DNA of 64,000 nt from Synechococcus sp. UW140 (GTDB lineage Bacteria > Cyanobacteriota > Cyanobacteriia > PCC-6307 > Cyanobiaceae). Location of the stretch: contig NZ_UCOB01000010.1 of assembly GCF_900474295.1 (NCBI RefSeq), positions 1 through 64,000 on the forward strand. The letters are read 5' to 3'. A model generated the notes under the pieces. It saw only the letters and a program-made list of their open reading frames with translations. It was not told the origin of the DNA and made no database searches. Of the stretch, positions 1-64,000 are shown piece by piece. Position numbers and translations under genes: made by a program. Within the stretch, counting starts at the first letter, position 1, and every line of letters begins with the position of its first letter.

Positions 1-144
1 CGGCTCCCGCGCAGTCCAAAACCATAACCCACAACTCACCCAACTCGCAAGCCCTTCGAGACACGACACTTCTCCAGACTTGCTTCCACTACCCAAAACC
101 TTTGCCATCACTAGTTTCTAGATAGGACGAACAGACCATGCGCC

Positions 145-1638
145 ATGGCAGGACGCTTCAGCCAGCAGCACCAACGTGTGCGGCCGAGCTCCAAGGAAGA
201 CCAGGTGGTGGAAAAAGCCAGAGAGCACTTCGAACGAACCCTGATCCAGGTCGCAGGTTCAGTGGCTGGAAGCGTTGCTGCGCTGGAACATCCCAGCCAT
301 GACGAAGCGCTGAATTATGGAGAGATCTTCCTGCGCGACAACGTGCCGGTGATGGTCTACCTGCTGACCCAGAAGCGATTTGACGAGGTGCGTCATTTCC
401 TCACGGTCTGCCTCGACCTCCAGAGCACGACGTATCAGACCCGTGGGGTCTTCCCCACCAGCTTTGTGGAGGAAGGGAACGAGCTCATCGCGGACTATGG
501 CCAGCGCTCCATCGGTCGGATCACCTCCGTGGATGCAAGCCTCTGGTGGCCAATCCTCTGCTGGCTCTACGTGAAGAGGAGTGGAGACGAAGAATTTGGC
601 TCCAGTCAGAAAGTGCAACGCGGTGTTCAGTTGCTGTTGGATCTGGTCCTTCACCCCACCTTCGAAGGCACACCGGTGCTGTTCGTGCCGGATTGCGCGT
701 TCATGATTGACCGTCCAATGGACGTCTGGGGTGCGCCCCTCGAGGTGGAGGTGTTGCTGTATGCATCCCTCCGCAGTTGCATCAAATTGATGGAGCTGAG
801 CCGACGCCACCACGACAGTCGACTGTTGGATCAGCGCCTGGTCCTGACAAGGCAATGGGTGCATGATCTGCGCCAATTCCTTCTCAAGCACTACTGGGTC
901 ACCAGCAAAACCATGCAGGTGCTGAGGCGTCGGCCGACCGAGCAATACGGAGAGAATCAGCACCAGAATGAATTCAACGTGCAGCCTCAGGTGATTCCTG
1001 ACTGGTTGCAGGATTGGCTTGAGAACAGAGGCGGCTACCTGATCGGAAACATCCGGACAGGACGTCCAGATTTTCGCTTCTACAGCCTGGGCAATTCCCT
1101 CGGCTGCCTGTTCGGGCTCCTGACCAGTCCACAACAACGGGCTCTGTTCCGCCTGGTGCTGCACAACCGTGATCACTTAATGGCCCAGATGCCTATGCGT
1201 ATCTGCCATCCACCGATGGACGGCCTGGAATGGCAGAACAAAACCGGATCAGATCCCAAAAACTGGCCTTGGAGCTATCACAATGGCGGCCATTGGCCAA
1301 GCCTGCTCTGGTTTTTCGGAGCCGCCATCCTGTTGCATGAGCGGCGGCATCCCCATGCTGATGTGCTGCTGATGGGGCAGATGAAGGCGCTACTGGAAGA
1401 GAGCTACTGGAGTCAGCTCAACCAGTTACCCAGGCAGCAATGGGCTGAATACTTTGATGGACCGACTGGCACTTGGGTTGGACAGCAATCAAGGACCTAC
1501 CAAACCTGGACCATCGTTGGCTTCTTGCTGCTGCACCACTTCTTACGCACCAGGCCCGAAGATGTCGAAATCCTCGACCTTGAGGAGCTTCTACCCAACC
1601 ATGACCCCGCCTCAGAAGAGGAGCAAGCAGAGATTTAG
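145..1638 (+). CDS. Alkaline/neutral invertase (glycoside hydrolase family 100)
   Basis: Hydrolyses sucrose to glucose and fructose in the cytoplasm, so it governs use of sucrose kept as compatible solute or reserve. The 497-residue protein has the cyanobacterial/plant neutral invertase pattern: an N-terminal NYGEIFLRDNVPV segment (about residues 57-69), RITSVDASLWWPI near 125-137 whose Asp130 sits where the family's catalytic acid is expected, and the late GHWPSLLWFFGA segment. No signal peptide is seen, which fits a cytosolic enzyme. The ATG at 145 is used; a nearby ATG at 138 is out of frame. It is transcribed convergently with petD and separated from it by one hairpin. A long antisense frame under this gene is a shadow. 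The family call is secure; substrate specificity is inferred from the family. Confidence 0.93.
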   Translation: MAGRFSQQHQRVRPSSKEDQVVEKAREHFERTLIQVAGSVAGSVAALEHPSHDEALNYGEIFLRDNVPVMVYLLTQKRFDEVRHFLTVCLDLQSTTYQTRGVFPTSFVEEGNELIADYGQRSIGRITSVDASLWWPILCWLYVKRSGDEEFGSSQKVQRGVQLLLDLVLHPTFEGTPVLFVPDCAFMIDRPMDVWGAPLEVEVLLYASLRSCIKLMELSRRHHDSRLLDQRLVLTRQWVHDLRQFLLKHYWVTSKTMQVLRRRPTEQYGENQHQNEFNVQPQVIPDWLQDWLENRGGYLIGNIRTGRPDFRFYSLGNSLGCLFGLLTSPQQRALFRLVLHNRDHLMAQMPMRICHPPMDGLEWQNKTGSDPKNWPWSYHNGGHWPSLLWFFGAAILLHERRHPHADVLLMGQMKALLEESYWSQLNQLPRQQWAEYFDGPTGTWVGQQSRTYQTWTIVGFLLLHHFLRTRPEDVEILDLEELLPNHDPASEEEQAEI

Positions 1639-1642
1639 CCAC

Positions 1643-1669
1643 AAAAAAACCCGGTCCGAAAACCGGGTT
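1643..1669 (-). terminator. Rho-independent terminator of petB-petD
   Basis: An 8-bp perfect stem (1648-1655 with 1662-1669, AACCCGGT/ACCGGGTT) with a 6-nt loop. Read on the minus strand the stem is followed by seven Ts, so it terminates the petB-petD transcript. On the plus strand there is no T run, so it is a weaker candidate for ending invertase transcription. Confidence 0.85.
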
Positions 1670-1694
1670 GGAAGTTGGAGGTGTGTGATCCGAC

Positions 1695-2177
1695 TCAGAA
1701 CAGCCCCAGGGTGAGGGACTTGTCGATCGGGAGAGCAGCACCAATCCCCAAGTAAATGGTGGTCACCGTTCCAAACAGGAAAACAGCCATCGCCACTGGA
1801 CGACGGAAGGGGTTTTGGAACTTGTTAAAGCTCTCAATGAACGGAACGAGCATCAGACCAAGGGGCACCAAGGTCTGCAAAGCAATGCCAAGAAGCTTGT
1901 TCGGAACAACCCTCAGAATTTGGAACACCGGGTAGAGGTACCACTCAGGCAGGATTTCCAGCGGAGTCGCGAATGGATCAGCCTTGTCACCAAGCATGGC
2001 TGGATCAAGCACTGCCAGGCCCACAACACAGGCAATGGTCCCCAGGATCACAACGGGGAAGATATAAAGCAGGTCATTAGGCCAGGCAGGCTCACCGTAA
2101 TAGTTGTGACCCATTCCCTTCGCGAGCTTTTCGCGCAGCTTTGGATCGGTGAGATCAGGCTTCTTGAGGATGTGCAT
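1695..2177 (-). CDS. petD: Cytochrome b6-f complex subunit IV
   Basis: Subunit IV of the thylakoid cytochrome b6-f complex, which with cytochrome b6 forms the plastoquinol-oxidising site between photosystems II and I. The 160-residue length is exact for the family. The start [20 protein letters not shown], the [19 protein letters not shown] segment and the [13 protein letters not shown] Qo-site motif (PEWY) are all present, followed by hydrophobic helices. It lies 48 bp downstream of petB on the same strand, the standard petBD operon, and ends at a strong hairpin. Confidence 0.98.
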
Positions 2178-2225
2178 TGAATTGACCAGTGAGTGTTCGA
2201 GTGCGGCTGAACGTGAGTCGCTGGA

Positions 2226-2882
2226 TCACAAGGGACCGGAGATGCCCTGCTTCCTGATCATCAGGAAGTGCATGAGCATGAACACGGCGAGAAGCCAGGG
2301 CATCACAAAGGTGTGGAGGCTGTAAAAGCGAGTGAGAGTGGATTGGCCAACGCTCTCTCCTCCGCGAAGCAGCTCAACCATGAAGTCACCAACAACAGGG
2401 ATTGCCGCTGGAACACCCGAGACGATCTTGACTGCCCAGTAGCCGACTTGGTCCCAAGGGAGGGAGTAGCCAGTCACACCAAAGGAGACGGTGATCACTG
2501 CCATGGTGACGCCGGTCACCCAGGTGAGCTCGCGAGGACGCTTGAAACCACCTGTCAGATAGACGCGGAAGACATGCAGGATCAGCATCAGCACCATCAT
2601 CGAGGCGCTCCAACGATGGACGGAGCGAATCAGCCAGCCAAAGCTGACGTCGGACATCAGGTACTGAACGGAGGTGTAAGCCTCAGCCACAGTTGGCTTG
2701 TAGTAGAAGGTCATCGCAAATCCAGTGGCGAACTGGATGAGGAAGCAGACCAGGGTGATCCCACCGAGGCAATAAAAAATGTTGACGTGCGGGGGCACGT
2801 ACTTAGTGCTGATGTCGTCAGCGATGTCCTGAATTTCAAGACGTTCCTGGAACCAGTCGTAGACAGGTGAGGAGTTCGCCAT
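2226..2882 (-). CDS. petB: Cytochrome b6
   Basis: Haem-binding core of the cytochrome b6-f complex in the thylakoid membrane. The 218-residue protein starts [19 protein letters not shown], has four transmembrane helices with the paired haem-ligand histidines ([11 protein letters not shown] and [19 protein letters not shown] and [11 protein letters not shown]) and ends in the usual ISGPL. A Cys in the YCLGG segment near residue 38 is the expected covalent attachment site of haem c(i). The window also encodes a probable CCB-type assembly factor for that haem (58949-59506). It is divergent from ctpA, with 59 bp between the start codons. Confidence 0.98.
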
Positions 2883-2941
2883 GCAGAAGTGGGCTTGGAT
2901 TGCGAGAGTCTACTGAACACGTCCCAGCGAACGCGCCGGGT

Positions 2942-4207
2942 ATGAAGCCGATGTTGCCGACTGTTAATCGCCGCAAGAAAGCCTTGCGACAACTGGCTTG
3001 CTGCCTGCTCAGTCTTCTCCTGACCGGCTTTGCCTGGTCCTCGCCGGCACTGGCGCTCAACGATGCCCAGCAGCTGGTGGTGGAGAGCTGGAAGCTTGTG
3101 AACCAGAGCTATGTGAGCCCAGAGAGCTTCGACAAAATTCACTGGAAACGACTGCGGCAGAGGGCCTTAGAGGGAAAGATTGAAAGCAGTGAACAGGCCT
3201 ATGGCGCCATCGAAACGATGCTGACGCCACTGGGGGATCCCTACACGCGCCTGCTCCGACCCGATGACTACGCCGTAATGAAAGAGAGCAATCAAGGCAG
3301 CCTCAGCGGCGTGGGGTTGCAATTGGCCCATGGGAACGCTGATGGCAGGGTCGTGGTGATCGCACCTCTTGAAGGCTCCCCGGCCGCGGAAGCCGAGGTC
3401 ATCAGCGGAACAGCAGTGCTAGCCGTGAATGGCGAATCCACTGCCAGCCTTGGCCTGGAAACCACCGCAGCGCGCCTGCGCGGCGAAGCCGGAACGCAGG
3501 TGGTGCTTACGCTTGAAGCCCTGGATGGCACGAACGAGGAGCTGACTCTCGAACGCCGTAGTGTCGACCTCAGACCCGTGCGCACCCGGCGGCTGCGTCG
3601 CGACGAGCACACCCTCGGCTACCTCCGCATTACCCAGTTCAGCGAAGGGGTGCCCCAACAGGTGCAGGAAGCGATTGCCGAGCTTTCCGACAAGGGAATC
3701 GAAGGCCTAGTGCTTGACCTCCGCAACAATTCAGGCGGACTTGTGAGCGCAGGACTGGCCGTGGCCGATGCCTTCCTCAGCAACGAACCAATCGTGGAAA
3801 CCCGCAATCGCGATGGCATTGCAGACCCAATCCAAGCCAACCTCCCAACCCTCTATGACGGACCGATGGTGACGTTGGTGAATGGGGGGACCGCCAGCGC
3901 CAGCGAAATTCTGGCCGGGGCCCTTCAGGATGATGAGCGGTCACAGCTGCTGGGCAGTCGCACCTTCGGCAAGGGGCTGATCCAGACCCTCACCAACCTC
4001 AGCGATGGCAGCGGACTTGCCGTCACGGTGGCCGGATACCTAACCCCAAGCGGGAGAGACATCCAGGGGCAAGGACTCGAACCCGACCGATTGCTGGACC
4101 AACCAGAACCGCTGAATCCAGGCGGAGACGGTGATCGCTGGCTGATTGATGCCGAACGAATCATGGAAGCAATGCTCGATCGCAGCGAGCCCTTGGACGC
4201 CACGTGA
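2942..4207 (+). CDS. ctpA: Carboxyl-terminal processing protease, S41 family
   Basis: Serine protease that trims C-termini in the lumen or periplasm; in cyanobacteria the CtpA class matures the D1 protein of photosystem II. A basic start followed by a hydrophobic stretch ending SSPALA is a clear signal peptide. A PDZ domain follows (about residues 80-160), then the S41 domain with NGGTASASE carrying the catalytic serine and RTFGKG carrying the catalytic lysine. The frame is open further upstream to 2867, but that would run into petB, so the ATG at 2942 is preferred. The next gene overlaps its stop by 4 bp (GTGA), suggesting coupled translation. Which Ctp paralogue this is cannot be settled here. 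Confidence 0.9.
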   Translation: MKPMLPTVNRRKKALRQLACCLLSLLLTGFAWSSPALALNDAQQLVVESWKLVNQSYVSPESFDKIHWKRLRQRALEGKIESSEQAYGAIETMLTPLGDPYTRLLRPDDYAVMKESNQGSLSGVGLQLAHGNADGRVVVIAPLEGSPAAEAEVISGTAVLAVNGESTASLGLETTAARLRGEAGTQVVLTLEALDGTNEELTLERRSVDLRPVRTRRLRRDEHTLGYLRITQFSEGVPQQVQEAIAELSDKGIEGLVLDLRNNSGGLVSAGLAVADAFLSNEPIVETRNRDGIADPIQANLPTLYDGPMVTLVNGGTASASEILAGALQDDERSQLLGSRTFGKGLIQTLTNLSDGSGLAVTVAGYLTPSGRDIQGQGLEPDRLLDQPEPLNPGGDGDRWLIDAERIMEAMLDRSEPLDAT

Positions 4208-5487
4208 CCGCGTTGATGTCCACGCGCACCTATCACGATCCGCTCCACGGCAACATTCAATTGGATGGCCATGACCCCGCCGAAGCCATGGTCATGGGTT
4301 TGGTGGATAGCTCCCCGTTCCAGCGACTGCGGCGGATCCGCCAACTCGGCCCCGCCTTTCTCACGTTCCATGGTGCCGAATCCAGCCGGTTCACCCACTC
4401 CCTCGGGGTGTTTCAGCTGGCACGCAAAGCCTTCAACCATCTGCTTCCCCAGGATCCGAGCCTCGAGCAACACAAGGGCGTGCTCTATGCAGCAGCCCTG
4501 CTGCACGACCTAGGCCATGGCCCCCTTAGCCACACAGGGGAAGAGATGTTCGGCCTCCATCACGAGACCTGGTCGGCTCGACTGGTGCGAGAGCATGCAG
4601 ACATCCAGCCTTTGCTTGAGAGGGTCGCCCCCGGCACCGCAGCTGCCGTGGCCTCACTGCTGGAGCACGGTCAGGCAGAACGGGGCGTGATCAAGGCTCT
4701 GGTGAGCAGTCAGCTCGATTGCGACCGACTGGATTACCTGATGCGCGACAGCTACAGCACGGGCGCCCGCTACGGACAACTGGATCTGGATCGAATTCTT
4801 TCCGCCCTGACACTGGCTCCAGATGGCGACTTAGCCATCGCCCCCAAGGGATTGATGGCTGTTGAACATTATTTAGTGGTTCGCAATCTGATGTATCGCA
4901 GCGTCTACACCCACCGCCTCAACGTGGTGTGTAACTGGATGCTGCAGCAATTAGTCCGTGAGGCACGACGCCTTGGCCCGGAGCAGGTCTGGAGCGATTG
5001 CGTCATGGAGACGTGGCTCTGGGCCCCCCGTGACATCACACCAAGCACATTCCTCGCCAATGACGACCTACGACTGGGCTATCACTTGCAACGCTGGGCG
5101 GAGGAGGGGCCAGCCCCCCTGGCAGAGCTTTGTTCTCGCTTCCTAAACCGCAGGCTGCTCAAGGCCACCAGCGTGGCTCAACTTGAGCCTGCACAGCAAT
5201 TAGAGGCTCTGGCGCTGGCTCGCCGACTGAGCGAAACAGTCCAGATGAATCCTGACCAATGCTGCGGGCTAAGCCATCAGCAGCTTCGGGGGTATCACCC
5301 CTACCGGGGAGGTCTGCGTCTCTGGGACGGAATGGCCTTACGCGGACTGGAACAGATGTCCCCTCTCGTCAACAGTCTCTCCACTCCAGCAGCAACAGCC
5401 TGGCTGATTCACCCGAGTGAGATCCAATCAAAGCTTCGCCATGATCTGGACAACCTCGAGGCAGGCGCAGCGGCTCAATCCTCCTAG
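4204..5487 (+). CDS. HD-domain phosphohydrolase (dNTPase-like)
   Basis: A 427-residue member of the HD superfamily of metal-dependent phosphohydrolases, related to SAMHD1/dNTP triphosphohydrolase-like proteins. Visible metal ligands are His65 in RFTHSLGV, His101-Asp102 in AALLHDLGHG and a later Asp in QLDCDRLDYLMRDS. The N-terminus (YHDPLHGNIQLD) is typical of this subfamily. The start is either the GTG at 4204, overlapping the ctpA stop, or the ATG at 4216. Nucleotide hydrolysis is the likely activity, but the substrate is not evident. Its link with ctpA looks positional only. Confidence 0.85.
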   Translation: MTALMSTRTYHDPLHGNIQLDGHDPAEAMVMGLVDSSPFQRLRRIRQLGPAFLTFHGAESSRFTHSLGVFQLARKAFNHLLPQDPSLEQHKGVLYAAALLHDLGHGPLSHTGEEMFGLHHETWSARLVREHADIQPLLERVAPGTAAAVASLLEHGQAERGVIKALVSSQLDCDRLDYLMRDSYSTGARYGQLDLDRILSALTLAPDGDLAIAPKGLMAVEHYLVVRNLMYRSVYTHRLNVVCNWMLQQLVREARRLGPEQVWSDCVMETWLWAPRDITPSTFLANDDLRLGYHLQRWAEEGPAPLAELCSRFLNRRLLKATSVAQLEPAQQLEALALARRLSETVQMNPDQCCGLSHQQLRGYHPYRGGLRLWDGMALRGLEQMSPLVNSLSTPAATAWLIHPSEIQSKLRHDLDNLEAGAAAQSS

Positions 5488-5531
5488 CGTCTAACAACGG
5501 TTCGTGCCGTTGCCCTTCCATACAGACCCTG

Positions 5532-6248
5532 ATGGCAGCTGATCAAAACTCCGGTCTGCTTCAGCGCCTCGTGCTCCCACCCATCAAGCAAGCGCACTGG
5601 AAAGACACCTTGCCCGATCAATTGCAAAGGCTTCGGCCTGGATCTCTCAACTTGATCTCGCATCACTGGCAGATGCGTTGCCGCGATCTGTCGTCCTTGA
5701 TCAAACTGTTGCAGGGTGAAGGATTCAGGATCGCGAGCTTTCACACCCAGGAGCCGCTGACCGCCATCAGTGCCCAAGCCCTCGGCCTGCCCGTGCAGCT
5801 GCTGGAGAGCGACCCCATGGCTTCGGATGCCACTCCCAGTGATGACAGCGGAGACCAATCCAGTGATACCAAGCCAGATTGCACAACGCAGTTACGACTG
5901 CATCGCGGCACCCTGCGTGCAGGCGAGCAGATTGAAACTGCCGGAGACCTTTTAGTGCTCGGAGATGTGAATCCTGGCGCAAACGTCGCGGCAGCTGGTG
6001 ACGTCATGATCTGGGGACGTCTGCGGGGAATCGCCCATGCGGGCCGCGATGGAGACCGTGCCGCCAAAGTCGTTGCACTTCAACTCAGGCCTCTGCAGCT
6101 CCGCATTGCTGATCAAGTGGCGCGTGGACCGGATGATCGGCCCCAACCCGGCCTCGCGGAAGAAGCCCGAATCGATGCCAATGAAATCGTGATTGAGCCT
6201 GCAAATCCTCGCCTGAGAGCAAGGATGTCCGTCCCAGCGACGGACTGA
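5532..6248 (+). CDS. minC: Septum site-determining protein MinC
   Basis: Inhibitor of FtsZ polymerisation that keeps division at mid-cell. The 238-residue protein has a poorly conserved N-terminal domain and a clear C-terminal right-handed beta-helix domain starting near residue 110 (LRLHRGTLRAGEQIETAGDLLVLGDVNPGA). That domain also holds the family motif VMIWGRLRGIAHAG, which binds MinD. It heads a minC-minD-minE cluster with short gaps (63 bp and 5 bp), so the three are probably one operon. Confidence 0.95.
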   Translation: MAADQNSGLLQRLVLPPIKQAHWKDTLPDQLQRLRPGSLNLISHHWQMRCRDLSSLIKLLQGEGFRIASFHTQEPLTAISAQALGLPVQLLESDPMASDATPSDDSGDQSSDTKPDCTTQLRLHRGTLRAGEQIETAGDLLVLGDVNPGANVAAAGDVMIWGRLRGIAHAGRDGDRAAKVVALQLRPLQLRIADQVARGPDDRPQPGLAEEARIDANEIVIEPANPRLRARMSVPATD

Positions 6249-6311
6249 GGCGAACAAACGCTGGCCTGAATCTTCAACCCCCATTAAGGTGACGCGACTT
6301 CCCGGGGAGCC

Positions 6312-7127
6312 GTGGCGTCCACTTCGCGAACGATCCTGATCTGCTCTGGAAAAGGAGGGGTCGGCAAAACCACACTCACGGCCAACCTTGGCATCGCCCT
6401 GGCAAGGCTGGGGCTTCGCACGGTTGTTCTCGACGCCGACTTCGGCCTCCGCAACCTTGACCTGCTGCTCGGCCTGGAAAACCGCATCGTGTTCACGGCC
6501 CAGGAGGTGCTTGCTGAGAGCTGCCGTCTGGAGCAGGCTCTGGTGAAGCACAAACAGGAGCCAAACCTGGCCCTGCTTCCTGCAGGCAATCCCCGCATGC
6601 TCGAGTGGCTGAAGCCAGAGGACATGCAGACGATTGCAGGAATGCTGGAAAAACAATTCGATTATGTGCTGATCGATTGTCCAGCAGGCATCGAAGACGG
6701 CTTCAAGAACGCCGTTGCAGCGGCGAAGGAGGCCATCGTGATCACCACTCCTGAGGTGTCTGCTGTTAGGGATGCCGATCGGGTCATCGGACTGCTCAAC
6801 ACCCATGGGGTGAAACCTGTTCAACTCGTGCTGAACAGGGTGCGGCCCAAGATGATGGCCAGCCAAGAGATGTTGGCGGTCGATGATGTCACTGACATCC
6901 TGGCCCTCCCCCTGCTTGGTCTCGTCCTGGAGGATGAGCAGGTGATCGTGAGCACCAACCGGGGCGAGCCCCTCACGCTGAACGGCAGCAGTTCCCCAGC
7001 AGCTCGTGCCTACGGCAATGTGGCTCGTCGCCTGCAAGGAGACGATGTTCCTCTGATTGACCCATCCAAAGAAGGGCGTGGCCTTCGCGCCAAGGTGCGC
7101 CGACTGATGCAAAAGAAAATCTTCTGA
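6312..7127 (+). CDS. minD: Septum site-determining ATPase MinD
   Basis: Membrane-cycling ATPase that recruits MinC and is released by MinE. The protein (271 residues, GTG start) has the deviant Walker [12 protein letters not shown] at residues 11-21, a [10 protein letters not shown] switch and a [10 protein letters not shown] Walker B region. The C-terminus ends in a short basic amphipathic helix ([15 protein letters not shown]), which is the membrane-targeting sequence. A GTG start at 6312 gives the expected ASTSRTILI beginning with no extension. It sits between minC and minE as usual in cyanobacteria. Confidence 0.97.
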
Positions 7128-7132
7128 AACCG

Positions 7133-7414
7133 ATGACAGTGCGCGAAATCCTCGACAAGCTGCTCCGCCGCCAGCCCGCCAGTGCGAGCACCGCCAGGGA
7201 TCGGCTGCAATTAGTACTGGCCCATGACCGCAGTGACCTCAGCCCCGAATTGCTGGACCAGATGCGACGCGAAATCTTTGAGGTCGTGGCTAAATACGTC
7301 GAAATCGACCTCGACGAGGGCGACGTGAGCCTTGAGACCGAAGACCGGGTGACGGCTCTCGTGGCCAATCTTCCGATCCGCAGACCTCTGGCAGTGAGCC
7401 AAAGCGAAGGCTGA
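7133..7414 (+). CDS. minE: Cell division topological specificity factor MinE
   Basis: Stimulates MinD ATPase and restricts MinCD to the cell poles. The 93-residue protein has an N-terminal MinD-contact segment ([31 protein letters not shown]) and a C-terminal dimerisation region with [15 protein letters not shown]. It starts 5 bp after minD. The length and both regions match the family. Confidence 0.95.
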
Positions 7415-7460
7415 TCTCAAGCCGGCTGAACGGAGCGGGGAATCTTCACTGCAGCCCAAC

Positions 7461-7718
7461 GTGTCCAGTGAAGCCATGCCCAGTTGTTCTCTCAGTCCGG
7501 CTGAACGCGCCGTCACCGATCTATTGGTGCAGGGTCTCAGCAACCAGGCCATCGCCGATGCACTGGTGCTGAGTGTGCGCACCGTTGAAAGCCATGTGAG
7601 CCATTCGTTGATCAAAACTGGATGCACCAGCCGTCTTGAATTGGTGGTGTGGCTGTTAGGTCAACAACAACTCCAGAGCTCAAAGCAGGCCGGTACACTT
7701 CCGACGTTGCCGGCTTAG
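7461..7718 (+). CDS. LuxR-type helix-turn-helix protein consisting of the DNA-binding domain only
   Basis: An 85-residue protein made almost entirely of a GerE/LuxR winged region: LSPAERAVTDLLVQGLSNQAIADALVLSVRTVESH near residues 12-46 has the conserved recognition helix (SVRTVESHVSH). No receiver or ligand-binding domain precedes it. It follows minE by 46 bp and may share its transcript. Its TAG stop codon lies inside the downstream tRNA-Thr gene (tRNA positions U8-A9-G10), so coding sequence and tRNA overlap by 10 bp. Its targets are unknown. Confidence 0.82.
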   Translation: MSSEAMPSCSLSPAERAVTDLLVQGLSNQAIADALVLSVRTVESHVSHSLIKTGCTSRLELVVWLLGQQQLQSSKQAGTLPTLPA

Positions 7719-7780
7719 CTCAGCGGTAGAGCAGCGCTTTTGTAAAGCGAAGGTCATCGGTTCAAATCCGTTAGCCGGCT
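7709..7780 (+). tRNA. tRNA-Thr (anticodon TGT)
   Basis: Cloverleaf read directly: acceptor GCCGGCT (7709-7715) pairs with AGCCGGC (7773-7779); D stem GCTC/GAGC; anticodon loop with TGT at 7741-7743; T arm with GGTTCAAATCC. No CCA is encoded. There is one G-A mismatch at the base of the anticodon stem and one mismatch in the T stem. The 5' end overlaps the HTH gene by 10 bp. Confidence 0.95.
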
Positions 7781-7790
7781 TCAAAGACAT

Positions 7791-7831
7791 GGCCTGATCT
7801 CTCGCCCTTGAAGAGGGACAGAGATCAGGCC
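7791..7831. terminator. Long inverted repeat between convergent genes, possible bidirectional terminator
   Basis: A 12-bp perfect inverted repeat (7791-7802 and 7820-7831, GGCCTGATCTCT/AGAGATCAGGCC) lies between tRNA-Thr and the end of the minus-strand gene cluster. It overlaps the stop codon of the small membrane protein gene. No clear T run follows on either strand, so intrinsic termination is uncertain; it could instead act as a 3' processing or stability hairpin. Confidence 0.5.
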
Positions 7832-7983
7832 TTACGGCCAGCCAGCAACCAGCCCCCCACCACCGCCAACAGCAAGGGGAGAGCTTTCAGGCTGATCAGT
7901 GCTGTTGCTGCGTGCACAAGCGGGTCACCCAACCAGAACCCCAGGCTCTGCAGCACCAACACCAATGCGATCAGCCAAAGCAT
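7825..7983 (-). CDS. Small hydrophobic membrane protein, 52 residues
   Basis: Not recognised as a named family. The frame begins with ATG at 7983, 13 bp inside the end of the upstream Sua5/YrdC gene, which suggests translational coupling. It encodes two hydrophobic segments (MLWLIALVLVLQSLGFWLG and LISLKALPLLLAVVGGWLL) separated by a short polar turn, ending GRKA. That is the pattern of a small two-helix membrane protein. The frame is clean, in operon context, and ends at a strong hairpin, which supports reality. The function is unknown. Confidence 0.55.
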   Translation of the reverse strand: MLWLIALVLVLQSLGFWLGDPLVHAATALISLKALPLLLAVVGGWLLAGRKA

Positions 7984-8609
7984 GACGGCGGAGAACCCAC
8001 TCCTGCTGGCATCACAGCACCCTGGCGCAACATCTGCCAGCGGTTCTGAGGCTCCCAGGCGAGAACGGTACTGGCCAAACCCAATGGCTGCGGCCAGTCC
8101 AGCGGGCCCAACAGTGGCAATTGGGGGAAGTAGCGACAGGCCTGTTCAGGATTGAGCGCGGCTGCAGCCCCCGCAGGATTGCAGCTGGTGGTTGCCAAAG
8201 GGCCGGTTTTGGCCAGTAAGGCTCTGGCCTGCTGACAGGCGGGTACTCGGAGGCCAAGACTTGTGGCACCTGGGTTGAGAGCCTGGAGCATGGCCTGCGC
8301 GGCAGGATCAGCGCCGACCGGCACGACCAACGTGAGGGCTCCAGGCCAGTGCTGGTGGGCGAGGCTGGAGGCCATTGCCTTGGCCTCAGGCACAGCAAGC
8401 TGCAGAAGCACCTCACCGCTTGCTGCCATCAAGATCAAGGGCTTCTCCCGCGGGCGTCGCTTCAATCTCCATAACTGACCGGCATGGGCTGGAACGGCTG
8501 CCATGGCGGGCAGTGTGTCTGTGGGCATCACAGCCGCTCCTCCCTTGAGGAGATGATCGGCAATCGCGTCGCTGGAAAGAACGATCGGCTGCTGACCTGA
8601 CATGAACAA
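7971..8609 (-). CDS. Sua5/YciO/YrdC-family protein (threonylcarbamoyl-AMP synthase type)
   Basis: Members of this family make threonylcarbamoyl-AMP from threonine, bicarbonate and ATP, the first step of the t6A37 modification of ANN-decoding tRNAs. The 212-residue protein has the N-terminal MPTDTLPAMAA substrate loop, LKRRPREKPLILM with the conserved KR..KP signature, and HQHWPGALTLVVP. It is short and lacks the extra Sua5 C-terminal domain, so it resembles TsaC/YrdC. The start is ATG 8609 or ATG 8603. The tRNA-Thr gene it faces is an ANN decoder, but that proximity is probably coincidental. Confidence 0.85.
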   Translation of the reverse strand: MFMSGQQPIVLSSDAIADHLLKGGAAVMPTDTLPAMAAVPAHAGQLWRLKRRPREKPLILMAASGEVLLQLAVPEAKAMASSLAHQHWPGALTLVVPVGADPAAQAMLQALNPGATSLGLRVPACQQARALLAKTGPLATTSCNPAGAAAALNPEQACRYFPQLPLLGPLDWPQPLGLASTVLAWEPQNRWQMLRQGAVMPAGVGSPPSCFG

Positions 8610-8630
8610 CCCGACGGGTGCAGAACTGCC

Positions 8631-9527
8631 TCAGCCTGCACGACGAGCGACGGCAAACCGGCGAATGCCCTGAAGATCCTTCTCGGACCTGGCATCGATC
8701 AGCCCAGCCTTAGCCATGAGCGACAGAACGGCATCACTCTGATCATGGTGGTGTTCCAACAGCAACCACCCCCCTGGGGCCAAGGCGACGGCTGCTCCAG
8801 CGACAACCGTGCGGCAGCTCTGGAGACCATCACTGCCTCCATCAAGGGCAAGGCGTGGCTCATGATCACGCACCACTGGATCCAGTTGATCCACCACAAG
8901 CTCAGGGATATAGGGGGGGTTGCACACCACCACATTCAAATGTCCCCACCAGGGCCGAAGCGGATCCCACCAACATCCCTGGTGCAAGTTCCAGTCAGCA
9001 TCCGGTGCCCATCGGGCCAGATTTCGGCGCGCCAGGGCAAGGGCAGCAGCGCTGCAATCCACAGCATGCCCCTGCCATTGAGGCCAGTGAGCAGCCAGAG
9101 CAAGGGCCAATGCTCCGCTGCCCGTGCCCAGATCAGCCCACATCCGAAGCCTCGACGCGGGTTCAGCCTCACACGCAGCGCCAAGAGCAAAGGCCAGATC
9201 AACCAGCTGCTCTGTTTCCTGACGGGGGATCAGAGCATCCGGCGACACAAACAGCTCAAACTGCCGCCAGGGACAACGGCCAACAAGGTGCTGTAGAGGG
9301 ATCTGATCATGACGATGCCGCCACCACAATCGCTCCAGTGCATCCAGTGAACAGGTGAGACGAACCTGGACACCGCCGGGATCGAGCTGCACTTTCTGAA
9401 GATCTCGCCAACGCAGGCCGCCACCAAGATCCAGCAGCCAATCGAGATCCACCCGGCGACCTCCCTCCGCTAACAGACGACGACGCCAGGCCAGCAGGTC
9501 TTCCCCTCTCAGCACCCGTGATGCCAT
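8631..9527 (-). CDS. prmC: Release factor glutamine N5-methyltransferase
   Basis: Methylates the glutamine of the GGQ loop in peptide chain release factors RF1/RF2 using SAM. The 298-residue protein has an N-terminal helical domain, the QHLVGRCPWRQFELFVSPDALIPRQETE segment typical of PrmC (residues about 79-106), a SAM-binding WADLGTGSGALALAL motif and the catalytic NPPYIP signature (VVCNPPYIPE). It lies 8 bp downstream of dprA and 21 bp upstream of the Sua5/YrdC gene, so the cluster is probably co-transcribed. Confidence 0.95.
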   Translation of the reverse strand: MASRVLRGEDLLAWRRRLLAEGGRRVDLDWLLDLGGGLRWRDLQKVQLDPGGVQVRLTCSLDALERLWWRHRHDQIPLQHLVGRCPWRQFELFVSPDALIPRQETEQLVDLAFALGAACEAEPASRLRMWADLGTGSGALALALAAHWPQWQGHAVDCSAAALALARRNLARWAPDADWNLHQGCWWDPLRPWWGHLNVVVCNPPYIPELVVDQLDPVVRDHEPRLALDGGSDGLQSCRTVVAGAAVALAPGGWLLLEHHHDQSDAVLSLMAKAGLIDARSEKDLQGIRRFAVARRAG

Positions 9528-9535
9528 CGCCCCAG

Positions 9536-10657
9536 CTAAGCAAGCCGCCAGCGCATGCCAGGCTCCGCTTTCAAGACACCCTCCAACTCAAGCGCCACGA
9601 GTTGTTCCGCCAGGTCAACAGGACTGCGAGCAAGGCGATTCGCCAGGCACTGAAGCGTGGCGCCCTCCTCAAGCATGGCCTTGAGCATGGGGTCTCGCTG
9701 CAGTAGCAGCCGCCGGGCTTCCGCCAGGGATCGCCCTGAAGGATGGCTAGAGGCAGCCGACGAAGGCAACTCAGCGAGAGGGGCTTGGCCAAGGGTCTGC
9801 AGCAGCTGGTCAGGATCGAGCAACGGCCTGGCACCCTCCAGAAACAAACGATTGCTTCCCAGACCGGAAGGACGCAGTACGTCTGCAGGCATGGACCAAA
9901 GCGCGCGCCCTTGCTCCAGCGCGGCCCGGGCAGTGATGAGCGCACCACTGTTTTGGGGGCACTCAACCACCACCACAGCACGGGCCAGTGCCACCAGCAA
10001 CCGATTGCGCAAAGCAAAACTAGACCGCTGCACCTTGGACTCAGGAGCCAGCTCGGTGAAGAGCAGTCCCGCCTCAGCCACGTCAGTCTGGAGCTGATGA
10101 TGCTCCGGGGGATAGACCCGCTCCAATGGGGTGCCCAGCACCGCCACCGGCCGCCCTCCGGCCTGCAGGCAGCCACGATGGGCAGCAGCATCGATCCCCT
10201 CCGCCAAACCACTCACCACAGGCCAGCCAGCAAGAGCCAAAGCCTCCCCGAGAAGCTCTGCCGCCTTTAACCCATGCATGGATGGGCGCCGAGAACCCAC
10301 AACAGCAACGGCCTGACCTGAACCCAAGGCGTTCAGCAAAGAGGCATTGCCCTGCCAGAACATCCTCAAAGGTGGACGGCGGAGGGCCTTAAACCCTTCT
10401 GGCCAGTGCCGATCCATCGGTAGCAGCACCTGATCAGGAGGGTCACAAGCCGGACAGGCCCCCACCAGACCTCGATAAGCATTAATGCTTAAGAGCAAAT
10501 GGTCAGGCCACCCCAACGCAGCCTGCAACCGAGCGATCGACCACCCCCAGAGGCCCTCAAGGTCAGTGTCATAACGGTCAGCCAGCTCCAGCAAGCGAAC
10601 CATCCGCGCCGCGCCAATCCCAGGGCAATGACTCCAGACCCACCACCATCGCCGCAA
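9536..10657 (-). CDS. dprA: DNA-processing protein A (natural transformation)
   Basis: Cytoplasmic protein that binds incoming single-stranded DNA and loads RecA during natural transformation. The 373-residue protein has an N-terminal SAM-like helical region, a Rossmann-type DprA domain with VGSRRPSMHGLKAAELL near residues 120-136 and VVSGLAEGIDAAAHRG near 150-165, and a C-terminal winged helix (about 310-370). With the comF gene at 20.4 kb, the window holds two competence-associated genes. The start is ATG 10657, 22 bp after the upstream thioesterase gene. Confidence 0.95.
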   Translation of the reverse strand: MRRWWWVWSHCPGIGAARMVRLLELADRYDTDLEGLWGWSIARLQAALGWPDHLLLSINAYRGLVGACPACDPPDQVLLPMDRHWPEGFKALRRPPLRMFWQGNASLLNALGSGQAVAVVGSRRPSMHGLKAAELLGEALALAGWPVVSGLAEGIDAAAHRGCLQAGGRPVAVLGTPLERVYPPEHHQLQTDVAEAGLLFTELAPESKVQRSSFALRNRLLVALARAVVVVECPQNSGALITARAALEQGRALWSMPADVLRPSGLGSNRLFLEGARPLLDPDQLLQTLGQAPLAELPSSAASSHPSGRSLAEARRLLLQRDPMLKAMLEEGATLQCLANRLARSPVDLAEQLVALELEGVLKAEPGMRWRLA

Positions 10658-10679
10658 AGCATCAAATAGTACGCATGAA

Positions 10680-11135
10680 CTAGTCTACAGGCTGGGGGCC
10701 CTGCGTCAGCGCGGCCAACGCAGGCGCCAGGAAAGCTGGAGGCCGTCTCAACACCCCGCGACCTCCTCCCGAGCTCTGCACGATGACAAGCTCCACCTCC
10801 GCCTCCGCCGCGCAGGTCCCATCCGGGAGACAAAAGCGTGAATGCCAGGGCCATCGAACACCCTGACGCGGAAGCACCTGACTCTCAACAATCACACGAT
10901 CCCCATGGGAAAGCGCCTGCCGGTAGTGGAGCTGAAGGCGCACCACCGGCATCTCATACCCCTCGCCAGAAACACGGCAATACGGCATACCCACGGCAGC
11001 AAGCGCCTCAACCCGGGCCTCTTCAAGCCAAGCCAGGTAAGCCCCATGCCACATCACTCCGGCGTAGTCGGTGTGCTGAGGAAGCACGCGCTTCTCCAGC
11101 TTCCAGGGGGAGGTCGTAACGCTCTCAATCGCCAT
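10680..11135 (-). CDS. Acyl-CoA thioesterase, 4HBT hotdog fold
   Basis: A 151-residue single hotdog-domain thioesterase with the 4-hydroxybenzoyl-CoA thioesterase signature, LPQHTDYAGVMWHGAYLAWLE, in which the Asp is the expected catalytic residue. In cyanobacteria a protein of this type hydrolyses 1,4-dihydroxy-2-naphthoyl-CoA in phylloquinone synthesis. That role is possible here but cannot be proven from sequence alone. It heads the minus-strand dprA-prmC cluster. Its start codon CAT/ATG overlaps an ATG of the divergent stress-protein frame. Confidence 0.8.
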   Translation of the reverse strand: MAIESVTTSPWKLEKRVLPQHTDYAGVMWHGAYLAWLEEARVEALAAVGMPYCRVSGEGYEMPVVRLQLHYRQALSHGDRVIVESQVLPRQGVRWPWHSRFCLPDGTCAAEAEVELVIVQSSGGGRGVLRRPPAFLAPALAALTQGPQPVD

Positions 11136-11187
11136 GTCTCAGGGGCGGGAGTCTCGCCATAGGCTGCAGCACAGCCAAAACGAGATC

Positions 11188-12036
11188 GTGTTTAAGAACC
11201 TGCTGATCGCCGATTCTGGCAAGGGGCATGTGGAGGAGATGGTTTGCATGCTGCGCGATCTTCCCGGATTCCGCGCCGCTCGCATCAACCTGCTCCACGT
11301 TGTACCCGAGCAAGGCTCAGTTGACTCTGAAGAGCACTGGGGAGCTGCCGCGTCATTGATGGCCCAAGCGGTGGGACGCATGGGCCTTGATGCCACTGAA
11401 GTGAACTCGATCATTCGCAACGGCGACGCCAAGCAAACCGTGCTGAAGGTGGCCGAAGAACTCAACGCCGATCTGATCGTGATGGGATCCAGAGGGCTGG
11501 GCCGCCTCCAGTCGATTCTCGCCAACAGCACGAGCCAATACGTCTTTCAACTCTCCACCCGTCCGATGCTGCTGGTCAGGGATGACCTTTACGTGCGCCA
11601 CGTAAACAGGGTGATGGTCACCGTGGATGGCACAGGCGTTGGCGATGACGCCCTCAAGCTGGCCTGCGAAATGGTTCGCGACATCCCCGGCGGCCTGCTC
11701 ACCGGTGTCCATGTTGCGCGCCAGGATCTCGCACCCTCCAGGGGCGCCAACAACAAGCGTGATGAGCTCCTGAACGCAGCAGTACAACGGGCGAGAAGCT
11801 TCGGCGTAGAGATGAAGCCCATGCATATCACCGACGCAGACGTGGGTCGGGGGGTCTGCAAAGCCGCGAAAGACACCAATGCAGATCTTGTCGTGATTGC
11901 CTCCCAAGACCGACGTCCACTCGTAGCCCGTGGCCTTGTGGATCTCGACAAGTTGTTGGGCGGCTCAGTGAGCGACTACATCAGGGTGCATGCACCTGCC
12001 CCCGTGATGCTGGTGAGAGAACCGGAGCGCAGCTGA
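11188..12036 (+). CDS. Tandem universal stress protein (two UspA domains)
   Basis: Two consecutive UspA domains are visible, each ending in the ATP-binding loop: GSRGLGRLQSILANSTSQYV in the first, and a degenerate ASQDRRPLVARGLVDLDKLLGGSVSDYI in the second. Such proteins bind nucleotides and act in general stress responses. The frame is open from an ATG at 11134, but that start would overlap the divergent thioesterase gene. The GTG at 11188 gives a start directly at the first beta strand (FKNLLIADSGKGH) and is preferred. The function beyond the family is unknown. Confidence 0.85.
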   Translation: MFKNLLIADSGKGHVEEMVCMLRDLPGFRAARINLLHVVPEQGSVDSEEHWGAAASLMAQAVGRMGLDATEVNSIIRNGDAKQTVLKVAEELNADLIVMGSRGLGRLQSILANSTSQYVFQLSTRPMLLVRDDLYVRHVNRVMVTVDGTGVGDDALKLACEMVRDIPGGLLTGVHVARQDLAPSRGANNKRDELLNAAVQRARSFGVEMKPMHITDADVGRGVCKAAKDTNADLVVIASQDRRPLVARGLVDLDKLLGGSVSDYIRVHAPAPVMLVREPERS

Positions 12037-12063
12037 GCTGCCAGCTCCGGCAATACCTCCAGT

Positions 12064-12168
12064 TCAACCCTGACGGCTATTGGTCTGGATGTAGAGAATG
12101 ATCAGGAAGACAGTCGGAACCAGAACGAACAGAAGACTGGCAACAAAGCCGAGATCGTTGGTTTCCAT
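12064..12168 (-). CDS. psbM: Photosystem II reaction centre protein M
   Basis: A 34-residue single-helix subunit at the monomer-monomer interface of photosystem II. The frame reads [20 protein letters not shown] and then a second hydrophobic half ending QTNSRQG, matching PsbM over its full length. It is encoded downstream of the ferredoxin-like gene on the minus strand, 93 bp away. Confidence 0.97.
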
Positions 12169-12261
12169 GGCTGATGAAAGATGCAATCGGAAGGTATCAC
12201 CGTTCGGCGACCTTCCGGAACGTTGCTTCAGCCCTCGTCATCGGGCGTAGCAGCTTCCCCC

Positions 12262-12717
12262 CTATCCAGGCTGGGCCGAACCAGCAGGAGCTGTCGCGTC
12301 GGTGCCTTCATCGCCCGAATCCTCAATGGGCTCAATCACAGGCCAAGCCGTAGGGCCCATGGGAAGTGTCTCGGCAAGGGCAGCCTTGATCTTGAGATCA
12401 CGATTCGGAAGACCAGCCTGAGGCTTGGTCAGCACGATGACCGACTGCTCAACCAAGGACTGACAAGCCAACCTCCACGCATCAGGACGTCGCTTGAGCT
12501 TTGCATCCTCCACAGTCGTGCGCGGAGACAGCGATGCAGAACCACCACCTGAGATCTCAACGAAGCAGGTGATGCACTGCCCACAGCCGTTGCAGTTGCC
12601 GAGTCGCCCCTTGAGCCCATAAAGCTCGATGCCTTCCCTGAGCGCCACATCCCGCAGGTTTTCGCCTGGATAACACTCAACATCACGCCCTTCGCGGACG
12701 AATCGGATCACAGGCAT
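12262..12717 (-). CDS. Plant-type [2Fe-2S] ferredoxin-domain protein
   Basis: A 151-residue protein with one plant-type 2Fe-2S domain. The cluster ligands are visible in LGNCNGCGQCITCF (residues about 40-53), spaced C-x2-C-x2-C-x2-C within the loop, with a further Cys in RLACQSLV. The C-terminal 50 residues (after residue 100) are Pro/Ala/Asp-rich and carry no recognised motif. It is not the canonical PetF photosynthetic ferredoxin. It lies directly upstream of psbM and divergent from psbB, a thylakoid-related setting. The exact electron partners are unknown. Confidence 0.85.
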   Translation of the reverse strand: MPVIRFVREGRDVECYPGENLRDVALREGIELYGLKGRLGNCNGCGQCITCFVEISGGGSASLSPRTTVEDAKLKRRPDAWRLACQSLVEQSVIVLTKPQAGLPNRDLKIKAALAETLPMGPTAWPVIEPIEDSGDEGTDATAPAGSAQPG

Positions 12718-12970
12718 GGCGAACTGGTGGATCGAGATTGGTGCATTCTGAGGGCAGGCGTTTCGTTTTGTAACCGGAGCTCGGGGGCATCCCGATCAAG
12801 CGGGGCCGCTTCGAGGCTGCAACATCACAGGGCCCGGGGATTGCCTGCGCGTCCAAATCCCATGCCACAACACGTTGCAGCTCGCGACAGCAGAGCACGA
12901 ACGCCGTGGAACAACCCTTACGATCCCTGGGTCTGGCTGCATTGGCAGCTCGTTCCCCTGAACCTGACCC

Positions 12971-14530
12971 ATGGGATTGCCCTGGTATCGGGTGCACACA
13001 GTCGTCATTAACGACCCCGGCCGACTTCTGGCCGTGCACCTCATGCACACAGCCCTCGTTGCCGGCTGGGCCGGCTCGATGGCTCTCTACGAACTCGCCA
13101 TTTTTGACCCTTCGGATCCAGTCCTGAATCCGATGTGGCGTCAGGGCATGTTTGTGATGCCCTTCATGTCCCGCCTCGGTGTCACCGGGAGCTGGGGAGG
13201 CTGGAGTATCACCGGTGAAACCGGTGTTGACCCTGGCTTCTGGAGCTTTGAAGGCGTCGCTGCTGCCCACATCATTTTCAGTGGCCTGCTGATGCTGGCC
13301 GCCATCTGGCACTGGACCTACTGGGATCTTGAGATCTGGCAGGACCCCCGCACAGGGGAACCTGCTCTTGACCTTCCCAAGATCTTCGGCATCCATCTGT
13401 TGCTTGCCGGACTGGGCTGCTTCAGCTTCGGAGCTTTCCACCTCACTGGCGTCTTTGGCCCAGGGATGTGGGTCTCGGATGCCTATGGAATCACTGGTCA
13501 CCTTGAACCGGTTCAGCCGGCCTGGGGGCCAGAAGGATTCAATCCCTTCAATCCCGGTGGCATTGTTGCCCACCACATCGCTGCTGGCATCGTCGGCATC
13601 ATTGCCGGCATTTTCCACATCACATCCCGTCCCCCGGAGCGCCTTTATAAGGCCCTTCGGATGGGCAACATCGAAACGGTTCTGGCTAGTGCCATCGCAG
13701 CTGTTTTCTTCTCGGCTTTTGTGGTGGCTGGAACGATGTGGTACGGCGCTGCTGCCACACCCATCGAGCTGTTTGGCCCTACCCGTTACCAATGGGATCA
13801 GAGCTACTTCAAAACAGAGATCAACCGTCGCGTCCAAACCGCAATGGACGAAGGGGCCTCAGCGAAAGAAGCCTACGGAGCCATTCCGGAAAAGCTTGCC
13901 TTCTATGACTATGTGGGCAACAGTCCTGCCAAGGGCGGCCTGTTCCGCGTTGGCCCCATGGTGAATGGTGATGGCCTTGCCACTGGCTGGGTTGGCCATA
14001 TCTCCTTCACCGATAGCGAAGGCCGTGATCTCCAGGTTCGTCGGATTCCCAACTTCTTCGAGAACTTCCCTGTGGTGATGGAAGACAGCGAGGGCATCGT
14101 CCGCGCTGACATCCCATTCCGCCGCGCTGAAGCGAAATACTCCTTCGAACAACAAGGAGTGACTGCAACGGTCTATGGCGGAGCTCTCGACGGACAAACC
14201 TTCACTGATCCTGCGGTCGTGAAGCGTCTGGCCCGTAAGGCTCAACTGGGTGAAGCCTTTGAATTCGACCGCGAAACCTATAACTCGGACGGCACCTTCC
14301 GCAGCTCACCACGAGGCTGGTTCACCTTCGGGCATGCGGTCTTTGCCTTGCTGTTCTTCTTCGGACACATCTGGCACGGTGCTCGCACCCTTTATCGCGA
14401 CGTGTTTGCTGGTATCGATCCCGATCTTGGCGAACAAGTTGAGTTTGGTCTGTTCCAGAAGCTGGGCGACCGCTCAACCCGTCGACTTCCCGAGGGCTTT
14501 GTGCCCCCGGCAGGCTCACCTCTTAGCTGA
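12971..14530 (+). CDS. psbB: Photosystem II CP47 chlorophyll-binding protein
   Basis: Core antenna of photosystem II, an integral thylakoid protein with six transmembrane helices and a large lumenal loop between helices V and VI. The 519-residue frame begins [20 protein letters not shown], the standard start. It contains the chlorophyll-ligand histidines in its helices (for example [19 protein letters not shown] and [17 protein letters not shown]) and ends with the expected [12 protein letters not shown] region. psbT follows after 21 bp. A 384-residue antisense frame beneath it is a codon-bias shadow. Confidence 0.99.
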
Positions 14531-14551
14531 TCGCCCTACCGGAGACTCTCG

Positions 14552-14647
14552 ATGGACAGCCTTGCTTACATCCTCATCCTCACCCTGGCGATTGCCACTC
14601 TCTTCTTTGCGATCGCATTCCGCGATCCCCCGAAGATCGGCAAGTGA
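14552..14647 (+). CDS. psbT: Photosystem II reaction centre protein T
   Basis: A 31-residue single-helix subunit at the photosystem II dimer interface. It reads [20 protein letters not shown] and then [11 protein letters not shown], matching PsbT along its length. It sits 21 bp after psbB in the conserved psbB-psbT operon, with a GGAG ribosome-binding site just upstream and a strong terminator 18 bp after the stop. Confidence 0.97.
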
Positions 14648-14665
14648 TTCAGGTTTCCTTCAATC

Positions 14666-14692
14666 AACCCCGCCATCAGGCGGGGTTTTTTA
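14666..14692 (+). terminator. Rho-independent terminator of psbB-psbT
   Basis: A 9-bp perfect stem (14666-14674 with 14679-14687, AACCCCGCC/GGCGGGGTT) with a 4-nt loop ATCA, running into a T tract. It closes the psbB-psbT operon. Confidence 0.93.
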
Positions 14693-14820
14693 TTGGGAAA
14701 AACGATCAATTCAAACCTTGATGCCGATAGCAAAACCAAAGAACACGGAATCGCCCACTTCTCATCGCTCGACAATGCGTCTAAACTTGGAACAAATTTG
14801 ATTTAAGGAGCCGCGCGGGC

Positions 14821-15297
14821 GTGCAGTGCCCTTCCTGCCAAAACACAGATAGTCGGGTGCTGGAATCCCGTTCTGCTGACGGCGGAAAAAGTGTGAGGCG
14901 GAGGCGTGAATGCCTCAATTGCGAATTTCGCTTCACCACCTATGAACGGGTGGAGACGATGCCTATAACGGTATTGAAACGCAATGGCAACCGTGAAACC
15001 TTCAGTCGCACCAAACTCCTTCACGGACTTGGTCGCGCCTGTGAAAAAACCGGTTTATCGGCAGACCGACTGGAAAATGTCGTCGATGAACTTGAGCTGT
15101 CGCTCCAGCAACGAAGCAGCAGGGAAGTGTCTAGCCAAGAGATCGGCGAGCTTGTCCTGAACCAGCTCAAAGACCTCAATGAAGTTGCCTATGTGCGCTT
15201 CGCCTCTGTCTATCGCCAATTTCAGGGAATCAGTGACTTCGTCGCCACCCTCGAAGGCATGCACAGCAGCAGCAACGGCAAGCTTGTCGTCGTTTGA
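14821..15297 (+). CDS. nrdR: Transcriptional repressor NrdR
   Basis: Zinc- and nucleotide-dependent repressor of ribonucleotide reductase genes. The 158-residue protein (GTG start) has an N-terminal zinc ribbon with Cys3/Cys6 and Cys31/Cys34 and a following basic RRRREC stretch. The ATP-cone domain spans about residues 49-139 ([21 protein letters not shown]). No ribonucleotide reductase gene is in the window, so its targets lie elsewhere. The next gene is rpsA, on the same strand after 100 bp. Confidence 0.96.
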
Positions 15298-15314
15298 GCC
15301 TGGGGCTGATCTGT

Positions 15315-15359
15315 AGGATGAAAGATCGATTGCCTGAGGTCGGCGGGCCTCAGCATCCT
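15315..15359 (+). promoter_or_regulatory. Two-part hairpin in the rpsA leader
   Basis: AGGATG (15315-15320) pairs with CATCCT (15354-15359). Immediately inside on the 3' side, CTGAGG (15334-15339) pairs with CCTCAG (15348-15353), giving two stacked stems with a 13-nt bulge. A T-rich run follows. It could be a weak attenuator or terminator after nrdR, or a leader structure for S1 control. Only the pairing is seen; the function is inferred. Confidence 0.4.
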
Positions 15360-15397
15360 TCTTTTCGCACTGCCTCAGGGCAGACCGCCAACCCTCC

Positions 15398-16492
15398 ATG
15401 TCTGTCACCTCCACTGATCAGGTTCAGGATCCAGCAGCAACCAGCGAGCAGGACGCTGCAATTGAAGCCACCGGCGCAGAAGCCATGGCTGAAGCCTTCG
15501 CCGAAGAGGATCTGAGCATTCCGGAGGATGTGCCCACTGCTGACGACCCCAGCAGCCGAGCCAACCCAAGCGATCTGGAGAGCGCAGGCTTCTCTATTGA
15601 TGAGTTTGCTGCTCTGCTGAGCAAATACGACTACAACTTCAAGCCCGGCGACATCGTCAATGGCACGGTGTTTGCGCTTGAGTCGAAAGGGGCGATGATC
15701 GATATCGGCGCCAAGACGGCAGCCTTTATGCCGATGCAAGAGGTCTCGATCAACCGGGTCGAAGGCCTCAGTGATGTGCTGCAACCCGGAGAGATCCGCG
15801 AGTTCTTCATCATGAGTGAGGAGAACGAAGACGGTCAGCTCGCTCTCTCCATTCGACGCATTGAATATCAGCGGGCCTGGGAACGAGTCCGTCAACTGCA
15901 GAAAGAAGACGCCACGATCTACTCAGAAGTGTTCGCCACCAACCGTGGTGGTGCCTTGGTTCGCGTTGAAGGCCTGCGCGGCTTCATTCCTGGCAGCCAC
16001 ATCAGTACTCGCAAGCCGAAGGAAGAGCTTGTGGCCGACTTCCTGCCACTGAAATTCCTCGAAGTGGACGAGGAGCGGAACCGCTTGGTGCTCAGCCACC
16101 GCCGTGCGCTGGTGGAACGCAAGATGAACCGCCTCGAGGTGGGCGAAGTTGTGATTGGCACCGTGCGTGGCATCAAGCCCTACGGCGCCTTCATCGACAT
16201 CGGCGGTGTCAGTGGCTTGCTGCACATCTCTGAGATCAGTCATGAACACATCGAGACCCCCCACTCGGTGCTGAACGTGAATGATCAGATGAAGGTGATG
16301 ATCATCGACCTTGATGCCGAGCGGGGACGCATCTCCCTCTCCACCAAAGCCCTCGAACCCGAACCCGGTGACATGCTCACCGATCCTCAGAAGGTGTTCG
16401 ACAAGGCAGAGGAGATGGCAGCCCGCTACAAGCAGATGCTGCTCGAGCAGGCTGAAGAGGGCGAGGAGGCCTACGGCGGCATGATGGGTTGA
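15398..16492 (+). CDS. rpsA: 30S ribosomal protein S1 (cyanobacterial three-domain form)
   Basis: Binds mRNA on the small ribosomal subunit. After an acidic, low-complexity N-terminus (about residues 1-75) there are three S1 RNA-binding repeats: about 83-152 (KPGDIVNGTVFALESKGAMI), about 170-236 (SEVFATNRGGALVRVEGLRG) and about 250-318 (GEVVIGTVRGIKPYGAFIDI). The 364-residue length is normal for cyanobacterial S1, shorter than the six-repeat E. coli protein. The C-terminal tail is acidic. Confidence 0.96.
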   Translation: MSVTSTDQVQDPAATSEQDAAIEATGAEAMAEAFAEEDLSIPEDVPTADDPSSRANPSDLESAGFSIDEFAALLSKYDYNFKPGDIVNGTVFALESKGAMIDIGAKTAAFMPMQEVSINRVEGLSDVLQPGEIREFFIMSEENEDGQLALSIRRIEYQRAWERVRQLQKEDATIYSEVFATNRGGALVRVEGLRGFIPGSHISTRKPKEELVADFLPLKFLEVDEERNRLVLSHRRALVERKMNRLEVGEVVIGTVRGIKPYGAFIDIGGVSGLLHISEISHEHIETPHSVLNVNDQMKVMIIDLDAERGRISLSTKALEPEPGDMLTDPQKVFDKAEEMAARYKQMLLEQAEEGEEAYGGMMG

Positions 16493-16508
16493 TCATCTCC
16501 TGAAATGA

Positions 16509-17327
16509 ATGGCTCAGTTGCTGCTTAGGGGCGAGCTTCTGGGTGAGATTGAAGGGGTGCTGTTCGATAAGGACGGCACCCTTTCCCATAGCGAACCCAG
16601 ACTGATCACACAGGGAACCAGTCGCATCCGTGCGGCCTGCCAGTGCTATGCCGACATCACGGCCGGCTCAGATCAACGCGACAGTGCTGCTGAAACAAAG
16701 CTCAGGGCGCTACTCCATCGCGCTTACGGACTCTCCGACCAAGGCGTCAGCCCTGACGGCCTTCTGGCTGTGGCCTCGAGGCAACACAATCTTCTAGCAA
16801 CGGCAACGGTGTTCAGCCTGATGGGCCTGAGCTGGCCGAGGGCTCTCCTGCTGGCAGAGCGAACCTTTGCAGAGGCCGTCAACAACGAACTGGGCCTTGC
16901 CAAGCTCGACAAGCCGATGCAATCCAGCCCGTTATTACCAGCGGCAAGAACATTTATCGACCAACTCAGAGACGCCGGGGTCATCTGTGCAGTGATCAGC
17001 AATGACACCCGAGCGGGTATTCAGGCCTTTTTACGCAGCCACGGACTGGACGGTCACATCGCCGGCATCTGGAGCGCAGAGGATCTGCCGAGCAAACCCA
17101 ATCCGGAGGCCGTCCAAGGCCTATGCAAGATCTTGGGGCTGAACCCCCGTCAATGCGCCCTGATCGGTGACGCCGATTCTGATCTGCTGATGGCTCGTCA
17201 GGCAGGCGTCAGCCATAGCCTTGGTTATGTGGCGGGCTGGCAGCAAGATCCCGACCTCACAGAGCACGAACATCTCATCACCCACTGGAGCGAACTGAAG
17301 GTGACTGGGCGCAGCAACTGCTCTTGA
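16509..17327 (+). CDS. HAD-superfamily hydrolase (phosphatase)
   Basis: A 272-residue haloacid-dehalogenase-type hydrolase, a class that usually dephosphorylates small molecules. Motif I is VLFDKDGTLSH (nucleophile Asp near residue 20), motif II is in ICAVISNDTRAG, the motif III lysine is in LPSKPNPEAV, and motif IV is in CALIGDADSDLLMA. The cap lies between motifs I and II. The substrate cannot be told from sequence. It starts 16 bp after rpsA, so the two may be co-transcribed. Confidence 0.85.
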   Translation: MAQLLLRGELLGEIEGVLFDKDGTLSHSEPRLITQGTSRIRAACQCYADITAGSDQRDSAAETKLRALLHRAYGLSDQGVSPDGLLAVASRQHNLLATATVFSLMGLSWPRALLLAERTFAEAVNNELGLAKLDKPMQSSPLLPAARTFIDQLRDAGVICAVISNDTRAGIQAFLRSHGLDGHIAGIWSAEDLPSKPNPEAVQGLCKILGLNPRQCALIGDADSDLLMARQAGVSHSLGYVAGWQQDPDLTEHEHLITHWSELKVTGRSNCS

Positions 17328-17364
17328 GACCAACCCTTAAAGTCTCGGACGAACTAGAGCGCTC

Positions 17365-18591
17365 ATGAGCCAATACGTCTTTACTTCCGAATCGGTGACG
17401 GAAGGACATCCCGACAAGATCTGCGATCAGGTCAGTGATGCGGTCTTGGATGCACTGTTGGCACAAGATCCTTCCAGCCGAGTCGCCTGCGAGACAGTTG
17501 TGAACACTGGCCTCTGCATGATCACTGGCGAGGTGACCTCCAACGCCCAGGTGGACTTCATCCACCTTGTCCGCAATGTGATTAAGGAAATCGGCTACAG
17601 CGGAGCCCGTGCCGGTGGCTTTGATGCCACGAGTTGTGCCGTACTGGTCGCTCTGGATCAGCAGTCGCCCGACATCGCCCAAGGGGTGAACGAAGCCGAC
17701 GACCATGCCGGTGATCCCCTGGACAAAGTGGGGGCCGGCGACCAGGGGATCATGTTTGGCTATGCCTGCAACGAGACGCCAGAACTGATGCCCCTTCCCA
17801 TCAGCTTGGCCCATCGTCTCTCCCGCCGCCTGGCTGAAGTTCGCCACAACGGCAGCCTCAACTACCTCCTCCCGGATGGCAAAACCCAGGTCAGCGTCGT
17901 CTATGAAAACGACAAACCTGTTGCGATCGACACGATCCTGATCTCCACGCAGCACACTGCCGAAGTTGACGGCATCAGTGATGAACAAGGCATTCGTGAG
18001 CGCATCACGGAGGACCTATGGACCCATGTGGTTGAGCCGGCCACCGCAGACCTAGCGCTCAAGCCCAGCCGTGAAGGCACGAAGTATCTGGTTAACCCCA
18101 CCGGCAAGTTCGTGGTGGGTGGTCCCCAGGGCGATGCCGGGCTCACAGGCCGCAAAATCATCGTGGACACCTACGGCGGCTATGCCCGTCACGGTGGTGG
18201 AGCATTCTCGGGCAAGGACCCCACCAAAGTGGACCGCTCGGCAGCTTACGCCGCACGTTATGTGGCCAAAGCCCTTGTGGCTGCTGGCCTTGCTGAGCGT
18301 GCGGAGGTGCAACTCAGCTACGCAATCGGTGTCGCCAAGCCGGTCTCGATCTTGGTTGAAGCCTTCGGCACCGGCAAGGTGAGCAATGCTGAGCTAACCA
18401 ACTTGGTGCAACAGCACTTTGATCTGCGTCCTGGCGCAATCATCGAAACCTTCGGTCTACGCAACCTCCCACAACAACGCGGTGGTCGCTTCTACCAAGA
18501 CACCGCGGCCTATGGACACTTCGGCCGCCCCGACCTCAACCTGCCCTGGGAGGATGTCAGCGCCAAAGCTGAGGCCCTGCAAAAAAGCTGA
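17365..18591 (+). CDS. metK: S-adenosylmethionine synthetase
   Basis: Makes S-adenosylmethionine from methionine and ATP, the methyl donor used for example by PrmC encoded earlier in the window. The 408-residue protein shows the GHPDKICDQ segment near the N-terminus, [12 protein letters not shown] (residues about 124-135) and [16 protein letters not shown] (residues about 275-290), all classic MetK signatures. Length and motif order match the family. The sugar kinase gene follows 6 bp later. Confidence 0.98.
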
Positions 18592-18597
18592 GATGCC

Positions 18598-19851
18598 ATG
18601 ACCCCGCTGGCGCTCGGAATTGATCTGGGCACCAGCGGTGTACGCATTGCGGTGATCGATGCAGCCGGTCACATCCTCCACAACACAGCAACGACGTATC
18701 GGCAAGGACTTCAACATCCAGAGGACTGGAAATCCAGTTGCCGCAGCCTGATTCAGGCCATCCCAGCCAACCTTCGCTCAGCCATCCAAGCCATCGCTGT
18801 CGATGGGACCTCTGGCACGCTTCTGGCCTGCGATCATCACGGCACGCCCATTGGCCATGCACTGAGCTACGCCCAGTCCTGTCCAGAATTCGCTGAGACG
18901 CTGATGGGTCTGCTCCCTGGAGGTGGGCCAGCATCCAGTTGCAGCGGCAGTCTGGCCCGGGCCCTTCGGCTGATCCAAGAGCACGGGGAAGGGCTGCTGC
19001 TCCGCCATCAAGCTGACTGGATCAACGGCTGGCTGCTTAACGACTGGCAGTGGGGGGAAGAAGGCAACAATCTCCGCCTGGGCTGGGACCTTGAACGGGG
19101 CCAGTGGAACGAAGCGATTGCAACTCTGCCCTGGGCAGACAGTCTGCCGACGGTGCGCCCGAGCGGCAGCGACCTGGGCAGACTCGCGGCAAAGCCTGCC
19201 CAGGAACTGGGACTCTGCAGCGATGTCACCGTGGTGGCAGGCACCACAGACTCCAATGCTGCGGTCCTCGCCGCCAATCCCGGTGACAACGATGGCATCA
19301 CGGTGTTGGGCAGCACTCTGGTGCTAAAGCGCTTCACAACCAAGCCCCTGACAGGCCCTGGCATCACAAGCCACCGAGTGGCAGGTCGATGGCTATGCGG
19401 TGGCGCCTCCAACAGCGGCGGAGCCGTCCTTCTCCAACAGTTCCCAGGCATCAATCTCGATCAGCTCAGCCGCCAGATCAATCCTGAACAATCCAGTGGC
19501 CTAGAGCTTCGTCCACTCCCTGCTCCTGGGGAACGCTTCCCCTCTGACGACCCAACGCTGCAACCGGTTCTGACACCCAGACCAGTGAGTGATTGCTTAT
19601 ACCTCCATGCCCTTCTAGAGGGCATGGCCCGGATCGAAGCTGAGGGATGGAAACGATTAACGGAACTGGGAGCTCAACCTCCAAAACGGGTGATCACATT
19701 GGGCGGAGGTGCCCGCAACCCTCAATGGAGACGCTTGCGTGAGCGCATCCTCCACTGCCCGGTGCTCACCTGCCTCACGCCTCCAGCTGCAGGAGTAGCC
19801 CGCCTGGCCCTCAACCACCTGCAGGGGAAGGGGCTGACCGCGAGGCCCTGA
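18598..19851 (+). CDS. FGGY-family carbohydrate kinase (possible D-ribulose kinase)
   Basis: A 417-residue FGGY kinase with the N-terminal ALGIDLGTSGVRIAVID phosphate loop, a central AVDGTSGTLLACD segment, VVAGTTDSNAAVLAA and a C-terminal VITLGGGARNPQWRRL adenosine motif. It is shorter than bacterial xylulokinases and resembles the compact cyanobacterial/plant group in which a Synechococcus elongatus protein has been shown to phosphorylate D-ribulose. That substrate is therefore a family-based suggestion, not something read here. It lies 6 bp after metK. Confidence 0.82.
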   Translation: MTPLALGIDLGTSGVRIAVIDAAGHILHNTATTYRQGLQHPEDWKSSCRSLIQAIPANLRSAIQAIAVDGTSGTLLACDHHGTPIGHALSYAQSCPEFAETLMGLLPGGGPASSCSGSLARALRLIQEHGEGLLLRHQADWINGWLLNDWQWGEEGNNLRLGWDLERGQWNEAIATLPWADSLPTVRPSGSDLGRLAAKPAQELGLCSDVTVVAGTTDSNAAVLAANPGDNDGITVLGSTLVLKRFTTKPLTGPGITSHRVAGRWLCGGASNSGGAVLLQQFPGINLDQLSRQINPEQSSGLELRPLPAPGERFPSDDPTLQPVLTPRPVSDCLYLHALLEGMARIEAEGWKRLTELGAQPPKRVITLGGGARNPQWRRLRERILHCPVLTCLTPPAAGVARLALNHLQGKGLTARP

Positions 19852-19889
19852 GCCGAGCGAGAATTGGAGTCGATCCGATTCCTGCGTCA

Positions 19890-20003
19890 GTGCCCAGCAA
19901 ATTGCGCGATGCTCTTGCCATCGGCCTGTTTATTGTTCTAGCCGGCTACGTGACCTTCAGCGGGATGCGGCTTGGCGTCCTGCTCTGGCAGCATTTCTCC
20001 TAA
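19890..20003 (+). CDS. Possible small single-helix membrane protein, 37 residues
   Basis: A frame starting at GTG 19890 encodes a short charged start (PSKLRDA), one hydrophobic helix (LAIGLFIVLAGYVTF) and a short tail ending LLWQHFS. It lies in the same orientation between the sugar kinase and the DUF2470 gene. No family is recognised, and only the hydrophobic pattern and clean context support it. The N-terminus is not certain because no ATG is available. Confidence 0.42.
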   Translation: MPSKLRDALAIGLFIVLAGYVTFSGMRLGVLLWQHFS

Positions 20004-20068
20004 TTCGCTGATCATCGCCTTCGCAGACGTGAAGGCTGCCCTTCACCCTCTTACTCCCCGCACGATCC

Positions 20069-20341
20069 ATGGCTGCAGACCCCCTCACTCCCGCCGTTAG
20101 TGACCGCATCTGCCGGCACATGAATGATGATCACAAAGAAGCTGTTCTGCAGTATGCCCAGCATTACGGCGGAATGATCGACGCCAAGTCCGCCTCGATG
20201 ACGGCAGTGCATCCAGAGGCGATGGAACTGAACGTCGATGGCAAAGCCGTCGAGATTCGCTTTGATCACCAGCTCACTGACAGTGATGATGCCCACCGCA
20301 CCCTGGTTGCGATGCTGAAGGCCATGCCCAGGAGCGACTGA
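20069..20341 (+). CDS. DUF2470 domain protein (HugZ C-terminal-like)
   Basis: A 90-residue stand-alone DUF2470 domain, recognisable by the CRHMNDDHKEAVLQYAQHYG segment near residues 15-34. In larger proteins this domain forms the C-terminal part of HugZ-type haem-degrading and pyridoxamine-oxidase-like proteins, where the histidines can contact haem. Here only the domain is present, with no flavin-binding barrel, so enzymatic activity is unlikely from this gene alone. A role in haem or tetrapyrrole handling is a suggestion only. Confidence 0.78.
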   Translation: MAADPLTPAVSDRICRHMNDDHKEAVLQYAQHYGGMIDAKSASMTAVHPEAMELNVDGKAVEIRFDHQLTDSDDAHRTLVAMLKAMPRSD

Positions 20342-20375
20342 AGACTGCAGACAGGGGGGAACGCTTCGGCAAGCT

Positions 20376-21104
20376 GTGAATCGATCGATGTGGTCTTCAC
20401 TCTGCGGAGGGATCCAGGATCTGCTGATCCAACCGGCCTGCGCCATCTGCATGCAACCACTCGCCAGCCTCACCAATGCAGAAGAGCCGTGCCCAAAGTG
20501 TCGGCAGTGCCTAAGCCTTGCAGACATCCCCCTTCAAGGGTTGGATCCGCTGCCGTGGTTAGCAGCAGCCCGCTATGAGGGCCGATTCCGCCAGATCCTC
20601 TTCAAGCTAAGGCGAAGCCAAGAGCCAAGATTGCTGGCATCCCTGATCGGCGCTCTCAACCAAACCCTGCCAACCGATGCTGTTTTGGTTCCCATTCCAA
20701 GCTGGAAACGGGCGAGCCGGGCCAACCCGATCCCCAACCTGATGGTGAAGGCTTTAGGTCGGGAGCATCGGCCTCTACTGCAGCGATGCCGAGCCGCTGT
20801 CGGCCAGCACCATCTGAATCGGAAGCAGCGCTGGCAGAACCAAAGGGATGGCTTCTATTGCGATCGCGAAAACAGCATTGAAGTACGTCAGTCCCGCAAG
20901 GGGGTGTGGATCGTCGATGACATTCTCACCACTGGAGCAACCGCCTATGCGGCTTACCTGACGCTCCAGCAATCCAACATCAATGTCCAGGGTGTCGCCT
21001 GTCTGGCACGTACGCCTAAGGCAGTCAGGCACTCGCGCCTGCCGGCTGCACAGACCGGCTGTGATCTACAATTCATAAGTCGCGAAGGCGACGGGCCGGG
21101 ATAG
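20376..21104 (+). CDS. comF: ComF-family phosphoribosyltransferase-like protein
   Basis: ComF proteins are needed for DNA uptake in naturally transformable bacteria. The 242-residue protein has an N-terminal zinc-ribbon-like pair (CAICMQPL and CPKCRQC), then a phosphoribosyltransferase domain with the PRPP loop VWIVDDILTTGATAYA near residues 177-192. The start is GTG 20376 or ATG 20388. The TAG stop lies inside the tRNA-Phe gene at tRNA positions 8-10, giving a 10-bp overlap. With dprA earlier in the window, this suggests natural competence potential. Confidence 0.88.
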   Translation: MNRSMWSSLCGGIQDLLIQPACAICMQPLASLTNAEEPCPKCRQCLSLADIPLQGLDPLPWLAAARYEGRFRQILFKLRRSQEPRLLASLIGALNQTLPTDAVLVPIPSWKRASRANPIPNLMVKALGREHRPLLQRCRAAVGQHHLNRKQRWQNQRDGFYCDRENSIEVRQSRKGVWIVDDILTTGATAYAAYLTLQQSNINVQGVACLARTPKAVRHSRLPAAQTGCDLQFISREGDGPG

Positions 21105-21167
21105 CTCAGTTGGTAGAGCAGGCGACTGAAAATCGCCGTGTCCCCAGTTCAAATCTGGGTCCTGGCA
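21095..21167 (+). tRNA. tRNA-Phe (anticodon GAA)
   Basis: Acceptor GCCGGGA (21095-21101) pairs with TCCTGGC (21160-21166) with one G-T wobble; D arm AGCTCAGTTGGTAGAGC; anticodon loop CTGAAAA with GAA; T arm with CAGTTCAAATCTG. Discriminator A at 21167, and no encoded CCA. It marks the boundary between core genes and the phycobilisome rod region, a position where tRNA genes often border variable regions. Confidence 0.96.
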
Positions 21168-21197
21168 TTGAGACGCAAACAGGTGAAGGCCCACACT

Positions 21198-21416
21198 ATG
21201 GACAGGGTTTTTAATAACGCCGACAGTTTTGCTATGGCCTTTGATGATGCATGGAAGGCATCAAACAGAAAACCATCCGAGCAAGATCTCAGCGTAGACG
21301 AAAGAGTTAAGGCCATCTTCACTGACTACATCAGCGATCATCCCTTCCTCCTATCTGAACCGGAGCAAGCAAAAAAAGTGGCAGATTTCCGAATCAGACT
21401 GCTTGATCTGGGCTGA
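21198..21416 (+). CDS. Conserved-looking hypothetical protein at the edge of the phycobilisome region
   Basis: A 72-residue soluble protein beginning MDRVFNNADSFAMAFDDAWK. A longer frame runs back to 21138 but overlaps tRNA-Phe, so the ATG at 21198 is preferred. The sequence is mostly helical and acidic, with no cysteine and no known motif. It lies just inside the rod region and is convergent with the next gene, 9 bp away. The function is unknown; it may be one of the unnamed unk genes reported in marine Synechococcus rod clusters. Confidence 0.65.
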   Translation: MDRVFNNADSFAMAFDDAWKASNRKPSEQDLSVDERVKAIFTDYISDHPFLLSEPEQAKKVADFRIRLLDLG

Positions 21417-21425
21417 CGTTCACGA

Positions 21426-21809
21426 TCAGGCCGACAGAAGATCGATCTGAGGGTCATCAACGTAGATCGTCTCAGGCTCCTGGAACTCGATCAACTGATC
21501 AGCCGCATCGTCCGAAGCCTGGTCAGATTGAATGACATCGGGAGCAGCGGGAGCGATCTCGGCCTGATCCACTTGAAGGATTTCGCGGAGGTCGGTCAAG
21601 CGCCCTCCAACAACATCAAGCAGCTCATGCAAATCGCCGCTTTCTGTTGCGACAGAGACTTGCTGAACGGATTCTTCAAGCATCTGGCAGCGTCGTTCAA
21701 CGTCAAGAATCCGAAGCGTCAACGATTCAGCAATATGCGTAATTTCATGAAGCTGGCGACAGACATGCTGCAGCAAACAAGCCTCGGTCACGTTTGCCTT
21801 CAAGTCCAT
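21426..21809 (-). CDS. Hypothetical helical protein with acidic tail
   Basis: A 127-residue protein with a helical first half (HEITHIAESLTLRILDVERR and further heptad-like leucines to about residue 80), suggesting a coiled coil. The second half is acidic and low in complexity (DQAEIAPAAPDVIQSDQASD). No family is recognised. It is the only confidently called minus-strand gene in this end of the rod region. Its start overlaps the end of a weaker upstream frame. Confidence 0.6.
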   Translation of the reverse strand: MDLKANVTEACLLQHVCRQLHEITHIAESLTLRILDVERRCQMLEESVQQVSVATESGDLHELLDVVGGRLTDLREILQVDQAEIAPAAPDVIQSDQASDDAADQLIEFQEPETIYVDDPQIDLLSA

Positions 21810-21955
21810 TTCTCACGACAGCGAAGTAGGCGAATCGTATCGATCCTCACCCCCCTGTCCAGCGCCAAAGGATTAGCTGCGACCATGGTCGTCAAGAATG
21901 CCTCGCGCACCAAAGCACCTCCACAAGGATGCAGCCGAAACAGCATCAGCAGCAT
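21800..21955 (-). CDS. Possible 51-residue protein
   Basis: A minus-strand frame with ATG at 21955 (an in-frame ATG also exists at 22003) ends 10 bp inside the start of the 127-residue gene, an arrangement typical of coupled genes. The sequence (MLLMLFRLHPCGGALVREAF and onward) matches nothing known. It fills an otherwise empty 190-bp gap. The call rests on context only. Confidence 0.3.
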   Translation of the reverse strand: MLLMLFRLHPCGGALVREAFLTTMVAANPLALDRGVRIDTIRLLRCREKWT

Positions 21956-22001
21956 CACCTTATGGACACAGGCAAGGACAAGCTGAACAGGGCTCTCCGC
22001 C

Positions 22002-22544
22002 ATGGATCAATCACTCACCCGCCTGACCCAAGGCCTCAGAGCGAGCTTCAGCAACAAACGCCAGGCTTTTGAATCCCCCCCTCTGTACGGGAACATCCTC
22101 GTGCGCCTTCACCCCCTCACCCACTGGCGTCCAGGCTCTCTTCTTTTGGAGCAGGCCGATGCCATTTCTGCCGCCGATCCCTATCGCGTGCGGGCGCCGA
22201 GAGCTGACATCGCCCCAAAACGCGGGCTGATCATCCACAACCATTCCAGCAAAGAAGCCCAGAGGTTCTGGGCAGACATGGGTCACCAGGAACGACGCAA
22301 ACCGATCCAAGAGGATGACTTAAACCGACTTGAAGGCTGCACATACATGATCAAAGAAACACCAACAAGCTTTCGATTCGATCGCGGCCACGATCGAATC
22401 GTGCATGAACACCTTTGGGTTGCAATTACAGAACCATTCCGCTTTGAGAAGACACAAGATTTCTTTTCTGAAACACCAAAAGCCTGGATCAACAAACTGA
22501 ATGAAGCCCAGACACACATGCCAACCGCCCCAACCCTCCAATGA
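22002..22544 (+). CDS. Divergent CpcT/CpeT-family bilin lyase-like protein
   Basis: The N-terminal 90 residues align by eye with RpcT (47140-47727): the QAFESPP..GNILVRLHPL and PGSLLLEQADA segments and the PYRVRAPRA strand match the T-type lyase start. T lyases attach bilin to the Cys153-equivalent of phycobiliprotein beta subunits. The C-terminal half is unlike CpeT and RpcT: the PGCLCIVRRDD strand and the DRGYDP / CWGS segment are missing or replaced. It may be a degenerate or re-purposed lyase. It overlaps the next gene by 4 bp (ATGA) and leads to aplA. Confidence 0.72.
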   Translation: MDQSLTRLTQGLRASFSNKRQAFESPPLYGNILVRLHPLTHWRPGSLLLEQADAISAADPYRVRAPRADIAPKRGLIIHNHSSKEAQRFWADMGHQERRKPIQEDDLNRLEGCTYMIKETPTSFRFDRGHDRIVHEHLWVAITEPFRFEKTQDFFSETPKAWINKLNEAQTHMPTAPTLQ

Positions 22545-22960
22545 CAGACCTCAACTCCCTCCTTCAATCAGCCGACAAGAATGGCGAAGTCATTCACACA
22601 ATCAATGGCTCAAGGTTTCGCATCGACCTAAAGCCTGACGACATCAGGCTCTGGTACGAAACCCTTGAATCTCTATCAACACCTTGCAACCTCCTACTGG
22701 CCTGCCAACATGGCGGCGGCAACCTTAAAGATACCTGCCTCACGTGGGTGGTTGGGTCTGCAATTCGCCCCTTTCAGATTGAATCTCCCGAAGAAGTTGC
22801 GCCCCTTCTACACAGCCTTGGCATTGAACTCAATTTGGCCAGATCGCTACCAGATCACTGCCCAGGCCTAGCATCTGAGACAACATGGGCATTTTATCTG
22901 GACCGACATGGTCAACTCAGCGCATCACCAGTGCTGAACCGTTCAGCCCGTAACAGCTAA
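22541..22960 (+). CDS. Hypothetical protein in the aplA cluster
   Basis: A 139-residue protein that starts in an ATGA overlap with the CpcT-like gene and ends 10 bp before aplA, so the three are almost certainly one operon. The sequence is a mixed alpha/beta pattern (FRIDLKPDDIRLWYETLESL; CLTWVVGSAIRPFQIE) with three cysteines and no recognised motif. It does not look like a lyase, a linker or a phycobiliprotein. A role linked to AplA or its chromophore is inferred from position only. Confidence 0.65.
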   Translation: MTDLNSLLQSADKNGEVIHTINGSRFRIDLKPDDIRLWYETLESLSTPCNLLLACQHGGGNLKDTCLTWVVGSAIRPFQIESPEEVAPLLHSLGIELNLARSLPDHCPGLASETTWAFYLDRHGQLSASPVLNRSARNS

Positions 22961-22970
22961 AGCGCTAGCC

Positions 22971-23552
22971 ATGCAAAGCAAGGAGATCCAAAAACTCTGC
23001 GAACAAGCTCAGGTCTGTGGCCTCCAACACAATCACCACATCCCCGAGGAACTACGGAAGCGCATCAACATTGCAGACACAAGCAAACAGCAGCTCTGCC
23101 CAGACGATGTGAATCAAATCTGCCGCTGGTCAGGCACAGACCCAAGCGCCATTGTTGCTCTCCAGGAGGCAGCAGAGCATTTGGTTAACCAAACAAAAAC
23201 GCAATTGATTAAAAACCATCCGGAACTGATTCTCCCGGGTGGGGGCCTGCACCCCGAGCAACGTGCCGAAGCATGCTGGAGAGATTGCTGGAATTTTCTA
23301 CGTGTGTGCATCTATGCAGTCGCATCTTCTTGCCCGCACTGCACTGACGATGAGGGCATGAAAGCCGTACGCGCGCTTTACGCATTCATGGCCGTGCCGA
23401 TGGACGGCATGAACCTGGCTCTAGAAACCCTTGAGGAACTCTGCAAGACACGACTCGATGCAACGTCCAACCGCAAAGAAGCAGAGTGCGCCCAGCAAGC
23501 CTTTCAGCACATGAGAGAGCAACTCAATCAAACTTCAATGAACAGCTGCTAA
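22971..23552 (+). CDS. aplA: Allophycocyanin-like phycobiliprotein homologue
   Basis: A 193-residue protein with a phycobiliprotein-like core. KNHPELILPGGGLHPEQRAE followed by ACWRDCWNFL aligns with the PALIAPGG...RRMAACLRD region of beta phycobilins, placing Cys102 at the canonical bilin-binding position. The following helices (KAVRALYAFMAVPMDGMNLA) match the [12 protein letters not shown] region. It differs from light-harvesting subunits by an extra N-terminal segment and by unusual cysteines around the site (Cys106, Cys113, Cys121, Cys124). AplA-type proteins are described as phycobiliproteins without a normal antenna role. The linkage here to a CpcT-like gene suggests it is chromophorylated. 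Confidence 0.75.
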   Translation: MQSKEIQKLCEQAQVCGLQHNHHIPEELRKRINIADTSKQQLCPDDVNQICRWSGTDPSAIVALQEAAEHLVNQTKTQLIKNHPELILPGGGLHPEQRAEACWRDCWNFLRVCIYAVASSCPHCTDDEGMKAVRALYAFMAVPMDGMNLALETLEELCKTRLDATSNRKEAECAQQAFQHMREQLNQTSMNSC

Positions 23553-23621
23553 GGATGCGAGCGGCCACCTGCTTGCAGGGGTGAGGATGCAACCCAAGTA
23601 TTTTTACCCAGCAAGTCTCAG

Positions 23622-24380
23622 ATGTCTCTGCCACTGCTGACCTACCCACTTGAGGCTCAGAACTCCCGCGTCAGCAACCTGGCTGGAGACAGCAGCACGG
23701 TCAAAGCTCAGCCGCAAGGTTCGGCCAGCTCATCCGGCGAAAACCTGAGAACAACGATTGACTGCCAAATTGAACGCGCGTATCAGCAAGTGTTCTTCCA
23801 TGCAATGCGCAGTGACAGAGATCCGAATCTCGAATCACAGCTGCGCAATGGAACCATCACCATGCGCGATTTCATTCGTGGACTTCTCCTGTCTGAACGC
23901 TTCCAACAGGGGTACTACCAATGCAGCTCCAATTACAGAATGGTCGATCAGGTGGTGGGACGCGTGCTCGGTCGCCCGGTCCATGGAGACGCTGAGCGAC
24001 GTGCATGGTCAATCGTGATCGGACACAAAGGATTTACACGCTTTGTCGACGAGCTTCTCGATAGTGAGGAATATATGAATTCGTTCGGATACGACTTAGT
24101 TCCGTCACAGCGTTCTCGTGTTTTACCCGGGCAAGCAACTGGTGAACTTCCCATTTACCAATCGTTTCCGCGTTATGGCGCTGATTGGCGTGATTCGCTC
24201 CAGAATCGTGCGCCAAGTGAGGCTGCGAATCTCATCGCACAGTTAAAGGTTTCAGAGGCTTGGGCCAATGGTCAACCGCCTGCATGGGCCCTCAAAGCTT
24301 GGCTGGCCTTTGCAATCGTGGGAGGATTCGAACTTGTACGCGTGTTCTTGACCATCACAATCTCAATGCTTAGCAACTGA
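23622..24380 (+). CDS. cpcG2: Phycobilisome rod linker with C-terminal membrane anchor (CpcG2/CpcL type)
   Basis: A 252-residue rod linker with one phycobilisome linker domain (Pfam PF00427 type, about residues 45-170): IERAYQQVFFHAMRSDRDPN, GTITMRDFIRGLLLSERFQQ and FVDELLDSEEYMNSFGYDLVP are diagnostic. The last 31 residues (222-252) form a hydrophobic segment (WLAFAIVGGFELVRVFLTIT) that replaces the core-binding tail of ordinary CpcG. This is the CpcL layout, a rod anchored to the thylakoid membrane that can serve photosystem I without an allophycocyanin core. The gene lies 69 bp after aplA. Confidence 0.88.
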   Translation: MSLPLLTYPLEAQNSRVSNLAGDSSTVKAQPQGSASSSGENLRTTIDCQIERAYQQVFFHAMRSDRDPNLESQLRNGTITMRDFIRGLLLSERFQQGYYQCSSNYRMVDQVVGRVLGRPVHGDAERRAWSIVIGHKGFTRFVDELLDSEEYMNSFGYDLVPSQRSRVLPGQATGELPIYQSFPRYGADWRDSLQNRAPSEAANLIAQLKVSEAWANGQPPAWALKAWLAFAIVGGFELVRVFLTITISMLSN

Positions 24381-24420
24381 GAAAGAGATTTTAATTGCCA
24401 TTCACCAAGAAGCCAAAAGA

Positions 24421-24768
24421 GTGACCTCTGCGTCTCAATCGAGGCTAATCAATAGACAACTTATAAAAGACTTGACCATTTCCTCCCGATTCAGAGCCGC
24501 GCTCGGGAGGAAGACAAAGCTTATCAACAGATCGGCCAAGGCAATCCAAGAAGGCTACAGATCAAGCTGTAGGCTCACCAAAAACTGCGAAGCAGCCAAC
24601 CAGAGGCGCGGCAAGCCAGGCGAATGCAAAGCAACGTTCAAGAAGCTTGCGGAAATTGAACAATCCATGTATATGACCAGGGCAGGCACTTTAGCAATCT
24701 TGCGGAAAACTTTTTGTTGCAAGCGCATGAAGGCCTGGATTCGGCTTAGGCCAATCGTTTTAAGCTAA
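24421..24768 (+). CDS. Possible small basic protein between cpcG2 and mpeD
   Basis: A 115-residue frame from GTG 24421 encodes a very basic sequence (many Lys/Arg, for example RFRAALGRKTKLINRSAKAI) with several cysteines and no known motif. It is in the right orientation and fills the gap between two linker genes. Its codon use is poorer in G+C than its neighbours. It may be a real gene or a chance frame; nothing beyond length and context supports it. Confidence 0.35.
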   Translation: MTSASQSRLINRQLIKDLTISSRFRAALGRKTKLINRSAKAIQEGYRSSCRLTKNCEAANQRRGKPGECKATFKKLAEIEQSMYMTRAGTLAILRKTFCCKRMKAWIRLRPIVLS

Positions 24769-24798
24769 CTGATACAAATCATTTTTTAGAGATCAGCA

Positions 24799-25701
24799 AT
24801 GGTTGCCATCAAGCCGACCCGCGATTTCACAAGCCTCAATCGAGTTTCATACGCCGTCAAAAATTCAGCAAAGCTCAAACAAGGCAAGGCAATCAACGTT
24901 TACAGAGAGGAAATCGATCAGGGCGTGCTCCTGACTCGCGTCGGCGAGCCATCCACCAGCATTCATGAATACAAAGAGAATCTCTGCAACGCCATGGGCC
25001 TTGGCATCGGCCCAAGGATTCACAGCGAGTGTCCCTTTAGTAGCACTGCTGATCAATTCGCAGCGACAGGAAGCGATGCCCTAAAGGCAACGATCTCTGC
25101 TGCTTACAAGCAAGTTCTTGGCAACTTAGGGCCCATGGGCAGCCAGCGTTGCAGCGAACTCGAGTCCCAGCTCTCAAACGGAGACATCAGCGTCCGTGAT
25201 TTTGTTGCCGGCCTGGCCAAATCTGACCTCTACAAGCAAAATTACTTTTTCAAGGTTTCCCCCATCCGTGGCGTTGAACTGAACTACAAGCACCTTTTGG
25301 GGCGTCCTCCTCTTAACCAAGCGGAGGTCAGTGCAGCAATCAGCCTGATTGCAGAGCAGGGATTTGATGCTCTCGTTGAGAAGATCACACACTCAGGTGA
25401 ATATCTCGAGGTGTTCGGCACACAGACAGTTCCCTATCAGCGGGCTTGGACATCTGAAGCAGGCAAGTACTGCTCAACCTTCGTCAACCTGGCTCGGATT
25501 TCGCCAGCCAATGCAGCCTCAGACACCATCATCGAAGGGCGTAGCCAGCTCGTGATGGAATTCACCAATGCTCGCAGCATTAGCGGTGCAGGCAAGGGCT
25601 ATGACGTCAGCGGATTCGTCTACTCCAAAGCAACCAGCGATCCAACATCCGAAGCATTCCGCAGGATGTACCAATCCAAAAATTGCAAATCCTGGGCCTG
25701 A
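24799..25701 (+). CDS. mpeD: Phycoerythrin II-associated rod linker (gamma-type)
   Basis: A 300-residue linker with one PF00427 domain (about residues 95-215; AYKQVLGNLGPMGSQRCSEL and RGVELNYKHLLGRPPLN). Upstream of the domain is the gamma-subunit motif LCNAMGLGIGPRIHSECP, in which Cys63 corresponds to the phycourobilin-carrying Cys49 of MpeC. The C-terminus lacks a CpcD-type capping domain. This is the MpeC/MpeD class; MpeD is chosen because MpeC is the copy directly after mpeBA. A terminator follows 74 bp after the stop. Confidence 0.78.
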   Translation: MVAIKPTRDFTSLNRVSYAVKNSAKLKQGKAINVYREEIDQGVLLTRVGEPSTSIHEYKENLCNAMGLGIGPRIHSECPFSSTADQFAATGSDALKATISAAYKQVLGNLGPMGSQRCSELESQLSNGDISVRDFVAGLAKSDLYKQNYFFKVSPIRGVELNYKHLLGRPPLNQAEVSAAISLIAEQGFDALVEKITHSGEYLEVFGTQTVPYQRAWTSEAGKYCSTFVNLARISPANAASDTIIEGRSQLVMEFTNARSISGAGKGYDVSGFVYSKATSDPTSEAFRRMYQSKNCKSWA

Positions 25702-25775
25702 GCCAACGTCAAGCTCGAACCAAGCACCAACGTTATGGGTCTAGTACAACACTAGGCCTTTCAATCAGTTCCTTC

Positions 25776-25810
25776 AAAGCACCGGACCCTTATGGTTTCG
25801 GTGCTTTTTT
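25776..25810 (+). terminator. Rho-independent terminator after mpeD
   Basis: A 9-bp perfect stem (25776-25784 with 25799-25807, AAAGCACCG/CGGTGCTTT) with a 14-nt loop and a run of six Ts from 25805. It separates mpeD from the pentapeptide and cpeC genes. Confidence 0.85.
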
Positions 25811-26233
25811 CATCCCCATTCCACTAGCCATTGGCCTAGACAACAAGCGCAGCCACTCGCTCTTGCTCTGGCTGTTGCGCTTGCATCATTGAGCCCAAAA
25901 GCTGTACGGACTCACAACTCAAGACTGTATTCAGCATCGACCTAAAGCATGAATGGCAAAATATCGTCAATGACGACCCTGTCATTGACGACAAACAAGC
26001 CAATCATCAGCGGGATGATGAGTCTCGCTCCTAAAATCAGACATCTGTTTCTAAATGAATGAGAGTCAAAGACTGACCATCCCGCCGAGCATCAAGCACA
26101 ACTTTCCAAGCAAGCTGCGTATGCAGCAAACACAGCGTAGAAGCAGAACGCCAAGGAGGCCTAGAGCGAGTCTTGTGTTTGAGAGCCAGGCTTTATTATT
26201 GAGATGATTTGATCGTGAGAGCCTGAAGCGCGA
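25808..26233. other. Intergenic region without a supported gene
   Basis: About 425 bp between the mpeD terminator and the pentapeptide-repeat gene. It is A+T-rich and contains one perfect 11-bp inverted repeat (listed separately). Short frames exist, but none has a plausible start, composition and context. It presumably holds the promoter of the pentapeptide gene. Confidence 0.5.
25964..25991. repeat. Perfect 11-bp inverted repeat
   Basis: TCGTCAATGAC (25964-25974) and GTCATTGACGA (25981-25991) are exact inverse complements separated by 6 nt. No T tract follows on either strand, so it does not look like a terminator. It could be an operator for a dimeric regulator or a stable RNA hairpin upstream of the pentapeptide and cpeC genes. 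Confidence 0.6.
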
Positions 26234-26953
26234 ATGTCACGTCCTGCATCCTTGAATCTTTGGGAATGGTCAGCGCCGGAGGATGCACGAGCCAATGACA
26301 CGCAACAAAGCCCCCTCGATGCGCGAGGGGCTAACTGGAATGGTGAGGATTTGGGCCCATCTGATTTACGTGAAGCCCAACTCTGCCGTTGCGATATCCG
26401 CGGTGCCAATCTCAGTCAATGCCAACTGGAAGGTGCAGATCTTCGACTCGCCCTTTACGACAGTCACACCGTCGTGCCTGAAGGATTTGAGCTGCGAACA
26501 AGCGGTGCAGTCGGACCAGGAGCAAAGCTCAATGGTGCATTCCTCAACAACAGCGATTTAAGGGGCATGGATCTTCGCGGAGCAGTGCTGCTGGGCTCTT
26601 ATTTGAGCGGAGCAGATCTCAGTGGGGCCATTCTTGACGGGGTGTCCTTGGCGGGATCGGATCTTCGCTCAGCCAACCTGCGGGGTGCGATGTGTCGTGG
26701 CACCCGTTTCGGCACTTGCGAAATGCAGATGACGGACATGAGAGGCGCCGATCTAGAGAACGCGGCCTTGGACACGGTCGAATCGATCAAAGGAGCTGAC
26801 TTCTCGCTCTGTTCCGGCCTGGAGAAAGCTCAGATTGAAGCCCTGCTGGCCAGAGCTGTGGAGGAATTGGACTGCTGGAATCCCCATACCAGGGCAACGA
26901 CCCGTTCCAGCCTTGAATCGCTGCTCCCCTCCTCAGCAAGCTTGAGCACTTGA
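26234..26953 (+). CDS. Pentapeptide-repeat protein
   Basis: A 239-residue protein with tandem pentapeptide repeats of the A(D/N)LxX type from about residue 30 to 195, for example LREAQLCRCDIRGANLSQCQ and LRGAVLLGSYLSGADLSGAI. Such repeats fold into a right-handed quadrilateral beta-helix used for protein contacts. There is no signal peptide or enzymatic domain. It lies among PE linker genes, 164 bp upstream of cpeC, so a role in rod or lyase assembly is possible but unproven. Confidence 0.85.
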   Translation: MSRPASLNLWEWSAPEDARANDTQQSPLDARGANWNGEDLGPSDLREAQLCRCDIRGANLSQCQLEGADLRLALYDSHTVVPEGFELRTSGAVGPGAKLNGAFLNNSDLRGMDLRGAVLLGSYLSGADLSGAILDGVSLAGSDLRSANLRGAMCRGTRFGTCEMQMTDMRGADLENAALDTVESIKGADFSLCSGLEKAQIEALLARAVEELDCWNPHTRATTRSSLESLLPSSASLST

Positions 26954-27117
26954 GGGGAAGCACTGGCAGGCGCTCGGCTAAAGCAGGAAAGGCACCAATA
27001 GCCGAAGAACTGTCATGCCACGCAACATTCGGACATACTTGATTGAGGTTTATAAAGAACAAGACCGCTCACGGCGCTTCTGAAGGACTATTAACAAGCG
27101 AAAACGCGAGAACCTAC

Positions 27118-28002
27118 ATGCCCTTCGGTCCTGCCTCGCTTTTGGGGGTCGAGCGCTTCTCGGACGAGAGTGAGGCTCCCCTTGAACTTCTTCCCGGTGA
27201 CGAAGATGCCAAGAAGGAGCAAATCATCCGTGCCGTCTACAAGCAGGTGCTTGGCAACGCCTACGTGATGGAGAGCGAGCGTCAGCTCATTCCCGAATCC
27301 CAGTTCAAGCTGGGCGAGATCAGTGTGCGGGAACTGGTTCGCCGCATCGCCAAGAGCGAGCTCTACCGCAGTCGCTTCTTCGATACCTGTGCGCGCTACC
27401 GCTATATCGAACTCACCTTCCGCCATCTGATGGGTCGGGCACCGGAAGACTTCGAGGAGATGCGCGAGCACGCTGAACGCCTCGACAGCAAGGGATATGA
27501 CGCCGATATCGATAGCTTCCTCGATTCAGCCGATTACCAAAACGCCTATGGGGAGTGGACTGTTCCCTTTCAACGCGGCTGGAAGACCGAATGCTGCACC
27601 ACACTCCAGGAGTTCACCTGGAGCTTCCAACTGCTGCGAGGAAACAGCAGCAGCAGCTTGAAGGGTGATCTCGCAGGCAAGAGAAGCAAACTCGGTGGTG
27701 CCGCATATCAGAACCTCCCTCTTCCCGTGATTCCGCCATCCTCTGGCGAAACCACTGGTTGGAGCTTCCGACCCTCACGAAATCTGCAGGACGCACCCAC
27801 GCGACTGGGTGTTGGTGCGGGAGAGGAAGGCGTGACCTACCGCGTGGAAGTAACTGGATACAGCGCCAATGATCTGCGTCGCATCTCGCGCTACACCCGT
27901 TCCAACAGGGTGTTCTATGTGCCGTTCGACAAGCTCTCAGAGCAATTCAAACGGATCCACCGCGAAGGCGGAAAAATCGCAAGCATTACACCGGTGACCT
28001 GA
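27118..28002 (+). CDS. cpeC: Phycoerythrin I-associated rod linker CpeC
   Basis: A 294-residue linker starting MPFGPASLLGVERF, the typical CpeC N-terminus. A PF00427 domain covers about residues 30-165 (IIRAVYKQVLGNAYVMESER; LTFRHLMGRAPEDFEEM). A CpcD-type domain at about 240-294 (YRVEVTGYSANDLRR; FKRIHREGGKIASITPV) caps the rod unit. The frame is open upstream to 27043, but the ATG at 27118 matches the family start. It heads a cpeC-mpeE-cpeE-cpeS-cpeT-cpeR array that resembles the classical cpeCDESTR operon. Confidence 0.92.
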   Translation: MPFGPASLLGVERFSDESEAPLELLPGDEDAKKEQIIRAVYKQVLGNAYVMESERQLIPESQFKLGEISVRELVRRIAKSELYRSRFFDTCARYRYIELTFRHLMGRAPEDFEEMREHAERLDSKGYDADIDSFLDSADYQNAYGEWTVPFQRGWKTECCTTLQEFTWSFQLLRGNSSSSLKGDLAGKRSKLGGAAYQNLPLPVIPPSSGETTGWSFRPSRNLQDAPTRLGVGAGEEGVTYRVEVTGYSANDLRRISRYTRSNRVFYVPFDKLSEQFKRIHREGGKIASITPVT

Positions 28003-28060
28003 TCCATTCAGGAACAAGCACTCGAAATCAACACTCCCCAACTCCCCCTCAACCTGAACC

Positions 28061-29707
28061 ATGGCCACCAATCAAGTCTCAACCGGATTCGGCGCTGAAA
28101 CCAAGTGGAGCAGCCCAGTCAGCTTCAAGCACAAGACGAAGTCCGCACAGAAAGCGGCCCTAACCAACGGCGAATTCCTCAAGCAGTCGTGTGATCAGAT
28201 GAGCATCGGGGTCGGTCCCCGCAGCCATGAAGACTGCCCCCATCGCGTCACTTTTGAGTGCTATAGCCCCTCCGATGCATCAGCGCTGAATGATGTCATC
28301 GCTGCCGCCTACCGCCAGGTGTTCGGCAACGCCCATGTGATGGATTTCGAGCGTTCTAATGAGCTGGAAGCACAGCTTTGCAACGGAGAACTCGATGTTC
28401 GTAACTTCATCCGTGGCCTAGCCAAGTCAAGCTTCTACAAGAGTCGGTTTTTTGCCGCCGTGGCCCCACAGCGCGGTATCGAGCTGAACCTCAAACACCT
28501 TTTGGGCCGTGCTCCTCATTCTCAAGCCGAAATCGGTGCGAAAATTGCCCTGCAGGCAGAGCACGGACACGATGCACTGATTGACAGCATCATCGATTCT
28601 GCCGAATACCTCGAAGTGTTTGGCAGCGATGTTGTTCCTTATGCTCGCGCCTGGAATTCTCCCGCTGACCTCTCAACAGCAGCATTCCCAATGCTGGCGG
28701 CTCTTCAGAAGAGCTTCGCAGGCAGCGACAGTGCTCGAGGCGGCAGCAGTGCGCTCACCAGCAGCATGGGCAGCGGCATGGCACCCCGCATTAGCCTGAC
28801 CTCTCAAGCTATTGGCATTCGCCCAAGCGCAAGCTTCGCGAAAGGTCGGATCGCCAGCAAAGATCCAGGCGTCACGAGCGGCAAGGATTCCGCTCCGATG
28901 CGTGGTGATTCCTACGTGTTCTTTGGGCTTGGCCAGAGAGAACAGGAAACGTACCAGCGCTGCCCCGGCGATAGCACCGATCAACTGAACGCTCTCATCC
29001 GTGCTTCATACAAGCAAGTGATGGGCAACCCTCATCTGATGGAGTTCGAACGGGCCATTTCAGCTGAAAGTAAATTCATTGACGGCTACTTGAGCACACG
29101 AGAATTCGTGCGTGCTATCGGTCTTTCGGCCGAATACAAGCGCCGTTTCTTTGAAACCAACGCTCCTTACCGTTTCATTGAGCTGAACTTCAAGCACTTC
29201 TTGGGTAGGGCTCCTAAATCACAAGCCGAGATCAGCGAACACACCCGTATCCTCGCCGAAGGTGGTTACGACGCTGAAATCAGCAGCTACGTGGATTGCG
29301 AGGAGTACCAAAGCACCTTTGGGGAAGATACAGTCCCCTTCGCTCGCATCCTTTCTGAAAACGGCCGTTCACAGGTTGCCTTCAACCGCCATCTCAAACT
29401 GGCAGAAGGTTATGCCGCCAGCGACACGGTACAGACGAGTTCTGCCCTGGTGACCTCGGTGGCAACGAAAACAGTGCCTGGTGGCTGGAGCTCAACGACC
29501 ACCCGGATCAATCGCACAGGCACCCAATCTGGCTCTCCTGATCCCACCACAAAGCGGTTCCGGATCGTTGTTGCTGCTCAGTCAGCACGCACGCGCCAAC
29601 GCACAGCAGGGAGCACCTACTTGGTGTCCGGCAAGGACATGTCCAGCCAGATGAAGTACATCCATGCTCGCGGCGGCAAGATCGTCTCCATCACTGAAGT
29701 GATGTAA
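28061..29707 (+). CDS. mpeE: Double-domain phycoerythrin rod linker MpeE
   Basis: A 548-residue linker with two PF00427 domains, about residues 75-195 (AYRQVFGNAHVMDFERSNEL) and 308-430 (SYKQVMGNPHLMEFERAISA), followed by a CpcD-type domain at about 497-548. The N-terminal part carries the gamma-type motif CDQMSIGVGPRSHEDCP with Cys44 at the bilin position, so that half resembles MpeC/MpeD, while the second half resembles CpeC/CpeD. A fusion of this kind could join a PE-II to a PE-I hexamer. It lies 58 bp after cpeC. Confidence 0.85.
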   Translation: MATNQVSTGFGAETKWSSPVSFKHKTKSAQKAALTNGEFLKQSCDQMSIGVGPRSHEDCPHRVTFECYSPSDASALNDVIAAAYRQVFGNAHVMDFERSNELEAQLCNGELDVRNFIRGLAKSSFYKSRFFAAVAPQRGIELNLKHLLGRAPHSQAEIGAKIALQAEHGHDALIDSIIDSAEYLEVFGSDVVPYARAWNSPADLSTAAFPMLAALQKSFAGSDSARGGSSALTSSMGSGMAPRISLTSQAIGIRPSASFAKGRIASKDPGVTSGKDSAPMRGDSYVFFGLGQREQETYQRCPGDSTDQLNALIRASYKQVMGNPHLMEFERAISAESKFIDGYLSTREFVRAIGLSAEYKRRFFETNAPYRFIELNFKHFLGRAPKSQAEISEHTRILAEGGYDAEISSYVDCEEYQSTFGEDTVPFARILSENGRSQVAFNRHLKLAEGYAASDTVQTSSALVTSVATKTVPGGWSSTTTRINRTGTQSGSPDPTTKRFRIVVAAQSARTRQRTAGSTYLVSGKDMSSQMKYIHARGGKIVSITEVM

Positions 29708-29784
29708 GACAAAGCAGTCGCTTTGAACAATAGGAGTCTTGATTGATCAAGGCTCCACCGACACTTCTCCCTATTCCCAGACCA

Positions 29785-30519
29785 ATGACGGAAACCACAA
29801 CCCTTGCAGCGCCAGCGAATACTGACCTCGGCCACGCTGAAGAGGTCATCCAAAGCGTCTACAAACAGGTGTTTGGCAACCGTCATCTGATGGAGCTGGA
29901 TGTGAATCCATCTCTTGAAGCATTATTCATCAACGGTGATCTGACTGTTCAAGGTTTTGTTACTGCACTTGCCCAGTCTGAAACCTACAAAAAGCTGTTC
30001 TTAGAAAGCAACAGCCCTTACAGGTTCGTCGAACTCAATTTCAAGCACCTCTTGGGGCGCTCACCTCATGATCAAGCTGAATTGATAGATCATGTCAGGC
30101 GATTCAATGATGAAGGCTACGAAGCTGAAATTGAAAGCTACACATACAGCGAAGAGTATCTCTCCTCATTTGGTGTTGACCAAGTTCCATACAACCGCTC
30201 CAAACAGACAGTAACCGGTGGCAGAACGATCAATTTCACACGATCCACTGTTATGGAAAGTGGCTTTGCTGGATTTGATGGAGCAGAGCGAAGCTCAAAG
30301 CTGCTGAACAGCCTCACCACAGGCGATGTTCCAAACATCGTCAATCGCAAGGGTGTGGGCAATGGCAATACGCTCGCGATCACTTGGAGCTCTGGCAGGC
30401 AGATCGGAGCCAACCGTCGTGCTGTCCAGCGATCTGTGGTGAGCCAAAGCTCAATGTCTGCCACGATTCAAAGCATTCTGGCTCAGAAAGGCAAAATCCT
30501 CTCTATTGCGAAGACTTAA
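29785..30519 (+). CDS. cpeE: Phycoerythrin-associated rod linker CpeE
   Basis: A 244-residue linker with one PF00427 domain (about residues 18-140: VIQSVYKQVFGNRHLMELDV and VELNFKHLLGRSPHDQAEL). A shorter C-terminal CpcD-like end reads IQSILAQKGKILSIAKT. The frame extends to a TTG at 29743, but the ATG at 29785 (MTETTTLAAPAN) is a better start. It has no gamma-type Cys motif. Order and size match CpeE in the cpeCDESTR arrangement. Confidence 0.85.
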   Translation: MTETTTLAAPANTDLGHAEEVIQSVYKQVFGNRHLMELDVNPSLEALFINGDLTVQGFVTALAQSETYKKLFLESNSPYRFVELNFKHLLGRSPHDQAELIDHVRRFNDEGYEAEIESYTYSEEYLSSFGVDQVPYNRSKQTVTGGRTINFTRSTVMESGFAGFDGAERSSKLLNSLTTGDVPNIVNRKGVGNGNTLAITWSSGRQIGANRRAVQRSVVSQSSMSATIQSILAQKGKILSIAKT

Positions 30520-30554
30520 GCCTTTGCGTGATGGCCACCACCTCTATCGTTAGT

Positions 30555-30594
30555 CCTGTCATGATTGGACTTGGCAAAAGCCAACCCTGACAGG
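30555..30594 (+). promoter_or_regulatory. Bipartite hairpin upstream of the cpeS block
   Basis: CCTGTCA (30555-30561) pairs with TGACAGG (30588-30594). Inside it TTGGC (30571-30575) pairs with GCCAA (30580-30584) around an AAAA loop, giving a two-storey hairpin with unpaired flanks. No T tract follows. It lies between cpeE and the small gene before cpeS, where it could act as an RNA processing or attenuation element. Confidence 0.5.
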
Positions 30595-30638
30595 GCAAGT
30601 ATATATACCCACTAGCTCAGCCTCAAAATCCTCAAATC

Positions 30639-30824
30639 ATGCCAATTCTCCGGAATACAACCAGCACACAGTCGAATCAAACAGAAGAGTTCCAAACTTC
30701 TGTCTCCTCTGTGCCCATGGCCATGTCCATGATGGTTGACTCGATGGTGAGCATGATGAAGAACAACCTTGAGCCCGCCCAAACCAACACGATTAATCCG
30801 CTAACTCACAACGATGAATATTGA
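30639..30824 (+). CDS. Small methionine-rich protein preceding cpeS
   Basis: A 61-residue frame whose end overlaps the cpeS start by 11 bp, which suggests translational coupling. The middle is Met-rich (VPMAMSMMVDSMVSMMKNNL) and the ends are Asn/Thr/Gln-rich. No family is recognised. Position inside the PE linker/lyase array argues for a real gene; the function is unknown. Confidence 0.6.
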   Translation: MPILRNTTSTQSNQTEEFQTSVSSVPMAMSMMVDSMVSMMKNNLEPAQTNTINPLTHNDEY

Positions 30825-31350
30825 GCAATTTGTTGCTCAAAGTGCAGGCGAATGGCGATCGATGCGCTCTGGCCATTCTCTCGCATTTCAACAATTTGAA
30901 GATGTTCTTAGCGAAGTTTCAATCGAAGCCATAAGTCCCAAAAGCGAGGCAATTGCAGAGTTAATAGATAAATCAAATTTATCATCTGATTCAAAATTTC
31001 AATCTCCATTCAAAATGGAATGGAGTGCCGAAAGCGATTGGGAGCCCGATGATCCAAACGAAGTATCGAGCGGATCATGCATTATTATTCCGATTCCAAA
31101 AGACAGTAAATCAGGCTGGCTACTGAGAAGCTTAGGCTATGCAGAATCAGTCCCTGCAGAATCAAGCTATGAGTTCCTTGATGACGGAACATTCATCCTG
31201 AATACAAAGTACGATCAGTCAATGGCAGAGGAGAGAATTTGGTTTGTATCCGAAAATGTACGGTGTCGATCATCCGTCTTGAGAACCTCAGAGGGATCTG
31301 GCATCTTGCAAACATCATTCGCGTCTGAGGTTAGAAGAATCAAGGCCTAA
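30814..31350 (+). CDS. cpeS: CpeS-type phycoerythrobilin lyase
   Basis: S/U-type lyase of lipocalin-like beta-barrel fold that in cyanobacteria attaches phycoerythrobilin to Cys82 of beta phycoerythrin. The 178-residue protein starts MNIEQFVAQSAGEWRSMRSG, with GEWRSMRSGHSLAFQ typical of the family, and has the late strands FLDDGTFILNTKYDQSMAEE and ERIWFVSENVRCRSS. The gene is strikingly A+T-rich compared with the linkers. It is followed by cpeT and cpeR on the same strand. Confidence 0.9.
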   Translation: MNIEQFVAQSAGEWRSMRSGHSLAFQQFEDVLSEVSIEAISPKSEAIAELIDKSNLSSDSKFQSPFKMEWSAESDWEPDDPNEVSSGSCIIIPIPKDSKSGWLLRSLGYAESVPAESSYEFLDDGTFILNTKYDQSMAEERIWFVSENVRCRSSVLRTSEGSGILQTSFASEVRRIKA

Positions 31351-31370
31351 TCATCCAATTACACAACCAC

Positions 31371-31982
31371 ATGAATCCAGACGATATCCTTAGGTTCACC
31401 AAAACGCTTGCAGGCATCTACGATAATTTCACACAGGCACAAGAGAATCCCAAAGACTTTGCCCGTATCCATATTGTCTTCAGGCCATTACCATGGTCAA
31501 TCTTTCAGGGTCCCGGATTTTATTCAGAACAATATTACGATTACGCTCCATGGGATCCATACCGGCAAGGCATTCATCGTCTTAGGGTCGAAAACGAAAT
31601 ATACGTGATGGAAAATTTTGGCTTTGCCAACAAAGAAAGGCTGGCAGGAGCAGGACGAACTCCAGAACTACTTGAAGCAATCGATGCCCAAAACCTAGAG
31701 CCCCGCTGTGGTTGCTCGATGCATTTCATTGAAAGCAAACCAGGACATTATATTGGCAATGTCGAACCCGGGAAAAAATGCCTCGTCCCGAGAGATGGAA
31801 ACCTCACCTACCTAGTTAGCGAAGTTGAGGTCGATCAAGACACGTGGATTAGTCGCGATCGTGGCTTTGACCCCCAAACAGATGAACCAAAATGGGGCTC
31901 AGAGCATGGCCCACTTCGCTTTGCCAGAGTACAAACAATATCAGAACTAATTACACCCAATTGGGCAAAGATAAGTCAGTAA
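31371..31982 (+). CDS. cpeT: CpeT-type bilin lyase
   Basis: T-type lyase that attaches phycoerythrobilin to the Cys165-equivalent of beta phycoerythrin. The 203-residue protein shows the family pattern: a FTQAQENPKDFARIHIVFRP helix-strand start, PGFYSEQYYDYAPWDPYRQG, the cysteine-containing EPGKKCLVPRDG strand and the DRGFDPQTDEPKWGSEHGPL ending. It lies between cpeS (20 bp) and cpeR (3 bp), the conserved STR order. Confidence 0.92.
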   Translation: MNPDDILRFTKTLAGIYDNFTQAQENPKDFARIHIVFRPLPWSIFQGPGFYSEQYYDYAPWDPYRQGIHRLRVENEIYVMENFGFANKERLAGAGRTPELLEAIDAQNLEPRCGCSMHFIESKPGHYIGNVEPGKKCLVPRDGNLTYLVSEVEVDQDTWISRDRGFDPQTDEPKWGSEHGPLRFARVQTISELITPNWAKISQ

Positions 31983-31985
31983 TGC

Positions 31986-32291
31986 ATGGAAAATAGCAAA
32001 AAACAAATCAAGGCCTGGATTCGATCTCAACACCTAATATGCGAAGGAACTGATTTTGTTTTTGAGACAGTCGATCAAACACAGCTTGAGAAATTTGAAC
32101 AGTGTGTTGAATCAATTGGTGGACGAGTGAGGACTGTGAAAGCAGTGGGGAATTGGCCCATGGGTCCTAACAGGTCATTTAAAATCCTAAGAGCGATCGC
32201 CAGTGTACCCAGACCTGGGGGAGAAGAACTCGTCACATACTGGGCAAAAAAAGGAAGCAATCAGACACGATACTCAGACATCAATACCTGA
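31986..32291 (+). CDS. cpeR: CpeR, activator of phycoerythrin gene expression
   Basis: A 101-residue protein with the CpeR pattern: KKQIKAWIRSQHLICEGTDF near the start and WPMGPNRSFKILRAIASVPR in the second half. In freshwater chromatic adapters CpeR is required for expression of the PE structural genes in green light. Here it closes the cpeC-to-cpeR array, three bases after cpeT. It converges with the Nif11-like genes with no space for a terminator. How it acts on transcription is unsettled in the family. Confidence 0.88.
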   Translation: MENSKKQIKAWIRSQHLICEGTDFVFETVDQTQLEKFEQCVESIGGRVRTVKAVGNWPMGPNRSFKILRAIASVPRPGGEELVTYWAKKGSNQTRYSDINT

Positions 32292-32292
32292 T

Positions 32293-32514
32293 TCAGTCGT
32301 CAAACCAACCCAACCATGTTGGCTTTGAAAAATCAGTGTGCTTGCTCCATTTTCGCAGAATCGCAAGTGAATCAACTGAAAAACCCCTCGCCTGCGCAAT
32401 GGATATAATTTCATCTTGGTTCAATGCCGCCTTGATCTCATCCCTCAAAGACTGATCCGAACGAGCTTGAGTAATAAAATCCTCAAGAATCTGATCCTGC
32501 TGAGCATCAGACAT
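32293..32514 (-). CDS. Nif11-like small protein 1
   Basis: A 73-residue protein with a Nif11-type helical domain: EDFITQARSDQSLRDEIKAA followed by EIISIAQARGFSVDSLAIL matches the Nif11 pattern of a short acidic helix, a DEI..IA motif and a GF segment. Nif11 domains are found both in stand-alone proteins and as leader regions of peptide natural products. No double-glycine cleavage site is visible here and the tail (WSKHTDFSKPTWLGWFDD) is short. It is the last of three tandem genes that oppose cpeR. Confidence 0.72.
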   Translation of the reverse strand: MSDAQQDQILEDFITQARSDQSLRDEIKAALNQDEIISIAQARGFSVDSLAILRKWSKHTDFSKPTWLGWFDD

Positions 32515-32549
32515 GGCTATTAAAAGTCAGGTAGTCAACAATGCAGGGC

Positions 32550-32846
32550 TCAAGACCGACCGTCTCCAGCGCCTTCCATCAGCATAGCTCTCCAGCAAGA
32601 CAGTTGACGAAAAGCCCACGACCAGTGGCAAGGATCCGCCTGACGCACAGACTCTTGAACAGCTCTTTCCTGACTCAAGAAATCCTGGTCATACAAATCA
32701 GACCAATCCGAGGCAGTGAAATCAAAGCCCTGACTTTGCCCATAAGCAATAATTTGTTCATGCGTGGCAAGCCCCTTAAGACCTGTAGCCAGCTCATGGG
32801 AGCGGACGACTTCATCAATAAAGCGATGTAACTCCTTAGCAGACAT
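32550..32846 (-). CDS. Nif11-like small protein 2
   Basis: A 98-residue protein with a Nif11-type domain (ELHRFIDEVVRSHELATGLK; EQIIAYGQSQGFDFTASDW) and a Trp-rich C-terminal part. The ATG at 32846 shares one base with the upstream stop (TGATG), a strong sign of coupled translation and the reason for preferring it over ATG 32864. No precursor-peptide cleavage motif is seen. It sits in the middle of the three-gene minus-strand set. Confidence 0.7.
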   Translation of the reverse strand: MSAKELHRFIDEVVRSHELATGLKGLATHEQIIAYGQSQGFDFTASDWSDLYDQDFLSQERAVQESVRQADPCHWSWAFRQLSCWRAMLMEGAGDGRS

Positions 32847-33166
32847 CAGCAACTCTCGATCCAAACCGCAAAATTTGCTTTTTTGCAGATCATTTGCAGA
32901 ACCAAAGGACCACCGGGGCAGCGAAGTAGGCGCCAGGGTATCTCCTGGTTCGTCACGCCAGAATTCACAAGGATTTTAGGGGGCAGAGTCGCCTGATCCA
33001 AGGGGATCACAGCAGCACCTGTCAGAGTAGAGTCAACCGATTGAACGAGGTTACGAAGAGAATCAATCTCTTCGACTTGGTTGAACTGGTCCTGAAGTGA
33101 GGGCTGAGAAGCGATTGCATCGACAAAACGGTGCAAGGCTTGTTCCGCTTCAGCAGAGACAGGCAT
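32846..33166 (-). CDS. Nif11-like small protein 3
   Basis: A 106-residue protein starting MPVSAEAEQALHRFVDAIAS, with a helical beginning that resembles the Nif11 start (HRFVDAIASQPSLQDQFNQV) but a weaker match afterwards. The C-terminal half (VIPLDQATLPPKILVNSGVT) is not recognised. An upstream ATG at 33211 is possible. It heads the tandem set and is divergent from the mpeY/mpeQ-type lyase gene, about 120 bp away. Confidence 0.62.
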   Translation of the reverse strand: MPVSAEAEQALHRFVDAIASQPSLQDQFNQVEEIDSLRNLVQSVDSTLTGAAVIPLDQATLPPKILVNSGVTNQEIPWRLLRCPGGPLVLQMICKKANFAVWIESC

Positions 33167-33287
33167 AATACGCAAGTATCTGTACAGAAGATTACCAGAT
33201 ACAAGCTGCACCCATTCAAAGCTGGCACTGTTACAAAGAGGTGCAAGCTGGAGGTGCTAATTTTCGAAGAATGAAGCCACGTCGGTC

Positions 33288-34481
33288 ATGTCTGAAAGAT
33301 TCGATATTTTATTTGAGGGGCTTCCAGAAGAGAAAGCGCTGGAATTACTGAGAACCAACCCCGAAGAGCTATCCAATCCAGTCGAGAAATACACAGCAGC
33401 AACAAGGCTGGCTGCCTGTCGTAGCGATCGATCACTAGAAGGTTTGATCGAAGCCATTGAGCTAGATCCAGAAAATCTGTTTAACCGGATCACAAGGCGT
33501 AAGGTTCTTGAAGCGCTAGGAAGACGACGAGATCCAAGAGCTTTGCCAGCACTTTTTACAGCTCTAGGGTTTGACGACGAAGCATCGGTGATCAACGCCG
33601 TGGATTCGATAGCACAAATTGGAGCCCCTCTTAGCAACCATCAAAGTGAGCAGCTCCTTTCTGCACTCAATGGCAGCGACAACCAGAAGCGTTCCGTGAT
33701 TCAAACCCACGCTCGTCTTGGCATCGCCTCCGGAGAACAAGCGATTGCGGCCCTAGAACGGGATGACAACCCGCTCGTTGCCGGCGCAGCTCGGGCTTAT
33801 GCAGCCAAGGTGCATGGCCAATTCGACCAACTCGCCCCCCTGATCCCGCAGCTGACCGATTCGATTGCCGGTCGACGGCGGGCCGCTGTGATCGACCTTG
33901 GCGATGCCGGTGACGTCAGCGTTCTGCCCCATCTCGTGACGTGCCCGGTGTCGATGCCGTTGCGGGCGAAAAGTGCGTTTCAACTCGTCGATCCCCAAAA
34001 GAGTGGAACGGTTCCGATCGCGCACAGCGACCTCATCATTCAACTCCTGCAAGACGACCCTTCAACGCTTTCACTCCAGCACGACTGGATTTGCAGCGAA
34101 GAGATCGCGGAAATCGAAAAAAACCTGCAGCACAGGGATGAAGGTAAACAATACGGGGGAGCATTAAGCGTGATAAAAATGCCGAAGGGGCAACAACTCG
34201 ATACAATTGATCACATCCATTCGCGCTTCTGGAGTGATTACGGAGTCAACTATCTGCTGACGGCAGTTGTTGGCCTTCAGGGCCTACAAGAACGTAGTGA
34301 TCTTGTCCGCACCGCCCTGGCTGAGACGCTGCCGCAGTACGCCAAGTCACGCGTAGCAGCAGCTTGGTCCTGCCTGAGGCTAGGGCTGAAAGACCAGGTA
34401 GAGCCGCTTATGCAGATTCAGCAGACGACAAGCTGGCTGCCTCTCAAATGGAGCTGCGAGCAAGTCCTGAAAGGGTTGTGA
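33288..34481 (+). CDS. HEAT-repeat bilin lyase, MpeY or lyase-isomerase MpeQ type
   Basis: A 397-residue E/F-type lyase with HEAT-like repeats ([35 protein letters not shown]-like units; [20 protein letters not shown]). A conserved middle reads [15 protein letters not shown], and [20 protein letters not shown] follows. This is the CpeY/MpeY family. Directly upstream of mpeBA the resident gene is mpeY (adds phycoerythrobilin to Cys83 of alpha PE-II) or, in blue-light specialists, its paralogue mpeQ (adds phycourobilin). The two cannot be separated here from memory, so no symbol is given; MpeQ is favoured by the rest of the region. Confidence 0.82.
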
Positions 34482-34643
34482 TGAATTCCGCAACCGCAGC
34501 AGACTGCGGTGCCGCTAGAGCCGAGGCAATTTCTGTTCCGTTTTTTTTAATATTCTGACTCTGACTCGGGTTTGCAAACTTGTGTGTCTTCAAATTCGGG
34601 TTCCCGGTTCGGAGACTGAGAGCAGGGTTACTGTCATTCGTGA

Positions 34644-35216
<573 letters not shown>

Positions 35217-35262
35217 ACCAAGTCTGTTTAAACGTCCAACACCCTAACTAGCTTCCTAAATC

Positions 35263-35760
35263 ATGAAGTCCGTCATCACCACCGTTGTCGGCGCAGCCGA
35301 CAGCGCTTCCCGTTTCCCCTCCGCCTCCGACATGGAGTCGGTGCAGGGTTCAATCCAACGCGCTGCTGCTCGTCTCGAAGCTGCTGAAAAGCTTGCTTCT
35401 AACTACGACGGCATCGCTCAGCGCGCTGTTGACGCTGTGTACGCCCAGTACCCCAACGGCGCCACCGGCCGTCAGCCCCGCAAGTGCGCCACCGAAGGCA
35501 AAGAGAAGTGCAAGCGTGACTTCGTTCACTACCTGCGTCTGATCAACTACTGCCTGGTTACCGGCGGCACCGGCCCTCTGGACGAGCTGGCCATCAATGG
35601 TCAGAAGGAAGTCTACAAGGCTCTCAGCATCGACGGTGGCACCTACGTTGCTGGTTTCTCCAACATGCGTAACGACGGTTGCTCACCTCGTGACATGAGC
35701 CCCCAGGCTCTGACCGCTTACAACACCCTGCTGGACTATGTGATCAACTCCCTGGGCTGA
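35263..35760 (+). CDS. mpeA: Phycoerythrin II alpha subunit
   Basis: A 165-residue alpha subunit with three bilin cysteines: Cys75 ([10 protein letters not shown]), Cys83 (KEKCKRDF) and Cys140 ([10 protein letters not shown]). The extra Cys75 is the hallmark of PE-II, because PE-I alpha (CpeA here) carries only two. It is cotranscribed with mpeB (46-bp gap) and ends at a strong terminator. Cys83 is the target of the upstream MpeY/MpeQ-type enzyme. Confidence 0.97.
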
Positions 35761-35799
35761 TTCTTCAGCTTAGATGTTTATCACTTCAGCAATGTGACC

Positions 35800-35831
35800 G
35801 GGGTGGGCAATACTGCCCACCCCTTTTTTTT
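35800..35831 (+). terminator. Rho-independent terminator of mpeBA
   Basis: A 10-bp perfect stem (35800-35809 with 35814-35823, GGGGTGGGCA/TGCCCACCCC), a 4-nt loop and eight Ts. One of the strongest terminators in the window, as expected after a highly expressed operon. Confidence 0.95.
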
Positions 35832-35853
35832 ACCGTCGAGGCGCACATTTAGA

Positions 35854-35926
35854 CAACCCAAACGCCTGGTTGGCTAGGTTTTCGCGCAAGGCACACATTG
35901 CCGAATAGAGGCGTCAACCAAACGCC
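35854..35926 (+). promoter_or_regulatory. Repeated CAACC(C)AAACGCC motif upstream of mpeC
   Basis: CAACCCAAACGCC at 35854-35866 recurs as CAACCAAACGCC at 35915-35926, start to start 61 bp apart, about six helical turns, each preceded by a CACATT. Both copies lie between the mpeBA terminator and mpeC, so a duplicated operator for a PE regulator is possible. Only the repetition is seen directly. The rest of the 35832-36124 leader contains no gene. Confidence 0.4.
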
Positions 35927-36124
35927 CGGAATATAACAATTCCAACAAGTGAACAATTAGCCTATTGGCTTTAACACATAGAATATGCGTTGACAGCAAA
36001 AAATCCACAGAAACATTTTTCTGCTTCAACCATTTGTCTATGGCTTAACTCTTGATCTGCAAACACAACAGCATGAGTCAGGAGTGAGTCGGGACAAAAA
36101 GCAAAACTCAACCCAATTCTCATC

Positions 36125-37006
36125 ATGCTCGGCACTGAAACCAGCCTGAAAGCCCTCACGTCAGCCACAAGAACAGGGCCCGCTTCCTTCTCCACAGCGA
36201 GCAAAGCCGGCAAAAACACCGCTCCTCGCACCGTTGCAGGCGCTATTGCTGACTACAAGCGTCAGCATTGTGCCGCGATGGGTATTGGTATTGGGCCAAG
36301 ACTCCACGCCGAGTGCCCCTTCGCAGTCACCTTCGATCAGTACAGCCCAGAGAACAGCGCAGCACTCGAGCGCGTGATTGCGGCTGCTTACCGTCAGGTG
36401 CTGGGTAACCTCCCTCCCACAGAGAACCAGCGCGAAACATCGCTGGAAGTTCGTCTGATGAATGGCGAAATCACTGTGCGTGATTTCGTGAACGGACTGG
36501 CTAAGTCTGACTTCTACAAAGCCAACTTCTTCCATGCTGTGGGCGCTCAGCGCGGAATTGAGCTGAACTTCAAGCATCTGCTTGGCCGTGCTCCACTGAA
36601 TCAGGCTGAAGTTCAAGCCAACATCAAGCTGCAAGCCGAAGAGGGCTTCGATGCATTGGTTGATAGCTTGACTGACTCTGCGGAATACACAGAGGTGTTT
36701 GGCTCAGACATCGTCCCTTACGACCGCAGTCAGGATTCCTACGCAGGTATGTTCACGCGTACCTTCAACCTGATGCGTGAACTGGGTGGCTGGAAGGTTG
36801 CCATCAGTGACAACGCACAGGGTCGCAACAGCCGTACGGTCAACCCCTTGGCCACCGCGGCTCGCGCAAGTGCAAAACCAATGCCGTTCACTTATACCGC
36901 AGTGACGCGCATTCCGGTCAAACTGCCTGAGCAGCAGTACGCCGGCCACCAGACACCGAAGATGACTGATTACGTCGCCTTCCGTCCCTTCGGAGTTCAC
37001 TTCTGA
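36125..37006 (+). CDS. mpeC: Phycoerythrin II gamma subunit/linker MpeC
   Basis: A 293-residue gamma-type linker of PE-II. The motif HCAAMGIGIGPRLHAECPF contains Cys49, the known phycourobilin attachment site of this subunit. A PF00427 domain follows (about residues 85-205: VIAAAYRQVLGNLPPTENQR; GIELNFKHLLGRAPLNQAEV). There is no CpcD cap. Its position right after mpeBA and its length agree with MpeC. A terminator follows, then mpeU. Confidence 0.92.
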   Translation: MLGTETSLKALTSATRTGPASFSTASKAGKNTAPRTVAGAIADYKRQHCAAMGIGIGPRLHAECPFAVTFDQYSPENSAALERVIAAAYRQVLGNLPPTENQRETSLEVRLMNGEITVRDFVNGLAKSDFYKANFFHAVGAQRGIELNFKHLLGRAPLNQAEVQANIKLQAEEGFDALVDSLTDSAEYTEVFGSDIVPYDRSQDSYAGMFTRTFNLMRELGGWKVAISDNAQGRNSRTVNPLATAARASAKPMPFTYTAVTRIPVKLPEQQYAGHQTPKMTDYVAFRPFGVHF

Positions 37007-37038
37007 TCTAACGGAAGTTCAAACTCATTAACACAATT

Positions 37039-37072
37039 AGCCTCCTCACATCTTGGTGCGAGGAGGCTTTTA
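37039..37072 (+). terminator. Rho-independent terminator of mpeC
   Basis: A 9-bp stem (37039-37047 with 37060-37068, AGCCTCCTC/GAGGAGGCT) with a 12-nt loop, followed by TTTATT. Confidence 0.85.
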
Positions 37073-37150
37073 TTATGCTCCAATCAGGTGGATCAACAGC
37101 CAGGATCTAATCGCACTCAGGTAGAGTTTGTATACAAGGCAAAATGAATA

Positions 37151-38047
37151 GTGACGGAACAAACTCCAAACTCTTCGATGCTTGAGGTCGGAGAGCTAAC
37201 CGAAGCTGAGGCCTACCAGCTGGCCGAAGCCTTAAAGCTTCAACTCGCTGATCATCTGCAGCCAAATTCAGACGATGATTCTCTCAGAAGAATGGTAGCT
37301 GGATTAGGAGACCAAAGGGGCTCACTTCGCCTTACGTTTGCTCAAAGCCTAGGGTCCGTGGGCGAGGCCGCGGTGCCAATCCTTTGCCATGCATTGAAAA
37401 ACAATCCGAATGTTGTGATCAGACGGGCATCTGCAAAAACCCTCAATATCATCGGCAGTGAGTTAGCCCTACCGAACCTGATCGAAGCGTTCGAGACGGA
37501 TGATGATCCAGTCGTTCAAGGTTCCTCGGCTGGAGCGATGGCCACCATCGGCATCCCCGCAATCGAATCAATATTCAAAATACTTTCAGATAAAAAATGC
37601 ACCGCGTTTCAAGTTGGCCTGATCAATCTCGCCCTCAGTTTTATTGGGGCTAAAGCCCCAGATGCATTTAACACAGCGGCAAAATCAGGAAATCCAGAAA
37701 TAAGAATAGCTGCACTTACTGCGTTATCGGAACAGGTTCAGTCTGGCTCAAGCCGATCAGCACGAAATCTTTTACTCGAGGCTTTGGAAGATGAAGAAGA
37801 AGAAGTGAGAGCGGAAGCAGCAACAATCACCGGCAAAACGTTAGACCCAGAGGATGCGGAAGACCAACTGATTATTCTGCTTCAAGACACATCACCACAG
37901 GTACGCAAGAATACTGCCCTTGCACTGATGAAAATGGAAGCATGTCATTCAATTGAACCCCTGATGACAGCAATCAAGAGCGAACCTGACAATCAAGTCA
38001 AGGCTGTCATGGAAGTGGCCCACAACCAACTGAAAAGAATTTCATGA
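37151..38047 (+). CDS. mpeU: HEAT-repeat bilin lyase-isomerase, MpeU type
   Basis: A 298-residue E/F-type protein with HEAT-like repeats: RRMVAGLGDQRGSLRLTFAQ, AVPILCHALKNNPNVVIRRA and VRAEAATITGKTLDPEDAED. MpeU is required for high phycourobilin content in marine Synechococcus. The assignment to MpeU rather than MpeV rests on position next to mpeC and is moderately secure; the two are clear paralogues (compare 41088-41981). It starts with GTG and is A+T-rich. It converges with cpeZ with a 5-bp gap. Confidence 0.7.
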   Translation: MTEQTPNSSMLEVGELTEAEAYQLAEALKLQLADHLQPNSDDDSLRRMVAGLGDQRGSLRLTFAQSLGSVGEAAVPILCHALKNNPNVVIRRASAKTLNIIGSELALPNLIEAFETDDDPVVQGSSAGAMATIGIPAIESIFKILSDKKCTAFQVGLINLALSFIGAKAPDAFNTAAKSGNPEIRIAALTALSEQVQSGSSRSARNLLLEALEDEEEEVRAEAATITGKTLDPEDAEDQLIILLQDTSPQVRKNTALALMKMEACHSIEPLMTAIKSEPDNQVKAVMEVAHNQLKRIS

Positions 38048-38052
38048 AAGCA

Positions 38053-38682
38053 TCAGCCAAGATTGAGACTTTCTCGACGTTCTAAACTTGCTTGAGCCAT
38101 TTCTCGCACCAAGCTGTCTTTACTCATATCAGAGGCCAGTTTCTCTAAGCAATCATTCACCAAAGGTGCATCAAGTTCTGCCAATGCCATCAAAGCACCC
38201 TGAACATGAGCAATATTATCCCTTTCGCATGCCTTGATCAGAAGAGGAATGACACGCTCTTTTTCAGAGTCCTGCTTGGAAAGATGACCGAGGGTCATCA
38301 ATGCTGACTGTGCAACAACTGGGTTCGCTTCATCAAGCGCTTTTTCCAATACATCCATCGTCTGAGCCGGAAAGGCTTGCGTCGGGAAATTCACTGAAAC
38401 TTGAACAAGAGCTTTAATGCAGCAAGCCTTGACTGTTCCATTATCCGACGTTTCAAACAGCTCTAACAATTGCGGAACACTTTGGTGACCCAGAATCCCA
38501 AGCCCCTTGACAGCCGTTCTGTAGACGGCTGGATCCGGATCATGGAGCAAAGAGATCAGCTGAGGCAATGCCTGATCAGCAAAATGCTGGGCCATGAGGC
38601 TACAAGCATTGTCACGGATATTCGGATTCGGATGAGCAAGATCAGCAAGGAGCTGGTCAAATGATTGAGAAGGAGAATCCAT
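38053..38682 (-). CDS. cpeZ: CpeZ, partner/chaperone of the CpeY lyase
   Basis: A 209-residue HEAT-repeat protein (LADLAHPNPNIRDNACSLMA; LISLLHDPDPAVYRTAVKGL; MTLGHLSKQDSEKERVIPLL). CpeZ helps CpeY and related lyases act on phycoerythrin and appears to act like a chaperone for PE subunits. It lies 86 bp downstream of cpeY on the minus strand, the usual pair. Confidence 0.88.
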   Translation of the reverse strand: MDSPSQSFDQLLADLAHPNPNIRDNACSLMAQHFADQALPQLISLLHDPDPAVYRTAVKGLGILGHQSVPQLLELFETSDNGTVKACCIKALVQVSVNFPTQAFPAQTMDVLEKALDEANPVVAQSALMTLGHLSKQDSEKERVIPLLIKACERDNIAHVQGALMALAELDAPLVNDCLEKLASDMSKDSLVREMAQASLERRESLNLG

Positions 38683-38768
38683 ATGAACAGTTTGCTTAAT
38701 TCTTCTCTAATTTTAGCATTTAACCGATTTAGCCTTGGCGATGATACTAGACAATTTTATTTCTCAAT

Positions 38769-40094
38769 TCAGCCTATAGAAGAGAGAGCCGAAGCAGCTC
38801 GAGCCTGAACGAAAGCGTCGGCATCTTGTTGACAATTGACAAGTAAATCCCTGATTTGATCACCGCCTTCGATGGATAAGCTCTCCATGCACATGATGGT
38901 GACGTAGCGACACTCCCAGGATGCAGGGATCGAACCACGAAGCAGCTGCGAACCGAGTTCAAAAAACAAATCAGGCCTCAGACTATGAAGTGCTTGAATT
39001 GCAGCTGCACGGCTTTTTTGGAACTGAGGCCTCCGATTGATCGCGGCTTCATTCAACAAGTCAACGATCCACTCAAGAGCGGAGGAGCTCCAGTCATCTC
39101 TTGAGCCAAAAACATGCATGAAAAAATAGTGGGCCCCATAATCATTATGGGCTTCTTCCTCCCACGACTGTTGCAAAATTGGAATCAGCACTTCAGCAGA
39201 ATACTCTGGCAAATTCTGCATCGCCAGATAACAACGACTAAAGTCAGTACTATATAGCTGGCGAACCAGAAACTCAGGAGCCGGAGCCTCATCATATTGA
39301 TGAATCACATTAATCTGGGCCGGATCGTCCCTAAAGACGACATCTATTAAATCCAGGCCAACATCTGCTGAAAGAAGAACCTTTGCCGTTGCGAGAATTT
39401 CACGGCAAGCTCGTATTCGAAAAGCCGGAGAAACAGGTGCAGTGGCAATGGAAGGGAGAAGTTCAATTGCACCCCCGTCGACAAGATCCTGAACGGCACA
39501 TTGCCGATCCATTTGATTGGGAAGCGTCAAATACCCCTTAATTTGTAACAAGCTAGCCCTATCTTGCGTACACTTGGCAACCGCAGCAATTGCAGCACCA
39601 CGAACACCAGGGCGATCAGAGGTTTGAAGCGAGCGAATCGAGTCAAAACTCTGATCGATCGCAAGCGTAGCGAGAGCCTTAATCAAAACCCTCTGATTTT
39701 GAGAAGCGTCCTTTAGCAAGTCAATCATCTGCTGGATCAAATCATGACGATTACAGCTCAATTTTTCGAGAGCCCAAACAGAATTTTCAACGAGGTAAAT
39801 ATCATCAGACCAGAGACATTGGCCAATTAGTGGGACTGAAGACTTAGAACCAAGTCGCGCTAGAACCTCAACGGCTTTTCTTTTTGCTATCTTGATCGCC
39901 TGATCATCTACTGCACAGACAAGAAGTGATTGAAGTGCATCCTCAGTTTCTGCGCAGGGGCAATTGATCAGGTGGGCTGCAGCCATATAAAAGTCACTTT
40001 TGGATTCCAACTCATCAATGGACAATGAAAGGATGTGGCGTGCATGATTACATGTAAGCCCAGGGTGGATATTATCAAAACGGCCCAAGGTCAC
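38769..40094 (-). CDS. cpeY: CpeY phycoerythrobilin lyase
   Basis: A 441-residue HEAT-repeat lyase that attaches phycoerythrobilin to the Cys82-equivalent of alpha PE-I. Repeats such as KRKAVEVLARLGSKSSVPLI and VRGAAIAAVAKCTQDRASLL are visible. The late HNDYGAHYFFMHVFGSRDD segment corresponds to the [12 protein letters not shown] segment of the MpeY/MpeQ homologue at 33288, showing common descent. It is upstream of cpeZ and on the same strand as cpeBA, though separated from it by several genes. Confidence 0.88.
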   Translation of the reverse strand: MTLGRFDNIHPGLTCNHARHILSLSIDELESKSDFYMAAAHLINCPCAETEDALQSLLVCAVDDQAIKIAKRKAVEVLARLGSKSSVPLIGQCLWSDDIYLVENSVWALEKLSCNRHDLIQQMIDLLKDASQNQRVLIKALATLAIDQSFDSIRSLQTSDRPGVRGAAIAAVAKCTQDRASLLQIKGYLTLPNQMDRQCAVQDLVDGGAIELLPSIATAPVSPAFRIRACREILATAKVLLSADVGLDLIDVVFRDDPAQINVIHQYDEAPAPEFLVRQLYSTDFSRCYLAMQNLPEYSAEVLIPILQQSWEEEAHNDYGAHYFFMHVFGSRDDWSSSALEWIVDLLNEAAINRRPQFQKSRAAAIQALHSLRPDLFFELGSQLLRGSIPASWECRYVTIMCMESLSIEGGDQIRDLLVNCQQDADAFVQARAASALSSIG

Positions 40095-40238
40095 ATCAAG
40101 ATGAACTGATTCCCCTGAATCTTAAGGCACTCGAGCGAGGCAAGCCTTAACCAAACTCAACCCAATTAATAAAAGTAAAGCTTTGGCATTCGAGCCAAAA
40201 CGAGCATACAATTTACTTATCCAATAGACTATAAAAAA

Positions 40239-40553
40239 ATGGGGCCATTTTCAAGCGCGCATTTTAAGGTGCAAGTCAATGCGCTAAATCGCTCAAGGCC
40301 AGGCATATCAACTCACTTCAGCCTGCCGTTTAACTCTCTTTGCCATGGCATGCAAGTCATGCATAGGAGCGGTTATGTGATTACCGATATGAGGCCAATA
40401 TCAACGCCTGAAAATCCTGGCTCGGCAGACCAAAACAATGACGGAACGGCTGCAAAGATTGGAAAGGCGCTGATCAGCAAATTATCATCGCAAGATAAAG
40501 ATGGAGGCAACAAAGAGAAGTCATCCCAGCGGCGGCGTCAACGCAAAAAATGA
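40239..40553 (+). CDS. Hypothetical protein with basic C-terminus
   Basis: A 104-residue frame with ATG at 40239; an internal ATG at 40350 would give a 67-residue protein (MQVMHRSGYVITDMRPISTP). The end is highly basic (KEKSSQRRRQRKK), and the middle is Asn/Asp/Gly-rich and probably disordered. No family is recognised. It lies convergent with the next unknown gene, between cpeY and mpeV. Confidence 0.5.
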   Translation: MGPFSSAHFKVQVNALNRSRPGISTHFSLPFNSLCHGMQVMHRSGYVITDMRPISTPENPGSADQNNDGTAAKIGKALISKLSSQDKDGGNKEKSSQRRRQRKK

Positions 40554-40575
40554 ATGGTCGAGTCTGATCTCATTC

Positions 40576-41001
40576 TTAAGCCCTTAACTCAAAAATACCG
40601 TCTGAAGGTCGAGCTGACTTAAGGGCATCCCAGTTAATGCTCGCAAGAAATGTGTCGGGGTCGGCACATTCAACAAAATCGACCCCCCAACTTCCCATCT
40701 GAAGTGGTGCTTCAGGTAGGGCAGCGCTATCTTTTCGGCCTCCTAAGGCCAAACAAGAGTGATCCACTGAATGCCCCTGATGAATCCGGAAAGCCTTCCA
40801 CGCTCTTACGAGTTCATTGGCCATATCATTCACAGATAAATCAGATTCAAGTTTCACCAACCAATGTGGGTGATTCAAAGCATCGGAACATGAGAAGGCA
40901 GTCGAATGATGCATCAAACCCTCAGCCAACTGCTCTGCAGAAAAATCTGGTGTCTGCGGCGAGTTCAATTGGAGGTTATGGGAAACAACGAAAACTGTCA
41001 T
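40576..41001 (-). CDS. Hypothetical protein beside mpeV
   Basis: A 141-residue soluble protein (MTVFVVSHNLQLNSPQTPDF and onward) with an alpha/beta-like pattern and no recognisable motif. It is divergent from mpeV, whose start lies 86 bp away, so the two may share a control region. Position in the rod region is the only hint of function. Confidence 0.62.
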   Translation of the reverse strand: MTVFVVSHNLQLNSPQTPDFSAEQLAEGLMHHSTAFSCSDALNHPHWLVKLESDLSVNDMANELVRAWKAFRIHQGHSVDHSCLALGGRKDSAALPEAPLQMGSWGVDFVECADPDTFLASINWDALKSARPSDGIFELRA

Positions 41002-41087
41002 GGTCGGGGTCTATGGTTGGTGATAACTTGAACGAGGCAATCGGAAGGCTATGAAGCCAGCAGCCATTTCTCATCAAAGGGGATCTA

Positions 41088-41981
41088 ATGGAAATTCCTG
41101 AGAAGAGCTCTGCTGAAATCCAACTCAGCGAAGAAGAAGCTCTTGATCTGGCTACGCATCTCAAAGAGAAACTTAGAGCAGGATTACCGATCGAGTCTGA
41201 TCCAGAATCGATCGCAACAATGATAGCTGGGCTTGGCGATCCCCGAGGCCTACTACGCCGGAGTTTTTCGGACAGCCTTGGATCTGTTGGTCAAGCTGCC
41301 GTACCTGCTTTATGCCAAGCCATGCGGCATAGCTCTCAAGTCACAGTCAGACGAGCAGCTGCCAAAACACTGACGCTGATTAGGGACCCGGCAAGTCTTC
41401 CCGATCTACTCTCAACCTTTCTTTCCGATACTGACTCAGTTGTTCAAGGATCAACCATGGGTGCCATGGCATCGATGGGAGAAGAATCTATCGACGCAAT
41501 CCTGAGCATTATTGCGGCTCCCGACAGTACGGAAATGCAAATTGGGCTAGCAAATTGGGCTCTAACTCTGATCGGAGACAGGGCTCCACAAGTACTGCGT
41601 CAAGCCGCCACATCAGAAAATGCCAATGTAAGGAAAGCATCCATTTCTGCATTAGGAAGCCAAATCCAAGCTCTCGAGACAGAGGAGGATAAAGAACTTT
41701 TGCTCAATGCACTATCTGATCCTTTTGCAGAGATCCGTGCAGAAGCAGTCACACTCTTGGGTAAATTTGACGATGCAAAAATCGCGACCCCGCTGCTGAT
41801 CCCCAAGCTTTCCGATTCCGATTCCTGGGTACGAAAGAATAGTGCACTTTCGCTAATGAAGCTACGCGAGATTTCTTCAATCGATGCTCTTCAAAGCAGG
41901 GCGACCGAGGAAAACGATGAGAACGTTTTAAGTGTTTTAAAACTTGCTATTAATCAGCTGCTAAGAGCCAGCGAAAACTAG
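41088..41981 (+). CDS. mpeV: HEAT-repeat bilin lyase-isomerase, MpeV/CpeF type
   Basis: A 297-residue E/F-type protein paralogous to the mpeU product: [38 protein letters not shown] and [17 protein letters not shown] mirror the MpeU segments. MpeV-type enzymes attach doubly linked bilin at Cys50/Cys61 of beta PE and, in marine strains, isomerise it to phycourobilin. The MpeV label is chosen from its location beside cpeBA and is moderately secure. It converges on cpeA, with a shared hairpin between them. Confidence 0.7.
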
Positions 41982-41989
41982 CAGTTTTT

Positions 41990-42021
41990 AAAATCAAAAA
42001 AAGGGGGCATTTGCCCCCTTG
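41990..42021 (-). terminator. Terminator of cpeBA, shared between convergent genes
   Basis: A G/C-rich stem (42002-42010 with 42013-42021, AAGGGGGCA/TGCCCCCTT, in practice with a 4-nt loop). Read on the minus strand the hairpin is followed by seven Ts, so it ends cpeBA. It lies just after the mpeV stop. Confidence 0.9.
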
Positions 42022-42043
42022 TATTAGATCGCTGAGGGATAAC

Positions 42044-42550
<507 letters not shown>

Positions 42551-42591
42551 TTAAAGGGGAGAATTGCTGAAAATTAAATTGATAACGCTGA

Positions 42592-43509
<918 letters not shown>

Positions 43510-43739
43510 ATGACGGACCAAATTGATCAGGCCCCAACAGTTGAAGAGCTACAAGAATCCATTGAGGAACTCTCCGCTTACCGTGAGCGGCTCTACAACG
43601 ATGTCGTCGGACTTGGCAAGAAGCTCCGACTCTCTCAGAAGAAAATTGAAGCGACCATAAAAGACCACCCTGAACTATCCCGGATAGACGAGATCCTTAG
43701 CCAGCTCAAGCAACAACGGGACTTCCAAGCGAACAACCC

Positions 43740-43743
<4 letters not shown>
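43510..43743 (+). CDS. Small coiled-coil protein at the head of the pebAB operon
   Basis: A 77-residue protein (MTDQIDQAPTVEELQESIEE) with heptad-like helices (ELSAYRERLYNDVVGLGKKL) suggestive of a coiled coil. A longer frame back to 43453 is possible. Its stop overlaps the next gene start by 4 bp, so it is translated together with the CpcS-family lyase. The function is unknown. Confidence 0.7.
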
Positions 43744-45836
<2,093 letters not shown>

Positions 45837-46015
45837 GGGGTCTCTTTCCTGCATGTGCGAGATCCCTGTGAGCAAAAGGCGATTAAGCATTATGAACAGC
45901 TTTCGGGAGCCTCCGCTCCACTTCGCGAGAATCTTGAACGACTCAGACGGGACTTTTGTCGATGTCCCTCCTGTGTCTGTGACACACACTTAGACGCTGC
46001 CAAGAGGAGTTCCAA

Positions 46016-46534
46016 ATGTTCGACGCCTTCACCAAGGTGGTCGCCCAGGCCGACGCCAGGGGCCAGTTCATCACCGCCAGCGAAATCGATGCGCTGGCAG
46101 CCATGGTTTCCGACAGCAACAAGCGTCTGGATGCCGTCAACCGTATCTCCAGCAACGCCTCCAGCATCGTTGCAAACGCTGCCCGCGGCCTGTTCGCCCA
46201 GCAGCCTGCCCTGATCGCCCCCGGTGGCAACGCTTACACCTCCCGCCGCATGGCCGCTTGCCTGCGCGACATGGAGATCATCCTGCGCTATGTCACCTAC
46301 TCGATCTTCACCGGCGATGCTTCCGTGATGGAAGACCGCTGCCTGAACGGTCTGCGTGAGACCTATCTCGCCCTGGGAACTCCCGGTGCTTCCGTGGCAG
46401 CCGGCGTGAACCTGATGAAGGACGCAGCATTGTCCACCGTTAACGACAAGTCTGGGATCTCCTCAGGTGACTGCGCCTCCCTGAGTAGTGAAATCGGCAC
46501 CTACTTCGATCGCGCTGCAGCCTCCGTCGCCTGA
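46016..46534 (+). CDS. rpcB: R-phycocyanin beta subunit
   Basis: A 172-residue phycocyanin beta subunit with Cys82 (AACLRDMEI) and Cys153 (SSGDCASL). The start [20 protein letters not shown] and the [17 protein letters not shown] helix are typical phycocyanin. The R-type (rpc) naming follows from the downstream rpcG lyase-isomerase. It heads rpcB-rpcA-rpcT-rpcG and is G+C-rich with strong codon bias. Confidence 0.95.
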
Positions 46535-46576
46535 TCAAGGCGTCGCACTCAACGTTATTAATTCCTCTCTATAGCA

Positions 46577-47065
46577 ATGAAAACTCCCCTCACCGAAGCT
46601 GTTGCAGCAGCAGACTCCCAAGGTCGGTTCCTCAGCAACACTGAAGTTCAGGCGGCATCCGGTCGTTTCAACCGCGCCACGGCAAGCCTTGAGGCAGCCA
46701 AAGCCCTCACCACCCAGGCTGATGCTCTGGTGAACAGTGCAGCTCAGGCTGTCTACACCAAGTTTCCCTTCACCACCCAGATGGAAGGCGCCAACTACGC
46801 CTCGACCTCTGAAGGTAAAGCCAAGTGCTCCCGTGACGTCGGCTACTACCTGCGCATGATCACCTATTGCCTGGTCGCTGGTGGTACTGGCCCCATGGAT
46901 GATTATCTGATCGCCGGACTGGCTGAGATCAACCGCACCTTTGAGCTTTCTCCTACTTGGTATGTTGAAGCTCTGAAGCACATCAAAGCCAACCACGGCC
47001 TTTCCGGCAGTGCTGCCACCGAAGCCAACAGCTACATCGACTACGCCATCAATGCCCTGATCTGA
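46577..47065 (+). CDS. rpcA: R-phycocyanin alpha subunit
   Basis: A 162-residue phycocyanin alpha subunit with a single bilin cysteine, Cys84, in [40 protein letters not shown] is the standard start. Cys84 is the site to which an RpcG-type enzyme attaches phycourobilin. It lies 42 bp after rpcB and a terminator follows 27 bp later. Confidence 0.95.
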
Positions 47066-47092
47066 TTAAGCAGATCTGAGCAAGTAGCTTAC

Positions 47093-47121
47093 AAAGCCTC
47101 CCTACTTAGGGAGGCTTTTTT
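47093..47121 (+). terminator. Terminator between rpcA and rpcT
   Basis: An 11-bp perfect stem (47093-47103 with 47108-47118, AAAGCCTCCCT/AGGGAGGCTTT), a 4-nt loop and a following T run. It lies only 19 bp before the rpcT start, so rpcT-rpcG are either read through at low level or have their own start within this hairpin region. Confidence 0.92.
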
Positions 47122-47139
47122 CATTCTGCATGGCTTTGG

Positions 47140-47727
47140 ATGACACCTTCTCTTCAACGATTTCTCAGCCTGCTTTGCGGAGAGTACAGCAACCAACAAC
47201 AAGCCTTTGAGAATCCACCATTTTTTGCACATATTCTTCTTCGCTATAGGCCAATAGAACATCTTCAACCAGGGTCACTTCTTCTAGAGCAGACGTATGC
47301 AGTTGACCCCAAGAATCCATATAGATTGCGAATGATCCGGGCTGAAGAGCTTGAAACAGGAGCGATCAAACTCTGGAACCATAGCTTTCGTGAGCCTGCA
47401 AGGTTCGCCAACGCGACACTTGATCGTCGCAGACGCCAAGAAATCAGCACTGACGACCTGACAGTTTTAGAGCAATGCCACTATCAAGTTATTGAGAGGG
47501 AAGATGGCTACCACGGAGAAATTGAACCCGGATGTCTCTGCATCGTGCGCCGAGACGACAAGGACACAGTGCTCAAAAGCCATTTCCACCTTAAGGGGAA
47601 TACACTCTCAACCCTCGATCGAGGATATGACCCTACAACTAATCAACGATGCTGGGGCTCTATTGCAGGAGAATTTTGCTTTAAGCGATCAGAATCCTGG
47701 GATGCAGACTGGGCAGATGCCAGCTGA
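47140..47727 (+). CDS. rpcT: CpcT-type bilin lyase for phycocyanin beta subunit
   Basis: T-type lyase that attaches bilin to Cys153 of the phycocyanin beta subunit. The 195-residue protein has all family segments: QQQAFENPPFFAHILLRYRP, QPGSLLLEQTYAVDPKNPYR, IEPGCLCIVRRDDKDTVLKS with the conserved cysteines, and LDRGYDPTTNQRCWGSIAGE. It is much A+T-richer than rpcBA. rpcG follows after 98 bp. Confidence 0.9.
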   Translation: MTPSLQRFLSLLCGEYSNQQQAFENPPFFAHILLRYRPIEHLQPGSLLLEQTYAVDPKNPYRLRMIRAEELETGAIKLWNHSFREPARFANATLDRRRRQEISTDDLTVLEQCHYQVIEREDGYHGEIEPGCLCIVRRDDKDTVLKSHFHLKGNTLSTLDRGYDPTTNQRCWGSIAGEFCFKRSESWDADWADAS

Positions 47728-47825
47728 AGGGATATCAATCAAGAATTACACCAAGCAAGCAAAATAACAACCAAGTCAATTTCCTAGACTGCAGTACCCA
47801 TTGTCACCGAGAGAAGGGAAGCGAC

Positions 47826-49202
47826 TTGACTCTGATCAATTCGGCAAAAACGGCCATCGATGCCCTTAATCATGAAGACTCAGGCATTAGGTATCACAGC
47901 GCTTGGTGGCTGGGTAAACACAGAATCAAATCCGCCGTTCCAAAACTGGTTCAATGCTTAAACGACGAACGCGATAGAACAGCAGCGGGAGGATATCCCC
48001 TAAGACGCCAGGCCGCGCGTTCACTAGGAATGATCGGAGACTCTAGCTGCATTCCAGCGTTGCTACAGACTCTGCAGACGAAGGACGTACAGCTACACGA
48101 GGCAACACTTAGAGCACTAATCGCAATCAATAACAATGACTGTATCGGTCCTCTGATCACCTACCTAGACAGACAAGACATCAACAAGCCCATCGAGGCT
48201 CTCATCGAAACATTGACAACCTTCAAAGCCTGCCATGTTCGCGATAAAATCGAGCCCTTCCTCGATTCAGACTCAGAAAGAATTGCCAGCTCAGCCGCAT
48301 CATTCTTTTTCATCTGCACAGGAGAAGCATCATATTTAGAGAACGTGATCACACTGCTTGACCACAACAATCGATTCATAAGACAAGCAGCAGCATTCGA
48401 CCTTGCACGAATCGCAACAATCAGCAGTGCAGACGCAATCCTTGAGGCGAACATCCCCAACAACATTAAAATGTTCGCCATTAAGGCCATTCTCTGCGAA
48501 CTTAGCAATCAACAATCAGATCACACAAGCGAAGAATCGCCTAAGGAAAGCGCTCTTCGCAGCAACTTATTTGCAAGGCTAGATGCCCTTATTAAAGAAA
48601 ACTTTTCCGGAAACCTGCCAACGAGCAGCCAAGAAACCAGGCCTCAAGGTCGCCAAGAAGACTGGCCAAAAACGACTCAGAATTCAACTCCGGAAGCTTT
48701 TTCAATGCTTCGGGAGCCATCCCTTTCAAGTCGCATAGAGGGGATAAAATTACTGGTCAGAATTTTCGAAAACAACCACAAAGGACTCTCAGAGCTATAT
48801 TTCTCCGAATCAGATCAAGATATAAAAATGGGAATCATTAAGGCGATGTCAGAACTCAAGAATCCTTCTTACTTACCAGCTTTCGTTGATGCCATTGGAG
48901 TAGAGATAGGAAACCACTGCCAGGGCAACATACGCCGCGTCGCAGCCAACGCGCTTGGGGAAATTGGATCTATACAAAGAGAGGCTGAGGAATCCCTCTC
49001 ATTAATCATTGAAAAACTCAACTGGACCCTGAATCAGCCTGATGACTGGGGCCTCCGCTACAGCGCATGCCTTGCGCTTGAAAAAATGAGCAGCATAAAA
49101 GCAAAGAACCTTCTAATTAGCGCAAAAGACAGCGAACCCGATCCTGTCGTCGCATCAAGAATTTCGATGGCCCTGGCAGAGGGTGTAGATCACTGCAATT
49201 AA
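47826..49202 (+). CDS. rpcG: Fused PecE-PecF type phycourobilin lyase-isomerase
   Basis: A 458-residue fusion. The N-terminal half (about residues 1-275) is PecE-like with HEAT repeats (EDSGIRYHSAWWLGKHRIKS; LRRQAARSLGMIGDSSCIP). The C-terminal half is PecF-like and carries NHCQGNIRRVAANALGEIG, whose NHCQGN motif is the His-Cys site tied to isomerase activity in PecF. RpcG attaches phycoerythrobilin to Cys84 of alpha R-phycocyanin and isomerises it to phycourobilin. It begins with TTG at 47826. A low-complexity linker near residues 255-290 joins the halves. Confidence 0.9.
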   Translation: MTLINSAKTAIDALNHEDSGIRYHSAWWLGKHRIKSAVPKLVQCLNDERDRTAAGGYPLRRQAARSLGMIGDSSCIPALLQTLQTKDVQLHEATLRALIAINNNDCIGPLITYLDRQDINKPIEALIETLTTFKACHVRDKIEPFLDSDSERIASSAASFFFICTGEASYLENVITLLDHNNRFIRQAAAFDLARIATISSADAILEANIPNNIKMFAIKAILCELSNQQSDHTSEESPKESALRSNLFARLDALIKENFSGNLPTSSQETRPQGRQEDWPKTTQNSTPEAFSMLREPSLSSRIEGIKLLVRIFENNHKGLSELYFSESDQDIKMGIIKAMSELKNPSYLPAFVDAIGVEIGNHCQGNIRRVAANALGEIGSIQREAEESLSLIIEKLNWTLNQPDDWGLRYSACLALEKMSSIKAKNLLISAKDSEPDPVVASRISMALAEGVDHCN

Positions 49203-49245
49203 TCTGTGAGTCCATGAACAAGCCCATGCCCCGCCCAAGTCAGAG

Positions 49246-49722
49246 ATGAAACTGCTCTTCGTCTGCCTCGGCAATATCTGCCGCTCCCCCGCTGCCGAAG
49301 GTGTCTTCCTGCATCTGCTTGAGGAGCGTGGTCTCAGCGATCAGTTCGTTGTCGATTCCGCCGGAACGGGCGGATGGCATGTGGGCAATCCAGCGGACCG
49401 ACGCATGCAGGCTGCAGCCAACCGCCGCGGCATTCAGCTGCCCAGCCGCGCACGACAGATCAGCCTCGACGATTTCTCGGGTTTCGATCTGGTGCTGACC
49501 ATGGACGACGACAATCTCACCGCCGTTCAAGGACTGGCTCGCGAAGCTGGCCCCAGGGCAACGGCCAGCATCAAACCGATGCTCAGCTACAGCCGCCGGT
49601 TCTCTGAAACGGAGGTCCCTGATCCCTATTACGGAGGCGAGCAGGGGTTTGAACACGTGCTCGACCTGCTCGAAGACGCCTGTTCCAACCTGTTGGACGA
49701 ACTCAGTCCACCGCGGGAGTAG
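49246..49722 (+). CDS. Low-molecular-weight protein tyrosine phosphatase
   Basis: A 158-residue phosphatase with the P-loop VCLGNICRSPAAEG at the N-terminus (Cys-x5-Arg, nucleophile Cys7) and the general-acid loop VPDPYYGG near residue 125. Roles in exopolysaccharide control or arsenate reduction are known for relatives but are not evident here. It is the first core gene after the rod region. Its end overlaps the convergent panC-cmk gene by 20 bp. Confidence 0.92.
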   Translation: MKLLFVCLGNICRSPAAEGVFLHLLEERGLSDQFVVDSAGTGGWHVGNPADRRMQAAANRRGIQLPSRARQISLDDFSGFDLVLTMDDDNLTAVQGLAREAGPRATASIKPMLSYSRRFSETEVPDPYYGGEQGFEHVLDLLEDACSNLLDELSPPRE

Positions 49723-51211
49723 GCCAGACTTCCTCCGCCACCCGAGACCGGAACTGCGCCACCAGGGCGTCGATCACAGCCTCAATGCTCATGCCATCGG
49801 TCACGAGCTCCACAGCATCGTCCGCCTGCACCAAGGGAGCTTCCTCGCGCGTGCTGTCGAGATGATCCCGTTCAGCAATCTGTGCCTCGAGCTCAGAGCG
49901 CTCAGGCACCGGGAACCCCCGCTGCTCCAGGTCGAGGGCGCGACGCCGGGCTCGTTCGCTCACCGTGGCCGTGAGGAACACCTTCAGATCAGCATCCGGG
50001 AAAACAGCGGTACCGATGTCGCGACCTTCTGCCACCAAGCCACCCTTGGCACCCATCGCTTTCTGTTGAGAAGTCAGCGCTTGCCTGACGCAGCGGTGCG
50101 CCGCCACAGCCGAAACCGACGCAGTGACTTCAGGCGAGCGAATCGCTTCACTCACGTCCTGCCCATTGACCAACACCTGCTGACCGCCAGCGGGCAGTGA
50201 CCGCAGCTGCAGGTCGAGGTCGTTCAGCAGCGGCGCAATGGACGCCCCATCCTTGGGGTCCACACCGTTCTGTTGCACCAACCAGGTCACCGAGCGGTAC
50301 ATCGCTCCGGTATCCAGGTAGATGAGTCCAAGCCGTTCAGCAAAGGCTCGAGTCACGGTGCTCTTGCCGGCGCCGGCCGGGCCATCGATCGCAACGAGGG
50401 GCTGACGACTCATCAGAAAAACATGATCAATTAAACGGGTCGTCCGGCAGCGAACCGCCGCGGCCAGCAGCGAGATCGCTTTCTCAGGGCCACAAGGCTG
50501 GAGGCTGAAGGGATCGACCCTCTCTACATACTCCAGCTCCAATCCAGCAGCTGCAATGGCGACACGAGCCGAGGCCACAGGTGTCTGCAGATCCACAGCA
50601 CGAAGCGCTGCCGAAAACGCCGCCGCTTTTTGGCGTTCAGGGGCGGTGAGATAGAGGTTCCGGGAACTGCTCGCTACACCATCTGGCTCGCGAACCGTTG
50701 GGACTGCACAGATCCGCACAGGCCAGTCCAGATCCATGACCAGATGACGGAGAATCGTGAGCTGCTGCCAGTCCTTCTCACCGAGCACCAGCACGGCGGG
50801 ACGCACGAGCGCCAACAAACGGCTGACCACCGTTGCCACACCATCAAAATGCCCAGGACGCCCTGCACCACAGAGATGCTGCTGCAATCCTCTGGGTACT
50901 TGGATGCGGAACACCTGATCAGCACCATCGGGATACATCTCGACATCGCTGGGGCACCAAAGGGCATCCGCACCGGCCAGTGCTGCCCTACGGCAATCAG
51001 CCTCTAGGTCTCGGGGATAACGCTCGAAATCCTCACTTGGCCCGAACTGAAGAGGATTCACATAGACGCTTGCCAAAACAGAGCAAGCTGCGGGGCTGAA
51101 TCCACGAGCAGCGGTCATGAGCCGCGCATGACCTTGGTGGAGCCCACCCATGGTGGGTACGAAATGGACGGGATGGGTCTGCTGAGCGCGCCAATGGCGC
51201 AATGCAGACAC
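49703..51211 (-). CDS. panC-cmk: Bifunctional pantothenate synthetase / cytidylate kinase
   Basis: A fusion found in cyanobacteria. Residues about 1-265 form pantothenate synthetase (VHFVPTMGGLHQGHARLM; VYVNPLQFGPSEDF; VLGEKDWQQLTIL), which joins pantoate and beta-alanine. Residues about 268-495 form CMP kinase (VAIDGPAGAGKSTVTRAFAE; YLDTGAMYRSVTW). The GTG at 51211 is the only ordinary start, but family-like residues continue upstream in frame (FQVLRSV, to about 51229). True initiation may therefore be at a CTG near 51235, at the rlpA stop. Confidence 0.93.
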   Translation of the reverse strand: MSALRHWRAQQTHPVHFVPTMGGLHQGHARLMTAARGFSPAACSVLASVYVNPLQFGPSEDFERYPRDLEADCRRAALAGADALWCPSDVEMYPDGADQVFRIQVPRGLQQHLCGAGRPGHFDGVATVVSRLLALVRPAVLVLGEKDWQQLTILRHLVMDLDWPVRICAVPTVREPDGVASSSRNLYLTAPERQKAAAFSAALRAVDLQTPVASARVAIAAAGLELEYVERVDPFSLQPCGPEKAISLLAAAVRCRTTRLIDHVFLMSRQPLVAIDGPAGAGKSTVTRAFAERLGLIYLDTGAMYRSVTWLVQQNGVDPKDGASIAPLLNDLDLQLRSLPAGGQQVLVNGQDVSEAIRSPEVTASVSAVAAHRCVRQALTSQQKAMGAKGGLVAEGRDIGTAVFPDADLKVFLTATVSERARRRALDLEQRGFPVPERSELEAQIAERDHLDSTREEAPLVQADDAVELVTDGMSIEAVIDALVAQFRSRVAEEVWPTPAVD

Positions 51212-51231
51212 TGATCGAAGAACCTGAAAGG

Positions 51232-51813
51232 TCAGCGCAGTACCTCGAGCTTCACCTGTGCGATACCAGAGGCCGTCAGCCCAAGACGACTGGCGGCACC
51301 GTGGCCAAGATCGATCACACGATGGCCCACAAATGGTCCACGATCGTTGATTCTGATCACGGCGATACGCCCGTTCCAGAGATTGGTCACCCGCACCTTG
51401 GTGCCGAAGGGAAGCGTGCGATGGGCAGCGGTCATCGTGCCGGGCCGATAGACCTCACCATTGGCCGTGCGATTTCCGTAGAACCCAGGGCCATACCAGC
51501 TGGCCTCACCTGTACTCACCGAGACCACAGCAGGCTGAGGAACGGGAGGTGGGGCAATCACTGAAGTTGGAAGAACGCTTTCTTTCGAAACCGTGTCGTC
51601 TGCAGAAGCAGGAACGACCGTTTGGTTGATGCTGCTTCCGCTGTCTTCGCTGTCAACCAAGGATGAACGGACAGGCTGAATGGGTTGACTCAGCACTGCT
51701 TCAAGCGATTCACGCACCGAGCCTGGAGCCAGTTCACGAGAGAGAACTGGCAGGAGAGCGACTCCGCTCGAAACCAGGCCGGTGAACAGCAGAAGAGCGA
51801 AGGGTGAGCTCAT
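51232..51813 (-). CDS. rlpA: RlpA-like septal/cell-wall lytic transglycosylase
   Basis: A 193-residue exported protein. After a hydrophobic N-terminal segment (SSPFALLLFTGLVSSGVALL) and a low-complexity Ser/Pro region comes a double-psi beta-barrel: GEASWYGPGFYGNRTANGEV, MTAAHRTLPFGTKVRVTNL and VIRINDRGPFVGHRVIDLG. These are the RlpA signatures, including the catalytic Asp of NDRGP. The open frame extends to 52026, but the ATG at 51813 gives a proper signal segment. No SPOR domain is present. Confidence 0.9.
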   Translation of the reverse strand: MSSPFALLLFTGLVSSGVALLPVLSRELAPGSVRESLEAVLSQPIQPVRSSLVDSEDSGSSINQTVVPASADDTVSKESVLPTSVIAPPPVPQPAVVSVSTGEASWYGPGFYGNRTANGEVYRPGTMTAAHRTLPFGTKVRVTNLWNGRIAVIRINDRGPFVGHRVIDLGHGAASRLGLTASGIAQVKLEVLR

Positions 51814-52184
51814 GCGTGGCGGATGCCTGGATGGCTCGAACGCTTCAGCTTCTGAAGGGAACTGCGTTGAGCATGCAGATTCCCAATGGGAATCAAATCC
51901 GAGCAACCTGATTGAACAAAGATCGATCGAACGGTAAGGAGGCCTGCAGGATGGGCGCAGCAGAGCAAAGGGCTTCCTGCTGATGGGACGCAACCAGGCC
52001 AAAGCGCTCAACCAGTTGCACTGCAATGCGACAGAAGAGCGAGGCCCATCAAGGTCCGATTAGCCGGCCTTATCGGCAAGACAACGCCACCTAATCAGCC
52101 GTGTGGACGGCCAAGCAACCGGGCCTGGGACCACGGGGAGAGAGGATCGAAGAAAGCGCGATTCGGGGACCGCCCCGCACGAGA
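51814..52184. other. Divergent intergenic region between rlpA and purM
   Basis: About 370 bp separate the rlpA start (minus) and the purM start (plus). The rlpA frame stays open through part of it, but the residues show no family match. A short inverted repeat GATTAG (52058-52063) / CTAATC (52091-52096) is present; its meaning is unclear. It presumably holds both promoters. Confidence 0.45.
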
Positions 52185-53222
52185 ATGGATTACAAGACCG
52201 CGGGCGTGGACGTCGAGGCGGGACGAGCCTTCGTTGGCAGGATCCGCTCGAGCGTGGAATCCACCTTCCGGCCAGAAGTGCTGGGAGGTCTGGGGGGATT
52301 TGGGGGGCTAATGCGCCTCCCGGCAGGGTTACGCAAGCCGCTCCTTGTGTCCGGGACGGATGGAGTGGGCACCAAGCTTGAGCTGGCGCAGGATTATGGC
52401 CGTCATCACAACGTTGGCATCGACCTGGTGGCGATGTGTGTGAACGATGTGATCACCTCAGGGGCGTCCCCTTTGTTCTTCCTTGACTACATGGCAACGG
52501 GCGCGCTCAGCCCCGAGGCCATGGCCGAGGTCGTGGAAGGCATCGCCGATGGCTGCAGACGCAGTGGCTGCTCTCTCTTGGGAGGGGAAACGGCGGAAAT
52601 GCCAGGGTTCTATCCAGCAGGCCGGTACGACCTTGCCGGGTTCTGTGTGGCGGTCGTGGAAGAAGACGAACTGATTGACGGACGTGCGATCGAAGCCGGT
52701 GACTCGATCGTGGGTGTGGCTAGCAACGGAGTCCACAGCAATGGATTCAGCCTTGTGCGCAAGGTTCTTGCCATGGCCAAGGCCGATGGCGGCACCCGCT
52801 TCGGCCCCGGACAGCAGCCCTTGATCGAGGCGTTACTGGCTCCAACCACGCTTTACGGCGACCTGGTGCAGAGCCTGCAGACAGCGAAACTTCCCCTGCA
52901 TGGGATGGCCCATATCACCGGTGGAGGGCTTCCCGAGAATCTGCCGCGGTGCCTGCCTGAAGGCCTGAGTGCCAGCATCAACCCAGACAGTTGGTCACGT
53001 CCCGAGCTCTTCCACTGGCTGCAGCAGAACGGTGAGATTCCGGAACGCGACCTCTGGCACACGTTCAACATGGGAATCGGTTTCTGCCTGGTCCTCCCCG
53101 AGACGGCAGTGGCTGAGGCCCTCTCCCTCTGTCAGGCACTGAACCTTCCCGCCTGGCCGATCGGGGAGGTTGAGCAGATCAGTAGCGCCCATCGCGATGG
53201 GATCAGCGGTCTCCCGAGCTGA
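52185..53222 (+). CDS. purM: Phosphoribosylformylglycinamidine cyclo-ligase (AIR synthetase)
   Basis: Catalyses the ATP-dependent closure of the imidazole ring in purine synthesis. The 345-residue protein starts [20 protein letters not shown], has [14 protein letters not shown] (residues about 54-67), [20 protein letters not shown] and [11 protein letters not shown], all PurM signatures. A longer frame from 52101 gives a non-homologous extension, so the ATG at 52185 is used. Confidence 0.97.
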
Positions 53223-53354
53223 ATCAAAGCTGACAACCGCACGTAAATCGGCGTTTCAGGTCATCACCCGCGACCAATAACCGCTTTAACATTTCCCGGA
53301 AGCTTTGTTGCGTCATCCGCGCAACATCCGCGTCGTTACATCCCCTTAGGTTTG

Positions 53355-53996
53355 ATGCCTTTCGATAAACCCCAACGGACCACCAGAAGGCGTTCGTCCG
53401 CAGGCCCCGTTCCTCCACGTCGCCCTGCCGTATCCCATCACGATCGCGGCCATCTCAATCGCCAGGGTCCACGGCCCACCTTCCTGGCCCTCAAGGACCA
53501 CGGCAAGGTGTATGTGGCCGATATGCCCTACCTCTCGGATGGTCAGCTCACCCACATCAGCAAAGAAGCCGAAGAGGTTCTGGCCAGCCTGGAACGACGC
53601 ATCAGCGAACTAGAAAGCAACCACACCATTGCCCAGGCAGAGCGCGACACCCTGATCAAGGCTTGTACCAAAAGAGATGTCACCCATCGCTTCCTACGTG
53701 CAATTCGCGATGAGCAAGAGCATCGCCGCAACAACCCGGCGGTAAGAAGCGCAGCCAATGAGTCTCTACCGCGCACCTTTCTTGAGATCGCGCGCCATCG
53801 CCTACCAGGCGCCACCTTTGACTCTCTCCTGCAGGAAGCCCTCACCGCCTGCGAACAGCATCGCGAGGAACCCGAGAGCACGCCTGCCAACCAGAAACCA
53901 ACACCCGTCAAGGTGGTGTCCCTCACCAACCCTGCTTCCAGCCTGCCTGTGGTGGTCAGTCCAGACCCGGAGCCTGGCGAAGCCGCAAGCGGTTGA
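53355..53996 (+). CDS. Conserved hypothetical protein with central coiled coil
   Basis: A 213-residue protein with a basic Pro/Arg-rich N-terminus (QRTTRRRSSAGPVPPRRPAV), a short beta segment (LALKDHGKVYVADMPYLSDG), a helical coiled-coil-like middle (LASLERRISELESNHTIAQA) and a Pro-rich tail. No enzymatic motif is present. It is preceded by a 130-bp gap after purM. The function is not known; it may be picocyanobacteria-specific. Confidence 0.7.
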   Translation: MPFDKPQRTTRRRSSAGPVPPRRPAVSHHDRGHLNRQGPRPTFLALKDHGKVYVADMPYLSDGQLTHISKEAEEVLASLERRISELESNHTIAQAERDTLIKACTKRDVTHRFLRAIRDEQEHRRNNPAVRSAANESLPRTFLEIARHRLPGATFDSLLQEALTACEQHREEPESTPANQKPTPVKVVSLTNPASSLPVVVSPDPEPGEAASG

Positions 53997-54033
53997 TGCT
54001 GTTGGCCACCCACTGGAGCCATGTCACATCTGG

Positions 54034-54993
54034 CTAGGCACTCATGAATGGATTGGCCGGCATCCGTGCTGAGCAAGCAAGCGCCAAAGCATCCAGCTGA
54101 TCACGCTCCTCGTCACTGAGCGACCAAGCCAATGCCGCCACTGCATCTTGGGCCTGATGCACACGGCGGAGGCCGGGTAATGGCATCGCACCATGGGCTC
54201 GGCACCAATTGAGTGCCACCTGAGCCAGGGATGCCCGATGGGCAACGGCGACAGTGGCCATGGCAGCCCGCAAGGCCTCACTCCCTGGCAACAGCCTGCG
54301 GAACAGTCCAGCGCGCAAGCGGGTGCACTCTGGCGGCAGATCCCCAGGACTGACCGTCAACACCCCAAGGGCCAAGGGGCTGTAGGCCAAAAGTTCAATC
54401 CCCAGATCAGAACAGGTCTGCTTCAGGCCTCCTGCCTTAATCGCATCAGGTGCCAGCAATGACATCTGAACTTGAACACTGCGCAAAGGGATGCCACGGG
54501 CCGCCAGCCGGGCCTGCAACGCCCTCAAACGGCGAGGCCCCAGATTCGACACCCCTAGCTCTGAAACCCGTCCCTGCTGGACAAGATCTGCGAGGCCATC
54601 AAGCAAAGCCCCCTCCTGCCATGGGGCATAACGAGCTGTACTCCAGTGCAATTGCACCCTCTGAAGATGACCGTGGAGGCGTGCCTGACTGGCAGCAAAG
54701 GCACGGTCAAAACCCCGCCGTCCCAGGCGCCAGGGAAACGGAGCCAACTTGGTCGCCACCGTCAGCCTGGAACGGAGTTCACCGCTGCAATCCTCAAGGA
54801 TCCGACCCAGGAGAGCTTCGCTGCGACCGTTAAAACGCCCGGTGCCATAGGAATCAGCCGTATCCACCAAGGCCAACCCACCGGCGACGGCTTCCTGAAG
54901 CGTGGCCGACAGTTCAGGGTCATCACGATCCGGGTCGTAGCCCCAGAGCAATTGATTCCCCCACGACCAGGTGCCAAAACCGATCCCTGCCAC
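54034..54993 (-). CDS. Aldo/keto reductase
   Basis: A 319-residue NADPH-dependent oxidoreductase of the aldo/keto reductase fold. GIGFGTWSWGNQLLWGYD begins strand 1, LVDTADSYGTGRFNGRSEAL holds the catalytic Asp and Tyr, and VATKLAPFPW holds the catalytic Lys. The family's cofactor region lies in LGVSNLGPRRLRALQ and near the end. The start is GTG at 54993. The substrate cannot be inferred. It converges with the previous gene with a 37-bp gap. Confidence 0.9.
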   Translation of the reverse strand: MAGIGFGTWSWGNQLLWGYDPDRDDPELSATLQEAVAGGLALVDTADSYGTGRFNGRSEALLGRILEDCSGELRSRLTVATKLAPFPWRLGRRGFDRAFAASQARLHGHLQRVQLHWSTARYAPWQEGALLDGLADLVQQGRVSELGVSNLGPRRLRALQARLAARGIPLRSVQVQMSLLAPDAIKAGGLKQTCSDLGIELLAYSPLALGVLTVSPGDLPPECTRLRAGLFRRLLPGSEALRAAMATVAVAHRASLAQVALNWCRAHGAMPLPGLRRVHQAQDAVAALAWSLSDEERDQLDALALACSARMPANPFMSA

Positions 54994-55063
54994 ACGATTG
55001 CCCCAATGGACGCCATGATCGCTTGACCAGATCCTTCAACGGAAGCCCTGCACCAAGGCAGTC

Positions 55064-55246
55064 ATGGCAGCGAGCGAACACGTAGAACTCAAACCCTCCT
55101 CAGCACCAGATGGCACGTCCGCCGATACTGAGGCATCCACACCCTCTGCAGTGCCCGCCTCACCGGTGCTCTGTTCCCACTGCAAAAGAACAGCCGAGAA
55201 CGGCCTGCGCTGTCTGGGGATGTGTGTGGCCGACAGCGACTACTAA
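55064..55246 (+). CDS. Small protein with a C-x2-C...C-x3-C zinc-ribbon-like end
   Basis: A 60-residue protein whose first 35 residues are low in complexity (Ser/Ala/Pro) and whose C-terminus reads VLCSHCKRTAENGLRCLGMC. The four cysteines could bind a metal. No named family is recognised. It is in tandem with the next gene (20 bp to its preferred start). Confidence 0.6.
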   Translation: MAASEHVELKPSSAPDGTSADTEASTPSAVPASPVLCSHCKRTAENGLRCLGMCVADSDY

Positions 55247-55266
55247 ATCAAGAAGGCGCCAGTCGC

Positions 55267-55788
55267 ATGACCGAAACCCTCCACGATGCTGAAACTCTGG
55301 GTTCGTTTGTAGGAGGTGCTGTGGCACTGGTGCTCCTGTGGACACCCACCTCAAGCGCGGCTCTCCCTGCGATTGGACGCCTTCAAAGCACCACGTCGCA
55401 ATGCAGTTATGTCGACACCTCAGGGACAAGCCATCGCTGCAACCAGCTGCAACTAGATCGCAAGACCGACACCGTGATGCGTCTGCGTTTTCTCGGCGAG
55501 GCCAACAGCAATGGAGCGACGCACACCCTCACCTTTGTGACGGTGGATGCTGCTCAAAGCATTCCAATGGACTGCGAGCAAGGCCACTGCAGATTGAACG
55601 GGAGCAGCTGGACGGGACCAGTGATGGGCGCCGCCGAGGCCCTAACGAATCGGCTGGGGCTTGCCGAAGGACTGCCAAAAGCATGGTCTGCCCGTGGCAG
55701 CTGCACGATTAATCAACAACGCATCAGCTGCAAGGCCAGAGCGAGCAACGGCAGCGAACTGATGGCGGAAGCGAGTCTCAAACCCTGA
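55267..55788 (+). CDS. Secreted hypothetical protein
   Basis: A 173-residue protein starting MTETLHDAETLGSFVGGAVA. A hydrophobic segment (GSFVGGAVALVLLWTPTSSAA) resembles a signal peptide with a cleavage-like SSAALP. The mature part has six cysteines (for example TSQCSYVDTSG; MDCEQGHCRL; RGSCTINQQRISCKA), suggesting disulfides in an exported domain. The frame could begin at 55222. The function is unknown. Confidence 0.65.
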   Translation: MTETLHDAETLGSFVGGAVALVLLWTPTSSAALPAIGRLQSTTSQCSYVDTSGTSHRCNQLQLDRKTDTVMRLRFLGEANSNGATHTLTFVTVDAAQSIPMDCEQGHCRLNGSSWTGPVMGAAEALTNRLGLAEGLPKAWSARGSCTINQQRISCKARASNGSELMAEASLKP

Positions 55789-56069
55789 ATCGCATCCACC
55801 ACACCCCACACCACTTCAAGGGCCTCTCCGATCTGCACCAAGGCCGACCTGCAGCCCTGCCCGACTCCAAGGCAACTGCCCTAGGCAAGGGATGGGAGGA
55901 TCAGGAGGCAGCAGACGGACTCCCTCAATCCCCTCCTGCTCAAGAGACGCCCCAACACTCCCAGCTCGGTGCCGATGAGACGAACAAGCGCCCTCCAGGC
56001 TGGAAGCTGCGACTGACGTGAGCTCGCGCAGAACCAATAGGGACGCTCAGGGGCGTTTCAGGAATCGAA

Positions 56070-56140
56070 AGGCGGCACCCAGATTCGAACTGGGGATAAA
56101 GGATTTGCAATCCTCTGCCTTACCACTTGGCCATGCCGCC
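56070..56140 (-). tRNA. tRNA-Cys (anticodon GCA)
   Basis: Read on the minus strand: acceptor GGCGGCA pairs with TGCCGCC; anticodon loop TTGCAAA with GCA; T arm with CAGTTCGAATCTG; discriminator U73 as usual for tRNA-Cys. It ends 12 bp from the assigned start of the following plus-strand gene, which lies in the opposite orientation. Confidence 0.95.
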
Positions 56141-56152
56141 GCTGGGGAAACA

Positions 56153-57460
56153 GTGCTCCCACCAGCGGATCGTATCAGCGAGAGCACTGGGTCCCTGCTT
56201 GTGCTCTCCAACGGCCATGGTGAAGATCTCATCGCCCTGCGCGTCCTGGAAGCACTGCATCGCCGCTCACCTCGGCTCGTGCTCTCCGTGCTTCCCCTTG
56301 TTGGAGAAGGGAAAGCGTTTACCAATGCGTTGCAACAGGGATGGCTGGAGCTGGTCGGGCCTAGTGCTCCACTACCCAGTGGCGGCTTCAGCAATCAGAG
56401 CCTTAGGGGCCTGATCGCCGATCTGATGGCCGGCCTGCCTCTGCTCACTTGGCAGCAATGGTGCTGCATCCGTCGCCTGCGCAGCAATGTGGACGCCATG
56501 CTGGCGGTGGGCGATCTCCTTCCACTGCTAATGGCCTGGGGCTCTGGCAGACGCTTTGGCTTCATTGGCACACCCAAGAGTGATTACACCTGGAGTAGTG
56601 GCCCAGGACGAAGCCTGAGCGACTGCTATCACCGCCTCAAAGGCAGTGAGTGGGACCCCTGGGAGTGGGCTGTGATGGGCAACCGTCGCTGCCAACTCGT
56701 CGCCGTGCGCGATCGCCTGACAGCAAGAGGACTCAGACGTCATGGCATCGCAGCCCTCGCACCTGGCAATCCGATGATGGATGAGTTGGCCCTGGGTAGC
56801 CCGCCCATGGCCCTCGCACGCTGCCGCCGAATCCTGCTGCTGTGCGGCAGTCGCATGCCGGAAGCGCTCACGAACGCTGAACGTCTCTTGCGCAGCCTTC
56901 AGGGATTGCAGAGCAAGGTGCCAGTCTCCCTGCTCATGGCCACGGGCTCTCAGCCGTCCAAAAGCACGCTTGAGCCGCTCCTGGAGCGACTTGGATTCAT
57001 CGCTTGCCCTCCACCCGCTGATGCCTTGGGAGCCGAGGCCTGCTGGGTGAACGGCGTGCAAATGCTCCTGCTTGGACGCGGCCGCTTCAACCGCTGGGCC
57101 GGCTGGGCTGAAGTGGGCCTGGCAACCGCCGGTACCGCCACAGAACAACTTGTAGGGCTAGGCATCCCAGCCCTATCGCTACCAGGGCGAGGCCCACAAT
57201 TCACCAAGGGATTCGCCCAACGTCAGAGCCGGCTGCTGGGGGGCGCGGTGCGCACTTGTGCCTCTGCCGAAGAACTTCGGCGATGCCTGAAAGCATTGCT
57301 CAAGGAGCCGATGCTGCGCGCAGAGCTGGGAGGCATCGGACGGCAGCGCATGGGGCGCTCCGGAGGCAGTGAGGAGATCGCTCGCTTGGTGAACGAAAGG
57401 CTGATCACGGATACTGGGCAAACCTCCCGCCTTCGCGATGGCCGGCCTCCAGGACCATGA
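56153..57460 (+). CDS. Lipid-A-disaccharide synthase-like glycosyltransferase
   Basis: A roughly 435-residue protein related to LpxB-type family GT19 enzymes but of the divergent cyanobacterial group. LLVLSNGHGEDLIALRVLEA begins the N-terminal Rossmann-like domain, VGDLLPLLMAWGSGRRFGFI and LAPGNPMMDELALG follow, and GTATEQLVGLGIPALSLPGRG is the donor-binding region near the C-terminus. The open frame runs back to 56018 through the tRNA-Cys gene, so a later start is needed; GTG 56153 is chosen, with GTG 56201 as alternative. The acceptor is unknown. Confidence 0.8.
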   Translation: MLPPADRISESTGSLLVLSNGHGEDLIALRVLEALHRRSPRLVLSVLPLVGEGKAFTNALQQGWLELVGPSAPLPSGGFSNQSLRGLIADLMAGLPLLTWQQWCCIRRLRSNVDAMLAVGDLLPLLMAWGSGRRFGFIGTPKSDYTWSSGPGRSLSDCYHRLKGSEWDPWEWAVMGNRRCQLVAVRDRLTARGLRRHGIAALAPGNPMMDELALGSPPMALARCRRILLLCGSRMPEALTNAERLLRSLQGLQSKVPVSLLMATGSQPSKSTLEPLLERLGFIACPPPADALGAEACWVNGVQMLLLGRGRFNRWAGWAEVGLATAGTATEQLVGLGIPALSLPGRGPQFTKGFAQRQSRLLGGAVRTCASAEELRRCLKALLKEPMLRAELGGIGRQRMGRSGGSEEIARLVNERLITDTGQTSRLRDGRPPGP

Positions 57461-57707
57461 CTATCTAAGACTCTGCGCCGAACTGGCCAGCTGCCTGGGC
57501 ATCAGCCAATCAGCAGCTCGTCGCCGGGTTGAGATGGCGGCTGCCCAGGAAGGCCTTCGCGACGTTGAGGCCCGCAAACGGATTGCCCGTCAGCTCCTGG
57601 AAGTCAGCCGCAGCGAGCAGAAATCAGGCGAAGCCTCATCCTCTCCAAGACTCGATGCTCTACTGGCGGCACAACCAGAGGACGAGAACTTCATGCTCGA
57701 GGACTGA
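57438..57707 (+). CDS. Conserved small hypothetical protein
   Basis: An 89-residue, mostly helical protein (YLRLCAELASCLGISQSAAR; RRVEMAAAQEGLRDVEARKR) overlapping the previous gene by 23 bp. The opening helices have a helix-turn-helix-like feel (SCLGISQSAARRRVE), but this is not strong enough to call DNA binding. It lies at the end of an apparent two-gene unit. The function is unknown. Confidence 0.68.
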   Translation: MAGLQDHDYLRLCAELASCLGISQSAARRRVEMAAAQEGLRDVEARKRIARQLLEVSRSEQKSGEASSSPRLDALLAAQPEDENFMLED

Positions 57708-57735
57708 AGCGGATTGAAGCCGCTCAGCTTCAGCT

Positions 57736-58380
57736 TCAATGCTCGAAAACCTGGTTGAAACGCAGACGGTCCAGGTCAGAGATCACCGCAATACAAGGGA
57801 AGCAGCGTTGAGCAAGATCCCACCGCCCTTCCCTGCGCAACATGACTTCTAGCTGCTCCCGAGCGGGAAGCAGGAAACGGGCATCGTTAGCCGCATAGGC
57901 CAGCTGAGCATCACTGAGCTCATCAACCCGGCCCCAGTCGCTGCTCTGCGCCTGCTTGTCAAGCTCCACACCCACCAACTCCATCACCAGATCCTTGAGG
58001 CCATGGCGAGGGGTATAGGTGCGCGCCAAGCGACTGGCCACCTTGGTACAGAAAATCGGATTGACCGCAATCCCAAGCCCACTGGCCAAGGCCGCCACAT
58101 CAAAGCGCGCGAAATGAAACACCTTCTCAACCGAGGTGGATTCCATCAGCGCCTGAAGACGCGGTGCATCGGTCTGACCCAGGCCGATGCGCACACAGGC
58201 CACATGATCGTCGGGGTCGCAAAGCTGCACCAGACACAGGCGATCACGCCCATGAATCAGCCCCATCGCCTCGGTGTCAACCGCAACGGCCCGGGCACGA
58301 CCGAAACGCTCAGCCCAAGCAGCATCAAGGTCTCCATCAAACACAGCGAACTCACGGGGTGCGGCAGGGGCGTCAGCCAT
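57736..58380 (-). CDS. rnd: Ribonuclease D-type 3'-5' exonuclease
   Basis: A 214-residue DEDD-type exonuclease domain. AVAVDTEAMGLIHGRDRLCL carries DxE motif I, FHFARFDVAALASGLG motif II and YAANDARFLLPAREQLEVML motif III with the DEDDy tyrosine. The longer frame back to 58560 adds unrelated residues, so the ATG at 58380 is preferred. HRDC domains present in E. coli RNase D are missing, the usual short cyanobacterial form. It processes tRNA and other RNA 3' ends. Confidence 0.88.
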   Translation of the reverse strand: MADAPAAPREFAVFDGDLDAAWAERFGRARAVAVDTEAMGLIHGRDRLCLVQLCDPDDHVACVRIGLGQTDAPRLQALMESTSVEKVFHFARFDVAALASGLGIAVNPIFCTKVASRLARTYTPRHGLKDLVMELVGVELDKQAQSSDWGRVDELSDAQLAYAANDARFLLPAREQLEVMLRREGRWDLAQRCFPCIAVISDLDRLRFNQVFEH

Positions 58381-58516
58381 CGGGATCGCGGAAGGAGCAC
58401 AAGGACGACCCCAGTCTGACCAATCACTCCAACCCTCCCGATCTAGAGAATTTCTGCCTGTTGCTTGAAAATCAGAACGAGACCGGATTAGACAAAATTG
58501 AGACCGCTTTGTTTCT

Positions 58517-58915
58517 GTGCACAGCCGCCGCAATCCAACTCGCGCCTGCCTGGCCGACATCGAAAGCTATTTCCGCCAGCCACCACCGCGCTTTCTCGAC
58601 CTGGAACTCGCCGTCTGCTGGGTACTTGATTGCCTCCTGGAAAACGACAGCTATCCGTCCGGGCTGCTCCAACGTCTGGAGCATGAGCATCCCCAGCTAC
58701 GCCTGTCTGAAACCGTGCTCCATCAAGCCCTCGACTTCCTCGAAAGCCAAGGCATGCTTGACCACTACAGCAAGCGCTGTCCAAGCCGAGGCCGCCCCAG
58801 GCGCATGCTTCACCTGCACCAGGACGTTCGCGGCCAAGCCGAGCAACTGATGGGGCCCTGGCAGAACTGGCTGCGACAACTGACCCACAGCCACGCACTG
58901 ACCATGGCGACCTAG
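58517..58915 (+). CDS. PadR-like winged-helix protein
   Basis: A 132-residue protein with a winged-helix pattern: DLELAVCWVLDCLLENDSYP, GLLQRLEHEHPQLRLSETVL and HQALDFLESQGMLDHYSKRC followed by a basic wing (PSRGRPRRMLHL). This resembles PadR/MarR-type regulators. The start is GTG at 58517. It is in tandem with the next gene (33 bp). Its targets and ligand are unknown. Confidence 0.65.
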   Translation: MHSRRNPTRACLADIESYFRQPPPRFLDLELAVCWVLDCLLENDSYPSGLLQRLEHEHPQLRLSETVLHQALDFLESQGMLDHYSKRCPSRGRPRRMLHLHQDVRGQAEQLMGPWQNWLRQLTHSHALTMAT

Positions 58916-58948
58916 AAAGGATGGGCACCCAAGCGCCGTGGCCTGCGG

Positions 58949-59506
58949 ATGCCCTCCTTTCAGACCTCCACTCTGCTGCTAACCGCTTTACTGGCCATCG
59001 GGCTGGTGTTCTTCCTGCGGGCAGCGAGCAAAGACCGCACCACCGTGGTGGATGTGGCCTCGCCGCGCCCTCCTCTGGAAGTGCTGGAAGGCCTCAGCAA
59101 CTGGCTAGTGAAACGGGGTTGGGCTCCTCAAGGCGGCGATGCCGATCGCCAGGTGCTGCGCTTTCAGGGGCGGGTGGCGGCGAGCCCGCCACTGTCTGTG
59201 CTGCTTTCTTTCCTGGGCAGCATCGGCGCCGGCAGCCTGGGCTTGGTGATCCGTGAACTCCACCCCTCCCTGGGGTGGTGGCCGCTGCTGCTCGCGCTCC
59301 TAGGCCCCCTCGCTGGCGTGATCTATCGCAAACGGGCCGACCGCATCGAAGCAGTTGAGATCCGACTGATGAATGAGGTCGATCAGACCCAGGGCAGCAC
59401 CATTCGTCTCCGCGCCCATCGCGATGAACTGATCGCACTTGAACTGGAATTAGCCGGTCCGCTCGACCTAGCCAGCGATGGCTCACTGCTGTCGTCTCCG
59501 ATCTAG
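58949..59506 (+). CDS. Cofactor assembly of complex C subunit B-like (CCB) protein
   Basis: A 185-residue membrane protein: one N-terminal helix (TSTLLLTALLAIGLVFFLRA), a soluble LEVLEGLSNWLVKRGWAPQG region, and two further helices (VLLSFLGSIGAGSLGLV; WWPLLLALLGPLAGVIY) before a soluble tail. This matches the DUF2930/CCB group implicated in attaching haem c(i) to cytochrome b6. The substrate gene petB is also in this window but about 56 kb away. The assignment is from recalled family pattern. Confidence 0.68.
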   Translation: MPSFQTSTLLLTALLAIGLVFFLRAASKDRTTVVDVASPRPPLEVLEGLSNWLVKRGWAPQGGDADRQVLRFQGRVAASPPLSVLLSFLGSIGAGSLGLVIRELHPSLGWWPLLLALLGPLAGVIYRKRADRIEAVEIRLMNEVDQTQGSTIRLRAHRDELIALELELAGPLDLASDGSLLSSPI

Positions 59507-59510
59507 TGCC

Positions 59511-60371
59511 ATGCCGATCTCCAGGCAAATCCCAGTCTCACGTCGACGCCTCTCCCTGGCGCTTGCCGCAGGGGGAGTGGTCTTTATCAGCCTGAGCCTT
59601 GCGACTGCAGCAGAGGCACCAAGCCCACCAAGCACCGATCCTCTCTTGGGACAAAGGGTCCAACTCAAAGCCCGTTGGGTCGGAGAAGGTGCTGTGACCA
59701 CCAAGATCCCCATCCTGGTGCTGGCAGGCCACGCCGATTCGCAGAAGATCAATGGCTCCGGGACCTCCGGCGCCGCCGTGGATTTACACGGAGCCCGGCC
59801 GATGGATCCACGCATGCGCGATGAACTCTTCTGGAATTTCCAGGTTCGTGATGCCGTCGTTAAGCATGGCCAGACACGAGGCCTCAACATCAGCGCCTAT
59901 ACGCCGCCTGCTCTCACCATCCGCAACGGCGATCACCCAAGCACCAACTGGTCAACAGGGCGCAAACACGCCGCAAAAGGTGGTTACGCCTTTGAGATCC
60001 ACTTCGATGCCTATGGCCGGTTTGGCTATGGATCTGGCTTGATTCCAGCGATTCACAAGCACCCCAATAGGATCGACGAGAGCCTGGCCGCCAGCTTTGG
60101 GCGCTATCCAATCAACTTCCGAGGAGGGCTTGGTGCGCCTCGCCGCGGCATCAGCATTCTCGAGATCGGCAAGCTCGAAGGCAACCTTGAACAACGGCTG
60201 AGGTCTCGAAAAACCCGTCAGGCCACCCTGGACGCGATCGCCCGGAGAATCACCGACGCCATCCTCAACGGAATGCCGCCGGTCTCCAGCCCCATCGTCA
60301 ATTCACAGCCTGATGCGGCTGACACCGTGCCTCCAGAGACGGATCTTCGAACCAGTTCTGAGGACGAGTGA
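59511..60371 (+). CDS. Exported N-acetylmuramoyl-L-alanine amidase-like protein
   Basis: A 286-residue protein with an N-terminal signal-like stretch ([20 protein letters not shown]). The body has an amidase_3-like order: [15 protein letters not shown] (metal-binding His), [20 protein letters not shown] (His-containing strand) and [16 protein letters not shown] near the end with a candidate catalytic Glu. Cell-wall cleavage is therefore suggested but not certain, because spacing differs from classical AmiC. A TTG/other start upstream at 59478 is less likely. Its end overlaps convergent hemF by 74 bp. Confidence 0.6.
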
Positions 60372-61404
60372 AGAGATCAGTGAGCAGGGCTTCTCTGGAC
60401 CCCTCTTCAGCCTGATAGCCGTATTCCCATCGCACCAGCGGAGGCAGCGACATCAAGATGGATTCCGTGCGGCCATTGGTCTGCAAACCAAAAATGGTGC
60501 CGCGGTCCCAAACGAGATTGAATTCCACGTAACGCCCACGGCGGTAAAGCTGGAACTGCCGCTCACGCTCCCCATAGGAGAGCGGATGGCGTTTCTCCAC
60601 AATCGGTGTGTACGAAGGCAAGAAGGCCTGGCCACAGGCACGGGCCAAATCATGAAGCTGTTCCCAGTTCATGGGTCTTGACCCAATCTGCTGGGCCATC
60701 GCTGCGGCTGGGCCCTCGGGATTCTGGCCCTTGTAAATCCGACCGTTTCCATCCTGGTAGTCGTAAAAAATACCTCCAATTCCACGGGTCTCATTGCGGT
60801 GCTTCAGGCAGAAATACTCGTCACACCAGGGCTTGAAGACTGGGTAGAGATCGCCACTGACTGAATCGCAGGCCTGCTTGAGGGTGCGATGGAAGTGACG
60901 GGCATCCTCCAGAAACGGATAGAAGGGAGTGAGGTCCGCCCCACCACCAAACCACCACACCGGACCTGCTTCGAAATACCGGTAATTGAGGTGCACCGTT
61001 GGCACATAGGGGTTTCGGGGGTGAAGCACCATTGAGGTGCCGGTGGCAAACCAAGGGTGCCCCTTTGCCTCAGGACGCTGTTTGAGGATGGAGGGAGGCA
61101 GCTCCTTGCCATGCACCTCCGAGAAGTTGACGCCACCCTGCTCAAACACGCGTCCCTCACGCATCACCCGGGAGCGGCCACCTCCTCCCTCGGGGCGATC
61201 CCAGCTCTCCTCCTGAAAACGGCCAACGCCATCCAGACGCTCCAGGCCCGCGCAGATGTCATCCTGCAAACCCATCACCAAGGCCCTGGCCCGTTCTCTG
61301 GAGTCAGAGGGAGGAGGCGAAATCTCTGCAACAGCACCAGCGGAGGCTGCACCGGAGGCGCTGGAGAACGAGCCCTTGAGACGCCTCAGCAGTGAACGAA
61401 CCAT
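60298..61404 (-). CDS. hemF: Oxygen-dependent coproporphyrinogen III oxidase
   Basis: Decarboxylates two propionates of coproporphyrinogen III using O2, on the way to haem and chlorophyll. The 368-residue protein has [45 protein letters not shown] and [20 protein letters not shown], all HemF signatures. The N-terminus (about residues 1-35) is Ser/Ala-rich and specific to this group. In this organism, flux here also supplies phycobilin synthesis via haem and biliverdin. Confidence 0.97.
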
Positions 61405-61523
61405 GGATGGAATCCTGCAGGTACTGACAGGAACCTTTTCAGCCCGTGCCCCCCTCCGACAAGAGCACGTGAAGGACTGTTATGGGAGCCCACACCTAGG
61501 ATCCGCCTCAACGAACCGGATCC

Positions 61524-62618
61524 ATGGCGACCGCAGAGCAGGCCAGCGAAGCACTGGCAACCATCCTTGATGCCGGCAGCGGGCGCCCGGCCCTCGAACT
61601 CGGCTGGATTGACAAGGTGCGTTTAGACCCTCCTAGGGCCGTGATCCGGCTCAGCCTGCCAGGCTTCGCCCAGGGCCAACGTGAGCGGATTGCCCAGGAG
61701 AGTCGCGAACGACTGCTCCAACTCGATGGCATCAATGAAGTCCAGATCGAGGTCGGCAATGCGACGAGCCAACAGCCGAAGCAAACCCCTGGGGGCATCG
61801 GCCAGGCCGGCCACGGCCAAGTGGCCGAACGTCAGTCGATACCTGGCGTGAAGCAAGTCATCGCCGTGAGCAGTGGCAAAGGCGGTGTGGGCAAAAGCAC
61901 GGTGGCCGTGAATCTGGCCTGCGCACTGGCGCAGCAAGGCCTTCGCGTTGGCCTCCTCGATGCCGACATCTACGGCCCCAATGCGCCAACGATGCTCGGG
62001 GTCGCAGACCGCACGCCGGAGGTGCAAGGGAGCGGTGGCGAGCAAAGCATGACCCCGATCGACAGCTGCGGCATCGCGATGGTGTCGATGGGCCTGCTGA
62101 TCGATGCCGACCAACCTGTGATCTGGCGCGGACCCATGCTCAACGGCATCATCCGTCAGTTCCTCTATCAGGTGAGCTGGGGTGAGCGAGATGTGCTTGT
62201 GGTGGATCTTCCCCCAGGCACCGGGGATGCCCAGCTTTCCCTCGCCCAAGCCGTCCCCATGGCCGGTGTCGTGATCGTGACCACCCCCCAGCAGGTGGCC
62301 CTGCAGGATGCGCGCCGTGGTCTAGCCATGTTCCGCCAAATGTCGATCCCAGTGCTCGGCGTGGTTGAGAACATGAGTGCCTTCATTCCTCCTGACCAGC
62401 CGGACAAGCGCTACGCCCTCTTTGGAGAAGGGGGCGGCCAAAGCCTTGCCGATGAATTCGACACACCCCTTCTGGCACAGATCCCTCTGGAAATGCCTGT
62501 TCTCTCAGGAGGCGACCAAGGGCGACCGATCGTGATCAGTCAACCCGACTCAGCCAGCGCCGGCAGCATCCGCTCCCTGGCCGGACGGGTTACAGAGCTC
62601 ATGGGAGCTCCAGCCTGA
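61524..62618 (+). CDS. mrp: Mrp/NBP35-type iron-sulfur carrier ATPase
   Basis: A 364-residue P-loop NTPase thought to carry and insert Fe-S clusters (ApbC/HCF101 class). An N-terminal MIP18/DUF59 domain (about residues 1-85) is followed by [20 protein letters not shown] (Walker A near residues 118-126), LLDADIYGPNAPTMLGV and VDLPPGTGDAQLSL. The Cys-x2-Cys motif usual in Mrp near ENMS is absent: the segment reads ENMSAFIPPDQPDKRYALFG. The rodA start overlaps its last base. Confidence 0.93.
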   Translation: MATAEQASEALATILDAGSGRPALELGWIDKVRLDPPRAVIRLSLPGFAQGQRERIAQESRERLLQLDGINEVQIEVGNATSQQPKQTPGGIGQAGHGQVAERQSIPGVKQVIAVSSGKGGVGKSTVAVNLACALAQQGLRVGLLDADIYGPNAPTMLGVADRTPEVQGSGGEQSMTPIDSCGIAMVSMGLLIDADQPVIWRGPMLNGIIRQFLYQVSWGERDVLVVDLPPGTGDAQLSLAQAVPMAGVVIVTTPQQVALQDARRGLAMFRQMSIPVLGVVENMSAFIPPDQPDKRYALFGEGGGQSLADEFDTPLLAQIPLEMPVLSGGDQGRPIVISQPDSASAGSIRSLAGRVTELMGAPA

Positions 62619-63955
62619 TGGTTTGGGGAGCTTGGCGGCGGCGGCGGCGATCCAGTCTTCACGCCCACGCGGGCTCTCAACTCCGCCGCCGCCAAGAGTT
62701 TGAGCTGGTGCTGTGGGGTGTGCCTCTTGCAATGGTGGCAATTTCCAGCCTTTTAATTCTCAGCATCGAGCGTCAAGATGCATTGGAAGGATGGTCTTCA
62801 TTCTCATTCAGCCTCTTAGGACTGCTTCAATTCATTAATAGCCAGCTGTGGTTATCGCAGCTTGCGACAGCGCTATTTGGCATCGTTGTTGCACTACTTC
62901 TCGCGAAATTTAGGCTCGAAAGATTCAAGCCTTTATTGCTCCCTATCTACATCACCACTGTGATCAGCCTGATCGCGGTGAAGGTCATTGGCACCTCTGC
63001 ACTCGGCGCCCAGCGCTGGATCAGCATCGGGCCGTTCAACATTCAGCCTTCAGAGTTTGCAAAGTTATCCGCCATCCTTCTGCTCGCTGCAGTCCTCGAC
63101 CGTTTCCCTGTCGAACGCCCCGTCGATTTACTCCGCCCTCTTGGGGTGATTTCGATCCCATGGGCTCTGGTGTTTATCCAGCCCGACCTCGGTACATCAC
63201 TGGTGTTTGGGGCCATGCTGCTGACGATGCTCTATTGGTCGGGCATGCCCTTTGAGTGGCTGGTGCTGCTGCTCTCGCCGCTGGTCACGGCTCTGGTTTC
63301 AGGGCTGATCCCCTGGGCACTAGCCCTCTGGGTCCCTCTGATCGTTCTGATCGCTTACCGGTCGCTGCCCTGGAAGCGAATGGCCAGCGCATTCGTCCTG
63401 ATCGTGCAGGCCACGGTTGCGGGGATCACACCATGGCTATGGATGCATGGGCTCAAGGATTACCAAAGGGATCGTCTGGTGCTGTTTCTCGACCCAGGCA
63501 AAGATCCCCTTGGCGGTGGCTACCACCTCTTGCAAAGCACCGTCGGCATCGGCTCCGGCGGCTTGTTCGGCACGGGTCTGCTGCAGGGGCAGCTCACCAA
63601 GCTGCGCTTCATTCCAGAACAGCACACCGATTTCATCTTCAGCGCTCTGGGCGAGGAGGTGGGTTACCTCGGCACGGTCTTGCTGGTGATTGGCTTCGCG
63701 CTGCTGATGACACGCCTGGTGCAGGTGGCCAATCGAGCCCGCACAGACTTTGAGTCGCTCATGGTGATTGGAGTCGCCACGATGGTGATGTTTCAGGCAG
63801 TCGTGAACATCTTCATGACCATCGGCCTAGGCCCCATCACCGGGATTCCTCTTCCCTTCATGAGCTATGGACGCTTCGCCATGGTCGTGAACTTCATCGC
63901 ACTCGGCCTTTGTCTATCTGTGGCCAGACGTGGTCGACAGCAACAGCTTCGGTGA
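62618..63955 (+). CDS. rodA: RodA, SEDS-family peptidoglycan polymerase
   Basis: A 445-residue multi-pass membrane protein that polymerises glycan strands during cell elongation. After a basic N-terminal tail there are about ten helices. TSALGAQRWISIGPFNIQPS is the SEDS signature with QPSE, and GLMLTMLYWSGM-type and GSGGLFGTGLLQGQLTKLRF segments follow. EQHTDFIFSALGEEVGYLGT is also characteristic. The start is ATG 62618, overlapping mrp by one base. The next frame begins in a GTGA overlap at its stop. Confidence 0.93.
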   Translation: MVWGAWRRRRRSSLHAHAGSQLRRRQEFELVLWGVPLAMVAISSLLILSIERQDALEGWSSFSFSLLGLLQFINSQLWLSQLATALFGIVVALLLAKFRLERFKPLLLPIYITTVISLIAVKVIGTSALGAQRWISIGPFNIQPSEFAKLSAILLLAAVLDRFPVERPVDLLRPLGVISIPWALVFIQPDLGTSLVFGAMLLTMLYWSGMPFEWLVLLLSPLVTALVSGLIPWALALWVPLIVLIAYRSLPWKRMASAFVLIVQATVAGITPWLWMHGLKDYQRDRLVLFLDPGKDPLGGGYHLLQSTVGIGSGGLFGTGLLQGQLTKLRFIPEQHTDFIFSALGEEVGYLGTVLLVIGFALLMTRLVQVANRARTDFESLMVIGVATMVMFQAVVNIFMTIGLGPITGIPLPFMSYGRFAMVVNFIALGLCLSVARRGRQQQLR

Positions 63956-64000
63956 CGAAACCAATCACGCTGCAGAGCCTGCAGGAGTGCATGGCTGAGG
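63952..64000 (+). CDS. Start of an unidentified gene cut by the window edge
   Basis: A GTG at 63952 overlaps the rodA stop (GTGA), and the frame reads VTKPITLQSLQECMAE to the window edge without a stop. The coupling pattern matches other gene pairs in this genome, so a downstream operon member is likely. Sixteen residues are too few to identify it. Confidence 0.4.
   Translation, partial: MTKPITLQSLQECMAE

Follow-up and report, generated by a model that had tools for sequence, protein, structure and literature searches.

The main pigment protein for blue light in open-ocean Synechococcus is phycoerythrin II (PEII). The Nif11 domain is otherwise known from the precursors of peptide natural products, in which it serves as a recognition tag. 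Both are involved in three small genes, unk7, unk8 and unk9, which were catalogued in the PEII sub-region by Six et al. 2007 (PMC2246261). These authors found the genes in PEII strains only, detected the Nif11 motif (PF07862) in Unk7 and Unk8, and concluded from the fusion of Unk7 and Unk8 in strain WH7803 that the two proteins form a heterodimer. A further Nif11 gene, unk10, was later placed in the colour-acclimation island by Humily et al. 2013 (PMC3877281). Nearly two decades after the cataloguing of 2007, our search of the literature found no function for unk7-9. There are six possible sites of attachment in PEII, and a lyase is thought to be required for each; some of the lyases in turn rely on chaperone-like proteins; CpeZ, for example, helps the phycoerythrin lyases (PMC7948978).

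Three tandem genes on the minus strand of the 64,000-nucleotide stretch of Synechococcus sp. UW140 analysed here (the window) are the unk9, unk8 and unk7 of Six et al. As originally predicted from the sequence, unk9 (33166-32846, 106 aa), unk8 (32846-32550, 98 aa) and unk7 (32514-32293, 73 aa) lie in this order between cpeR and mpeY, with a one-base overlap (TGATG) between unk9 and unk8. They share with the published genes their position, size range, PEII-only occurrence, the Nif11 motif in two of the three, and the Unk7/Unk8 fusion in WH7803. Because Unk7 and Unk8 are the fused pair of WH7803 (PMC2246261), and the second and third genes are those fused there, the first gene is Unk9; that the third gene and not the second is Unk7 was assigned by gene order. 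At the WH7803 locus (L092, 9001-9887), unk9 and the unk8-unk7 fusion share one strand, which differs from the “fused/inversed” listing by Six et al. The cluster, its link to PEII and its Nif11 motif are thus already known, and the original prediction that a tie between Nif11 domains and phycoerythrin would be new was overtaken by Six et al. and again by the report of unk10. What we add is the apparent Nif11 origin of Unk9, the link with pebA-pebB seen in the deepest branch of PEII, the persistence of the genes after loss of mpeY, and a far larger genome sample than that of Six et al.

The gene order and strand of unk9, unk8 and unk7 are kept in 17 of 18 aligned loci, the exception being genome G049, which has unk9 and unk8 only, and also in 27 named loci. 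Comparison of the window with a relative of 81-87% identity (L046) gives dN/dS values of 0.07 for unk9 and 0.14 for unk8, which indicates purifying selection. At one end of the cluster, unk7 lies 1 bp from the end of a convergent plus-strand gene (31986-32291), which occupies the cpeR position and is named accordingly; it matches no Pfam or NCBIfam model. At the other end, 121 bp (33167-33287) separate unk9 from the divergent mpeY (33288-34481, plus strand), which encodes a PEII lyase of the CpeY family and is followed on the same strand by mpeB (34680-35216) for the PEII beta subunit and mpeA (35263-35760) for the alpha subunit, with its extra cysteine near position 75. The intergenic region presumably contains the promoters of both unk9 and mpeY.

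This layout might suggest that the three proteins control PEII gene expression, acting from the divergent region shared with mpeY, or that they are partners of CpeR or of FciA/FciB, which regulate colour acclimation, given that the genes are divergent from mpeY and adjoin cpeR in most genomes, and that unk10 sits with fciA/fciB (PMC3877281). We nevertheless regard such a regulatory role as unlikely. A motif search of the divergent region revealed no conserved motif, and profile searches of the three proteins revealed no DNA-binding domain. Moreover, the genes are located away from cpeR in genomes G002 and G049 and in a clade with the genus label g9, and the oldest branch has unk9 behind pebA-pebB, as described below.

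Profile searches with the Nif11 model, which had been proposed as a check, returned matches and upheld the view that two of the genes are clear members and the third a weaker one. Against PF07862, with a curated cut-off of 23.8 bits, Unk8 scores 47.0 bits (E = 3.2e-12) and Unk7 scores 37.6 bits (E = 2.8e-9), whereas Unk9 falls under the cut-off at 20.6 bits (E = 5.5e-4). However, the Unk9 relative in clade g9 reaches 43.4 bits and aligns with Unk9 over its full length, including the Nif11 part, with the QAT, WR and G positions in common. Therefore, Unk9 appears to be Nif11-derived too; its first half has drifted and its second half is conserved.

In all three proteins the most conserved blocks sit in the C-terminal tails. 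In Unk9, Nif11 helices that have diverged occupy about residues 5-44, and the C-terminal part is a conserved domain rich in beta structure, with the consensus IPLxQATxxxKIxVxSG...WRxLRCPGGPLVLQxIC...FAxWIExC. Unk8 has its Nif11 domain at residues 1-48 and then a conserved tail, HWSWAFRxxxxWRxxLMxG, and Unk7 has its domain at residues 10-48 and then the tail DFSxPTWxGWF. A weak similarity of Unk7 to tryptophan-dioxygenase (E 0.02-0.06) was taken as chance. The AlphaFold model of Unk9, which is confident (pLDDT 87.8), has three N-terminal helices and then a beta-rich part of five strands. This model has no match in the PDB at E ≤ 0.001, the best being at E 0.14; a faint resemblance to fatty-acid-binding-protein barrels (E from about 0.5 upwards) was disregarded. 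For the fused Unk8-Unk7 protein (pTM 0.48), the Unk8 half is well predicted and the relative placement of the halves poorly, and a Foldseek search with this model retrieves the leader structure 9zn4 only at E 4.9.

The NCBIfam leader model TIGR03798 would name two of the three proteins as precursors of ribosomally synthesized and modified peptides (RiPPs), with Unk8 (37.6 bits) and Unk7 (33.0 bits) both above its cut-off of 32.3 bits and Unk9 under it at 14.1 bits. Genome mining has also placed Nif11 precursors near photosynthesis genes (PMC10783134). The domain of Unk8 and Unk7 is indeed the same as that of Nif11 leaders such as those of the prochlorosins and MppE (PDB 9zn4), and profile matches to the MppE leader by sequence are found for Unk8 (E 7.8e-7) and Unk7 (E 3e-4). 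Unlike Nif11-leader precursors, Unk7-9 have no cut site, variable core or LanC-like maturase, as a first reading of the sequence had held, for the maturase within the window. None of the alignments contains a double-glycine cleavage site with a tail after it, and the sole GG, in CPGGPLVLQ of Unk9, is inside an invariant block. The core-peptide-like tail is likewise missing: mean pairwise identity is higher in the tail than in the Nif11 part for Unk9 (70% versus 39%) and Unk7 (75% versus 50%), while for Unk8 it is 48% versus 46%, with the last 28 residues at 65-75% per block. Prochlorosin cores, by comparison, are not conserved (PMC10783134). As for a maturase, no LanC-like gene (PF05147) exists in the whole genome, a search confined to this family. 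On the basis of the conserved tails, the missing cut site and the lack of LanC, we reject the precursor reading, which is strongly disfavoured and to which we give hardly any credence; the NCBIfam precursor label for Unk8 and Unk7 is misleading here.

Other Nif11 genes are present in this genome. In contig region G000:C23:43635-47992, a Nif11 gene of ~107 aa that fits unk10 lies 3 kb from an mpeZ-like gene. The two match a CA4-A colour-acclimation island, which suggests that the organism is a CA4-A strain of pigment type 3dA. Unk10 resembles the proteins studied here in being a Nif11 protein linked to PEII biology, but its tail and locus differ, and it occurs in CA4 and high-PUB strains and not in all PEII strains (PMC3877281). 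Two further genes are precursor-like (G000:C8:79595-79735 and G000:C3:61546-61686; L002 and L003), each encoding a GG motif with a short tail after it; the two tails are nearly identical and both end in GVGNSGL, in a genome without a LanC-like gene. Finally, two Nif11 genes ~5 kb apart (G000:C6:206001 and G000:C6:200679; L001 and L006) encode proteins that have in common a PGEY motif, placed at the C-terminus or close to it, which resembles the conserved GEYH/N tails described previously (PMC10783134).

We assessed the association with PEII across 300 Cyanobiaceae genomes, calling PEII by MpeA of at least 75% identity. Sixty genomes have such an MpeA; the other MpeA matches listed are at most 63% identical, as expected of phycoerythrin I (PEI) and other alpha subunits. 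Unk8 is found in 50 of the 60 PEII genomes, which are all 50 of the main lineage, and in every one of these 50 unk8 lies on one contig with mpeA and no more than 6 kb from it. None of the 240 genomes without PEII has Unk8, a weak match in G269 that contains a stop codon being counted as spurious. Genera g1, g10 and g44 hold both states, and within them Unk8 and MpeA are present or absent together; these within-genus contrasts are the stronger evidence, because relatedness makes genome counts non-independent. Full-length Unk8 and Unk9 were also not found outside PEII Cyanobiaceae among 291 genomes of the class, the residual weak matches covering mainly the Nif11 part or containing stops. Thus, unk9-8-7 did not prove to be independent of PEII, and the tie is strong.

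Several other associations were examined. Carriage by phages was rejected: phage records hold no relative of Unk9 or Unk8, and scans of viral contigs yielded none for Unk9 and just a 9-residue match for Unk8. Dependence on cpeR was ruled out by G002, in which the mpeA-mpeB-mpeY block, with unk9-8-7 nearby, is away from cpeR. In this genome (L060, 15089-16468) a gene for a 459-aa HEAT-repeat protein lies between mpeY and unk9, and its product may be another protein of the lyase family that belongs to the PEII set. Whether the three genes were transferred together with mpeBA into RCC307 was addressed with a concatenated Unk9-8-7 tree, whose support is too weak for this question.

The remaining 10 of the 60 PEII genomes, all of clade g9, give no Unk8 match. 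Profile searches of eight g9 genomes found neither Unk8 nor Unk7, a lone weak match to the Unk7 profile (in G149) being the Unk9 gene. Divergent Unk9 is found by profile search in eight of the ten g9 genomes, and the two without a match are 72-73% complete. Therefore, Unk8 and Unk7 are not needed for every PEII, since g9 manages without both. The g9 loci examined have a G+C content of 57-63%, and from genome features and the published mpeBA position (PMC6363710) the clade is probably Candidatus Synechococcus spongiarum, a group of sponge symbionts. In an MpeB tree rooted on CpeB, the two g9 genomes included group with G049 (99/94), and this group is sister to all other PEII (99/95).

The products of pebA and pebB make phycoerythrobilin. 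In clade g9, unk9 is located directly 3′ of pebB in eight of eight cases. On long contigs, one strand carries mpeY together with a pentapeptide gene, and the divergent strand carries a CpeS-like lyase gene followed by pebA, pebB and unk9, with mpeBA and linkers on a separate contig (loci L063, L064 and L104-L113). G049 has the order pebA-pebB-unk9-unk8 with start/stop overlaps, adjoining mpeY-mpeB-mpeA. Unlike these genomes, which have homologous pebB, the source genome of the window does not have unk9 behind pebB; its CpeS-like lyase gene, pebA and pebB are at 43740-45836 on the plus strand. The original prediction considered a structural or regulatory role, and the comparative evidence, in particular the order pebA-pebB-unk9, points rather to pigment supply or attachment, or to subunit assembly. 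A structural role would make the proteins caps or linkers in or on PEII rod hexamers, for which their strict PEII specificity would be appropriate, as would their small, conserved tails, which are rich in tryptophan and suited to contacts between proteins. We consider this quite improbable: profile searches gave no linker domain for any of the three proteins, although they readily identify the linkers encoded in this cluster, and the coupling to bilin synthesis that is seen in g9 and G049 agrees better with biogenesis.

Unk8 and Unk7 are encoded in a single open frame in seven loci (L054-L060), and likewise in WH7803, suggesting that they act as one unit. The genes are also separable from mpeY. 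In G289 (L050) and G271 (L025), mpeY is gone from beside mpeB, and in G295 (L073) it is present as a broken remnant; at L071 it is missing between mpeB and unk9. G289, G271 and G295 each retain an mpeZ-like paralogue elsewhere in the genome, and unk9-8-7 are intact in all three. Between the two mpeY-less loci L050 and L071, dN/dS is 0.14 for unk9, 0.10 for unk8 and 0.02 for unk7, the last value being based on a dS near saturation. The losses of mpeY in the three genomes probably represent two separate events. Because unk9-8-7 stay intact and constrained after these losses, they do not serve MpeY alone, and a role as MpeY-specific partner is rejected. The mpeY-less genomes are in effect natural mpeY knock-outs, and they may be of a fixed high-PUB pigment type.

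The explanation that fits best is that unk9-8-7 encode small cytoplasmic accessory proteins for making PEII, a biogenesis factor, because the genes travel with PEII, survive the loss of a lyase, and are coupled to phycoerythrobilin genes in the deepest branch. We propose this tentatively, giving it somewhat less than an even chance, and the step from genomic context to mechanism is inferential. Each protein would join a Nif11 helical domain to its own conserved C-terminal motif, and Unk8 and Unk7, as one unit, would work with Unk9, presumably in a physical complex in the cytoplasm. Acting as an adaptor or chaperone, the Nif11 domains and tails might hold unfinished PEII subunits, newly made phycoerythrobilin, or both, while lyases (MpeY, MpeZ or others) attach the pigment; the partner would accordingly be a subunit or a lyase. 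The kind of action proposed for Unk7-9 resembles that of CpeZ, which helps lyases to work on phycoerythrin subunits, but CpeZ belongs to the lyase clan, has HEAT repeats and acts on both PEI and PEII (PMC7948978), whereas Unk7-9 are Nif11 proteins specific to PEII. Weighing against the biogenesis reading, a neighbourhood in the antenna cluster is common to regulators and structural proteins too, clade g9 dispenses with Unk8 and Unk7, and the model of the fused protein has a low pTM. It is also conceivable that PEII-specific small helical proteins tag one pigment protein for removal, and thus act in quality control or turnover of PEII when light changes or nutrients are limiting. We judge this very unlikely, as profile searches show no similarity of the three proteins to degradation proteins, and the gene order is with biosynthesis genes and not stress genes.

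A more specific history of the biogenesis factor can be imagined, although we think it has a rather low chance of being correct. Nif11 would have been recruited in the PEII ancestor to serve permanently as an adaptor when pigment is attached, with Unk9 coming first, at the end of the phycoerythrobilin operon, and passing bilin or a lyase to PEII subunits; Unk8 and Unk7 would have been added as a partner unit.

Our results narrow the function of these genes, which are not peptide precursors and not MpeY-specific, which in the deepest branch of PEII are tied to the supply of bilin, and of which unk8 and unk7 seem to work as a single unit. If the adaptor reading is true, Unk7-9 would represent a role for Nif11 outside peptide natural products, and they would be a missing part for PEII production in other hosts.
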